From: Morchella semilibera
Taxonomy: Eukaryota; Ascomycota; Pezizomycetes; Pezizales; Morchellaceae
Reading direction: 5' to 3'
Length of the DNA stretch: 64,000 nt
Assembly: GCA_009192285.1 (NCBI GenBank)
Contig: CM018603.1
Location: 6,631,613-6,695,612, forward strand
Shown: in pieces, positions 1 to 64,000 of the stretch
Position numbering within the stretch: position 1 is the stretch's first letter
How the letters are laid out: each line of letters begins with the position of its first letter
Notes under the pieces: model-generated
Database searches by the model: none
The model's input: only the letters and a program-made list of their open reading frames with translations
What the model was told of the DNA's origin: nothing
Made by a program: the position numbers and the translations under genes

Positions 1-2834
1 GGGGGAACCGCTGTAGCTGGGGGAACCACTGTGGGTGCCGGAACCTCATCCTCCCCCTCTCTGATATTGAGAATAGCACTCGCTACAATAGTCGAAGTAG
101 ATATGCACAAAAACAGAATAATTAACCTAACAATTTCAACCCCATTTTCGTAATTCTCCAGCCATGCCCATAGTTCCAAGTAGCTAGTAGCCCAAGTAAT
201 TAACCCCGGGCCACCGAATGAAAGAAGTAAGAACGCCAACACAGCGGCGGTGTAGACCCTCCGGTCTATCACTGTCCGAAGAAACGTTCGAGTAGGTAGA
301 GTGAGAAATGCCATACTCAGAAAACAGACTATCCACGGTGCGTAGTTCATGTTGCCCCAGGTGGCCGGGTACGCCCAGTCGTAGAATATAATGGTCAAAA
401 CACCCATCCCGAGGGGGTAGCCAAGTTGAAGAAAAGGCCTTATCTTCCTGCTCGGTAGCATATCTGGTGATATCAGCGGAGGTGGTGCGCCATAGGCGAT
501 ATGTGGGATGCTGGTTGGGAAAAGTTTGAGCCTAGATAATGGCTCATGCTTGGCCTCCCACTGCTGATGACAAATTGATTGTATGGCTCGGCGGTATCTT
601 TTTCGTTTGAGGACCCCCGGAAGATCGTATCCTGTGTATGATACGTCGGAATCAATCATCTCAATATCAAATGGTACGTCTGTGTTTAGCAGATCTGGTA
701 GGCAGTAGGTGAGCCCAGAGGGCCTCGCGTTGAATGCAGTTTCCGCAGCTGCCATTTGGCTGATAAATGCTTCAATAGCGTCATGAGACGCCATACGTAG
801 AGGTGGGAGGGTTCGAAGCAACTGAGTTGCAGCAAAAGAGGTGAACTGAAGCTGAGCTGTACCAGGAAATCGCTGCTCAATAAACGGATAGGAGCCCCAA
901 CATGCTATGAACAGGGCACTGTTCTTTGAGAGGTCTGTGTACGTCATTGGGGATTCCATTATGTAGTTGTAAAGTGACCATTCTATAATTTCACCCATCT
1001 CACCAATTCGAAAAGCTAATCTTTCATGGTTTGGAGAATCTATAAATTCTGCAGTTGCATCTGAGACGAGCCACCGCATACGTCTTGGTGTGTTCATAAG
1101 ATTATACTCAACCGGATTTTGAGCGTTATCACTCAGATCCAAGTCTAATCGTCCCTGTTCCCTGATCCATATCTGTTGCACGATGAACCCTATTAGTTAG
1201 CCATAATATCTAAACTAGAGCTGGGTATCAATTCGTGAGCTTACGCAGGTATTAAGATAATGGCCCAGCTCATGGGATATAACAATAAAGACAAGGTAAA
1301 ATAAGTGTCCAATGGGTAACCTTTCATTATACATGTGTTCAATCAAATCGAAAAGTTTTCCATTCAATTTCACCCGAGTGGGGTCAACATATCTGTTATG
1401 GACGCCATACTCTGTTATTATCTCTGGCCCAGCTATACTTGATTCCACATGATTTATTGGGTCCCTATTTCCCGCGGCGGGTGGTACGCCTTCCAAATCA
1501 TCATCTGTTGTATCAGGGTACTTAAATGAGAAGGTCTCAGTTTGTTGACTGTATGCAGATGAATTATCATACGTCGGGGGTCCAATATTCTCATAATCAG
1601 TTGGTTCAAGACTAGGGACTGGCGTGCTAATGGTATCCTCTAATGAGTGTTTTGTTGGTGTGATGGCGATCTCCGGGAAGGTCATTCTAATAAGGCCCAT
1701 GATACATGCAACTATTCCAGAAGACCATCGTTAGTATAAAGAAGGTAAATCTCAATTAACTATAATGAGTGTTGCAACCAACTTACCTTCTCCAGCGGTT
1801 GGTGGACCTTCAGTTTCGAACTTTTCACCGGTGTCGTTTTGAAACCTAGTAGGGTGCGCACGGCAAATCCACACGTAATGTCTCGCAACCTCTGGTAAAC
1901 TGAGAACCCGTCTCGCAAGTGCAATAAGTTGGTATATATAGTCTGTTTCCTCTAGGTAACCGCAAGTACCCTCCGAACCTCTTCTTAGATCAACGATATC
2001 TAATCTTGGCCAAAAATTCTCATCGTCATTGATTTGGTACTGCCGTTCAAGTAGCTCCGCAGGCGTCTGCCCATTTTCACCAGGTAGTATTGGACCGCTA
2101 ATCATCGGAACTTTATCTTGGGTCGGCATATCACGAAATATCTCGGTGGGATTGTCAAGATAAGTTGTTCTGGTACGCCCTGGATTTAGACCTCCTGAGC
2201 TCAGTAAGGCAGCAATACTAGCTCTAGTATTGGGGTCATTCGAAGCCTCGGTTGCCAGAGTTTCTAGTAATTCCCTATTTCGCATCCCCCTAGTTGGCGG
2301 GGGTAGTGCATTGGTCCTTTCCCTAATCCATGGGTCAGGTAGAGGGTCAGATGCACCATACTCTGGCATAAGGCTCTCCATCTCCCAATCCTCAAGCGGC
2401 AATGGTGCCTGAATACCGGGAACAAAGTTAAAATTTGTATTCCTGTAGCCTACACCTAGTGGCATTGGCCTGATGTCGAGTGGAGCCCCTCCGTCCATTC
2501 TTCTATTAACTTCTGCAAGTATATTCCGAGCATCTAGACGATGTCTGTGGCTGTTTAGCCCAGAAATCTCGATGAGAATACTGTGGAGCTGGCTAGCTCC
2601 GCAGACCGTAGCCATATTTTGGAGTTGCGGTGCCCTCGTAAACTTGAGTGCCTCGTCGAGAGTTCTGATGGTTCTGAGTTTTTCGCCGAGTTGGTGTAGC
2701 AAAGTAGCAAATCTAGTCGGGTCGTTGAAACTCACCTTGTACTTCCAGAACCATTTGTCGATCTGCTTTTGTGTTTCGACTGATGAAAATCTGTCGGCAT
2801 TTTTCCAATAAACATCCTCGCCACGTTTTGCCAT
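1..2834 (-). CDS. Putative HExxH metallopeptidase-like multi-pass membrane protein (3' end beyond window)
   Basis: Exons read as complement(<1..1172, 1245..1711, 1787..2834). Both introns are GT-AG; the first has a TACTAAC branch point. The ATG at 2834 opens a 349-codon first exon. I do not recognise a named family. Residues 1-350 are soluble and mostly helical. Exon 2 is Ser/Thr/Pro-rich, then has a short hydrophobic stretch ending in HELGH (residues 496-500), a zinc-peptidase-type HExxH. About 60 residues on, GEMGEIIEW (562-570) could give the third ligand, a layout that resembles some uncharacterised fungal putative peptidases; that link is inference from memory. At least four hydrophobic segments lie in exon 3 (codons read from about 470 down to 30), followed by a Pro/Val-rich tail leaving the window. 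An alternative is a membrane protein with a chance HELGH. Confidence is good for the gene, low for the function. Confidence 0.7.
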
Positions 2835-3709
2835 TTTCGAGTGGGTATAGGTAGGTGTTGATGGGTCCTAATTCGGGGAAGAAGCAGGGAAGAGCTTAAG
2901 TCGGTGACTTGACTAATATAATGAATGGCCTATGGAAGAGTTTCACTTTCCATCTTTACAACAAAGGAATTATCCGAGCTAGCTAGATGCTGTAGGTTGC
3001 ATAAACAAAGAGTGAGAGTGTGCGTATATGTAGTATGGGAACTCATGATACATAAAAGACAAAGAAGTACATGGATTATGCTGATGGTTGTCAAGGTTAG
3101 GGCTTTTGAACACTCCTATGTACATACATGTAGGTATTCCGACATTACACTCTATACATAAGTACATGTACATAATGTAAAGTATGTATATACTTAACTG
3201 CACATGTGGATATTGATTATCTGTCAAGGCTTATATAATAGGCTCGAAAGCCTAGAAAGATAATCGTTCTGAATTGATTATGTGGGGTACTAATCGGAGT
3301 GATAGTTGGTCTAGGAGTAGCGGTGCACTGATAGTTCTGTGAAAGCTTTTGATAAAATGGTATTAAGGAAACTCCTTACCTGGTTAGCCCGTATTTGACC
3401 TAACCCTACCTTAATCTACCTACTAATTATTTATACGTACCCACAGCAGAAATCCCTTATAATCTTAGTCTCCGTGCTTGCAAATAAGTCGAGAAATTGT
3501 ATATTGGCTGGATCTTGTTGGCACAATGGTTGATTGATTAGAAAACGAGGGGAAGCGGGTGGGCCCCCTTTTCACCACTAATGACCGATAAAACTTGATC
3601 TATATATCAGATCTGAGGCGCATCACGCCTTTACTGTAAATTCAAGCTACTAACTTCGATATTATTAAAGTTCCCAAAGCCGTTCCCTCAACTCATCAAT
3701 CATTATTCA
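2835..3709. other. Intergenic: promoter of the HELGH gene, downstream of the nuclease gene
   Basis: No supported ORF. The stretch is AT-rich and carries TACATGTA-type palindromes near 3125 and 3165. It lies 5' of the minus-strand gene starting at 2834 and 3' of the nuclease gene ending at 3710. Confidence 0.6.
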
Positions 3710-4764
3710 CTAGAAGCCAGTCTTCCCCTCAAAGATCATATTCAACCATGCCGCCAGCCTCACCCCGCCCTTCGCAATCTGCATCTCTACAATCTCGGTA
3801 CTGCCCTCATAGTACGCACCGCCAGCGACCTCAGTCCCGTTGACCTTTTCCGGCCCCTCCTCAAGCACATACCCACACACCAATTTATTCGAATCCTGAG
3901 CCCACTTTGCTGCGCTCCTCGCTGGACCATCACCTTTAACATCATGGTACCGGATCCAATTGTTAACCTCACGCTTGAAATCACCCGCGTTGACTTTGGC
4001 AGCAAGGTTATTTGCCCAGCCCAAGGAGTCAGTGAAGGTGGGAGTGCTGTTGGTAACGTTGAGCATGAGGTTGGGGATGGAGGTGTCCCAGACGGCGTGC
4101 AAGTTTGTTGACTTGCCCAGGAAGGTTACGGCAACATCGTTGGCTCCAGCACCGTATGCTTCGGTATGAACTGGTGGGATGTTAGTGAGATACATATATC
4201 GTTGGAACCCAAGGTGAGCTTACGAGGTTGTGTGATGTCGCCGAGAAACTGGGAGACGTTAGTACTGTTATATTTTAAAGGAGCTGCCGAAACAGTAGAG
4301 ATACTGACATGAATGAGAAATCTCAGAGCATCCCTCTTGTCTATCCATTCAACTTTCTTGCTTTGCAGTCTTGCAGTCTACACATTGTTAGTCCACTTAC
4401 TAGCCTTTCCGGCTGAGGATAAACTTACATAGTTTGCAATGGCGCTCACAATACATCCCTCTGGTGGGCAATCTCCCGGATACTCGATCTTACACGAATG
4501 TGGCGGTGGATCATCATGCCCATTCACGAAATGATAGCCTGAAGAGAAAGCGCCTCCTTCCGTATATCTATAGCTGTCTGCCCAAGTCGCTATATTGCCC
4601 ATATACGTTGGGGTCGTATCATTGAGATAGTACTGGACCTTCTCAATCGTACCCGGGAGAAGATATGTCTGCGCCAGGAGTCCCACAGTCTGGTGGCCCA
4701 ACTGCCCCCAGGCAGAGACGAGGGAGGGTGTAACGGCGAGAACAGCAGGGAGGAGGAACTTCAT
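3710..4764 (-). CDS. Secreted S1/P1-type zinc-dependent nuclease
   Basis: Exons complement(3710..4170, 4224..4248, 4309..4377, 4429..4764); 891 nt, 296 residues. It is predicted to hydrolyse single-stranded DNA and RNA outside the cell or in the secretory pathway. The start at 4764 was chosen because it gives an 18-residue signal peptide that ends exactly before WGQLGH, whose Trp is the N-terminal zinc ligand in P1 nuclease; a start further upstream would spoil this. All nine expected trinuclear-zinc ligands are visible: the mature Trp and His of WGQLGH, Asp in ATWADSY, His in YHFVNGH, His and Asp in FLIHFLGDITQPLH plus its last His, and His and Asp in NLHAVWD. The FLIH...PLH motif is assembled from three exons, including a 25-nt microexon. 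Length is typical for the family. Membership is very likely; substrate preference is not shown. Confidence 0.93.
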
Positions 4765-6524
4765 TCTAGCGATTTGGCAGCACAGGAAGATACGACCCAA
4801 AACCCACAGATGAGCTGCGCATACTGCTCTACTTAAGCACTTCACAAGACCGCCATTATTTATCTCTTTTACTCTGCTGAGCGAGGATATGTAAACAAAC
4901 CGCCACTACGGAAGAGACCGTTCGAACTCGGTATCCACCGATACGATAACAAGTTTGTTGAACTTCCTAATGGAGTTGGAGTTGAGATCCCTGGACTCCA
5001 ATTAACTTTGAAAGGCTTATATCCAATCGAGTGTGGAAGGTGAATTATTTGCACTCGAGGATCTTGATCCTTGATTGGACAAACATTTTGGGCCCGCAAT
5101 AACGAGGCTGGTGGGAGTTACAGTTCTTTCCGGCCCAAGACTTTGAAATCTCGCGGTTAAAATCCAGGTTCATATCAATAGTCTGATGTGATGCGGAGGA
5201 GTGTGCATTAGTACACATTCCAGTGCCAATTAAATAGAGGTAGGGTATTAAATTAATCTACATGTAGTTAAGCTTACACAGAACGCAGAACGTTGCAAAG
5301 AACTATACATTTTACCAGTACATACTGAACTCGAAACTATATTTAACAAACATTCCAGTACAATCTCCCAACCACAATTAAAAAATTTCTCATAACTCAT
5401 CAACCACCTCCTACCCGCACACCCTCTCTCTCGATCATTAGGCTTTGCCCACTGAACTCACAAAACACACATCTTGCACATATAGGATAGATAGATAAGC
5501 TAAATATGCAACCTTAAACACAATAGAAGACAACAGGATCAAACGCATAAAGATAAAGAATAAATAGGTGGAAAACAATGCGTCTAACATCATCTCGAGA
5601 AAGAAAGAAAGAAAGAAAGAGAACCATCTAACCGCTGAAGGAGAAAAGTAAGAGTAAGTAACACTACACCTTGTCCATCTACAGACCTTCCCGCCAGGCC
5701 CCATCCCCTGTCCCATACTCCTCCTCCCCTCGACGGATTGATAAGAAGAAAAATGTGAAGCAAAAGAAAGGCTCCAGAAAAAGGCATTCGCAATTGCAAT
5801 GAAAATAACAAGCAAAGCAGGCAAACAAGCAAGCAAGCTAACAAAACATAACAGGCAAGCACGCATAAAAAGGATCCCACAGAAAAGAAAAAGAAGAAAA
5901 AAAGAATTAACACCAGAACCGCCCGGAAGTGAACCCGCCGCGCCAGCGCAAAACCCCATACAAAATCGAATGATGAAAATAATAAACCCCAAGAAAGCCC
6001 TTGAGAAATAGAAGCCGGGAAAAAAAAAATGATAAAACTCCACCTGAGAAGAAAAGAAAAGAAATTCCCCTTTTCAGTCTCGCTACTCAGTCGATCCACC
6101 TTCGTATGAGAGAAGAGTGTTGAGGCAAAGAGGGAAACGTCATACTAAGAATACACAAAACATCCTCCACGATTACCACTTGCCAATTCCTACCCTTCCC
6201 TACCGTCCCTGTCTGTCCATATGCTGGGTTGCGCCCATACCATACATCTTGTCAGGATCCCCACAAATAACGGCCGGGGAGGAGACGATAGACAAAATAT
6301 AGAGTGAGAAAGGGGGAAGAGAAAAGACAATAAATATGAAATCCCATACACGGAAAAAATCCTTGAAAACAAACCCCGAAGGAAAGAAAAAAAACATGCG
6401 TAATGATACAGTTTCCCAAGAAGATAGGAAATAAAAAAAACAAAATACCAAAACCTGAACCCTAAGCCTCCGCGAAATGACACTTGGTCTTCAGCCAACG
6501 AGTGGATGAGCAATAATCCACCTT
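4765..6524. other. Intergenic: nuclease promoter and 3' flank of the demethylase gene
   Basis: No convincing gene. From about 5280 to 6480 the plus strand is strongly A/purine-rich, so the minus strand is T-rich. This produces hydrophobic, Phe/Leu-rich spurious ORFs on the minus strand. The right part probably includes the 3' UTR of the demethylase gene. Confidence 0.6.
5599..5621. repeat. (GAAA)n microsatellite
   Basis: About six tandem GAAA units inside the purine-rich intergenic stretch. No function seen. Confidence 0.85.
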
Positions 6525-9500
6525 TTACGATCCAGCCCTCCGCCTCAGCCCAAAGTCTGCTGCAGTTCCCAGTCTCTTGAGCTCCTCCACACTAATGTCA
6601 CCATCCTCAACAGTCTCAGGAGCTCCGTTGACTGAAGTGCCACTGCTAGCCTTCTTCTCAGCTGCTGGGGACATTGATAGCCCGGTCTTTGCCACTTTGG
6701 GGCTACTGATGTCCGCAGTACCTTCCATAAGGACATCCTCATCTTCGTCTGCCTTCTTCTTGTAGTTTTTGTTGTTTCGGTTGTAGGTAACCTTGGGCTT
6801 ATGAACTCTATATGCCGGATTTGGATACTTGGCCGGCACAGCACTGGATGTCACATTGGCGATGGTGGTGGCTGGAGTAACCTCAGTCGGGGCGGCGGCA
6901 GGAGTAGGAGTTACTGGCGCAGCAACAGGCTCGTCATCAAAATCGGCAGGTGGTGCCATTATCATAGGATCGTCGGGAGTGTTGGAGCTGCGGGAGCGGG
7001 ACTTGTACGGATGTTCGTCTAGAATTGAGAGATCCAAGTCGAATTCATTTTCTGTAAGGGGTGAAGTATTGGTTGAGGAAAGGGCGACAGGAGGAATAGA
7101 TTTGGCAGGGGTGGAAGGAGGTCCCGAGGCAACGATAACTGAAGTCAGAGATGGAGTAGCTGGAGATGGAGCATCGTTTGGAATGATAGCGGAGGCGGTA
7201 ACTTTGACTGCCGACGTCACCACCATTGGTTTTTTACAAACGATAACATCTTCCAGTTCTTCCTGCTCATCATCAACAACCACCTCATCACCTACTTCAT
7301 GTTAGTGGGCAGTTCCTATAAAAAAGAGTTGGAATGAGAATACCTTGAGAACCGGGCCTCGGGGTAGAACTGGAATCATCTGCTAGCGAGCGCCAAGGAT
7401 CGGAGCGAGATGCAACAGCATACTTCCTTCTCGAGGTAGCAGGCGCAGACTTCCTTCTTGTAGAAACCTTGGCAGGCTTGGAAGCAGAAGGGACATTGAG
7501 ATTCGTAGAATTAATGGTGGACTCTCTCCTCGCGCGACTAGCAATGCCCGGTGTAGTTACCTTTGCAGGCATAATTGTAGAATTTCTCCTGGCACTACTT
7601 CTTGAGGGCTTAGAAGTGGGAGTTTTGATCTTTGCAAGGTGCCAAGTATCATGATGGCATTTGGTCTAGGAGATAGTCAGAATTAATCTACTCAAAGCTG
7701 GTGCCAAACATACCTTGAGAGCCTTGCATTCCTCGCAAGAAGGCTTTCGTCCTTGGAACCCAGCAGGGCGGCCAGAGACTCCCAGGGAGTCCTTGGCGCC
7801 TCTGACTTTCTTCGGCGGGGTGTGTTCCTGACCATGGTCATCACCGTCGATTCTAGACCTTTTCTGACCATTGCTTGAGCCAGCACCAGATGATTCACGA
7901 GCAATATCGTTTTCACCTTCATTATCCAGGCTTGGCATAGGGGCGGTTCCATCAGTGGTCATCTTTAGAGAGTCTAGAAGTTTGCCCTTGTCTTTCTCCA
8001 GTTCGGTTTCCTCGTCACCATCGTCTCCCTCGTCACCTCCATCCCTTGCCTCATCTTCGCGTTGATCTCTTTCTTCAGCCTCACGAAGGGCTTCGTCGGC
8101 CTCAGGCTGGAGCTCCTCGGGTTCGCGCGGAGCATCATCTTCAACCTCATGCTTGACCGTCGCTTTACCTTTGCCTTTCCCTGAGTTGTCTGCTGTCGGT
8201 AAAACACCTCCATTAGCTTCCAATAAAGCGACAAGTTCAGCGATTTCGGCTTTGTGTTTGCAACCGGTTTTCTTCATGCGACAGTTCTGGCAGCCGGCCC
8301 TGGCAGGCCCGAGGTTCGACTCCTTAGCAACATAGATAGAACCATCCTTAAGAGTAAATGCTTCACCATCACCTCCTTCGACTATGTGGCCAGACTTCCC
8401 TTTATTTTTGCGTTTCTTGGCAGAATCTTCGGTAGAGGTTTTCTTCGATCCAGTTGGGGTCTTAAGTGGTGTCTTATTGGGGCGGCCTCTCTTCTTGCTT
8501 GAAGACTCAATATCGGCTTCACCCTTGCGCTTGAGTTTCTTGGGTGTTTTGGTGTTTCCATGTGATCTCGACGCAGAAGCCTCCCCGCTGGACTCGCTAT
8601 CTCCAGGCGTAGTCGAAGCCCTCGTCCGTACCCTCAAACCTTCTCGCCTAGGTGCCTCAGCCCTCCTAGCCTCCTCAATCTTTAAACGTTCAAGCCTCCT
8701 CACTTCCGCTTTGCTAGGGCCCTTCTTTGCCGTCTCCTCGGGAAACCATTTTCCTTGAGCCCACTCGGGAACCCTCTCGCCAACTGCCTCGATTTTGTGT
8801 GCCACACGCTTCCAGATACACCACCGACCAAACTTCTTGATCCACTTCAAAGGATCCTCGCTGCAAGGGGTTGGAATCGCACGCTTAACAGCGTCAATTT
8901 GTCTGGCGGTTAAAGTCGGCCTTCCCGGACGGAGAGAATTCTTGATAGAGCCGCAAGAAATCAAAGCGGTTCGAAGCAAGAAATTGCAGAGATCAGGAAG
9001 GCCTTCGAGCTCTTGTCGAGTATACAATGGCCTTCCTTTCTGAACACGAGATGTCTTCTGCCTGAGTACGCGGCCATGCGCGAGGGCCTTGTCAATTTCG
9101 TCGGGGATCGGATCTTTTGTGAGGTAGTAATACAACGTGTGCCACATAAGAGTTGTATATTTAGGGTAGCGCTGGTTAAGCTTGGTATCGGTCACGACTT
9201 CGATCTTTTGAATAGCCATCTGTTTGGTGTAATGACTACGAGTGAGGAAGTTACCACCAATGACAAGACTGTCCTTCGGGGTATAAACGGCGTGAATCCA
9301 CCCGGATGGAATAAACATAGTATCCCCCTTGTTAAGCGTGACAAGCATGCACGGGTCATCACACAAACGGGGGAAGAAAGTTGTGTTCATTTCGGGATCC
9401 ATGGACCACCGCTCGTAAGTCTCCAGGTTCTTTTCAGTAGGTGGAAGGACCAAGAAGACCTTTTGCCCTTCGTAGATGTGATAAAACACAGATGAACCGG

Positions 9501-12500
9501 CAAAATCGATGTGGAAATCAGTGAAAGAGTCGGCAACAGACATGAGGCTAGGCAAATCTTGTTAGTAAATACAGATTTAATGGGCGAGGGGCTATGACAT
9601 ACACATATTTCCCAACATGCGGCTTCACATCGTTCTCATTTGATGGGCGCCAGACTTTATCAGAAAGATCCAACTTCCTGACAACCTCCGGTCGTGAGAT
9701 CTTCGCTCCGAGCGGAGTATTCGTCACCTCACAGCTGATACAGTTGTAGATATCAGTACGTTCTTTGGTCTCAAAGTAACGAACCAAATCATCCATATTC
9801 CATTTGTCCTCCTTAGTGGTAGACTGTCGAAGAACGTTGATCATCTCCACCTGCATCTGCGCCCCAACGAGTTCCCCAACCTTGCGGACACTCAAGCCCT
9901 TGGGAATGATCATGTCAAGGCAGTCGGCTCCTTCGCGACGCTCCTTAACATCATACTCGCCTTCAACTAGCGTCTTCTTGATACGATTGACTTCTTTCTG
10001 GTCAAAGCCCCCATTCTCAAGAGTTATTTCAGGGGAGTTTCCTTTGACTTTTTTATTGCCCCTTTGGTCTTGGTTTGTGGTTGGAGAGCGTGGAGGTGCT
10101 GGCGGTGCTTGTAATTGCACATCAGGATTCTCAACCGGAACCGGAACAGGAAAGCTGGGCTCGGGAGTTATGGACATGTTGAGATAATCTTGTTCAGTTC
10201 GTACCTGCTGACTTGGTGTCGGCTCGCTTGGTGGCTGCTCATCTTTCGGCTTCTCCTCGCTGAGATCGATCCACGGAGCGGGGTTTTCCGTTGCAGGGAC
10301 AACAAAAGGTTGGTTCCATCCAGTCGGCATATCGTCAATGAATTCAACGGTAACTTGCTCAGGCCGTAGCCGAGGAAGAGTGTCGGCAGCGAAAGTATGT
10401 GTACGGTCACGAATGATAGCCACGTAAGGGTGAAGTTTACTATCATTAGGGTTCTTGATCGGAGCGGAGGATCCGTTATGAAGTGCATTGTAATCGATCG
10501 CAGTTGTAGCACGAGTTGATGTGCGTTTCACTAACACAAAATTAGATATAAAAAAAAAGTAACTGAGGGTATAACTTACTTGTAGACTTCCCATACTTGG
10601 GTTCACAGGGAGCACAGTAGAACTTATCAATCCTTTTGACTGTTGTGTCATCTAATTTCAGGCAATGGGAATGGTACCACTTCCCACAACCATCACATCC
10701 AATCCAGGCAACCTGGTCCAGTCTAAAACCAAATGAGTCACGATATTTGGTATCGCATTCTCCGCATATTTCATTATCAGGATCCCCTGGTTCGCGCGAC
10801 AACTCCCCAGATGGCGAGACAATAGAAAGCTGCCTACGCTCCTCCTGAATTGGTCCAGAGCCAGTAGCAGCGGAATCTCCAAGCTCAGCTTCTTGGGAGG
10901 GATCAAACGCAGTCACAGGGAGCCCATTATTCAAGGAATCTCCAAGGCCAAAAATTGGCTCGTCACCGACCTACAGTCGCCATTATGTTAGTAAGGTTGA
11001 AGATACAGCCAGTCCCTCCTCCATATACTTACAGCTTGGGCAAATTCGAAATCCTCATTCTCCTTGATCATAAGATCTTCCTCAATCTCCTCCACCACCT
11101 CGGGATCCATCAGTTGGACATCAATGGTAGGGATATCGGCATTGGCCTTCTCAGCAACCTCTTCACTTAATACGACCTCTTCATTTGGAGAAATAGACTG
11201 AGGCATTGATTCGTCCGTGACCTCTTCAACGGCCGGCACGCTACCCCCACCCCCAGGAGTTGATATTTCCATTTCTGCGGAAATACCTTTAGTAAAGATA
11301 CAGCTGGGAAGATGAAAGTAATGGAGTAGTTTTACCATCAGGAATATTCTTCCGCATTTCTACATCCTCGGATATGGGAACCTCTTGCTTATGTGCCTCA
11401 GTTCGTTCTTGGCTTGTCTCTAGTACTGCGAAATACATATTAGCATCTCAACTCACAAGTAAAGAAGTAATTGCTCAACATGAGTCGAAGGTCAACAAGC
11501 ATACCGATGGCGCCACTATCAGGTGATGGTTTGCTAAAAATAGAAGCTGATTCTTCTGTGGACTTAGAAGCTAACTCTAGATTTTGGATCAGCGTATAAA
11601 AACATAAAAAATTGTATACTAAGACCCGGGGAAATTAGGAGAATTTAATACCTTCATTAAGCACCCGAGCGGTGCTTCCATCAACGGGGGCCTCCATTTC
11701 CTTAGGCACTTCTATATCCTTCATTACGCTGTCTTCAGCAGCCAGCTGAGCATCAGGCGTATTATCAGATTCATTCACTGCCGGAACATGTTCAGTAACA
11801 ACGCTACTAGATTGAGGTTCCTTAACACGAATGACTTCTTCAGAGTCTGGTGGGATTGCTTCTGGGGGTTCATAAACCGGCGAATTTGGACGCGATGGAA
11901 AGGGAGAGTATGCCGGCGAAGGGCTTGGTGGATCCGTTGACTCAATTGTAGCGGATGTTATGGGGTTCTGTCGTACTGGTGATATTTGAGGGGCCCCACC
12001 ATTGACGTTTATCACATCTGAGATGTTGCTCTCTGCCGGCTGGGCCTTGGCCTCGGAGGGTTTCTCAATCTCGGCCGTGTCCTTGATAGGACTCAAAGCG
12101 CGAGCACGACTCTTACGAGAGTTCTGGCGATTTGAAGCCGCGCCACGTCCGCGGGCAGAAGTATTACGCGATCCACGACCATCACGCGATGACCCCGCAC
12201 CCTTTCCGGTACCTGCATCTTTGGGGGCGGCATTTTCTTTCGCGTCTTTCTTTGCCCGCCCTTTGTTTGAACGTTCCGGTCTGTAACCCGCAGTGACCAG
12301 AGGGAATGACAGCTGTTTTGAACGCGGGGAAGCTGCCCGGCCGAGTGGCGGGGCAGAATTAAGGTAGCTATCACCGATGGGTGCGGGGGTCTTGACCATC
12401 ACCGGCGACTTCATCGGTGGCTCTAAGCGAGTAGCGGACGTTCGGCGCTCAAAGCTATATACTGTACGGAAGCTATCATTATTCATCGCGTGGACATTCT

Positions 12501-13053
12501 GGGATGGATAGGCGGTATTGTAGTTTCCGTTCCGCGTAGTCGGATAACCGTCAGCAGACCATGTTGCGGAGACAAGGCCGCTCGGGCTCGAAGAGGAGGG
12601 AATTGAAGTGGAGCGCAAATTAGATGGCTGTGCTGCTGTAGGCGCGTGCGAAGCCGACTGGGACCGTGAAGCAATAAAGCTTGGAGGAGCAGTTGAGAGC
12701 GCAATGTCCGCGAACATCTGCATAGGGTCATAATCCGCGGGGGGGTTTTCCATGTTGTAGCGCGAAGTCGTGGTGAAGGACGGATATAGTGATTGTCGAG
12801 CAGGGGCGGAAGAAGAAGACGCTGCAGGAGGTGGTGGTGGTGGTGGTGGTGGTGGTGGGGGTTGAAGATTGTTTGGTACATGTTGTGAAGGAGGTTCATC
12901 GCTCCTAGACGTAGATGCCATTGTAGGGGCGGGAAGAGGCGACAGAGGCTCTACGTAAGACTTTGCGAATTCCGGTGGTGGAGTCCTGTAGCCAAAACGA
13001 GAGCCGTAAGGCATTTTCGTTTTATATTCGTCCATTTTATCAGGTTCGGTCAT
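6525..13053 (-). CDS. jhd1: PHD-JmjC lysine demethylase, JHD1/KDM2 type
   Basis: Nine exons: complement(6525..7291, 7344..7665, 7714..9547, 9603..10530, 10580..10970, 11033..11274, 11336..11425, 11505..11576, 11652..13053); 6048 nt, 2015 residues, far longer than yeast Jhd1. ATG at 13053; an ORF extension to 13083 would start at TTG. It is predicted to remove methyl groups from histone H3 lysine (H3K36 in characterised relatives) using Fe(II) and 2-oxoglutarate. A C4HC3 PHD finger lies at about 670-724. The JmjC core has the Fe ligands His1054 and Asp1056 (DFHIDF) and His1127 (GWIHAV), with the KDM2-like context LMSVADSFTDFH. The N-terminal 600 residues are disordered, Ser/Pro-rich, with a run of 12 prolines. 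The C-terminal part has Lys/Glu-rich linkers and two C-x2-C-x6-C motifs (about 1461 and 1646). Exon 9 has two in-frame acceptors (AAG, TAG). The first four introns are supported by phase and sites only. Confidence 0.9.
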
Positions 13054-15345
13054 CCGGGGTTGAAGGGGATGTAGTTGAATCAACTACGACCACCGGGAAG
13101 AGGGGGGGGGGGGATGACGAGAACTAGGCGCCCAATTCGCTGGAGATATGTAAATATTGAGGTAAATGAGAGCGATAGAAGGGGGAGGGGGGGGTAGTTA
13201 GGAGGTTATACTTAATTGTTAAATGAGAAGGGTAATAAGCGAAATCAGCGAGCGAGTACCGTGAAGCGATGGCGCCAGAGGGTTATAGTAGACACGGACA
13301 AGAATTTAATGAGATGGAGCGGATTATCGCGACGATGATGATGAGTAGTGGGGGGAGGGGGGGGGAGGAGGGGAGGGGAGAGGGGAGGGCTGATTCCTCT
13401 GTCTTTGTGGAGGGGGTAGTTTTTTTTTGGGGGGGGGTCCAGAGAGTTGATGTCGGAGGAGAGAGGGAGAGAGATTGGGGGGATTGGGGGAGGGGAGAAG
13501 CAAGCAGTATGTAGGCAGCGGCGACGGCGGTAGCAATACTAGCATCAGCATCAGCAACAGCAGCAACAGCAGCAGAGAAGGCACTCTCTCGCACACAGTT
13601 TCTCACTCACACCCGTTTATATATATAGATTGCGCCCAGTAACATGCAGAAAACTCATGTATTACCCACTCCGTAGAGGTATGTACATGTACTTACATCA
13701 ACACATGAATTCCCTGAGTAAGTACATTATAGGCTATCACATCAAGAGGACGACAGCCTTACTACACAAAAAACCTACATTTACCTACATGGCTATACAT
13801 ACATGTATCGTTGATTTACTGATTGTGCCAAACTTATTGTACCCAAGGTCAACTGGCCAAACAATCCGTGACTAAGCGGAAGAGTGAGCGAGTGAGCGAG
13901 TGAGCGAGTGAGTGAGTGGGTGAGTGAGAGTGGGTGAGAAAAGAGAGAACCCTTGTTTGATGCGCCGTGCTGTGATGAGACTTCAACCCTTAGGTAGAAA
14001 AAGTCGGCCAAAACATTCTGTATTGTTGACCCTATCAACTTGTGCAATTTGGGGGCTATGAACAGGCCGTGATTCTAAATATTTCTTTCTTTTCTCAGAC
14101 CGGTTACATTTCTCTCTGAGATCCTCTCTTCCGGCGACTTGTGGTCCCTCTTCACGTTCACTTGACCCCCCGGCGTCTTCGTTTCTCTTTCGTTTCTCGC
14201 ATATCCGAGACAGCAACTCGGCTCACTGCTGCTGCTGCTTGTTGTTGCTGTTCATGATGCTGCTCACAGTACTCATCGCACCCCCAAGTGCAACCTCCCA
14301 CACATCCCCACTTTAGCTAAAGTGCGTGTATACATGTATTTATATATATATATATACTGAACCCCTCCTCTCTAGTGTTTCTGCTGGTAGGAATCTTCAC
14401 TTAGGAAAAGGAAATGTAGTATTCCTAACCACTCATTCACTTTCTTTGCCTTGTCCCGTGGGGTTGACTTTCAACGGACCTTCTTCCCCCCACACACAGC
14501 CAACAGTACAGCACATCCACATCCACAACCCCCCCCCCCTCCCATCCCACCTCATCCCTGCTCGCTTATCTCTCTTTCTCCAGATCTCGTCTCCACATCT
14601 GTGGCTCTCTGCCCAGGCACTGACAGCGTCATCAAGCAGTACATTTGCATGGAGCGTTATCCTGCACATTGTGATGTATGTACTTAGAGTACATCTGTCC
14701 AGAGCACAGCAGCAGCAGTAGTGGAAGGATGTAGAGTGCCTACATGCTCCATCCTATGATCTAACCACAAGCATGACCGATAATCAGAAATAAATGTGCG
14801 GCTAGAAGCTAGCTTTCTCAATTATCACTGGTCGGACTCATCGAAACGCAGCACTACATGTACTATTGTGAAAACAAAGGAATGGCTGTTTGGCAGAGAG
14901 AAGGGGAAGGAGAAAAAAGTCACACGCAGACGTTTCACCCATGAGATGCTCTTTGTTTATCTGTTTCTCGCCGTGTACTTCAAAAGAACACGTCTTCCTT
15001 TTCCTTTCCTTTCTTTCCATCTCTCTAACCTCGCTCTCCCGGCACTTTCGCTCTTTCTCCAGGACCACAATTGAGGCGGGCCTCTTATACTTATTTCTCG
15101 CAATACAATCACTTCTGGCTCTTCTTCCTAAGATACTGACATCGATAATCTTAGCTTGAATAGCGTGGAGCCTGGGCCATTATTTAGTACCTTCAGCTGC
15201 AGAGAATCGGAAATAATAGAAGTGGTCTGCTGGACAAGGCCTTCTACCCATACCAAAGAAGCGTCAAAGGGAACAAAAAAAATCTGATAAAAGATACTTG
15301 CCCTCAAACAAACATACCAGAAAAGAAAAAGAAAAGTATATCAAA
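13054..15345. other. 2.3-kb divergent intergenic region, low complexity
   Basis: Lies between the start of the demethylase (-) and the cysteine-rich protein gene (+), so it should hold both promoters. It contains G-rich purine tracts (13100-13120, 13180-13196, 13350-13390, 13426-13500), a GTGA-type microsatellite, a TATATA run near 14340, a poly-C run near 14530 and several TACATGTA palindromes (13683, 13800, 14334, 14861). No supported ORF. Confidence 0.65.
13882..13930. repeat. (GTGA/GCGA)n microsatellite
   Basis: About 12 tandem tetranucleotides alternating GTGA and GCGA, then GTGA/GTGG. A similar GAGT-rich stretch lies upstream of vtc4 at about 23650-23690. Confidence 0.85.
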
Positions 15346-16272
15346 ATGACGAGAGTAACCATCCCCAGCCCCCCCAACAAGAGATTAACCATCTCCCTCA
15401 CAAAGATCACCCACCAGCTTCCCCGGACTGCTGTCCCACCGCCAACACCCTACCCCTGGGTCTGGCGCTGCCACCGCTGCCATGGCGGCCGCCGCTTCAC
15501 AGCGTCAAACAGATGCCTGGGCTGCTCGCACGTGTTTTGTACAAGGTGCGTCAGTGAATATGACTACTTGGGCTGGGAGCAATGGGGAGCTTATTATAAA
15601 CGTAGATGCTCAACAAGTGGGGGTACCGGAGAGGGGAGTGCTTCGGGGGAGAGGTCTGACTACAAGAGGAACGGAAATACCCATCAAGAGGATGAAGAGG
15701 ACGAGGATGAAGAAGTTGCATCATTAGATGCGTTTGAGCTCATTACCCCCTCGATACCTAATTTAAGCCATGCGCATTTTAGAAACGATTCCGACTCTGA
15801 GTCGAGTGAGGAAGATGATCAAGGTAGGGTTGGCCTAGCTCCGCCTAGAAACTCCCCTCCTACCGCTAGTGACGACGATGGCGATGAAGGAGATGATGAT
15901 GAGGAGGTCGACTTTCAATGGGCACTATCGCCTCCCCAGCCTTACGTTCCAACTACCAATCAGGTCAATGCTGCACTTTCGTTCTGCACATACGGCGAGG
16001 AATCCGAGCCTTTGGATCCGAGAGGATATGATTGGGAGACTGTGCCTCTGTCGCCAAGAGAGCCTACACCTACCGGTGGATATGGTAGTGTAGAAGAAGC
16101 AGTGGGTGCTTTGTATAGTAACGGAGAGGAGGGAGAGACAATGAGGGACTGGTCGGCGTGTTATAGCCCCACCAGTTCAAGAGGCAGCGGGACGGCAATG
16201 TGCGGAGATGAGGACGATTGGGATGAACCATTATGGAGTCCAGTATTATTGAGTTGGGACGGGTTCTTTTAG
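15346..16272 (+). CDS. Small zinc-finger-like, acidic conserved hypothetical protein
   Basis: Single-exon ORF of 308 codons. ATG at 15346 is preceded by AAA; the ORF is open further upstream but only to a TTG. The N-terminal third is Pro/Thr-rich. Residues about 40-85 contain a cysteine-rich unit with CHRC, CLGC and CTRC pairs (C-x2-C type), which could bind two zinc ions in a ribbon or RING-like fold. The rest is low-complexity and acidic, with runs of Asp/Glu and Ser/Pro, and the C-terminus ends WSPVLLSWDGFF. The family is not recognised; a regulatory or protein-interaction role is plausible but inferred only from composition. It stands alone, with long intergenic DNA on both sides. Confidence 0.72.
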   Translation: MTRVTIPSPPNKRLTISLTKITHQLPRTAVPPPTPYPWVWRCHRCHGGRRFTASNRCLGCSHVFCTRCVSEYDYLGWEQWGAYYKRRCSTSGGTGEGSASGERSDYKRNGNTHQEDEEDEDEEVASLDAFELITPSIPNLSHAHFRNDSDSESSEEDDQGRVGLAPPRNSPPTASDDDGDEGDDDEEVDFQWALSPPQPYVPTTNQVNAALSFCTYGEESEPLDPRGYDWETVPLSPREPTPTGGYGSVEEAVGALYSNGEEGETMRDWSACYSPTSSRGSGTAMCGDEDDWDEPLWSPVLLSWDGFF

Positions 16273-17074
16273 ATGGTAAGGTGTTAAGCATATCCAGATC
16301 CAGGTAGTTGTGCTAGCGGTTATGAATTTGACCCCTTACCATCTAATAGCCTTACATTGTGAAGCGCTGTGGTGTTGACTTGCCCGGGTTGTTGCCGCTT
16401 TGTACAATATTGTAATCAGGTATGTTCGTGAAGTTGATCATGTATCTGATGTTCCGCATCACACGCTATCACTCGTATATGGAAACTCTCCTGGCTTCGA
16501 TAAACGCATAGGACTAGTCTAGACCCATAACTGCTAGATACGTAGTGCTACTTGTTTCATTTCGAAATTGATCAATGGCTGAGATATTTCGGAAACGTTG
16601 TTCATGTGCTGCTGACCAAGGCCAATGATTTGAACTCACCAATTGTGGGCTCTGTTTGGCTCTATCAACAATCACTCGATACTACAAAGCCCTCTATAGA
16701 GAATTCCAAATGCTAGTATCTAACCCCAGGCAAAATACTAGAAGGTCACTTTAAGGAGCTGCTAGGACTATCTTTCTGAGCTTTCTAGAGCACCAGCTCG
16801 CCTCCACGCCGGCATCATACTTCCAGTACCACCACGGAAGGCCCCACCGCAATACAAAATTGCGAGTTTTATTTCCAAAGTCATGACACTTGTAAATATT
16901 CCTTCACAGGATATCGCCCTAAGAGAGAGCTTTGCCTATCTCCCTGTCTGTGATCTCCGCCAAGCCAGAATCAACCCCACCATGATGCGTTGAGGCTCTG
17001 CGACGAGTCAAGAAGGGGGGAAAAAAACACTTCCGTCATGCATTGACTGGCCACCACTCCAACCAAACTTCGAG
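16273..17074. other. Intergenic, sam37 promoter
   Basis: No ORF with support. The stretch separates two plus-strand genes and should hold the terminator of the first and the promoter of sam37. Confidence 0.55.
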
Positions 17075-18757
17075 ATGCTAGAACTCCACATATGGGGCCC
17101 CTCATTCGGCCTCCCCTCAATTGATGCGCAATGTATAGCAACAATTGCATACCTGAACCTCACACTCTCGAAAGACCAGTGGACAGTAGTAGCTTCCAGT
17201 AACCCTTTGTTGTCGCCTAGCCGTATGTGACGTCTGTTTCGAATTCTACAGAAGTAATCACTCTGGGGAAAGTGTTTGTTCTGATAGTTGGTATTCTTAC
17301 TTATAGGAGAACTCCCAGCTCTGCGAGACGATAGGACGTGGGCGACGGGTTTCCGCGGTATCGTCGAGTATGTCCGTAAGAAGACCGATGGGGAGTCCGA
17401 CCTCGATGAGTTCCTCTCGCCCACCGAGAAAGCTGATTGCATAGCGTAGCCTCCCTGTTTTCTCTCTTCAGAAAGTAGCCTATTTCTGATACCCTAGATA
17501 TATAGCTTCTCAGCATTCCTTGAGACCCATGGCCAATCCCTTATAGACCTCTCCCTCTATGTCTCCCGTAAAAACTTCGACTCCTGCACACGCTCCATCT
17601 ACGCCACCCTCCTGCCGTTCCCTATGCAGTATTACACACCCGTCCACCTGCGTGCACAGGCCAAAGACCGTACAGCCGGCCTCGGCGTCACCGCACTCGA
17701 CATCGACGCCGTCGAGCCCACCACCAGAGCCCCCGAAGCTGGCGCGCCGCACACCACTGTTCCCCCAGATCAGAAACCGACGTCGATCCTCTCAAGCACG
17801 GAAGTGACAGTGACATTTAAGCTGATGGACCTTGTGACAGACTTTTTGGAGCCGCTGCAGGCGATCCTGGGCAGGGAGAAGCACTTCTTTGGCGACTATC
17901 CGAGCTCGCTGGACTGCCTGGCGGTCGGGTATCTGTCGTTGTGCTTCTACCCCGAGCTGCCGCAGGCGTGGCTGGCGAACGAGATGAAGGAGAGGTTTCC
18001 GAGGATGTGTGGATATCTCAATGACCTGAAGCCGCAGCTGATTGGGCCGTTTGTGGATGCAAAGTCGATATTGTCGTATACGAATGGCGGGGAGCCGATT
18101 GCGTCGATCCTTCCGTGGGGCGTGGCGGAGAGGGGGGATCTGCCGTGGATGTCGGGATTCCTGTTCGAGAGGGCGTTGGATGCGATGGGGTGGGGGCGGA
18201 ACAATGAGATGAGGAAAAAGAGGATTAAGGAGAAGGAGGCAGCTATGGATCCGATGGATCTAGAGAGAAAAAAGAAGGTTGAGGCCGCACTGAGAAGACA
18301 GAAAATTAGGAGTGTGTTAACAGTCGCTGGGGGTGTGGCAGCATTTGTAGGGTATTGTTTTTGGATGCTACAGGCGGGATCGCAGTATCAGGCTGCAGGT
18401 GGGGCCGTAGCTACTGATGAGGGCGGCGAGGGCGGCGAGTACATTATCGTTGAGGCCGATGGTGATGGGGAGGAGGACGCGGGCGAGGAAGAGGAGGAGG
18501 AGGAGGAAGATGAGGAGACGAGGAAGGCAAGAGAAGTGGAGGAAACTGAAACGATAGAAAGGATGAGGGGCGACAGCGAACAGAACCCATTTGGTCTTGC
18601 AGGCGCGATTTTGGGAATTGGAAAACCAATTCCACCACAAGAATTCAGCCCTGAAGAAGAGGAAGAGATTGCAGAAGACATCCACGAGGAGGAAAAAGAG
18701 GTCGATGAAGCCATCGCAAAGGATGTGGAAGAAGACCTCGAGGGTAAGTCTGAATAA
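17075..18757 (+). CDS. sam37: Sam37/metaxin subunit of the mitochondrial SAM complex
   Basis: Exons 17075..17222, 17307..17445, 17506..18757; 1539 nt, 512 residues. Sam37 works with Sam50 and Sam35 to insert beta-barrel proteins into the mitochondrial outer membrane. The N-terminus (LELHIWGPSFGLPSID) is the thioredoxin-like metaxin start. Residues about 95-130 read SFSAFLETHGQSLIDLSLYV, and the GST-C-like segment holds YPSSLDCLAVGYLSLCFYPE. A single hydrophobic helix at about 362-386 would anchor the tail. After it comes a strongly acidic tail with a run of about ten Glu/Asp. The second intron (60 nt) has a weak GTAGCC donor, but it is needed to join conserved frames. A GTAAGT near 18744 might be a further donor giving a different last few residues; I used the TAA at 18757. 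Confidence 0.88.
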
Positions 18758-19935
18758 TTAAACAAAAGCCTTTGCCATATAAGATTCATTATCGACTGTA
18801 ATATACTACCCACTTTTTGTATTTAAAGTTATTCTACTCTCCCGGATTGCATTGTACTGAGCGGGTCTATTGGGCGTGAAGCGACTGTTTGCCCGGATGA
18901 ACTGGTTTATTGATGTGATTTGAGAACCTGGAGGGGGAAAAGAAAGGTAATGTTGGACGGTCGATGGAAATTGATCGAAAACGACAGCTAGATCCACCAA
19001 GTCAAAATGTCGTGATGAATTACTGATTAGTATCAAAGGCCAACCCACAGGGCAGGAAGGGGAAACAATTAAGCGAGTGACAGATCATGATCGAAAGAAC
19101 CTCCACAATCGACGGTATTATAGCCACACTAGCCCACTTCGTCTTTATGCTTGTCAGCACTCACTAACGGGTTTGGTTAGGGTTAGTTAGGGTTAGTTAT
19201 CTCATCGAAAAACCAAAGAAAGAGAGGATAATGACCACCAACCCGACATTATCAGGTCCACATGCGCGCGCCTAGATGTATGTATCACTTCCGGATTAAG
19301 TAGCAAGGAGTCTAAACCTCCATGTCATATACGGTCACTCATTCACCCCCCACTATGTCTCTACAGCTGAAGTTATCCAATACACTAGGTGCGTCTCTCC
19401 TTTCTCAAAACATTTCCCTCATACCGAGACATTCCCTTCCTGGTGAGTAACTTTTCAAACATATGTACCTTGCACCCACTGCGTCTTTCTAAATCCACTT
19501 TTCACAAGCTCGCCCGCTACATTACCAGCTTACCATCTATCCCCAGACCAAGTTTATTCCTTCTAGCTCTTATCTCACTATATATAAGCAAGCTCTATCC
19601 AATTTTCATCTCCCCATCTCCATCTGCTATCAAAGTTCAAAAAGGTTCAAGCTAAGTACCCACTTTTACTACAACCCAACAACCACAACCCAACTCCAGC
19701 GCTAGTCCCTATCGGGACCCTTATCTTACCTCTACACCCGCCGCCCCTAAGTAGAGCCCACACCCAAAACCATTACCATTACCACCACCCACCACGCGCC
19801 CACTCACAAATCCGCATCGTGCCGCTATTGGCTCACCCATAATCTCACACACTTCACTACAAACCCTAATCCGCGTCTCTTTTCTTGGGAAAGAAAAGAA
19901 AAAAAAGGGAGAGAAATAGATAAATAAACGCAATC
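18758..19935. other. Intergenic with telomere-like box and possible spliced 5' leader
   Basis: Promoter and leader region of the 85-codon gene. An ATG at 19355 opens about 29 codons ending at a good GTGAGT donor near 19443, so an upstream ORF or leader exon is possible. I could not connect it in frame to the downstream gene because an in-frame TAA lies just before 19936. Confidence 0.5.
19177..19196 (+). promoter_or_regulatory. Telomere-like TTAGGGTTAG x2 box
   Basis: Two tandem TTAGGGTTAG units about 760 bp upstream of the small gene at 19936. TTAGGG is the telomere unit of most filamentous ascomycetes and also the core site of Tbf1-type factors. Whether it acts in transcription here is inference. 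Confidence 0.5.
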
Positions 19936-20193
19936 ATGAAGACCAGCTGGCCCGAGTTCCCCAAAGGCACCACCACCCCCGATGGCAAGAAGGAAGAAGG
20001 TGGGCAAGGGGTGGTCGAGATTGACTATGAGGACCAGCACCTACAAGACGTAGCGCTCATGAATGAGGTTGCGGGCAAGTACGATGAGTGGCTGGCAGCG
20101 AGGGGCGTTGAGGAGGTGAAGAGGGTGGAGATGCTGGCGAGGAGGGAACTGCTAGTGGGCTTTGCGAGGGAGGAGTTGGGGATTTACTTGTAG
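19936..20193 (+). CDS. 85-residue hypothetical protein
   Basis: Intron-free ORF; ATG at 19936 with an in-frame TAA 12 nt upstream. The product is hydrophilic and charged. It begins MKTSWPEFPKG, then has Gly/Lys/Glu-rich residues, and the last 50 residues look helical (DEWLAARGVEEVKRVEMLARRE), possibly amphipathic. No signal peptide or membrane segment. Codon use is GC-rich and consistent with coding. I do not recognise the family. It is convergent with vtc4 (636 bp between stops). Confidence 0.6.
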   Translation: MKTSWPEFPKGTTTPDGKKEEGGQGVVEIDYEDQHLQDVALMNEVAGKYDEWLAARGVEEVKRVEMLARRELLVGFAREELGIYL

Positions 20194-20829
20194 GGGCCCG
20201 CATGTGGGTGTATAAGTATACTAAAGATAGAAATAGAGTAGACGGGCCATCATGGTCATGGAAAGATAGCTTTTCCTTCTTTTCATTTGGATTTTAGAGT
20301 TTTTAGAGTTGGATCCGTGTAAATGGCCCGAGAATATATATTGGGTAAAAGGGGGAACAGTTACCATCGTTTCGTGAGATGTATACAGACAGTCAAACAG
20401 GTACACACATGGGTAAACGCAGACAGGTAGGCAGGAGAAACAGGCACAGAGATAGTGGGTTTAGTAAGAGTCAATCATCAAATAAGTAATGCGAGCATTC
20501 CAGATCAATCGTTCAAGCAGCACCTATTTATTCACAGAATCGAACGGCCAATAGCAAACTTGCGAATTAATCTCTCCCCCTCTCAAAATCCAAATAACGC
20601 AATGCATAATCACAGAAAAAAAACATAGTGGAACCAAGTCAAAGTCAGAAGGAAAAGGGAAAAAGGAAAAGTAGAAAGAAAAAACGCAGCAGCGGCGCAC
20701 CGCACATCCATCATGATACAGAGACACCCATACAGACAAAAGCACTCGAACACTAAAGGAAATACCGACATTGATGTTACAGTCCCTAATCATACCAACC
20801 ATCATCATCCTCATCAATCAAAACTAGTC
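20194..20829. other. Convergent intergenic region
   Basis: Between the stops of the 85-codon gene (+) and vtc4 (-). It should hold both 3' UTRs. No ORF supported. Confidence 0.6.
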
Positions 20830-23570
20830 CTACTTCTTCAGCTGACTGTATCTAAAGTAAAAGTTCAACGCCACAGCGATAAACAGCAAGAAGCAGAGCG
20901 CCGTCGGCCCATACTTATCATGGTACCTGACGGCTCTCCTCTTCGAGATCTTATCCACACGCCAGAGATACAGCCCCATGCTGTAGAGTAGTGCCAGGAT
21001 GGCGACCGCCGTGAACCCCCAGGCAGAGTATAGCGAGAGGCGGTCCCCGAAGTTGAGGAGGGTTCCGGCAATGGCGCCAAGGTAGATGGAGAACTCGAAC
21101 CAGGAGAGGAATGTTCGTTCGGCGGCGAAGTAAACCTTAGGCTCGACACGGACAGGGACGAAGATACCTGTTTTCTGGTTAGTTATATGTCAAGTCTACG
21201 GGGAATTGTGGGGAGGTAGCGGCTTACGTTTGCCTGGAGGAGCTTTGAACTTGCGGGCGTAGACCATGCCCTGGATCGGCGCCTGGGGATTCAGAGTATC
21301 GGCCTCTGTGTTCCTGGGCTTGGGAACAAGGCTCTTCAGCATGCTACCAGCCCGGAAGATACCATCCATAATGATGCTCTTGAGCGGCTTATTCCGTCTT
21401 CTCCTTTCGTCTTCGTAAGAGTCTTCATCATCACTGTCATAGGGCGGGTACTCGTCCCTTGGCTCTTCGGCCACACGCTCCTCCTCATCAAGCTCTCCGC
21501 GGGCACCACCGCCATTATGCGTTCTCTCAACGCGGTCAGAGTATTCCATGGCGCGCTCAGCAGACCTGATCCTCTCCACATTGATATCCTGATCACTGAG
21601 GTCTTCATCTGAGTCGAATGGATCGTCAGAGGTTGAGATACTGGCACTGTGAATTGGTCTCTCGATTCCAAATCTGTGGGTGGGGGGTTTGCGGATATCG
21701 ATGTGCATCTGGGGAAGCCAGAAGGGCAGAAGGTTGATCTCATCTGGGAATAGCGTGGCGGTCCCGTGAATAAACTTTGAGAACTTGGGTACAGCTTCGA
21801 CGAGATGGGAGGCGACCAGTTCACGGACCCACTCCGGTGGCTCCTGGCCGGCTTGAGTCTGGAGCTTAACTTCAAGAATGGCGTATGGGAAGCGCTCAAT
21901 GTCCTTCTCGGGGAGCTGCTTGAATGGCCAGTCGATCCCAATGTCCATGCGACGCCAGTTCTTACCAGAGCGGGTGGTGCCGTCCCAGTTGTCCTCACGG
22001 ATCATGGAGAGCTCTGTATCGAGCGAAATACGGACTCTAGCGTCGCCGGGAAGCTGGAACGCAGTACGGTTGTAGAACGACCTGACGGCGGGCTGAAGGC
22101 GCTTAGTGATGGTTGTGTACTGGACCTCTCTTGCGAGGGCCTCTAGCTGCTCAATTTCCTTTACGCTCTTTTTGCCTTCCTTGCGCATCTTCTCAAATGC
22201 CTGGCCGACAGTGTACCTTCCGTCGAGGAACGCGTTGACGTTCTTTTCCTTCAGAGCGAAACGGGCCTTGACTGACTTTTCACCGGTCCAGTCCTCACGA
22301 TGGGTCTTGCGCTCAACGAAGACAGTGGAGACGTCCATTCCGCCATACCAACGCAAACGAACGGCTTCGGCACCTTCGTCTTTGCGAAGACGGCCAAGGT
22401 AGAGATCAAAGTCACGGTTGTCATAATAGATTGAGGAGATTGCGGAATCCTGTTTCTCGAACTCCTTGTTTGGGTTGAACACAAGCACAGGGAGATGCTG
22501 TAACAATGGAAAACTGTTAGCTATAAATCCTGTGGGGGCGCTCTAGAGCGGAAACACTCCATACCTTCAAGATGATCAGCTTCAACTCTGTGATATTATC
22601 CGGATGCACCCAGTACTTTGTCGTCTGCCTAACAAAGTTCTGCTGCGACCCACCCGCGCTGCTGTCACCCTGCGTCGGGTTTCCTCTTGTCCTGACTAAG
22701 TCATACAACTTTGAGAGCTTGACAATGAACGCATCGTAATTGTCTTTAAAGAACGGCTTCGCATTCAGGCGAGTCGAGAAAACTGGCCTCAGCACCCACC
22801 CGGTTTGTTTCTACGAGTCGCGCCAAAATTAGCCATGGAACCCCATATTTGCGCAAAAATGAAAACAGGACTACACTCACATCATGCTTCTTGATAATCT
22901 TCTGGAACCCTGTATAGTTCAACTGCGTGAACTTGGCCAAATCATGCACATCCGCAATGATGTCACTCAGGTCCGCCTCCAGCATCTCAAAGTCGTCCTC
23001 CGTGGGACCCGACTCCTCCGGTCCATCCTCACCCTGCGCACCTGGAACTGTGTTTTGTCGCCGCGCTGGAGGGCGCGAGTCGAGCTTCTTGACGACATCT
23101 TCAACCTCCTTCTCAGACACTTTGATACGGCGGACAATGTCGCTGGAGCGTAGCTTCTGGAAGTTGAAGACGCGGTCGAGCTCGATCTCAAGGGCTTGCA
23201 CAAATGCCTTCTCGTCCTCTTCAGACCATGGGTGCGGGGAGGCGGTGGCGGGGTCAGTACCAGGTGGGTAGAGACGCGATTTCAGCTGCGACTTGAGGTC
23301 ATCATAGGCGATATATTGGTGGCTGTAATCTGTATACATTCAGGCCATTAAGCAAATTTTTCACTCAAAAGTTTTTTTTCCCTTTTCATTTTTTTCCCAC
23401 ACAAGACCCGGAGTTGTAATTACCTTTGATCAGTGAGGTGCGGAGCTGCTGGCCGAATCTACAGTGGTGGGGAATCTACGCATCAGCACATTGTTTCTGG
23501 GGCGAAGGTCAATTCGCGTGGAGTCTACTCAGATAATGTAAAGGACTCTATTGCAAGTAACGTACTTCAT
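20830..23570 (-). CDS. vtc4: Vtc4, catalytic subunit of the vacuolar transporter chaperone (polyphosphate polymerase)
   Basis: Exons complement(20830..21167, 21228..22497, 22565..22810, 22881..23329, 23424..23458, 23566..23570); 2343 nt, 780 residues (yeast Vtc4 is 721). Vtc4 makes polyphosphate from ATP and feeds it into the vacuole; the SPX domain senses inositol pyrophosphates. The first coding exon is only ATGAA; splicing it restores the standard SPX start MKFGQQLR. SPX spans about 1-165, including KIIKKHD. The tunnel domain has Lys228 in [16 protein letters not shown] with Arg292 and Arg294, ILEVKLQ and [10 protein letters not shown], the pattern of catalytic Vtc4 rather than Vtc2/3. An acidic linker with DSDED runs follows. 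The last exon is the DUF202-type membrane part, with about three helices after [12 protein letters not shown]. The neighbours show no functional link. Confidence 0.95.
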
Positions 23571-26500
23571 GGTGGGCAGTCTCTACGTTTTGGTACGAGA
23601 TGACGTCTTTGTTGTTATTTGGAAGGGCGTGGGATCAATTAGGTGTAGGGTGAGGTAGTGAGTGAGTGTGAGTGAGTGAGGTAACTGGAGAGAAAAGAGG
23701 GACAACGACAGGACAGGACAGAGGGGGTGGGAGAGAAAGGGAGAGAGATAAACAATTAGTGAGTTAGCGACCCTTCCCTTCACCAACTAACGAGAATTGT
23801 AGTGGAATTGAGGTGCACAGTGTGTAACTTCACACGGGAAAAATTCTCACTCGGAGGAGAAAGTGAGGAAAGAAAGAAGAGAAGAGGAGTGAGTGGACGA
23901 CAGCCAGATGGGACACACACACTCTTGCTTCTTTCTGCTGCTGCTGCTAACTACTGCTGCTATGTATGTAATGCTTCTTCACCTCTCACATTCACATCTC
24001 ACTCATCGATTGCGACTGGTCGGCTGGCCCTTCTCTCTCCCTCATGAACAAGGATTGCCGATATGCGGCCCGATGCAGTGCAGCCCTTGGCGCCAATCGA
24101 ATACTTCGAACGTGTAATTGCACCAGGTCTAAATCTTCGTCTATCGGGAATTTTTTTCTCTCCTCTCTCTAGACTCTTGTTAAAAAAAACTTCATAGATT
24201 CATACTTTGGGCTCTCGAGGGAAGTTCAGCATCGTCAATTCAGCCCAATTTAGAATCAAAAATGAGCTAGGCGATCGCCGGCTGTTCAAGCTTCCTCTTC
24301 TCACCGCAGGAGGAGAAATGTCGCAAAAAAAAAATGAGTTAACTGCTCGCGTGCCCATTGTGATAAGGTGCTTGTTCGTTGGCCCACCCATAGACTCCGC
24401 CGTAATGATTTCTCCCGGGTCCCCAAGCAGAGATGTCCATCCAGATATACCAATTCAGCCGGATATCCGAAACGGACCCTATATCGACGGTTTGAATAGG
24501 TAGGGACCGTAGGGTGCGACAAGGAAACCGGCGATCCCTTGGAGAATTATCCACCCGCTGCTCTGATAGATATATCCGCGTTAACGAAGGGCGGACAAGA
24601 AAGAGAACCTGGGACAGAGCATAACTAGAGTAAGTGGATGAATTGCTAGCGTTCGGAATAGCCTTTGACAACTGGCTAGCTGTCCGTGGCTATCCAGCCG
24701 TACCCGGCTTTATCATAAAACCTAAAAGGCCGTGAGAATCGGATACAGACGAAGACATGCCGACAAAATGAATCCGGCCGGTAACTGGACCCGTCATCGG
24801 TTGGTGATCAGCCAGTCTCGTGGGGGGGGGGGGTCAAACAAAAAATCCGAACTAGAAAAGCCGTTGATCTGGGCAGCCATTATCAAAAAATTTCTTGTGT
24901 GACAGCTTGTCATTACTCGATTAGAACAAAAGTGCTATTTAGGGTACTGTGTGTATGCACTGTTCATGATCGAGGTTTATTTAGAATCGGGCCCTGTGCC
25001 CAGGCCAGTTTATGACAGCAATTTACATTTGCCGTGGCAGAGATGGATACGGTTCTGTTCATAATACCATTGTGCACTAGTATGCTTAAGAGGACGACGA
25101 TTAATTGCAGATAGCCCGGGATCTTCGGGCTCTGGTAGGTAGCATTCATGCAGCGCGCAAATTGTTCACGAGAGCCCTCCCCGATGTTTAAGTGTGACAT
25201 TTCTAATGTGATCGGGTGTGATCCGAGTTCGAGGCCTCGGCCTCTCGCATGAATGGAGCTGAAACCGTGGAGGTGACACTGCAGGCGTCATTTCTGTAGG
25301 TCATGTAAGGGGCAGGAAAACTACATGTACGTACTCTACTAAACTCTTTATCCATGTCTCATACTTTCAAACGTCGTGTCGTGGTTGGATAGCCAGAAGT
25401 CGATAGTTTACGATATGATTTTTGCATCCGTACATCTTAAATCCGTTAGAGCTCCTCAATATTTCGTAGAGTTTATATCGCAATCTATAGGACAGACGAG
25501 GGCTTGGTGTTGAGTATAAATCTGTATCTACGGTGTTAGAGTCTAGCCTGACCAATATAGTATTTCAAAGACATCTCAAAAAACAAAAGCGGCGATAACC
25601 CATCACCTGTCGCCCATTCTCTAATGAGTGATTTCTTATAACGCGTTGAATCTAATACGATGACGTGGGGGGCTCGAAAACACTCGTGATAAGATTTATC
25701 AAGAGAACCGATGGGATTATTATATTGTGATGATTGAGAAGAAAGAAGGGGGGTGAGACTCTCTATATACTAGCTTGGTACAGTTACACAAGGACAGGTG
25801 TTTTCTGAAGAGACGGGAGCCAGCTGGACTACATACATGTAGGCATAGTTTCGTTGTCAATAAGAGAGCGTATCAACAAGCTGGCTACGCATATGATTTA
25901 CTACTAACACACACCTATCATCTGGCGGGCGCCATCCTCTTTGTTTATATCTCCTTTAACGTTCCAAGTTTCATAACGCGGAAGGTCTCAGACCTGGGGG
26001 CCTTAATCTATCAGCTCAAAGTCAACGCTGAGGGATCAGTCAGTTCTAGCCGCTACCGCGCCTCAAGCGGCCCCCAAAAACCGGGACTAAAGCTACCTAA
26101 TTGTCTATGTATGGAAGCCACACTTACTGTTTTTTGTGTCCTGGCTTGAGCTCGAAGCGGGGTTGTAGCAGAGTTGGTGGGGGTATCGACCAAATCACAG
26201 ATTATCACTCGCCAAAGGTTGTTGTTAATTCATGGATTGTACGTTGTTAATTTATTAACTAAGGTAATATTAAATCTCTAACAACCGGTCTCCAGAAAGG
26301 AAATAAGACATAGAAGGTTGTCAAAAGGACACAGACACAAAATAACAGTCATATTAATACTGAATGTCATCTTGGCCGGATGGAAGTCACATATATAGTC
26401 AGTACTTTTCCGGGCTTACTCCATCCGTTCATATTTAACCATAGTCTGTTAGCATGTGGGCTCAAAATATCTAAGCTCAAATACTCTAAACTCAGAAACT

Positions 26501-26730
26501 GCAGTTCTGAGCACCTAGTGTATCCCCCCACGGGTAGCGGGCATGGAGGGGTTGCCACAAGCTGGGGGCCGAAAAAGCTCAACCCATGCAATGGGGGGTC
26601 GGTTTCTATGGTGTCTATAGTATACTACGATCAGATCCATCATAGGAAAAACAACAAAACCTATAGGAACGCCTCTAGTCCATCAACAGCTGAATCTTAA
26701 ATTTATTTAATCCTGCTTCCTAAGCAGATT
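23571..26730. other. 3.2-kb gene-poor region
   Basis: vtc4 promoter on the left and the 3' side of sym1 on the right. It contains a GAGT-rich microsatellite (23650-23690), a G13 run (24831-24843), and TACATGTA motifs at about 25324 and 25834. ORFs present are short, lack family features and are judged spurious. Confidence 0.6.
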
Positions 26731-27603
26731 CTAATCAAGGATCTCCTCAACCTTCTTCTCCAACTTCTTCTCCACCTTCTCCGCTAAAGTTGGGTCCACG
26801 CCCTGCTGGTTCAAGAAACTCAAATACGAGTTCCATCCTTTTCACACCGTTAGTACCACCCCCTAAGCTTGCCTAGAATAGAAAAATCACATACCCAAAG
26901 AGACGAAGTTAACCACTAACAACCTATGGTTCAACGGCACTAGCTTAAAGTTAACTAGCTGGACCGCCGGCCACACCATCCAGTTCGTCTTCAGCCCCGT
27001 CCAGTAATTGGCATCAAGCTTTTCCGCCGGACTCCCGCCCTCTAGCACTGACAGCGTCGAGAAGAATAACAGCATATTGAGCGGCGTGAAGATGAGTTGG
27101 TCCGCAGCAACGCGCGCTACGATCTCTGCGTTGGGCTTGCCCGGGAATTTTATTGCTCGCTCGAGGAAGCGGTACCAGTTGACGACCATGGGACCAAAGA
27201 TGACTGCATGTGGTTTATGGAGTTAGTAAGAAGATAAAGGGAGAGAGAATGGTAGGTGCGAAGGGAGAGATACAGCCACCGTAGCCGCCCATACGTGCGG
27301 TACGCATGATGTCGTGGTTGTCGAGGCCTTTGCGCTCAACAAGTTGCTGTGCTATAACGTCGCCAGTTCCGAAGAGGACCTGGGCGCGGTGGGAGGGTTA
27401 ATTCTCTATATATTCTAGGAAATGGGGGGTCATTGGCTTACACCAGTGGTGATGCATTGGGTGAGTAGTGGACGGGCGGCCAAACGGGCTTGATACCTAT
27501 GTATTCCAACAGTGTTAGCATTAACACCACTCCCAACAAACGGCAAAGATTAAAATTAATAGTGGGGGTGTTTTTCCGAGCGGCGAACTCACCAACGAAG
27601 CAT
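26731..27603 (-). CDS. sym1: Sym1/Mpv17 family mitochondrial inner-membrane protein
   Basis: Exons complement(26731..26837, 26895..27203, 27274..27379, 27442..27496, 27593..27603); 588 nt, 195 residues, normal for the family. The first coding exon is 11 nt (ATGCTTCGTTG) and splices to complete Trp in MLRWYQARL. Conserved stretches are [82 protein letters not shown]. Four hydrophobic segments are expected. Known relatives sit in the mitochondrial inner membrane and matter for ethanol or heat-stress growth and mtDNA upkeep; the exact channel role is debated. The C-terminus is an unusual Lys/Glu repeat ([16 protein letters not shown]), likely a short charged helix. A peroxisomal PMP22 paralogue is the alternative, but the N-terminus fits Sym1 better. 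Confidence 0.9.
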
Positions 27604-28289
27604 TGTGACAAATTGTTCTCTTCACAACCAAAAAAAAAGGGTTTGCCAACGAGAGGATATGTAGCAGAGAATAAAGGAAGGAGTATGAGATGGGGTAGTG
27701 GTAGCTATGCTGGTTTCCCACAAGAGCTTCCTTTTGACTTTATAGTAGAGAGCTTGTTTCTTCTGGTGGGTGTTTTTTTGCGCGAGGGGTTCCTCCAGCC
27801 GGCCTAATTGCGCCGCATCCCTGCAATGAGAAGCTGCAGGGCCCCATTCCGTGTGACGTCGGTACTATTCGCTGGATGCATTACCTAATATGGAAGTATA
27901 TGATCGGCTTACGGGAAAGATGCTCCAGCGATCATTGACGCAAGGTATTCTGGGCGGCGAGTGATGTAGGGTGACGATCTATGATTTGCTGGGCTTTGCT
28001 TGCTTCGTCGGCTAGATCGGGCATTTTCAGTGCGGTCACAGACTATGCGGGTATTAATTTACGCGTTGCTCAGCATATCTCTGGCATTGGCGTCAAGCTG
28101 GCGGTGAAAAGAAGCGTGTAGGTTATCTACATCATATATCGGGTTACATGTATGTCTTCACAGCTTGTTTACAACGGCTCTAGTTTTGTACGAAAGATAT
28201 CAGAGTAGACAAATACGACATATTCAATCCCGGTTTTTTAATTTTACCTACATGTAGTCAACTTATGGCACTGGTGCCGCAGACTCGAT
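27604..28289. other. Intergenic, sym1 promoter
   Basis: 5' flank of sym1. TACATGTA motifs occur at about 28145 and 28251. No ORF supported. Confidence 0.55.
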
Positions 28290-28300
28290 TTGGAAATCTA

Positions 28301-28900
28301 CAACGACCCAACGCAAAAAAGGCCCCCCCTGGCCTCGAGGGCATTGAGCCCAAGAGACCAAGAGAGGCCATTTAATTCTCCTCTTGACCGCGGTCAAGGA
28401 GTCCTAACGCAAAAAAGGCCCCTCCTGGCCTCGAGGACGCTGAGTCCAAGAGACCAAGAGAGGCCATTTAATTCTCCCCTTGACCGCGGTCAAGGGGTCC
28501 TAACGCAAAAAAGGCCCCTCTTGGCCCCGAAGGGACCAAGAGAGGCCTTTAATTATTATAATGCTCTCTCCATGAGGAGAGAGCAGCAGGGACAGGGACA
28601 GGGACAGGGACGGTTAGGGAGACCTAACGCAAAAAAGGCCCCTCTTGGCCCCCAAAGGGACCAAGAGAGGCCTTTAATTTATAATGCTCTCTCCATGAGG
28701 AGAGAGCAGCAGGGACAGGAACAGGAACAGGAACAGGGACGGTTAGGGAGACCTAACGCAAAAAAGGCCCCTCTTGGTCCCCAAAGGGACCAAGAGAGGC
28801 CTTTTTACTCCTCAGTGGTTGAGGAGACCTAACGCAGAAAAGGCCCTTCTCGGCTCCGTATTAGGGAACGTTGAAGGGCCTGATCTGAGCCCGGCCCGAA
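28301..28900 (-). repeat. Six-unit array of hairpin-forming direct repeats
   Basis: Six copies of a core reading (C)TAACGCAAAAAAGGCC start at about 28310, 28406, 28502, 28626, 28755 and 28831 (spacing 96, 96, 124, 129, 76). In each unit the core's GGCC opens a stem closed by a downstream GGCC (GGCCCCTCTTGG pairs with CCAAGAGAGGCC). Units 1-5 add a second palindrome of different sequence: TTGACCGCGGTCAA (units 1, 2), GCTCTCTCC/GGAGAGAGC (units 3, 4) and CTCCTCA/TGAGGAG (unit 5). Units 3 and 4 also carry GGACAG/GGAACA hexamers and a GTTAGG-GAGA-CCTAAC junction stem. Strand is set to minus only because mismatches in stem 1 become G-U pairs in a minus-strand RNA. The 180-codon open frame across it is probably incidental. 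Confidence 0.85.
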
Positions 28901-29159
28901 GGCCAGGTAGGGCATAGGCAGCCTTTGAATCTCTCCACTCTAAGGCAAAATGCCAAAGCGAGTTGGAGAGGAAGCAAAGACTGCTGCCCTATCTTCTCAG
29001 AAAGGGGGGGCAAGCAAGTCTCCAGACCTCTCCGGGATAGGATTGACTGCTTGCCCCCATGATGAGGAGCAAAAAGAGTGGGAGGAGGGGACCTGTTATA
29101 TAGCTGGCGGTCCTGAGATGCCAAGGTGTGGTTTTGGCCGGTGCTTGGCGGCGGGGAAA

Positions 29160-29440
29160 ATTATTGGGTGAGGGCGGCGAATATCACGCTGGTGGGGGGG
29201 GGATTTTTCTTCTTCTTCTTGGCTGGGGGGAAAATTTTGGTGGGCGGGCGGGGAATTTCACGCTGGTGGGGGGATTTTTCTTCTTCTTCTTGGCTGGGGG
29301 GGGAAATTTTGGTGGGCGGGTGGGGATTTTTCTTCTTCTTCTTGGCTGGGGGGAAATTTTTGGTGGGCGGGCGGGGAATTTCACGCTGGTTGGGGGGGGG
29401 TTTTTCTTCTTCTTCTTGGCTGAGAGAAGGTTCTCGTGGG
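29160..29440. repeat. G-rich minisatellite
   Basis: About four imperfect units of roughly 50-75 bp. Each has a GGTGGGCGGGCGGGG block, an ATTTCACGCTGG block (lost in one unit) and a TTTTTCTTCTTCTTCTTGGC block. The plus strand has many G runs of 4-9. The open frames crossing it (Gly/Phe-rich) are produced by the repeat. Confidence 0.8.
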
Positions 29441-30819
29441 CGGGCACGGATTGGGTTAGCTGCGCTGGAGAAAGAGCAGTGCTGGAGATATCGTGAGAGA
29501 AGATGTGAGTACATGTATGTATATGTAAGTATGTAAATATGTACATAGTGGTATGGATGTGGTGCTGTACTTTGACTACATGTATCGTGAAAGCAGACGC
29601 AGCGGCCATTAAAGCATGGTATACCGAGTCTAGAGATTGTTACATATGATGCGCCTGTGTCGAGAATGTCTTTCTGTCGAGCGTCTTGGTCAATCTACGT
29701 GATGTGCTGTATTGCGGTGGCTACATGTATCTTATCGATCTATCCTACATGATAAATTTCTCATGTTCCACTGGTGGAGTGAGCTGAGGTATTGTATGCA
29801 TACATGCATACATACACAATGTAGCCCAATGTCTTCCCGTACGTAGGCAGTCAATTGCCAGTGAGCAAGAACATGCAACTTCCCCAGATACATGTAGATC
29901 TACATGTATAGATGTATGCAGAACCATGCGCGGTCAGCTAGACAGCATTTACATGCATACATATATGTATATTCGTATATAGACAACTGATCAATGGCAC
30001 ATAAGCCGAACTGAGAGAGTATCACGAAGCCATACCCTTCCCATTACTACATGTACACACATACAGAGGCTTAAGGCTATATACATACATATTTGGTCCG
30101 CTCGAGAATGTTACATATATAGCCCCTTAGCGCGCGCTCAATTGTGTATCCTCTCTATAAACCTGAGTTGGCCTGTGTCGTAATATGTGTTGCTCTCTAG
30201 CAGTGCAGTTTGGTACTTACTTTATGCATAAGATATATATAATAGGACTACATGTCCGGTCCACATCTTCTGTAGTATACAAGAAACCCGAGGTTATCCA
30301 GATACCAAAGCCCACACTATACAAACCACGTCCCACCCGTCCCTACAAAGACCAAACCCCAAAATGCTGCTACCCAGCAATATCGAGTGATATCCCATGA
30401 CGCTCCCACCGCTCCCCCGCCAACCGCTCAGGGAGTCAATGTTAAAGAGTAGGTGCATACTAATATTTCTCTACTGACGCCAGCAAATCTGTCCAGGTAG
30501 ACGAGATTTATAGGGGTGTTATAATTATCTATGTATATATCGTGGTCATCAATATATGGTGTTTATCTTACTACAGCTCATGCACAGCGTGACAGGCCGG
30601 AGGCTAGAGAGCGTATTATGATCGGCCGAGAATTCACCTGTAATCTATCGATATATCCATTTATTTACGTATTGATTAAACAGCGCCCAAGATCACGCCC
30701 ACCCCGTTAAAAACACCAACGCCCCAATATAAATCATACCGGGACTCAATATAAAAAAAAAGAAACCAACACATTTAACGCCACGAGCCAGATATCCATA
30801 TCTACATACAACCCAAAGT
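29441..30819. other. Intergenic, rich in TACATGTA palindromes
   Basis: AT-rich 3' flank of the Zn2Cys6 gene. ATACATGTA/TACATGTA-type words recur at about 29511, 29577, 29723, 29888-29910 and 30050. No ORF supported. Confidence 0.55.
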
Positions 30820-33234
30820 CTATATCGGCGACGGCGGGTTCAGGCCAAACACATCCCACGGGTTATCCCACGACACAAACCCATCGCGGTCCCCCAGCAT
30901 GCCCCAAAAGCTCTGGTCCACCGGCACCGAGTCCAGGTCCGCCCAATTCCACGCCGCCCCACCACCGCCGCCTTCAGGCGGATGCACCTCCACCTCCGGA
31001 ATCACACCGCTCCCGCCTGTGGCTTGCTCGTAAGCACCACTCTCGGCGCAGCACGGCGTAACCGTAGCCGCAGCCGTAGCCGCGGTAGTAGCAGTAGTAT
31101 TAGTATCTGCATTCTCGCCGCCGCCGCCGCCCTCCATCCCGAGTTCCGCCCTCTCAAGCTCCTTCTTCTCCCATATAGCGTCGTAGTACAGCCCCGACCC
31201 CATCCGGCTCCTCATCCTCAGCGACTTCCCCCACCAGCCCGCGCTCCTCCTCTTCCCCACGCTGCCGATAATCTCCAGGAACTTTGCCGCGCGCATCGAC
31301 TCGTCGTTCTCCACGACCGAGAAGCCCTGCAGGAGCGTGAACGCCTCACGTACGTGGTTCTCGGCCGTCTCGACCGCCTGCGTGTCCAGCAGCGGCGACG
31401 CCGGCGAGGATTGCTCCCGCGCGTGCGACAGCGCAACCAGCTTCAGCAGCCACAGCGACGCGAGCACCAGCGAGCGGTTGATGTACGTCGGGTAGTACTT
31501 GAGGCGGCCGCGCCTGTGCTCGGCGGCGATGACGGCGATGAGCTTGACGGCCGTGCGGAAGGCCCTGATCATGACGGCCGAGACCTCGAGCGGGCCCACG
31601 GTGGACTGGATGTCCTCGTGCATGACAAAGGTCTGGATGTGCAGGCGGTTCGTGAGCAGGAGGATCTCGCTCTCGGGGAAGGCGGGGTTGGAGTTGAGGA
31701 GGGCCTCGAGCTCGCTGTCAAACAGCTGCACGAGCGACCAGCGCGAGGACGGCTCGATGAGGCCCGTGGCGCTGAAGGGGTTGTTGGACAGCGTGGGGAT
31801 GAAGTTGGAGCAGGCCGTGGCGATCAGGAGGTGGTGCTTGAGTTTTGGGGGGAGGTCCGTCGACGGGTTCCGGATCGTGAAGTCAGGGGTGATGGTGCAG
31901 GGTACACCGAGCTTGAGGGAGAGTCTATATGTGTGAGTATGATTTGGTATTATCAAGGAATGTTTGAGTCCATACGAGAAATTGACGAGAAAACATGCTA
32001 TCCAGCTCACCGTCCTAACCCTCAGATCATCCCTCGGAAAGCACTTTTCACGAAACTCCTGCGCAAAGCCCGGCCTGTGAAAGCCATTCTGCATGGCCAG
32101 GTGCGTAGCAATGCCGCAGTACAGCCAGCTGCCATCGTCGCTCTGCTTTTTGAACGGGATGGGCCACGACCCCAGGAGCAGGAGGGCCTGGATGTTCATG
32201 TCGAGGGCCGTGTTGTTTGGGTTTATCGATACGTCGGCGATAGACTCCCGCACAGAGTCCGCGAGCTGCCCGTAGAGGTCCCGCGCCAGGGGATTGGCAT
32301 TGTGGCGGCAGGAGGTGAGGAGGATGGTTTTGAAGAGGAGGGGGGACTCGGTGTGGATTGTCTCGATCGAGACGGTGGGATTGATTATGGGGAGGTGAGG
32401 GTGGTAATGCGTGTGATATCTACAATATATATAGATATAATAAGAAACCAGTTATTTACAACCCATATATTGACCGCAAAGTGAGGAGAGTAATAATTAC
32501 TCGTGAAAAAGCTCCATGATCCACTCGAGCGCAACATCGACGCCGGCCACATTGGACGGAAGCAGGGAGGGATCCGGTACTGGAAATATGGGCGCGGGAG
32601 GTTCAGTACTCTCGTGGGCTTCGCTGGTGGGAGTGCCGGTGGCGGTCTTCTCTCCGTCGATGGGGGAGGACTGCCAGTGCGCTGCTGGCCGGAGCTCTAG
32701 CTTCTCGCGCATGGACTCTAGCTGTCTGGATACCTGCTCTAACCGTCTTTTTTTTTTTTTTTGCCAATTGAAAATTAGCTACATTATATCTAGAGTTAAC
32801 TCCGTTTGAAGCTGGGAAGTGATTGGGGGGCACATACTGTTTCGCCGGCGTCCGCTTGAACGTTGGGTCCACTCTACACTGCAGGTTATGGCGTGTGCAT
32901 CTCGAGCACGGCGCTGGAAACCTGCTCGGCCCGTCGCATCGCAACTATTGTAAAAAGAAAGAAAAATTAATTATATATACGAACACTAGAGCACCCCCGG
33001 ATATATATAGATGAACGAGCACACATATATATAAAGAGACCAGTATCATACCTTCTGCTGCCGACAGGTAGTGCACGCGTTCGGCGTTCTCTTCCGCTTC
33101 ACCTGGCCGGTGCCTCCTGAGCGTGCGACACCACCACCACCACCACTCCTGCGCGCGGTCGTTGGCTCTTTCCCGGCGCCGTCGCCGCCGCCGCCGCCGC
33201 CGTCGCTGATGATGGAGGGGGTTGACGATGACAT
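30820..33234 (-). CDS. Zn(II)2Cys6 fungal transcription factor
   Basis: Exons complement(30820..31924, 31976..32419, 32501..32746, 32838..32944, 33052..33234); 2085 nt, 694 residues. The DNA-binding cluster spans exons 1 and 2: CTTCRQQK then LRC, PCSRC and HNLQC, giving C-x2-C-x6-C plus C-x2-C-x6-C. It follows a Gly-rich N-terminus and a basic stretch (KRKR). Exon 3 starts with a leucine-type linker (RLEQVSRQLESMREKLEL), likely a dimerisation coiled coil. The middle homology region includes LLLLGSWPI, LYCGIATHLAMQNGFHRPG and SLKLGVPCTITPDF; the last is formed only after removing the 51-nt intron 31925-31975. The C-terminus is Gly/Ala/Thr-rich and acidic. It probably regulates nearby genes; the MFS permease and AtuA-like gene 1.2-3.7 kb away are candidates, by position only. 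Exon 5 is clearly more GC-rich than the flanking DNA. Confidence 0.9.
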
Positions 33235-34479
33235 TTCTCTCTTTTTTTTGTAATGTAGCTGATCCCCCTTTAGATTTCTCGACTGGATAGATGGGTGTAG
33301 ATGTATTATAGATACAGATACCGCATCAGGAGAGAGAGTATTTGTAGAGCCGGGACACTTTGGGGATTACGCGGCTGCACGGGGCGGTGGAGGATTGATG
33401 GACCAATCGAGGAGCGGGGCGGTGCGGTGATATTCCCACAGCTTGTACGTGCGTACGTGTGTCCGTATAGATTGATATATGGCAGATACGTATATGATGA
33501 TGATAATGATGATGCTATAGCTAGATACAGGCACGAGTATGGAGTACTTTCCCCCCATGTCGATAGGCACATACATCGAGTATAACAAACATGGACATGG
33601 ACATGCCGCCAAGCCAGTTAATCCATGATTACTTACTGAACACACGCGGGGCTGCCTCCGACGTCAGTAGCAGCAAGGATTCCGGGGCGATTACTTTGTT
33701 CTGGAAGCTTTTGTTTAGTCCTGCCTGCCTGCCTGTGGGCTGAGTTGGCGCGCGGATAATAATAACCTTCGTATTCGATCACCGGCCGTGCGCAGGGGTT
33801 AGGTAGGGGGCAAGCTTTTCCTCCCCCTCCTCCTTCTTGGTTATAGCTAGAGGTAGCGCAGAGTTTATTGTAGCGCCGTGGGGTGGGAGGGAAGGAGTTA
33901 AATATCGTGGAGTCTGAAGTGTGGAGGAGAGGTGTCAATGATAGGGTTTACTGTTTTGGGGCCTGTGTGTGGTTGCCAAGTGTTTAAAAGCGCACTGTTT
34001 GCCCAATGTGATCGTGAGAGCTTTAATTCTCTGGCTAAAAGCAGAAAGGACCCTCATGGCCTGGCCCAGTATGGAATTAACCACACGTTCAGTCCCCAGG
34101 ATATATCGATAGGTAGAATTACAATACAACCAACTACAGTGGTGGTGGATACAGGTAGGCTCCTCACATCTGCTTTTAACTTTGGCCTTTCCGTCGGGCA
34201 GTGGCAGGTTGTGAGTGCCTCAGGAGCTCCTAATGGTCAAGCCTGGTTAATTGAACTTGCTCAGTGAAGAGCTTCCTTGTAGTGATCTATGGCTGTGTAC
34301 GTTATGATAACCTCTATTGCACCTCTCACGAAAACGTTCAGGCAGGTCTTTACAAATCAGAAGAAGGAATCAATTTTTATAACAGAAAACAGATCTAGAA
34401 TGAGCTATATATCGAGATAACACGGAACCACAAAAGAAATTAACAGCCAAAGAATGTCAGTACTCTACCCCCCTCCTCC
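33235..34479. other. Intergenic, promoter of the Zn2Cys6 gene
   Basis: Between the transcription factor start and the 3' end of the MFS gene. A 111-codon plus-strand frame at 33932-34267 has no family features and is left out. Nothing else recognised. Confidence 0.55.
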
Positions 34480-36228
34480 TCAAAGAGTATAGAAGAAATC
34501 CGGATGATCGTCCCCCACAATATCATAACTAACCTCCCTCAGCTCCGCCGCCTTCTCACTCCACTGATCTCGTCTCTTCACCCTATTCAGCCACACCAAA
34601 TACCCATACACGGCCACACACACCAGCAGCGACCCCCCGACGGCGCCCAAACTCGCCCCATGCCCCTTGTGATACAGCGGCGGATCGCTATACGCCTGAT
34701 TGCCGCCAATCCCGCACACCTGCCCCACAATATTCACCAGCGCCAGCGTCGTCCCGCGCTTCGTGTACCCCACGACATTGACAACCATCCACATGAGGGT
34801 CATCACCATGGCCGGAAAGCCGCCCATGGCCAACAGACAGGTGGCCGCGAAGCGCGCCTCAAGCGAGGTGGTGGCGAGCAGCAGGACGTACCCGACGACC
34901 ATTGTGCACAGCGAGACAAACAGCGGGATGCCCCGCCGGTTGGTGCGGTCCGAGAGCCACCCGGCGAGCAGCGTGGTGGCGGTCCCGCACGCGTACACAA
35001 TCACCGACATGAGCTGGGCCGTGACCTGGTTGTATCCCAGCCCCAGGATGATATCGGGCATGAAGTTTGACAGCGCGCTCATGGCAAAGTGCGTCCCCCC
35101 GGAAATGAGGGCAAGCATGATGACCTTTGGGTCGATGAGCGCCTTCCAGACGAGCGGCGGGCGCAGCTTGGTGTCGGCGGTGTTGTGGGCGGCGCGCGAG
35201 CGGGCCACGAGAAGCGTGCGTTCGGCCGCGGTGAAGCCTAGGGTGGCTTTGTCCGGGAGGGAGGGGAGGAGGAAGAAGGTGACTATGGAGAAGACGAGGG
35301 GCATCAGCTGATGTATTGTCAGTATAGCTTTTTTTTTAATAAAAGTTAAAAGATAAATACACACCCCCTCAATAAAGAAGATCCACTTCCAGGCCGGCCA
35401 TCCATTAACGCCGTCAAGAGTAGTAGTAATGGCATAGGCAATGAGGCCATTGAACGCTCCCGCCAGCGAACTGGTGGCCTGGAAAATGGCACCGCGGAAT
35501 GCAAGCTCGCGGTATGTATACCAGAACGACAGATACAGGACCGTGCCCTGGATGAAAGCCTCCGCGACACCAACAAAGAATCGGAGTGCGAGCAGAGCAC
35601 TGTAGGTGTCCCCTTTCAGGTGGCTATATAATTAATTATCATTGTTAGTTAAAGAGCTTGGTAATAATAAGGTCATACATATATATAATTACAATTACTC
35701 AAGTGACAAGGGAGGAAGAAATCAAAAGAAAGCCTACCAGACAGTGACCATCCCCCACGCCAACATGGCCCCAGAAAACTGCACCGGCGGACTCAGCAGA
35801 TGCAGAAACAGCGTACCCGCGGGCTGAAAGACGGTATATCCAATGAGGAAGATGCTCGAGAGCATGGAGTACTGACTGGGCGTGATTGACAGCTCCTCGC
35901 CCATGCCGGCGATCTTTGCATTTGCGATATCCGAGCGGCCCATCTGGCCCAGGGAGTTGATCGTGATGAGGATGGGCAGGATGAAGAGATCAATCTTCCA
36001 CACGAGGCGCCGCTCAAAGGCGCTAGTGGGGCCCCGTGCTGTGCAGGAGACCTCCGAGTCCAAGAGTCCGTCTAGTTTTTGCGCTTCTATGGAGTCTGCT
36101 GTGCTCGGAGGCGGCGGTGGGCTCTCTTGCCGGGCACCCTCGAGTTTTATTGGTGGGGCCGTCATAGATTTCTTTAATTCTAGCGCGGGGTGATTGTCTT
36201 CATGAGGAAGAGTATTCGGAGACGTCAT
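34480..36228 (-). CDS. MFS transporter, Dal5-like anion:cation symporter family
   Basis: Exons complement(34480..35307, 35365..35623, 35738..36228); 1578 nt, 525 residues. A hydrophilic N-terminus of about 70 residues precedes FERRLVWKIDLFILPIL, then GRSDIANAKIAGMGEEL, the helix-1/loop signature of allantoate, nicotinate and other organic-anion permeases. Twelve membrane helices are expected; RFFVGVAEAFIQG and the loop GWLSDRTNRRG (A-like motif between helices 8 and 9) are visible. The plasma membrane is likely. The substrate cannot be read from sequence; relatives carry small carboxylates or vitamins. It is transcribed divergently from the AtuA-like gene (715 bp between start codons), which suggests co-regulation and a substrate feeding that enzyme. 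Confidence 0.9.
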
Positions 36229-36586
36229 TGGTTGGGTATGATAAATATGTCAATGATTTGAAAAATGATATATATGTAGTTGGCCAGCTGGGTTCAATGC
36301 CGTATTGCTGTACTGTAAACGATAAAGATGGAGGCTCCTATCCTATTTAGAATTGAGGATTTAAAAAAAAAATCATCTGGCTCTTTTAAAGCCTTCATCT
36401 ACTCTGGCAGATCCACAGTGAAAAACCCTCAAAACTATCATTGCCCACAACTTTTGGTTGCCGCGTAATGATATTTGGTCCCAAAGAGGCTTAGCCACCC
36501 CACAAGGCGAGATTCGCTTGGGAAGCCGAAAGTAGGAGCCAATGATAAGTCTTGGCACATCTACTATTTTAGGTTTTTTAACTCAA

Positions 36587-36600
36587 CGGCAACCCCTCCG
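36587..36600. promoter_or_regulatory. CGG-N8-CCG, candidate Zn2Cys6 site
   Basis: Inverted CGG triplets separated by 8 bp, the spacing class used by dimeric Zn2Cys6 factors. It lies 359 bp upstream of the MFS start and 344 bp upstream of the AtuA-like start. Such sites arise by chance fairly often. Confidence 0.35.
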
Positions 36601-36822
36601 GGGGTGCTAGGGGGAGGGATTCTTAAGCATAACTAAACAAAACAGAGTACGTAGAGTACGCGGACTTACATGTGTGGTAGATCATTTCTTTAACCGAATC
36701 CCAGCATACCTTCTCTACTTTAGCAATGCGACAAAGCCGATTCGACAGAAGGCTTAGATTCTTAGGGCTGCCAGGGGTTTGGTCTATATGCACAGATATA
36801 ACTGGCCCATGGATATACGGGA

Positions 36823-36843
36823 ATAAAGCGAATTTCGCTTTAT
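36823..36843. promoter_or_regulatory. 21-bp perfect palindrome, candidate operator
   Basis: ATAAAGCGAA, one central T, then the exact reverse complement TTCGCTTTAT. It sits 100 bp upstream of the AtuA-like ATG. Both the length and the lack of mismatches are unlikely by chance at one chosen place. The binding factor is unknown. Confidence 0.45.
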
Positions 36844-36943
36844 ATCTTTCATAGCCATGGTATAAATTAAACTAGAAGGGGGTTCCAAGACCAAATCATA
36901 TACATACCTACAGTCTCCTCAAAATACATAGCCCGTTTTAAAG

Positions 36944-38881
36944 ATGTTTGAAAACTGGTCAGTAAACCATTACCCCGTGAGTTGAGCTCATTGATTCTTT
37001 TAATAACCTCTCGGCAGCTCCAATGACACCTGCCAAGAGGTCAGGATCCTCACGCCCATAGGAATGCTAGGATATGGCTTCTCTACTCCCCTTCTTATCT
37101 CCAGTATCATCGCCCATAGACCTCATGCTATAATTATGGATTCTGGTTCTACCGACTCTGGCCCTCAAAAACTAGCACTCGGACAGACTACTACCCCCAG
37201 ATCTGCCTATGTCCGCGACCTCACGCCCCTCCTTGCGGCCTGCCACAAGTATAAGGTCCCCATCATCATTAGCTCTTGCGGCGGTGACGGATCCAACGAC
37301 CATGTCGATTTGTTTCTTGAAATTGTGAATACACTCTCCGTAAATCATGGATACTCCTTCAAGGTCTTAACCCTCTACACTGAGGTTCCCAAACCCATCA
37401 TCCTAGAGCACCTCGCCGCTGGCAAGATCAGCCCATGTGGCCCGGTACATGCACTCACACCCGAGCTACTCGACGAAACCCCTCGGGTGGTTGCTCAAGT
37501 CGGACATGAGTCTATTCTGGCTGCCATGGAGTCACATCCAGATTTTGACATCATTCTGACTGGGCGCGCGTACGATCCGGCGCCGTATGTGGCCTTTAGC
37601 TCTTTCAAGAGCGGGGGTAAAATCGGACTAGGCGTGAGCTACCATATGGGAAAGATCATGGAGTGTGGGGGTCTCTGTGCAGTGCCAAAATGCAAGAGCG
37701 CCTTGGCAACGGTCCGGGCAGATAGTTTTGACATCACGCCGTTGGATGAAGGGGCACGGTGCACGACACTAAGCGTGGCGGCACATACGTTATATGAGAA
37801 GGCGCGCCCGGATATACTGTTGGGACCTGGGGGACATCTGGATTTGACCGCATCAGACTACAAGGAATTATCAGATGGAAAAAGTGTCAGGGTCCAAGGA
37901 GGCCTGTTTGTCCCAGCCCCTGCGGGTGGGTACACACTTAAGCTTGAAGGCGCAAGGCCGTGTGGGTACCGCAGTATTTTTATTGGTGGAATCAGAGACC
38001 CGATACTTATCTCCCAGATTGGAGAGTTTCTCCATAAAGCTGAGCAGTATGTCACAGTGCAGAACCCAGATGTGCGATATAAAATCCTCTTCCACACATA
38101 CGGAAAGAACGGCGTCATGGGTACATTCGAACCCGTCACCGAGCCTTCTCCCCATGAGTTGTGCATAATTGGAGAGGTGCAGGCAGAAACACAAGAACTG
38201 GCTACCTTGATCTGCAGTACGGCAAGAGTAGCTTGTACCCATGGCCCATACCCAGGGCAGCTAGCGACAGCAGGAAACCTAGCGATGCCGTTTAGTCCAT
38301 TGGATATTGAGATGGGGGCTGTGTGCGAATTTAGTGTGTACCATCTAATGGTGGTTGAGGATCCACAATCGTTCGTTAAGATCGTCGTGGTTGATATTAA
38401 TTCGAAGAGGGAACCTCGAATAGAAGACGAGAACGTTGGTGGTCGGAGCGCAGCCAGTCAGGAGGAGAATCCGGTTCGCCCAGCCCCTCGTCATTCCCCT
38501 CCAGTACTAGAGGAGATAATTAAGGACAGTAAACCAAAATGTCTATCCGACGCGGCAAAGGTTATTCGCTCCAAAAATGCTGGCCCGTTTGAGTTGACGC
38601 TCGACGTGATGTTCCCAGCCACCTCGGCGCACATATACCACAAGATCAAAGCGGCAAACCCACCAGTTCTCTCAGCTGAAATCATTGCAGAACTGTATCA
38701 AATGCAAGGAAGGGAGAGTGAGATTGTTGCGATTTGGTGGGATCAGGCGTTGGCATTCAAGGCCACTATTCCAAGGCCAAAGCCAAGTGGTGGTTTTGGT
38801 GAAAGGGACCTACACGCATCCCAGTTTCATGCACCATTATTAGGCATAAGGATAGATCATTTGGGCCTGGATATAGAGTGA
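36944..38881 (+). CDS. AtuA-like (DUF1446) / DUF4387 fusion protein
   Basis: Exons 36944..36957 and 37018..38881; 1878 nt, 625 residues. The 14-nt first exon (MFEN plus two bases) is needed to reach the family start VRILTPIGMLGYGF. Residues about 14-470 are the acyclic terpene utilisation AtuA/DUF1446 domain: MDSGSTDSGP, ISSCGGDGSNDH, LTGRAYDPAPY, MGKIMECGG, LEGARPCGYRSIFIGG, FHTYGKNGVMG. Residues about 510-615 are DUF4387: LSDAAKVIRSKNAGPFELTLDVMF and the conserved end. Bacterial AtuA belongs to citronellol/geraniol breakdown, but its reaction is not established, so an activity should not be assumed. No signal peptide or membrane helix, so probably cytosolic. Being paired head-to-head with an organic-anion permease suggests catabolism of an imported carboxylate. 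Confidence 0.88.
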
Positions 38882-39396
38882 TTTTTCTGCTCTTGTATCC
38901 ATCACGTCGTCGAATGGAAAAATGTGAAGGTAGGGTCAGTGATAATTACATGTAGTAGACCTATTTGTATGTGGTAAATCTCAAAAGATTATTTAGGGGA
39001 GGACAGAACTGAATTTAGTTTATTAGGAAAAAGCAAAATATGACATGGTAACAAGCAACGTAACATGGGCTGTGTGTGCTTTTTTTTTTTTGCGGGACTA
39101 AATTTCTGGTTTTCTATAAGTTTGTATGTTTAAGGAGAATATCACAGAATATCACTCGGGTTAGATAACTATCAAAAACACCACGACACCCCTTTTGGCA
39201 CAGCTTTGAAGGGTCAACCCGCCATCTATTCCTATTTTCCCTCCAAGATATTACTCATACAAAATATATCATATTCAGCGCCCCATTCCCCTACCCAACT
39301 CATACCAACTCCAATAATGTCAAAAAAAAAACAAATGAAATCGTTCAAACGATTGACACAATACAAACGCCAATTATCCCAACTACTAGAAAGAAA
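38882..39396. other. Convergent intergenic region
   Basis: Between the stops of the AtuA-like gene (+) and the Arg/His-rich orphan (-). Contains a T11 run at about 39082-39092. A 27-codon ATG frame near 39318 is too short and A-rich to support. Confidence 0.55.
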
Positions 39397-40083
39397 CTAG
39401 CGGTGAAGGTAAACTCCTCTGCTACCACCCACTCTCACCAAGCCCCTACCTCCATGCATCTGTTCCGGTCCATGCCCGTGTTCATGCCCGTGGTGCTGCT
39501 CAACTTGGCCATGACCATGCCCGTGGGGCACCATTGCCGTGCTCGGTCTACTATGAACCACCGCGGTACTCGGTCTACTACTACTGTGCGCCGTCATCGT
39601 ACTCGTTCTCCTATCCTGTGTTTGGGTTGACGATATTCTCTGGCTTCGCCTGGAGGGTGCAACAGATGCATGGACCGCTGTTGCATGTGTATGCTCTGAG
39701 CGGTGTGTACCGTCGCGGCGGGCGGGCTGCACAACCTGGACCCTCCGGGTCGCATCATGAGCAGGTGGTTGTGTAGGTCTAGAACTGGCTCTATTGAGGG
39801 ACGTGTTCATGGCAGTGAGGGCTCTCACGAAGCTAGGTCGGCTGCTAGGCTGCACCGCCATGGAATTGAGGCTTCTTCGGGGAGCATAAGAGGCGCTGTG
39901 CCTTTGCTCGGGTGCACGAGAGCTATGGCCGGCGCCAACGCCAGCTCCAGTGCCAGTGTAGCTACGGGTTCGGGGACCAACACGGGGACGCTGGCTGGAG
40001 CCGCGACGGACCAACGCGGGACGAAGAGTAGTTGGTTGGATCATGTGTGGAGGAGTAGTGCCGACCTGGGTACGAGCGCTCAT
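39397..40083 (-). CDS. Hypothetical basic, His-rich low-complexity protein
   Basis: Single-exon ATG ORF of 228 codons. The product is disordered and rich in Ser, Arg, Thr, Pro and His. Its C-terminal part has alternating Gly/His (HGHGHGQ, GHEHGHGPEQ), which could bind metal, then a Gly/Arg tail. No membrane segment or known domain. The opposite strand is also partly open, so coding is not certain. The long frame, an ATG start and a 5' flank with a TATTTAAA-like element near 40263 favour a gene. Confidence 0.45.
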   Translation of the reverse strand: MSARTQVGTTPPHMIQPTTLRPALVRRGSSQRPRVGPRTRSYTGTGAGVGAGHSSRAPEQRHSASYAPRRSLNSMAVQPSSRPSFVRALTAMNTSLNRASSRPTQPPAHDATRRVQVVQPARRDGTHRSEHTHATAVHASVAPSRRSQRISSTQTQDRRTSTMTAHSSSRPSTAVVHSRPSTAMVPHGHGHGQVEQHHGHEHGHGPEQMHGGRGLVRVGGSRGVYLHR

Positions 40084-43000
40084 GTTATGAGAAAGATAAT
40101 TCTTTGTAGAATATCAAATGTTGATAGAGGATATGAGTTTCCTGAGGTATTGTGCGATATGATACGGCAAAGTTAGCTAGCAGGTCGTGATTGGAGCTCT
40201 GGAGTTTGAGTATGATCGAACGGAGAAAGGCAAGGTTGAAGATAGGGGGGTATTGAGGTCCCTATTTAAAGAGCAATCTATTGTACTATTACTGTGACTC
40301 TTGATATCGCAAAATATATCCCCTGGCACACACCAAATTAACTTCTCTCCATAGCTCTCTCTCAAGAGCTAGCTGACGTTGTTTTTTTTCTGTTTCGCCA
40401 TCTTACCCGCCACACCGTTTTTTCCACCGTACCGACCAAGGAAGCATGGCTTACTCACTACGTAGAGAGTAGAAGATATGATCCGACCAACAAAACTATC
40501 ACCCACTGAAAGTGTTTCTGGCCCCAAAGAAATGAAATTTGGGGCGCGGTACGGTACGTCAGCCGACCATCACACAATCCAACCAATGAAGACGTTGCAC
40601 GCATGCACACTCGACATTAGTGGGGCCAATCAATCCAGATGATCAGCACTGAATTTCATACTCCCCGCTTCCATGCTTTTGAGCGAACATCACTGACATC
40701 GCGCGGCTGTGATGGGAACACCGGTATCCGACGTCAATGTTCATTAAATGCTTTCGTATATATGACAGATTTATTTACGGACGTATTAGATGCAATTGGA
40801 TGCTAATTGTTGCTATAATAGATATTTGGTTTGAAGGAACCAGTCGTCTTGGTGGGGGAGTGTTGTGGTGTTTCCTCGATATCAGAGAGTACAATACATA
40901 CCAAGAATTGTTTAAATTTCCCTTATCTTGATAAAAAGAACTTAATTCCGAAATCCAGAATTCTTCTTTTGCCCGCCACCACCCACCACCCACCCTCCAA
41001 TGGTTGTCACAAGATAAGTTCCACTCTTTACCCCCCCCCCCCTCCTTCCCCTGGGCCAAACAGTCATTCCAGAACAATTTTATATGATGAAATGTTTCTA
41101 ACAGACTTTCGACAAGGATAAGCCCAGTAATAGTATATCAGAAAACCATTTCGATAGGCGCCATCCCGAGATCTCCACCTACAATTAGCAAAAAAAAAAA
41201 AAAAAAAAAAAAAACAGGCCAACCATTGCAAGGGAAGTCCTTTCTTGACATCAGTTTCCCGGCGAACTAGCTAAGCTAGTGCTTTAAGTTTTGCAATCCA
41301 CCCATTCACAGCGCTGAGAATCTCTATCGCTCCCGGTTTGTGTAACCTGTCTGCGTGACCTATGACGTGGGCAGGAAATATCGCCTCGATTCAAATTCAA
41401 CCTGATACGAGTGAAAGCAGGCGTTTTTCGTCCACAAGGCTGTCGATTTTGTTTCAGGGTGCACATGGAATTGTTTACAGAAGATTAATCTCCCACATGC
41501 AGGTTCGCAGTCGGCAGGAACCGTGGAAGGCCTATAATGCGGGAGAGGAGGTAAGTTGTCTAGTTTATAAGTTAAAGATGCATTATCATAGAGTACCGAG
41601 CTCAATATTGTAAACAAACACCACATACAGGGCTACTCTACAGTAGGGCACGGACGGTGGCGAGTGATGTTTCGTGAATTGAGCTCCTAGAGCTCAGCCT
41701 CGATCAGCGGGGCCATCACTTCCTCCTTTAGTTAACCAAGCGAGGGCCGGAGATATGACTAAACATGCAATGCAACCATGAAATTATTCAGGAAAAGAAA
41801 TGATTGAAGAGATAATAAACAGCTCGCCAGCTGGGTCCAGAGCGATCCCCCACGACACCATTCAGCGCCTTCATCGAGATAGGGATCGGCTGTCAAATAT
41901 TCCTTAAACCTTTGATCATGAATCAAACACAGAGGTATCTACCGTGCAGCGATCACCCGGCGGTCCGGCTCGAATTCTGCACAGTTAGATCCGCTAACGC
42001 CGGGATTTCTTTTTGCGGATATTTTTAAAGAGTGAAGACTCTTCGATTCTCCTAGGTATCAATAAAGCCCTGCAGGGCCTGTACCTAGTTTAGAATTGTA
42101 TGTGTGTAGTCAAGATAGAACTCGAAACTGATCATGATATGCAGGTTTCAGGCTAGTAGATCTGATGCTCATCCACCAGAGAAGATATCTTATCTAGAAC
42201 GTTTTTATTAGAACATCAAACCCAGATAAGGCAATTAATCAGCTGTTGACACCCTTATAAAAATCTTACATTGCCAAAAATGGTTCATGTTTGTGCACTT
42301 CTCTACGTGTCCGTACATATCATTGCTCATTGCATATTTTAGGCCTCCATGAACTGTTTTATGTAACGTATGCCTTATATTAATTTCCTGGCCCTTATTC
42401 AAATCTTGGAGAGTAGTGGAGGGTTGGGCGGGACAGAGAGGTTATGGCGAGGCTAGGAATTTTGTACTAGTAAGTTGATAATTAGAATCGTTATACCCTC
42501 CGTCTCGCCAAGCCCTCCATCATATCTGTTACAGAACAATTACTTACGTATAAAGGTGGCCCATCATCACATTTGTGTAGCCCTGAAGAGATGATCGGAG
42601 AACGACCTTGCTAAGTGATATTATACTTATGTAGTCGTACGATGTTCAGTGTGGGGCTCATATTGCTGGCTGTATGATATATATGATATAGTCAATGATA
42701 AGTCATTTTGCAACAAATTTATGCATCAACATCCCTATTCGAATTCAACGCACCCGTCTATATGGCACAATTGAAGCCTCAGTCTTGGAGGTCTTGGCAT
42801 TGTATATCACCAGAATTAAAGCCAAGGTATTAATAAAGCGCGTTAACTAGGCCCGATGTCTGGAAGACACGGAGATATCAGGGGCTTTTATTGTGACAAA
42901 TTTTGATGATGGTGCACCGGTGATGAAGGGGGGGTTTAAGCAGCTCATCCCTCCTCTTTCACTATTGTATCCAATTAATTCCCCTCAGGACACTGCCGCC

Positions 43001-43851
43001 TCAACTTCATGCAATGTGTCCGTCACTTACACGCAATACCCTAAACTGCATGGGTTAAAACCTGCTCGGGATTTAAGGATACGAAAGTCCGTAACTTAAC
43101 TTACCGTCCGCGTGACGAGAATTTTTGAGGAGACGTCGATCTCAAAAGGATACTACACGCAAGAAATGCGACAATTACTTCATCTTATCATAGAAAGACA
43201 TATTGGCTTCTGCGATATTAAGCTAGCATATAAGCCCCATTCTTAGACCTTGGATATACTTATTAGCTGTACTACTCTGGTGGTTGTCGTCCCATACACT
43301 AAGAGGAAATTTTGAAGCTTATCCTAGTAATATTCAATAGTAGAGATTTGCAAATGTCCTCACTGGGGTCCGACCCTCGTTACATGTAGTTACACATAAA
43401 TTATCGCTTATATATGTAATTGCCGTTTATCTTTAAGGCTACAGTATATACAGGCACCCATGGATATATGTCTATTCATTTATATTTACGCTATATGACA
43501 ATGATGACCTGTTTTTTAGTATTTACGTACGCGTACTGCTATAGATAATTCCAGCGAAAAGATAAGAGCACTGTCTTGAAGGCTTTCGCTAGTGTGTTTC
43601 TTATCTATATATGCTGGAGAACAAGCTGTTCGTGATTATCTGTAGTCTGTCATGTCAGTCAGTATCTGTGCTTAAATACATTCCTGGATCCAGGTTTCGA
43701 GCTTTGAAAGCTCACCCTAAGCCTGACAATAAGCTAACCACTGCAGGGGTTATGCAAAGGATTTTTGGGGAAGTTTTGTGGTGATTGGCAATTTTCGGTA
43801 TGTATAGGAACGAGGTCTCGGGCTTGTAACTACAGCCAAAGTTTGCTACGA

Positions 43852-43914
43852 GGGTACCATTCTTTGGTACGCTCTCTTTTATTTGTGTGCTTAGCCGGTA
43901 CCCCCTGTAAGGGT
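43852..43914. repeat. GGTACC-type inverted repeat pair
   Basis: GGGTACCATTCTTTGGTA (43852) and GGTACCCCCTGTAAGGGT (43897) both recur, slightly changed, in the 50.2-kb foldback. The first can form a stem (GGTACC/TGGTAC-like) with an ATTCTT loop. Confidence 0.5.
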
Positions 43915-44221
43915 GCATGTAATCTCGCTATAACCAAAACTCGGTCCCGAGCGTACTTTTCTAGAAAGTTTTCGCTGTACTTATGTACATACATGTATGT
44001 ATACCTAGAACAAAAGAGCGCATTTTATGATATACATGTATGTAGCCAGCTTGATCAGATTTCAATACATACATGTACCTACGGAATTAGGGTAAGGTAC
44101 ATGTAATATGAGAATACTCCTTGTATACATGTACATACTGTACTACATGTATGTTTGTACATGGAGTTACAGAGTTTCCCTGGAGGCAAGCGCCGAGCCA
44201 TTTGGCTAAAAAAACATACAT

Positions 44222-44467
44222 CATGTACCCCGGGGGTCCTCAAAGTGATGCAACGGCGAGAAAGAAACACAATTTTGCAGCTATTGGCCACCACGCCTAA
44301 AGTTGGGAAATAATTTCTATGATCGAATTGCACCAGGTAGAGCTATGTAATAAACAGTACATGAAAACAAAAATGCCAAGGTTGACTCGGTCTAGTTTTG
44401 ATGGTGGTCAGGCAGGCACCAGAGTACTGAGCTCGTTGCATCACTTTAAGGACCCCCGGGGTACATG
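44222..44467. mobile_element. MITE copy A, 246 bp, 34-bp terminal inverted repeats
   Basis: Terminal repeats at 44222-44255 and 44434-44467 start CATGTACCCCGGGG and match over 34 bp with one mismatch. No coding capacity. The right end is followed by TA; the left flank lacks a matching TA, so no clean target duplication is seen. The termini match copy B at 49572-49813. Confidence 0.75.
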
Positions 44468-45998
44468 TATGTGTATGTACCCAAATGTTAGGGTTGAGAA
44501 ATCTTGGCTAAACCTTAATTCACAGCCGCAACGGAGAAATTATCCCATAACGATCTGGTATCCAAGTAACGTCTGCTGTATTTCAACCAATCAATCGAGT
44601 CTCCCCTTGCTGTGTCTTATCACCAGACCAAGTAAGTCTCCAATTCTGAAGAAACCTATTGTCGTTGAAGCCAATATCTTTTGGCAATACGCTCTAAGTG
44701 ATGTAATTACTTACTAAACTCTAGTTCACACTTTAACTTTCTCTCGAATTCCATTGACCCATAAGCTAGAGTCAGGTTATTGCACACCTTGATACTCCCA
44801 CGATTAAGGTATCTTTCTAGTCTAATGTCTCGGCATAAGCCTACCTCACCGTCGACGAATCTTGACCAGTGATCACTCCACAGTGCGTTCATGTGCGTAC
44901 GGTACGTCCTAGGTAATATTCATCAGTCTCTTGATCTAGCGATTTTTTTGGCTCAACCCCTCTATCTCCAAGGAGTAAATACATAGCGGTTGAAAAGTAA
45001 CTAACGGGTGATCCTATATAAGGTCTTCATAGGTAGGCGCATCATAGACCAATAAGGAACTTCTGAACGTAACTGAGAACTTATGCCCCGAGTCCTATCC
45101 GATGAAAAACGCCGGGGTCGACACCTGAAGATGCCTATCCGTCTTGCCTGTCCATCTCCGAGATATCTACCTCCCCAGTCACCCATAAAGAAGCTCATAT
45201 TGTGCAGGCGGAGGTCGCATTCCGACGGCGCAGACCTCCCATTGCCATTGGCCTCCAATTAGTCAATATACTGTTCGTACCGTCGGTCCGGGGCGCCCCC
45301 GCCAATTACTCCTACCTCTACGACATAAGAAAATCGGATTTGTGGTTTTAGTAAATCAGAATAGGCCCTCTCTGACTCAGTAATGTGCTGGTGTGTATCG
45401 TATTGGCGAATCAATCTAGTAGGATGGGCCCCCAACTGATTACACTCAGCTCACCATGCAGACCCCCATCTCTGTCTACAACATGTAGAGTGGATACATA
45501 TATGTAGGTGATTCTTAACCCTAACATGCATCTATATTACTGGCATGTTAAGCTTCCGAGTCCCACTCTCCCCAGATCACGCGGAAAGGATCGGCGTTTC
45601 ACAATATTCTTTCTGAGTTAGATACAAAAATTTCTTTCATCATGGCCAATAGTAATCCAAGTCACAGGGCCCATATGAGGCCTTTTGCAGGCGCATTGAC
45701 TGTCTTCGGACTCAAAATATCACCAAATTAATAACTTAGTTGCTTTTACCCGGTACCATATCCCTTCAGGCTGTAGAGTGCTAGCTCCTCGCCTAAGCAT
45801 CCCCACAACCCCATATCCCTCTTAAACTTAGCCGATATCTTATAGAGGTTATATGTAATCAGTAGAACTTAAATAAAATGGCTACCCCAGCTTTCCTGTT
45901 CCTTTGGGTTTTTGAAGGACGTGGCCAGACTCCCTTACAATACGTGCCAAAGAAAGGAAGCAAAAAGACAGAACTATCAGCAAAGATTTATAGATACC

Positions 45999-48263
45999 AT
46001 GGCCGTGGGAACGGTTTCAGCTGCCGGTGCAGACAGCGCGGCGGTACTAAGACGTAAGGCTCTCGCAGGGCCATCTGGACCTGCAGGGTTAGTCCAGAAT
46101 GCAAAGGTTTTTGGAATGGCGTTGTTTGCGTGCCTTGGAGGGTATGTTGAATCTCGATCATTTCCTTAAAGTAGATACTGATATTGTGGGATTTAGATTG
46201 CTTTACGGATACAACCAGGGTGTCTTCTCCGGAGTCCGTAAGTACAGAAGCTCCTAACCCATCTACCTGGCGCGTGATACTGACAATTTCTTCTGCAGTG
46301 GCTATGACATCCTTTGGAAGACATATGGGAGATGCTGTTACAGATTCCACGAAGAAGGGGTGGCTCACTGGTAAGTAACGTACAAACACCTATATACTTA
46401 TCCGAGTGCCAACTTACGATATACTTCTGCCAGCAATCCTTGAACTCGGAGCCTGGACCGGCACAATTTATTCTGGTGTCCTTGCCGAAAGAATATCCCG
46501 AAAATATACCATTCTCGTGAATGTAGTCATATTCTGTATCGGAGTCATTGTCCAATGCTGCTCTATCGTTGGCGATGATCAATATATTCTTGGTGGACGA
46601 TTTGTAACTGGTATGGGTGTTGGTTCTTTGAGTATGACAGTACCCATGTATAACGCCGAGGCAAGTGATATAAAACGAAACACATGAATTACCATATATG
46701 ACGAGGGCTAACAGAATTACGATCTAAGATCGCGCCTCCCGAAGTTAGAGGATCTCTTGTTGGTCTTCAACAGCTTGCTATCACCTTCGGAATCATGGTT
46801 TCCTTCTGGTACCAGACACCGATCATTCTACTTGGGTATAAATGTACTAACAAACCTTAGGGTCGATTATGGTACTAATCACATTGGCGGAACGGGTGAT
46901 GGGCAAAAGGACACTGCATGGCTCCTCCCTCTTGCCCTTCAGCTTGTTCCCGCTGTGATTCTCGGAGTCGGTATCATTTTCATGCCCTTCTCCCCACGTT
47001 GGCTCGCTCACCACAACCGTGAGGAAGAGGCTCTTGATGTGCTAGCAAGTCTCCGAGGGCTTGCGAGAGATCATCCGTTGATCAATCTTGAGTTCTTGGA
47101 GATCAAGAGCCAAAGTATGTTTGAGAAGAGAACCGAGGCAGAGAAATTCCCGCATTTGGAGAGAAAAGATACGTGGAGCTATATCAAGCTCGAGGCGTTG
47201 AGCTTTGTTAGTTTGTTCCAGAGTAAGAGTATGTTTAGGAGGGTGGTAGTGTCAACTGTTACTATGTTTTTCCAAGTAAGTTTAACTATGGGTATGAGCT
47301 TAGGATCGGTGAAACATTTATATTAACACCCATATAGCAATTTACTGGTATCAACGCAGTTCTGTACTATGCCCCTTCAATTTTCAACCAGTTGGGTATG
47401 TCAGGTACAACAACCTCCCTCCTTGCTACAGGAGTAGTCGGTATTGTCATGTTCCTAGCCACTGTAAGCATACCCACATTGCCCCCATCCTATTCACTAA
47501 AGCTCAACCACAAGATAGATCCCAGCCGTAATGTACATCGATTCCCTTGGACGAAAGCCCGTACTCTTTGTTGGTGCCGTGGGAATGGCACTCTGCCACT
47601 TTATTATCGCTGTCATTTTTGCCAGGAACGAGGACCAGTGGGAAACTCAAAAGGCCGCGGGGTGGGGTGCGGTGGCAATGGTCTGGCTGTTTGTCATTCA
47701 TTTCGGATACTCATGGGGACCCTGTGCATGGATTTTGATCGCAGAAGTGTGGCCATTGAGTGTGCGCGCAAAGGGAATTGCCCTCGGCGCTAGTTCTAAC
47801 TGGATGGTGATTGCTCCTTCCCCAATAGGAGTGGTTGGTGTGCTAAAGCAGTGGTAGAATAACTTTATCATTGGACAAGTCACGCCTGACATGCTACAGC
47901 ACATGCGCTGGGGAACATATGTTTTTTTCGGTCTCTTCACCACCCTGGGGGCTCTATTTATCCTATTCTTTGTGCCAGAGACTAAGCAGCTTTCCCTTGG
48001 TATGCCTTCTGTCCTTCCGTACTATCTCTTTAGTTTAGAGGCGTGTCCTAACACCACCAACAGAGGAAATGGACTTAATATTCGGCAGCGAAGGTGTTGC
48101 TGCAGCCGACTTCGAGAGACAAGCGGAAATAAACAGAGAGATCGGTCTCGACAGGGCGATTCGGGAATTCGACACGAGTCGGGCAGAGGGCGGTGGCAAA
48201 CAGAGCAACGAAGAGCTAGAGAAGGAAAGGCCGATGATCTTGGATGAGAAGCGAGATGTTTAG
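45999..48263 (+). CDS. MFS hexose transporter (sugar porter family)
   Basis: Ten exons: 45999..46141, 46197..46237, 46299..46370, 46434..46660, 46729..46808, 46861..47275, 47338..47463, 47519..47806, 47858..47999, 48064..48263; 1734 nt, 577 residues. It should import glucose-like sugars across the plasma membrane by proton symport. Signatures are [13 protein letters not shown] in helix 1, [65 protein letters not shown] in helix 7, YIDSLGRKP, and [12 protein letters not shown]. The fourth intron (46661-46728) starts with GC (GCAAGT) and ends CTAAG; it is needed to keep the invariant NAEIAPPE. The C-terminal tail is hydrophilic and acidic (about 60 residues). Transporter or glucose-sensor roles cannot be told apart here, though the tail is shorter than in typical sensors. 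Confidence 0.93.
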
Positions 48264-49571
48264 GTTTTCATGTGGAGATATTTATGATTTGTTCATTTCA
48301 TGTTGAATTTTGGAATTATGATGGTGATGAATTTAGTTTTTGGCACGTCTTTTGTCGAGTGAGATATTATGATACGACGTTGTATTGCTGTTAAATATTT
48401 ATTGTATGCAACCGAAGGTTATGACAATACGACGCCGTACTGCGTGATGATCTTTTCTCATGATACTTGTAATCGAAGGTTGAGGGCTGTTCTGCTTCAC
48501 TAAGGGATGTTTTAATGACACGAAGGAGTGGGGGAAACCACTTACCAGAACAAGTACATGTATAAGCTTATTGATCAAATACTCAGATGTGGGCCTAAAC
48601 GTATTTGTAAATAACCCTAACCCGTTACAAAACACCCGAATCCTATATACATGTAATGTTGCTAATTCAATAACTGTAGGAACATATGTGAAGCCCAGGC
48701 CCAGAGCTATGATAATATCTAAGAATCCCCCCCCCCCCCCCAATATCCTGCTCTTCAACAGCAAATGAAAGGGAAAAAATAAAACAAATATAACTAATCT
48801 CAAAATATTTATTACACCTCTCCTCCTGTTTAACTCCCTTATCTGGGCGTACAATGCTACAACCTTTTATCTGCCTCGGTGGCTGTTTTCTTGGTTTCAA
48901 TGCCTTGCAGCAACCATATCTTTTGTTTCCACTTCCAACGGTATTCCCTTATAATTATAGTCTCAAAAGTAATTTTACCATCGGTGGTATAAGCACTGGA
49001 TTTCAGTCTTTATGCTCTGATATACTACATAAGTGAATGCTCAATCATTAAGACCAAAACCTATGAAAATTCTGGCAAAATACCTGCTGTGGTGGACAAC
49101 ATTGATATATTGCCATTATATTGCCCCTTCTGGCAAAATGGTATAGTGTTGGTGAAGTATACCAGGGTTATAGAGCTTTCCAACTCGAATTTAGAAAGGT
49201 CTGGGCTACTCAAACGGCTATATATATATATCAGGCCTTGATTTATGCCGCTAATATATAATATGAAGCCTATTCATATTAAATGTACTCTGCCTATATG
49301 TATATACATATAGTCATTTAGCACATATCTTCTCACCCATCTAATTATCAACATAGTCAATATTTACAAACTATTAAGTAGAATTCAAACATTATATGTA
49401 AGTCCAGGTCTTAGCTAGCCCCTAAGAATAATAAGGAGATCGGGAAAAAGGTCCAGGTCCGTCCAGATCCTTGCACAGTATATCTATCCGACGAGGTTTG
49501 GACTTAAGGCGAGATGAAAGACACTGTTAAATTTCTCCTAGCTTGTGAGACTGGTGGATCTAGAATAGATA

Positions 49572-49813
49572 CATGTACCCAGGGTGTCGGAAAGTAATGC
49601 ACATTCGATGGTTTCATAGCCACACGGGAATCAATTCCCACACCAGCCTATTTCAAGGTATATAAATATGAGTGTGCACATACTCCTCATCAAGTATATG
49701 CTTAGTACTTAGATACGGTAGAGAGGTTCTGTACGATTTTGTTGTATTGTGATAAAGTATTTGGGTGTTGTCTAGTCAAAATGTGCATCACTTTCCAGCA
49801 CCCTGGGTACATG
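49572..49813. mobile_element. MITE copy B, 242 bp, same family as copy A
   Basis: The inverted ends begin CATGTACCCAGGG; counting flanking TA the arms are about 37 bp (49569-49605 and 49780-49816) with three mismatches. Both ends are flanked by TA, consistent with a Tc1/mariner-type TA target. No coding capacity. Inner arm words (TGCATCACTTT) are shared with copy A. Confidence 0.75.
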
Positions 49814-50198
49814 TATGCTCTGGTCCAACTGGAGGGGTAACGATGAAATCTCTAAATTTTCGGCGAGCAAAATGAAGCCTCCGACTGCAAGATCTTAAGA
49901 CTAGAAAATAAATAATGCTACCTATATCTTACGTCCGGGATTACGCCAGCAGACTAGATTTGTAATCATAGACTATCACTCGGACGTTGGAACCCATTGC
50001 CTTTCAAGTGGTAGCAGCTGAGTTTTTTTTTTTTTTTTCTAATCTATCGGTTCACCAAGCTTCTGCCCCTCTCCTCAACCTCTTTCTTTGCGGCTTTTCA
50101 CACATACAGCGCCTCTTCCTCTATCATTCAAGCTCCCCGCTGCTACAACTAGAGTAGTCTCAGTATCTACACCCGAGGCAACCACAGTCCAATCTTCC

Positions 50199-50326
50199 TA
50201 TAAGGGTACCCCCTATAGGAATAATCGCCCTGTAAGGGTATGTGTTCACGGTCCTTCTGGGCTTTACTCACACAAGACCACTCTGGATATAAGGGTACCA
50301 ATCTTTGGTCCCGATGTACCCTTATA
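50199..50326. repeat. Foldback element with three TATAAGGGTAC arms
   Basis: TATAAGGGTAC at 50199-50209 and 50288-50298 faces its reverse complement GTACCCTTATA at 50316-50326. The right pair alone forms a tight hairpin with CCAATCTTTGG inside. Related words occur at 43852-43914. Confidence 0.6.
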
Positions 50327-51753
50327 AAGAGACTCAAGCTATCAAGCTCCCAATAATATGATCCAGCTGCACTATGACAATCTCATCTCCACCACTGCCT
50401 GTGGTGTTAACAATGCCTCCGCTCCTCTATGTTTAGCGCCCTGAGTATTAGATGGGCCATAGGATACAAGCTCCGCACAGCGTTCTAAGGGGCACAGATA
50501 CCTCTGTCTGTTCGTGGTTAGTCTCCAAAGCATCTCTCAGCAAACCCGCCCTATCGCTACCCTTGCTGGTAAAAGAAGGTATTAAGCTCTGTATCCACCC
50601 CACGCCCAATTGATGGGTCAAACGAAAAGATACCTACCCCATGCTTTTTGGGGGTGGCGTTGAGCTTGTGCCGGGGCGGCCCCCGGGAACGACATCCACG
50701 ACCATGGCTCATCATGAGTGGACAGATGGTCTAGTTCGAATTTTCAGAACCAGGTACTCTATGGTACGGTCTGATAATCGACCTACTAGCTTGGCCATTA
50801 GGGTGAAGCACATATATATGTGATGGTTTTAGGTTCGAGCTGGGTCAGGGAAGCAGGCATCAGATAAAAGCTCCCAAGCTTCTTAACGTGGACGCACGTG
50901 GCTCCCTGCCTATTGACCATCTCTCCTGGCATGCAGATACTCTCCCCTCCGACCTATTGACAGGCTCGATGAAAGATACACAGTATACGGCCCCCTGCAT
51001 GGAATAGAGTACATGCACCTACTAATATATCGACGACTAGAGTACGTGTAAGCAGCTTGCATGTATGGCTCAGCCAGTTTCTGATGTCATTCAGCCAGTG
51101 CGTTGTGTGTGACAGTCACGTGCGTTAATCTATTCAAGCTGAAAGCTCTTTCTTCATGCCGCACCGCGCAAAAATGCATAAGGGTGGTACATAACTACAT
51201 GTAGTACATGTACATACATGTGTGTATGTACATGCTCAACCACAGCTCTCAGAAGAAAGAGACACCTTTATCATTCACCCCTTTATAGCTAGTGGCCGGC
51301 CGCAATATACCTCAATTGATACGGAAAAAAAAAAGCTTGATCCTGCAATTCCCCCATTACTAGTCAAGTGTTGCCGTAAGTTCTGCATAACCGTCGGCCT
51401 GTGTAATGCAAGCCTCGTAAACTAGGGCTTGCGCAGGACCAATTTTTTTGTCGACAAGGATCGGTTCTCGGCTGGAGATGTGTTCCTTGCCTTGTGCCAC
51501 GCAGCTGTGCAGGGTATGGAACAGAACAGAAATTGGGGCTCGAAGAATTGTATTTGTTTTCTGGTGCCCCTTCTATGGATACAGCCCTAGCACCAAATAT
51601 TCCTACGGGAATACAGCTAGCTATAATCAAAGAAATACTGATAGTGATAAAAGAAGAAAGGCCAGAGAAAGAAAAAAGAAAAGACCCTATAAACCAAACA
51701 ATATATAAACGAATCCAAGCAAATATATAACTTAACGCTTCATACAAACTTAG

Positions 51754-52983
51754 TCACGCACTTCTGGCCCTGATTCTACTTAGAAACCACCTCACCGCCC
51801 TCATATTCATCTCCCTGATGGCCTTTCCAATTGCGGCCCTCTTCCTTTTCCTATCCCTACTTGATATCTCTACACGACTTTCCAATAGCACCGCGACCTC
51901 CTCATGCCCGTTTGCAATCGCATGATGCAAAGGCGTCCATCCAAACTCGTCGACAGCCTCCGTCTTCGCTCCAAACTTCAACAGCATCCTGGCAACCCCT
52001 ACATGTCCGTAGGCCGCCGCCTGATGTAATGGCGTCTCCGAGTTCTTCCCGCTACTTTCCGTATCCGCTTTGCTCTGCAATAGCATCAACGCAATTTTAT
52101 CCTTTCCGTATGCCGCCGCCCAATGCAGCGCCGTCGCACCATCCCCCTCCCTCAGCGCCACATCTGCCCCATTCTCCAATAGTACCTTGACAACCGCTGT
52201 GTGCGACTGTTCTGTAGCCCGATGCAGCGGGGTATCCCCATAATTGTCCTGTACGTTAACCGGGGCACCAGAGGCCAGAAGCATCATGACTATACCCTCA
52301 TAACCCGCCTTCGCGGCCCAGTGAAGGGGTGTCCGCCCACGCCCGTCTTTGATCCGGATATCGACACGGTGACTAAGGAGTGAGCGGACTATATCTGTAT
52401 GCCCGTAGTGGGCGGCCCAATGCATCGGCGTCCCGCCGCAGCGAGTGTCGTGTATGAGGACCTTTTGATGACTCTCCATGAGCAGCTTAACCAGCCAATC
52501 TTCTGGCTTTGCCGGAGAAGCATGTAGGATAGCGCCGAGCATAGCGTCGCCAACTACTGTCTTGCGGACAGCAACACGGGAACCGTATTCAAGAATGCGG
52601 CGGACAAGTGCTGTTTGGTTCGTTTTGGCTGCGAACCACAATGCCGTCTCGCCATATTGTGGGAGGAGCGCGTAAGTTTGCAGCTGTGGTGTGAGAAGGA
52701 GGGCAAGGTAGCGGTTGGTTCTAAGGAAGTTATTGATTGACTTTGGAGTCAAGAAGGAGGCGATAAGGAGGAGAAGCTCGTTGGGGAGTGTTAAGATGGG
52801 CGTGATGATTGTAGAGGAGGTTGAGTAGGTGCTGTGGGCGTAGTGGCGGGTGTAAGTATTAAGAGAGGGAGCTAAGCTTCTGCTGCGCGATCTGCCTGTT
52901 AAAACAATTGAATATTAGTAAAACTCCCATGCGATCATTACTAACCACCCCCTACTCTAAAAGTTTTATTTACCTGACGACAT
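51754..52983 (-). CDS. F-box-like ankyrin repeat protein
   Basis: Exons complement(51754..52895, 52974..52983); 1152 nt, 383 residues. The first coding exon is 10 nt (MSS plus G). An F-box-like helix set follows at about 38-75 (LPNELLLLIASFLTPKSINNFLRT), a common N-terminal unit in fungal ankyrin proteins that may bind Skp1 in an SCF ubiquitin ligase. Residues about 85-350 hold seven to eight ankyrin repeats, seen as TPLHWAAKAGYEGIV, TPLHRATEQSHTAVV, TALHWAAAYGKDKIA, TPLHQAAAYGHVGVA and TPLHHAIANGHEEVA. The tail is basic (RDRKRKR). The target is unknown. The start is supported by phase: without the small exon, no ATG precedes the F-box. Confidence 0.85.
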
Positions 52984-54130
52984 GTTTATTTCCTTGCTCT
53001 AGGCAGTGTTTCTGGCCGAAAATCTTCGTTTTACCTTGCGCATAGATTGTAGAAACCTGCCTGCACACGCTCGCTCACATGGGGAAGTAGTAACTGAGTA
53101 TGTAGGTAGAAAGTTAGGACCAGCAGTTTAAAGGCTTGAAAGATGCGTTTAGCTATTATTGACCTGCCAAGCAATATGCAACACTCTTTGTAATTGGAAC
53201 AGGGGGGGTTAACTGGTCGACTCTTGATTTCTCATCCGTTTCAAGTTTTTTTATTTATTTTTCCGGTACGTGCGGAGACTTGTGGAAAGGATCAGAGTGG
53301 TGTGTTTGAGTCAGGCCTCCATGCCGTCATTATGATTGGGGGGGAGGGGGAAGGGGAAGGGGGGAGGGTTATTTCTAGAAATAGGTACTTAAGTTGGGTG
53401 GAGGGGGGGGGGAAGGGGCTCTTCTACTCTAATGAAATAGGAAGAGTAGCATGGATAGGACGGAAATAATTAAAGCTAGGTGTTCAGATTCTTGTTCTGA
53501 TTCTTGTATCTGAACGGCCATTTGCAAGCTGACGTAGGACACCACACGAATGTTTTGTTCCATCCACGCCCACTCTGTCTTCAATTCAGCCCGATGAGAA
53601 TTATCTCTACACACCGTACCATCAATCCACTGCTGAATATAACAAGAAATACAAACAGCAATTCGTCTGGGCCCCAGGGCATTGATTCCGGCGTTGTCCG
53701 AGCCAAGGGCCCGTGCCACATTTGTACCATGTACCTACATGTACATGTATATCGCGACATGGACGAGCGCATTAGGTGCGAGAAGGTACATGCCCAACCG
53801 GGCTTCCGTAGAGTACAAATATCTTCTTAAATATGGGAAATGATACCGTGCGCCTGAAGTGACTACATGTAGCTTTTTATTTAAAGTCATGACGTCTCAC
53901 TCGGCCTTTCTGACCACAAAGTATACGTACAGCCTAAAAAGGAAACTCGAAAAGCCTAAAAAGTTCCCATCCTGCCAATCACATACCAATGGGATATTCC
54001 TCGCAATTAAGCAGCGGGTATATAAAAAGCAAAACAAGATTTTATAATCAGCAGTAGTGAACAAAAATCTAAACAATTGAATTCGTGAATCAGAAAACAA
54101 AACAATGTCTTTTCCATAAGCTAGGGAGAT
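52984..54130. other. Intergenic, promoter of the F-box/ankyrin gene
   Basis: 5' flank of the F-box/ankyrin gene and 3' flank of hst2. G-rich purine tracts at 53339-53368 and 53399-53416; TACATGTA words near 53737 and 53864. No ORF supported. Confidence 0.55.
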
Positions 54131-55563
54131 CTAGATCTTCCCGTTCAGACTCAAACGCGGCATCTCGTTCTCCAATTCTACAGTTGCGTCATCCACGTCC
54201 TGTTCGCTTTTTGGCACCTTTCCCTGTAGGTCTGCCTCAACCTTTGCCCTTAGTTCTTCTTTCTCCTTCCTTCTTTGATCTTCAGTCTTTATTTTTTCCT
54301 CCATCCGGCCCTTATAATCCTCCGCAACCTTCAATTCCCTCTCCACTTCTTCGGCCAATCTTCTCACCTCTTCTTCGATCATATCGTCCGTTCTAATCTT
54401 CGGAGGCTCCTCGCTTCCACGAATCGAGTTCCACAATTTTTCTAATTCTACGTCCCAACCTAGTTCCTTTGCCAATCTCCGCACACCATTGTCGCATGTG
54501 CCTAGCATGAGCACATCATCCCTCCTAGAACCAATTCCTCCCGCTCTTTCCATGTTGATCAGCAGACGCGCACAACTGTCGTTACACTTCCCGGGTAGTG
54601 CAGCGAATGGGTATACACTCAATGAAGACCCCATGACGATCGCCAAATCTGCCTCCCCAGCCAAGTGAATGTTATCGTGGAACGTTGAGGGAAGAACTTC
54701 GCCGAAAAAGGTGATATCGGGTTTCACAAGGCCACCACAAGGACATCGTGGGATGGTCCCGTTGTTGATATGGTGGCGCATATCAGATTCGGAATAGGGT
54801 GCCTTGCAATCGATACAGCCTTGGCTTGCAAATGAGCCGTGCGCTTCTACCATCTTATCTGCAGGGACGCCGGCAGCTCTCTCTAGGCTATATACATGGT
54901 GTCAGCAAACCCATTAATTAGGACATCAACCTCATGGTGTTTCCGGTGGGGCTAATTACGTGTCGATATTCTGGGTGAAACATTTCAGCAGCAGTCCCTT
55001 GTCGGCAACTAGGCGAATAAACGCATGGGTGACTGTGGGTTTAAAGTTTCCAGGGTATAGCTCCCGAGCGAGTGTGTAGAATGGAACTGGGTTCTCTCTA
55101 AAGAACGATATATCGAAAACGGCTTCCTAAATTCTCAATTGGTATTGGCTCTAGTTATTCAATATACATGCACCTAGCTCTGTAGCAAGGTAGTGGCGGA
55201 GTTATGGCTTACGGGATGTGGCAGGTTCAATCGCTGAAGATTTGAGTATAAACCTGTTCCAGGGGTCCGAAAGTCTGGAATGCTGAGAATTCTGTCAATG
55301 ATATGTTCACCATCATAAATTTATAATCAGATATTTTGTATAGACTCACCCAGCACTAGTAGATATTCCCGCGCCAACCTCCCACAGAGTCAGGAACTCT
55401 ATATAAAGTTCAATAGTGCGTAGCAAAAACATACCATAAAGACAATTTTCTTACAATTCCCGGACAAAATGAACTCTGCGACGGCCTTCACCGTTCGGTT
55501 GGTTAGAACCACAGGAGCGACATCATCATCGATGGTTGTTTCTTGGGAGAACTCTGCGCCCAT
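54131..55563 (-). CDS. hst2: Hst2/SIRT2-type NAD-dependent protein deacetylase
   Basis: Exons complement(54131..54887, 54960..55126, 55213..55282, 55350..55378, 55435..55563); 1152 nt, 383 residues. It removes acyl groups from histone H4K16 and other lysines using NAD; relatives shuttle between cytosol and nucleus. NAD-binding motifs [19 protein letters not shown] and TQNID are visible; His148 in VEAHGSF is the catalytic base; KPDITFFGE and [10 protein letters not shown] follow. The zinc cage is CIDC (156-159) and then CPC (180-182), one residue shorter than the usual second C-x2-C. The C-terminal 110 residues are a charged, Glu/Lys-rich helix ([16 protein letters not shown]), likely coiled coil. 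Exon 2 is only 29 nt and restores the GAGISTSAG frame. The Hst2 subgroup is chosen from the [19 protein letters not shown] context. Confidence 0.92.
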
Positions 55564-57076
55564 ATTTTTTTTCTACAGAAAAATGAAGTATGTGAGAGGG
55601 GCTAGAATTGGTGTTAATATTCAATCCTTCTAGACAAGAGAAATTAGAATGGCTTGCAAGAGAGAGCGCGTGAAAGTGAAGCGATTGGGGATGAGGGGAG
55701 AGCAGTGGGGAGTACAAGAAGAGGAGGAGTCAAGAAACCCGGGTGACTGGGTTCAGTCAGTGGCAAGTCGTAGCTGGAGATAGCGAGGGCTATCACGACA
55801 CCAACTAAGAGAAGGTTACGCTGTGTCATGATGCAGGAAGCCTTGGCGGTCTGTCCAGGGTCAACACTTGAGCCTCAGGCATTCTGCACCCAACCATGCA
55901 GGATTATTACCTGGTAACCGGAATTAAGACTATTATGCAGTAGTATCATTATGATAGAACACAAGATTTAAGGTGGCGTGGCTGTCCAGTACTGAAAAAA
56001 AAGGGTGAAGCCTTCCTACATATGAATAGGACAATATAGAGCTCGAAGTTATGTACTTTTAATGCATGCAGTCAAACGAATGATGTGATTGTAACCCAAA
56101 CAGATTCATATAAGATCAATAATTACATGTATGATCGCCTTCTTTAGTGCCTGTGTCAATAGGCCCTCTGACATAGAACTACATGTAAATACATGTAGTG
56201 AGCAGATATATGAATTTAAGTTCTTAATAGTGCACGTGGTTACATCCCGCTGGTGGCTAGGATCAATGATAGCGCCAACCCATACCTGGCCCCACAAGCC
56301 CCGCCATTCCAACTATTGAAGATGGCTCACAATAATACATGTATTTAGTCCGCGTGGAAATATATTCGAGTAGATACAGTGCATAATCACGTAGTACCCA
56401 TCCCGGGCCAACGTACTCGAGGCTATCGTCCAGATATGGCCAGTTCACATTAGTGGATCAAATCTTAAAGTATAGTAATGGTAAAATGAGCTAGATACTG
56501 TTTGAGGAGCTCATGGGATCTTGTATAATCTCGCTGCCTACTAGCTTATACTATACAGAGCGGCACAAACGAAGGGTAAACATGAAAATACCCATTCCGG
56601 ACCCACAGATTCGGAAAGGAAAGCTAACACTGTATGAAGTTTTGTAAGGTGCGGGCATCTTCATCACAATGAAAAAGAGACAAGAAACACATGGGGAACA
56701 TCCCCTCTAGCTGATACCTTAAAAAGCATTCCAACTAATTTATATAAACCACCAACTCCTTTGTTTGTAGCACGCCTAACTTATATAATAAAGGACAAAA
56801 GATAAAAGTACTCGTAGATGGGATGCATGAGATAAACAAGAACAAAACGGCAAATGAGAAACCCGGCCCAAAAAAAAAATCAAGATGATAAATGAAAGAA
56901 AAAGACAAAGACAGTTAAAGGAGAGATAAGAAAGCATGCCTGAAATAGGAACCGGGTGCGAAGACCAAAAATGCCGTTGCCTGCTCAGGTTGCCGCACTT
57001 TACATGTTCGCTAATGTACTGGTGGTTCAGCCCCCAGATGGAAAAGCTTAGCCACAAAACCGCTCCGGCGACGCGG
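55564..57076. other. Intergenic, hst2 promoter
   Basis: Holds the hst2 promoter on the left and the 3' flank of the STIMATE-like gene on the right. TACATGTA words at about 56128, 56180, 56192 and 56336. ORFs are short and unsupported. Confidence 0.55.
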
Positions 57077-58722
57077 CTATCTACCCCCCCGCTCTAGGTC
57101 TTCGTCTTTTCCTACTAAGGTTGTCTCATCGTCATCGCTCCCTCTTCGCCCACCAAAACCTCTTACAATACTTTCTTCCTCTGCATAGCCAGGCGTGCTA
57201 GGCCCCCTACTTCCTGGAAGAAGCATCATAGAACTATTCCTACTCTTACTGCTCTCTGGCACGTTGCTCCTTTTCCTTCCCAGACCCCGTCTTCCGCTTC
57301 TTAATGCGTTATATGAGCTCGAAGGGGAAGTAGATCTCGGCGTCCCTATGCCATCCTGGAGTGTAGAACCGTCAGTATCTGGGTTGTATTCTTCCAATAC
57401 TGGTGTAACGAGCTTTTTATCGGTTCCGCGGGAACGGCGGGAGGATGGTCTTAGAAGGCTTCGAGAATCCGCATTGGCTTCCTCGTCATCTGAATTGAAA
57501 ATATCTCCCGTGCTATCAAATGACCGACGGTGGTTTGATAGCGTTCCGGGGACTGGCGCAATATCCTCAGCGTAACCTGACTTATCGGTCTTCTTCTTGA
57601 TGTAAGAATCGATGATATAATACTGGACTCCGTTCATGACCAATGGAAAGAACTGGAGAGTGCTGTTAGTATACAACTTAGATCTGGAGGTAGTATTTGG
57701 AGTTTAAAAATAAATTACTCACAAACATTACGAAGAAAACTTGAAGTCTTTTGTTACCCTCGGTCCAGGCTAGTAGCCAGTCTCCGACATGGCCCAACCA
57801 TGGGCAAAGGGCAAAAATGATCCATACAACGAACTTCATTCCCATCAATCCCATAAAGTAGATGATGGCTTGTTTTATCCACCACGACCATCTTGGTGGT
57901 TCGCCATAATCACCTGAAGTTATTCCTGTCTTGAAAAACTCAAAGGGTGACAAAGCCAAAAGGGTGTGTAACACGCGAAGTATAACAATAAGGATTGCAA
58001 TCCCAATAGTAGTCTATGGTCACGTATCAGCTATGTTTCCCGGTATAAGGAGTGGTGAGTACAAACATCGATGCCTAAATTCAATAAATAAAAACTACAT
58101 GGATTAGGATGGTATGTTGGATCATCATCAGGTGGGTTACTAAAGTCACGGCGGGAGCGGGGTGGACCACCAAAGCCTGGAGGAGGGGGGCCAAATCCTG
58201 GAGGGGGAGGGAAGCCCGGAGGAGGGGGAGGGGGCATTCCAGCTGGTGTGGGTTCTATGCCGAATGTACCCGAGGAGAGCATGGAAAGCACGATATTCGC
58301 CATATGTACCAAAATAGACCCAACAACTTGCTTGGAGACATCAAACCACCTGCGCGCTCACAGATCAGTAGCTGGCGGCGGCGTACTGCAAATGAGATTA
58401 ACTCACCATATCTTCAGTGGGCGTTGCGGGGATTCTCGAGACCGTTTCCACACTAACGATAGAAGCGCCATGCCCCCAAGTGCAGCCTGGATAAACAAAG
58501 CTATATTTCAAGACCATGGAGTATAAATCAGTTTCTGCTTCACTATTTCAAGCTCCTAGTCCTCTCCCGCCACTGTACAGTACTACTCAAAGCGAAAACG
58601 CGCACCCCAGCTCTCACGGACAGAATGAACGAACCGAATGGACCCAACAGCTCGCATCTGTTGCTACCATCATCAACTCCATCGTCTTGAATCATCGTTA
58701 TTACGGTGGTGGTTGTGTTCAT
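57077..58722 (-). CDS. STIMATE/TMEM110-type vacuolar or ER membrane protein
   Basis: Exons complement(57077..57652, 57723..58013, 58067..58346, 58407..58500, 58635..58722); 1329 nt, 442 residues. Conserved features: CELLGPFALFIQAALGG (helix 1), KIWWFDVSKQVVGS, CSFYLLNLGIDTTIG, WIKQAIIYFMGLMGMKFVVW, RLQVFFVMFFFPLVMN and GVQYYIIDSYI. About five helices are expected. A Pro/Gly-rich cytosolic or lumenal loop (MPPPPPPGFPPPP) sits between helices 2 and 3, and the C-terminal 170 residues are hydrophilic, Ser/Arg/Asp-rich. Animal STIMATE supports STIM1 at ER-plasma membrane contacts; the yeast relative is a vacuolar membrane protein of unknown role. The first donor is uncertain: GTTCGT at 58634 gives the family-like GPFALFIQ, while GTGAGA at 58617 with an acceptor in the next exon also stays in frame. 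Confidence 0.82.
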
Positions 58723-59689
58723 AACTAGGTTAAGCGGCAACCAGCTTGAACGGGGGCCCCACAAGTGAGGATGACGAGAGTTAGGCGTAAGGAGCCCTAA
58801 AAGAAATAGCAAACGAAGGGAAAACAAATCCAGAAAGATAAGGAAGACACGAAAAAAATTAACAAACTATGTGATGGTGATGAGGGCGGTTTCTATTGTT
58901 GGTGAGTGAGGTGAAAAGGGTAACAGTGTTAGGGAAGCGCCAGATATGGGAGACGGTCGCACAGAGAGTGTTGACCCAAGAGGCATCACCGGTCTTGGCA
59001 GAACCCTTAGTCAGTCTATGCACAGCCGCCTGCACAACTTTAGAGCTACATTTAGGTTTACACCTTTAGGCAAGCATTAGGAGCCTCAAGCACTCGCCTT
59101 TAACTACATGTACTTGTAGTGTTTACTCGTAAAATACATGTAGTCATGAAATTTTCTCCCCTGTGAGTCCTAAGCGATAAAAACCATATGCTGCACCTAC
59201 ATGTACATGTATATATCAAGTACATGTATGTAGGTACCTGCTCCAAAGTACGATGTGCTACGGCCTGCAGCTCCGATACCGATGTTATCAGTTTCCTTAA
59301 ATCTACGGGGCAGAATGTCATGATTCGGCGGGCACATGTATATATATATGTAAGTACATGTAGGTACTTTGTTTTTTCAAGCTCAAATAGGATTCGCCGC
59401 GCACCCAAATTTAAACTCCCCAAAGTCCTCCCTTCCTCGGTGCTAGGAGGTTATCGTGGAGGAGCTTTGACCGGCCATGTGGTCGTCGGTCTTGGCTGCA
59501 CCCAAGAACCCGGAAATTCTCCTGTGCACAGACAATGACTTCTCGGGAGGGTAACAGGGCGACTAGCTTACCCTCCTAAGAAGTGGCATTTTGGTATCTA
59601 GACAAACGTTTGTTCCTCGCGTCGGTTGCTGTGCTCAACCTGCTCGCTCCCTTGTCTTAGAGGATACCAGACATCTTTCAAAATTAAAT
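58723..59689. promoter_or_regulatory. Divergent promoter of the STIMATE-like gene and ysh1
   Basis: The two start codons are 967 bp apart and point away from each other. TACATGTA palindromes cluster at 59104-59145, 59198-59236 and 59337-59365. No ORF supported. Confidence 0.55.
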
Positions 59690-62600
59690 ATGGCTACAAA
59701 AAGGAAGCTAGAGCCAACCGTCGAGGACGAAATTATCGTGCGTGCCCCCCCCCCCCATAACCACCTTCAATCTTCCCATACAATAATCTGCCGAGCTAAC
59801 AAATATCCTTTGGCATTAACAGGATGACTCTGACTATCTCAACTTTCTCTGTCTCGGGGGAGGTAATGAAGTTGGTCGCTCTTGCCATATCATCCAATAC
59901 AAAGGAAAGACTGTTATGCTTGATGCTGGTGTTCATCCTGCATATGATGGCCTTGCTGCGCTCCCCTTTTACGACGAGTTTGATCTAAGTACTGTTGATG
60001 TGCTGTTGATTAGCCATTTTCATTTGGATCATGCGGCAAGCTTGCCGTATGTCATGACGAAAACAAACTTTAAAGGACGCGTTTTCATGACCCACCCCAC
60101 AAAGGCAATCTACAAGTGGTTGATCCAGGACAGTGTTAGAGTCAGGTGTGTATTTGAGTTCATAGGACCTTTTGGCCAGGTGGCGATTAATTAACATTTA
60201 TATACCAGTAATGTCCATAACACTCCAGAGACCCTCTACAACGAAGCCGACCATCTTTCTTCATACTCCCGAATTGAGGCAATTGATTACCATACAACGC
60301 TCACTCATGCGGGTATATCCATAACACCTTACCATGCTGGGCACGTGCTTGGGGGTGCAATGTTCTTTATTGAAATTGCTGGTCTCAAAGTTATGTTTAC
60401 TGGAGATTATTCCCGTGAAGATGATCGACATTTAGTGTCTGCTGAAATTCCTCCTGACAAGCCTGATTTACTTATTTGTGAATCCACATATGGCACTGCT
60501 ACACATATGCCCAGGCTTGAGAAGGAAGCTAGGCTCATGAAGATGACCACTGACATTCTCACCCGTGGTGGTAGAGTTCTTATGCCCGTCTTTGCTCTCG
60601 GAAGAGCGCAAGAACTATTGCTTATCTTGGACGAATACTGGGAGAAACACCCTCAATTCCAGACGTATCCAATCTATTATGCCTCTAATCTGGCTAGGAA
60701 ATGTATGGATGTATACAGAACTTATATTAATACCATGAACGACAGAATAAAGAAGGCAATGTTTGAAGAGGAGGGCAGAAATCCTTGGGACTTTAGATGG
60801 GTCAGATCTTTGAAAGCCATAGATAGGTTCGAAGACGTGGGTGGTTGTGTCATGTTGGCAAGTCCCGGAATGATGCAGGTAAAAGCCCTTTTGACCCTTC
60901 GCCGGAGATCATATTTCTTTTTATCATTACACTTCATTATCTTGGTGTTTGTTGGATTTCAGTATCTATATTTCTCAAACTTCTATATTTCATGTGGGCT
61001 TGGGGGCATTTGGAGGATAAGAGCAGAGCATTACCGCTTCCGTGGCTCAATACCTCGTGCCGGTGGTGGCACGACTGTATTGCTAGGATTGCATTCTACC
61101 CTTGCAAAGTGGTTGTGTGCTATGGAGATCATGATTTCCTTCCGCTTTGATATACACGATGTTGTTAAAATAAATATACACCTTTTCCATCATCAACATC
61201 AACATCACCATTGTCATGGTCATCCCATTGCCCACAACACATGTATATTCGGAGTGCCTCTATTCCACGTATTATCCCGCAAAATCACTAACATAATTCC
61301 CCTTGCCACGTACAGAACGGTGTATCCCGCGAACTTCTCGAAAGATGGTGTCCCGATCCTCGAAATGGCCTTGTCATCACTGGTTATAGCGTCGAAGGCA
61401 CAATGGCCAAACAGATCATGAACGAACCTACCGAGATACCCGCAATCATGACTGCAAACCGCGGGGGAGGGAACCGTAGAGGAGACGGGGACGGTAGCCA
61501 GGTCATGATTCCTCGGCGCTGCAGTATTGAGGAACTCTCGTTCGCCGCACATGTGGATTATGGCCAAAACTCTGGGTTCATAGAAGAGGTTGGAGCAAAG
61601 GTCGTAATTCTGGTCCATGGAGAGCATAATAATATGGGCCGTCTCAAGTCTGCGCTCCTCAGTAAGAACTCTGACAAGAAGGAAAAGGACAAGATCAAGA
61701 TTTATAGTCCAAAGAACTGTGAGGAGCTGCGGATCCCTTTCAAGGGAGACAAGGTCGCAAAGGTAATAACCCCGCTACTCCTAAGTTCGAGAGTAATCTA
61801 ACTAACACCATTAGGTTGTTGGCAAACTTGCACAGAAGCCCCCGCCAACAGCATCCCCCGCCATGCAACTCCAAAAAGAGCAGCTCCTCACAGGTGTCCT
61901 CGTCCAAAACGATTTCAAGCTCTCCCTCATGGCACCCGACGACCTTCGTGAGTATGCTGGGCTCACCACTACCGTTGTCACATGCCGCCAGAAGGTCCCC
62001 ATGAGTGTAGCTGGAGTCGGTCTTGTGCGCTGGAGTTTGGAGGGCATGTTTGGCGGTGTTGTGAACATCGAGGACGATGATGATGAGGATGATGAAAGGG
62101 AGGAGGATATCCCACAGGAAGAAGAAGATGCGGATACGGATGGTGGGGAAAAGTCAAAAATAACTGGGAAGACCTTCAAGGTCATGGATTGTGTCACAGT
62201 TAGATGCATGAAGGGATATGTTGAACTAGAGTGGGTTGGTAATGTTCTTAATGACGGGATTGCGGATGCTGTATTGGCAGTTCTCATGACTTTAGAGAGT
62301 AGTCCAGCTGCGGTCAAATGTAAGCCATTTACCTTGTTCAAAATCTTGATATTTGATCCACTGACATAACTACACACAGACTCCGCCTCTAAATCCACTC
62401 ACCACCACCACCACCACCGTGACCATTCCGTCGGAGCCCCCAAGGATATCTCCCCACATGCTCACATCACGCCCAGCCAACGTCTCGAACGCATCCTTAT
62501 GTTCCTCGAAGCACAGTTCGGCGACTGTGTGACACCACTCCCCCGCGGCTCCCAACCCGAAAACGCGCCCAAAGGGATCACCAATGCCCCAGAGGGCGGG

Positions 62601-62798
62601 GACATGGATCTCGACACACTTAACCAGCTCATTCCCGGCGTGCAAATCAAAATTGATAATCTTGTTGCCAACGTTTGGTTCGAGACCCTCCTAATTGAGT
62701 GCAAGAATGAGAGCTTGAGGATGAGAATCAAAACAGTCGTAGAGAGAGCCGTGGAGACGGTTGCCCCCTTTGTCGACCTTGTTGGGCCGGGTTATTAG
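59690..62798 (+). CDS. ysh1: Ysh1/CPSF73, pre-mRNA 3'-end endonuclease
   Basis: Exons 59690..59737, 59823..60145, 60209..60878, 61316..61762, 61815..62319, 62380..62798; 2412 nt, 803 residues (yeast Ysh1 is 779). It is the nuclease that cuts pre-mRNA before polyadenylation in the nuclear cleavage and polyadenylation factor. Metallo-beta-lactamase motifs: [18 protein letters not shown] (His81, His83, Asp85, His86), [10 protein letters not shown] and [12 protein letters not shown]; beta-[31 protein letters not shown] and [10 protein letters not shown]; then [14 protein letters not shown] and [15 protein letters not shown]. The C-terminal domain has an acidic [10 protein letters not shown] insert and six consecutive histidines encoded by exon 6. 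Intron 1 begins with an uncommon GTGCGT and holds a C14 run. Intron 3 is 437 nt, much longer than any other here, and stays open in frame. Confidence 0.95.
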
Positions 62799-64000
62799 TA
62801 GGAGTACACAAAAGAGAGGGGTTGTTTCACTAAAAATATGGTTTTTGTAGGTTAACTGAGGGGTATAACTAGTGGTTGGAGTGTTTGAAGGGTTCGGACC
62901 GGGAGTAAAATGCTTTTTTCTTGTTCTTCCCCCCTTAGTAGTTGATTTTTTCTTTTCTAAATTGCCCTTATTTTCGAGCTACTTCTTGCTACGAGGTATA
63001 TGAATCTTCTACATTGTTGATACGAGATGTTTGCCCAACAAACCCAACGTAAACCAGAATACGGGAGAGAATTATGGGCTCCCTGATAGCTAGTGCATTT
63101 ACCGCCTTGCAATGGTCTGCCGTAAAGAGAGACCAAGCCTGTGATTTGTTTGTCACTTAGAGCTTTCGTTAGATTATAGAAGTTCTTGTCTACTACAGAC
63201 TTTTTTTTTTTTCACGCCCCTCCTTCCTAGATCTAGATTTTCCCTCCACCGATACTTACGTAACCGTACAAGCTTAGAACCACCTGAATCGGATCTTTGT
63301 TAGGGCCAGGTGGTTATTTCGGACTCTAGCCTGCTCATAAGAAACCTCACGTGTAAAGCCTAAAGTGCGGTCTCTTTTGCGCCTAGCGGTACGATAGAAT
63401 CACAATGTATCACTCGGACAACCCCACCGCGCCCGTTTTATGTTTGTTTTTGGGTACAAGAGAGAGGCGTCATATATACCGGATACATAATCCTAGACAC
63501 CCTGTTTGACTCGCAAGCAACAAACATTACAACAACCTGCGCTAAGAGCCCGACACCTAAACCCAACGCCGACGGGTATCAGGGAGGAAATAACCCAAGA
63601 TATATAATAACTTTGTGTCCTTTTGACAATACATTTCGTGGTTCAGGGGATAGCTTGGGTCCTTGTTAATATGGTTGCCTGTAATATTGTAGTTTGGTCT
63701 CAGTTACCAAAGTACGTGCACTTTTGTGTCAAAATAACATTAAAATAAGGCAGTATAATTCTGGAAATTAAGAACAAATCATCAATTCACCTTTAAAACT
63801 CGTTCACAGTACAAACATCCGGCGTGCAGAGGCCTTCCTAGATATCGCTCTGATGCTTTGTCGGTCGAGCACAATACCCGGACGGAATGAGTGGGCGTTG
63901 GATGTACTAGACCCGCATATATCCTTCGAGATGATTTTCTGCCGGCCAATGTGGGTTATGATATGCGAGCACAGGTATATAAAATGCACTCGTGATTACC
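62799..64000. other. Intergenic, right edge
   Basis: 3' flank of ysh1, then 1.1 kb without a supported ORF or RNA gene. T-rich tracts near 62946 and 63204. The next gene is probably beyond the window. Confidence 0.55.

Follow-up and report, generated by a model that had tools for sequence, protein, structure and literature searches.

Tandem hairpin arrays with U1/U2-type promoters in the Morchella semilibera genome: a probable family of non-coding RNA genes

In Schizosaccharomyces pombe, hairpins with stems of 23-32 nt and loops of 3-5 nt are predicted directly behind the U1, U2, U4 and U5 genes, and Pac1 cleavage behind the snRNAs triggers termination, the substrate rule for Pac1 asking for a small-looped helix of 20 nt or more (PMC8421224, available part). 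In Saccharomyces cerevisiae, Rnt1 cleavage of pre-snRNAs likewise leads to termination (PMC13183374, available part), and in Giardia a single ncRNA 3′-processing motif is common to snRNAs and other ncRNA genes, including di-cistronic precursors (PMC3510501, available part). The hairpin arrays described here resemble the Pac1 and Rnt1 hairpins, which are long, small-looped and placed directly 3′ of Pol II snRNA units (PMC8421224 and PMC13183374, available parts). Unlike those, however, the arrays hold up to six hairpins in tandem, carry a conserved linker and in some cases have alternating second hairpins, and they differ from the Giardia motif in that the latter is a 12-nt sequence (PMC3510501, available part) whereas the arrays share a structured hairpin. 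The AGNN tetraloop of Rnt1 substrates was not seen in the arrays, whose loops are variable and mostly of the TTCG, TTTG or TTTA type. By analogy only, the Xist A-repeat and the roX RNAs are also made of tandem hairpin modules with short conserved motifs, but these are animal RNAs with a chromatin function, unlike the arrays. To our knowledge, the structured Pol II ncRNA gene families described in filamentous fungi are few beyond the spliceosomal, nucleolar and telomerase RNAs. No account of the array family was found in open-access papers (the words 'tandem', 'repeat' and 'array' are absent from the main text of PMC5640933 as far as it was available), subscription papers being outside the search so that this is no proof of absence, and novelty is claimed only against Rfam and the open-access literature searched.

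The array that gave rise to this analysis lies in a 64,000-nt stretch of DNA (hereafter the window; contig 1, positions 6,631,613-6,695,612) of a genome of 56.76 Mb in 23 contigs, and comprises six hairpin units at 28306-28882 on the minus strand. The original prediction had described six direct repeats sharing a core. Six repeats are indeed present, spanning 28295-28863 with successive unit spacings of 96, 96, 124, 129 and 76, but the core is only partly common, the exact 16-nt word TAACGCAAAAAAGGCC occurring in four of the six and AACGCAAAAAAGGCC in five, while the sixth reads AACGCAGAAAAGGCC. In the minus-strand reading the usual unit consists of the hairpin GGCCTCTCYTGG...CCARGAGGGGCC followed by TTTTTTGCGTTAGGTC. 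In that order, unit 1 (28827..28882), composed of a linker and a hairpin with a 23-nt loop common to array B (see below), is followed by a second hairpin CTCCTCA..TGAGGAG (28808..28826); unit 2 (28751..28803), a 21-bp hairpin with a TTTTTTGCGTTAGG linker, by a second hairpin GCTCTCTCC..GGAGAGAGC (28686..28707); and unit 3 (28622..28674; hairpin and linker) by another copy of the latter (28563..28584), these three second hairpins being placed by folding and by word positions. Unit 4 (28498..28549) is followed by a second hairpin or palindrome CCCCTTGACCGCGGTCAAGGGG (28476..28497) and unit 5 (28402..28467) by one around TTGACCGCGGTCAA (28380..28400), both placed by word positions, and the series ends with the hairpin and linker of unit 6 (28306..28371).

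The palindrome words of the original prediction were recovered at the sites it named, that is, TTGACCGCGGTCAA at 28384 and 28480, GCTCTCTCC/GGAGAGAGC at 28563/28576 and 28686/28699, and CTCCTCA/TGAGGAG at 28808/28820. The stem that it regarded as rewritten yet still pairing, in the unit that it numbered 6 and that comes first in minus-strand order (28827-28882), pairs as described, with AGGCCCTTC at 28841 and GAAGGGCCT at 28873. It was also right that the second palindrome differs between units; as a signal of covariation, however, this difference does not hold, because the palindromes are of three unrelated types (two, two and one copies). The covariation resides instead in the main stem and is visible mainly across arrays. 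Units 5 and 6 are near copies of each other, as are units 2 and 3, and tandem duplication is thus evident. Folding of a 601-nt stretch gave z scores of -12.3 for the minus and -13.0 for the plus strand (20 shuffles per strand), with folding energies of -344.7 and -298.1 kcal/mol, respectively, the minus strand being the tighter and both strands departing far from shuffled sequence. A protein-coding tandem repeat was rejected, as the unit spacings are not consistently multiples of 3 and a 180-aa ORF on the plus strand (28290-28832) has no Pfam match at E 0.001 and runs antisense to the inferred transcript. The array is flanked on one side by an Mpv17-family ORF (26887-27189, minus strand) and on the other by one that matches a Zn cluster (32603-32944, minus strand). 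Eight neighbouring ORFs were searched, of which five had a match above the cut-off (SPX lying just below it) and three had none, and the neighbourhood is fungal in character (VTC, Mpv17/PMP22, Zn2-Cys6 cluster, MFS).

The window array has relatives elsewhere in its own genome, where 27 stretches related to the region were found, itself included. A genome search with the 15-nt core word GGCCTTTTTTGCGTT, allowing at most one mismatch, returned 56 matches against 2 for the reversed control, and by our count 45 of the 56 fall in 13 dispersed arrays: A, the window array, on contig 1; B, C, E and G on contig 19; D on contig 2; F and L on contig 20; H on contig 11; I on contig 15; J on contig 6; and K and M on contig 23. 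No array was seen at seven of the 11 matches that lie outside; two of the 11 are on contig C10, paralleling C9, and two (L056 and L058) were scanned with the models described below. The contig pairs C9/C10, C12/C13 and C21/C22 give the same matches at nearly the same positions, as if they were duplicated haplotypes in the assembly. The 16-nt linker TTTTTTGCGTTRGGWC has 29 exact matches in the genome, all of them within the arrays, D being the only one of the 13 without any; at one mismatch there are 50, compared with 7 for the control. A viral collection contained no match to the linker pattern, and a prokaryote collection contained 71 single-match stretches, where we estimate that about 120 would arise by chance (17 positions, 257 Gb, two strands). 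A pattern for the 5′ domain was found at four places in the genome, all known members (A, E, F and H), with two matches in the reversed control.

In total, 55 units were extracted from the 13 arrays and folded, the linker of the unit being mostly TTTTTTGCGTTAGG. With a stem finder that knows only Watson-Crick pairs, the stems are 16-27 positions long in 47 of the 55 units and reach at least 20 positions in 32, and the loops measure 3-6 nt in 47. A comparison of first hairpins with the rest gave no support for a greater length of the former (p = 0.51). The stems of arrays K, L and M are quite different from the others (e.g. GCCCTCTCCCTCCC...), but are followed by the same linker as in arrays A-J.

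Upstream of the arrays lies a common promoter layout, found in 11 of the 13, in which TTGGC is followed after 20-24 nt by a TATA box, a C/T-rich tract and an A; no promoter was recognised in arrays C and M. In the window, promoter pattern searches placed the element CTTGGCA at 29119..29125 and the TATA box TATATAA at 29096..29102, both on the minus strand, with TTGGC 22 nt upstream of TATA. The same arrangement (TTGGC, 20-24 nt, TATATAA, C/T-rich tract, start A) is present at the U1 and U2 genes of this genome. The TTGGC-TATA spacing is 20-24 nt in 10 of the 11 promoter-bearing arrays and 13 in K, compared with 22 for U1 and 24 for U2; since the TATA sites used for this measurement were chosen with TTGGC within 45 nt, the result concerns the spacing and not the presence of the element. 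For comparison, of the 197 TATA-like sites on the two strands of the window, 3 have a TTGGC at 20-24 nt ahead of them, one of the three being that of the array. The TATA box varies in K (TATTTAA), D (TATATCT) and E (CATATAA), and the U4 promoter is divergent, with TTGGC at 17 nt and TATAAAA. A strict search of the genome for TTGGC-N8-16-CCAGCTATAT found six places, against none in the control, corresponding to arrays A, D, F and H and two other loci. These two non-array loci are named by Rfam as U1 (71.8 bits, cut-off 69.5) and U2 (85.9 bits, cut-off 46). A wider pattern was found at 14 places (control 2), ten of them being arrays A, B, F, G, H, I, J and L together with U1 and U2. At U1 the 5′ end AUACUUACCUG begins 41 nt after the first TATA base, and because the same count applies to the window, its RNA is predicted to start at about 29060-29063 on the minus strand, at an A some 39-42 nt from TATA, as judged from the aligned U1, U2 and U4 promoters. 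Just upstream of the array promoter, on the side away from the array, the window also contains a tandem repeat of the GGGGATTTTTCTTCTTCTTCTTGGCTGGGG type (29144-29422).

Between the predicted start and unit 1, again on the minus strand, are a putative 5′ leader hairpin GGGGGCAAGCAGTC..GACTTGCTTGCCCCC recognised by eye (29005..29058) and a conserved 5′ structured domain (28907..28993), which scores 74.5 bits with model R2, its sequence being among the six used for training. Compared with snRNA genes, the arrays lack an snRNA body, and the tandem hairpins make up the body instead. No match to an snRNA or to any other Rfam family above the gathering cut-off was obtained for any of the 13 arrays, the searches covering the window, seven loci with eight arrays, and four loci with arrays G, I, K and M; a further search of two stretches below the cut-offs gave sub-threshold matches only. 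A strict Sm site (RAU4-6G) is absent from 9 of the 11 promoter-bearing array transcripts, with short matches in D and K, whereas it is present in U1, in U4 and, as UAUUUUUG, in U2. Since all 13 arrays lack an Rfam match and 9 of the 11 transcripts a strict Sm site, the array RNAs are not spliceosomal snRNAs.

A second likeness to the snRNA genes is found at the 3′ side, where U1 is directly followed by a hairpin with CUGGGCGCNGUCCGAGG at its tip, which is also the 3′ hairpin of eight arrays. At U1 the hairpin begins just where the snRNA match ends, with an overlap of 8 nt, its loop motif being found there by exact pattern match, and a second copy lies 0.3 kb further on. The alignment of this 3′ domain comprises 13 sequences, namely those of the eight arrays, the two U1 copies and three other loci (L075, L076 and L077); 5 of the 13 arrays, the window array included, have no 3′ domain in the set. 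A search for the 3′ motif with at most two mismatches has a high background (28 matches against 12 in the control), but five of the 28 are exact, at U1, arrays E and L, L075 and L076. Four non-array loci with the motif were inspected, and the fourth, L078, was set aside, as it showed no other sign of relatedness (R1 E 0.057). The folded 3′ domain has a 3-nt loop in J, L076, F and the first U1 hairpin. At L076 (C3, about 1.201 Mb) a TATATAA box and a very well preserved 3′ hairpin are present (64.2 bits, in the training set), without TTGGC in the 60 nt before TATA; this locus has no Rfam match above the cut-off and is possibly another ncRNA gene without an array.

Models R1-R3 were all built from the family itself, so that their informative use is confined to R1, the 3′ model, on array units and on U2, with E-values that are rough; the U1 hairpins belong to its training set and their matches carry no information. 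R1 matches array units outside its training set, with a best E of 1.3e-8. Opposite-strand stems receive scores from it as well (best E 3e-6), and part of the match to the units is therefore a generic hairpin score. Two hairpins downstream of U2 match weakly (E 0.003 and 0.13), and two downstream of U4 look related by eye, the model giving no match for them. Judging from these sequence likenesses, a kinship between the array units and the hairpin downstream of the snRNAs is likely. GT-rich repeats (TTTGGCTCTTTTGTGGG and similar) were noticed by eye between the two downstream hairpins of both U1 (L069) and U4 (L153).

Our preferred interpretation, which as a whole we hold to be reasonably probable, is that the arrays form a family of snRNA-type Pol II ncRNA genes, the bodies of which consist of tandem hairpins for RNase III-type processing and termination. 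Its parts are not equally strong. That the loci are snRNA-type transcription units appears very probable, and promoter type and strand are well supported. RNase III-type processing, proposed by analogy, may or may not apply, and we lean slightly towards doubt, because stems of at least 20 positions make up only the 32 of 55 noted above and because the 3′ model scores opposite-strand stems. According to this interpretation, the window would contain a minus-strand ncRNA gene, one of at least 13 dispersed paralogues, transcribed, as we infer from the promoter and most likely by Pol II, from a start near 29060. The transcript would run through the conserved 5′ folded domain and then through six tandem hairpin units, each made of a long hairpin whose pairing is selected and of a conserved linker, mostly UUUUUUGCGUUAGG. 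In analogy with Pac1 and Rnt1, the hairpins could act as serial RNase III substrates, cleavage freeing the upstream RNA, and the cut could cause the polymerase to stop, giving termination without a poly(A) signal. The need for a tandem series and for a fixed linker goes beyond what such a processing model explains, and it may be guessed that the linker is a binding site presented many times per molecule. A further-reaching and rather doubtful possibility is that the arrays represent a new ncRNA class, that is, hairpin arrays under snRNA promoters in which stems conserved for structure alone would present many copies of the 14-nt linker UUUUUUGCGUUAGG; were this true, the linker would be a multivalent binding platform, or short RNAs would be released between RNase III cuts.

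The relative conservation of linker and stem bears on several of these points. Between arrays, identity is 0.879 for the linker and 0.622 and 0.699 for the two stem arms, and between arrays A-J and K-M it is 0.905 for the linker against 0.442 and 0.604 for the arms (52 of the 55 units in both cases). With the linker fixed and the arms diverged, the stem therefore keeps mainly its pairing and the linker its sequence. The U-run of the linker is replaced by TGAGT in 6 of the 52. In an alignment of 41 units from arrays A-J (A1), which omits 14 of the 55 units (12 in K-M, where the stems are different, and the first units of C and J), 94.9% of cells are paired and 14 of 21 pairs have changed on both sides; none of 500 shuffles reached this, and slid versions were at most 67% paired. 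Both sides have likewise changed at 13 of 19 pairs in the 3′ domain (13 sequences) and, in at least one sequence, at 13 of 22 predicted pairs in the 5′ domain (six loci). A plain example is given by the first units of arrays A and B, which share a 23-nt loop although their stems read CUUC/GAAG and CUCC/GGAG, respectively.

Phylogeny-aware null alignments, with tree and per-branch substitutions preserved, were generated by a script of our own that follows R-scape in approach. For whole helix sets, 0 of 1000 such alignments attained the observed pairing or the observed double changes in any of the three structures (unit, 5′ domain and 3′ domain), the structures tested having been drawn from the same alignments that were counted, which favours the pairing measure. 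The covariation of single pairs is modest under this null, with E<0.05 for 3 of the 21 unit pairs, for 1 of the 19 pairs of the 3′ domain and for none outside the structure. The covariation is real, and pairing of the stem is maintained while its sequence changes. The first proposal of the original prediction, a structured non-coding RNA under selection for folding, has gained support from the covariation, as copies from its own genome did not bear out the refuting condition of no covariation above background, and from the asymmetry of G.U and A.C pairs described below. Strand, promoter and the connection with snRNA genes go beyond that prediction, as does the stronger conservation of the linker compared with the stem.

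The same numbers weigh on the idea that the arrays are polycistronic milRNA precursors, in which Dicer would cut the hairpins and the stem arms would guide Argonaute. The genome has Piwi-domain loci and Dicer-dimer-domain loci, the lengths reported above for 47 of the 55 stems and 47 of the 55 loops would make fair Dicer substrates, and the promoter is compatible. However, conservation is the reverse of that expected, as the arms, the would-be guides, are rewritten between A-J and K-M and the linker is kept, and matches to microRNA families in array F are weak and fall far short of the curated cut-offs (best E 3e-6; for example, 41 bits for a cut-off of 190), so we consider this explanation unlikely. 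Conservation above that of the stems, in a position following a stem, is in turn what could be expected if the RNA were a scaffold or sponge in which the linker UUUUUUGCGUUAGG, open between stems, is bound repeatedly by an RNA-binding protein or an Sm/LSm-like ring; a U-run and a G between two stems also recall the surroundings of an Sm site. This explanation, to which we give as little credit as to the milRNA one, is at odds with the absence of a strict Sm site from most promoter-bearing transcripts and with the linkers that have TGAGT in place of the U-run.

A separate line of evidence comes from the pairs that are not of the Watson-Crick type, for which the stem finder, knowing only Watson-Crick pairs, is strand-symmetric. 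A G.T pair on one strand is an A.C pair on the other. On the minus (T-run) strand, the 172 non-Watson-Crick pairs of the 55 units consist of 122 G.T, 8 A.C and 42 others, and G.T exceeds A.C in all 13 arrays (sign test p = 0.00024). When one conserved wobble pair is set aside, 87 G.U and 8 A.C pairs remain in the 41 units of A1, and the 3′ and 5′ domains show 32 against 10 and 13 against 1, respectively. A process working on palindromic DNA would affect both strands alike, whereas the pairs are biased towards G.T; selection therefore acts, as judged from these sequences, most probably on an RNA structure of the minus strand. This leaves very little room for an array of DNA palindromes without RNA function, generated by replication template switching or by hairpin-templated repair; such repair can change both arms of a palindrome together, and tandem duplication is evident in units 5/6 and 2/3, but a strand-symmetric process should not produce this excess, nor would one expect from it a common promoter of the snRNA type or the conservation of the 5′ and 3′ domains. 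A non-autonomous mobile element spreading a promoter-hairpin cassette would agree with dispersed paralogues (three arrays lie within 40 kb of one contig) and with the decay of some loci (L075, L077), but is just as improbable, given that a promoter upstream of the start would be lost by RNA-mediated copying and that the seven best non-self matches of the window region are just 67-81% alike. The other origins named in the original prediction, a transposon end or a product of recombination or slippage, leave the strand-specific wobble pairs, the shared promoter and the conserved domains unexplained.

Under the preferred interpretation of snRNA-type ncRNA genes with hairpin bodies, a single genome appears to hold more than 12 related loci, most of them recognisable by a U1/U2-type promoter, and this shared promoter may offer a direct route to such genes in other fungi. 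The arrays would also provide a natural set of hairpins with which to study the ending of snRNA-type transcription by RNase III cleavage, and the partner of the linker becomes directly testable through the reversed conservation, in which the linkers are fixed and the stems change.

Two loci resemble decayed relatives of the arrays. L075 (C2:4677450-4678550) has weak units and the 3′ hairpin, and L077 (C23:1994200-1995250) combines the 5′ domain with the 3′ hairpin but shows no linker array that could be recognised. The word TATTTTGCGTTAGGTC, 14 nt of which are the same as in the array linker, occurs in the ends of short inverted-repeat elements (L150, L151 and L152); it has four copies in the genome, and the three that were inspected look like inverted-repeat elements and not like arrays. 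A chance likeness to the array linker is plausible here, because the control of the linker search had 7 matches. Finally, the U2 locus (L070:1620-1945; C11, about 1.4796 Mb), for which the Rfam match extends over 269 nt for a model of 192 positions, seems to contain two intron-like inserts, GTAAGT...ACAG and GTATGT...ACAG, without which the sequence resembles what we take to be the usual 5′ sequence of U2.
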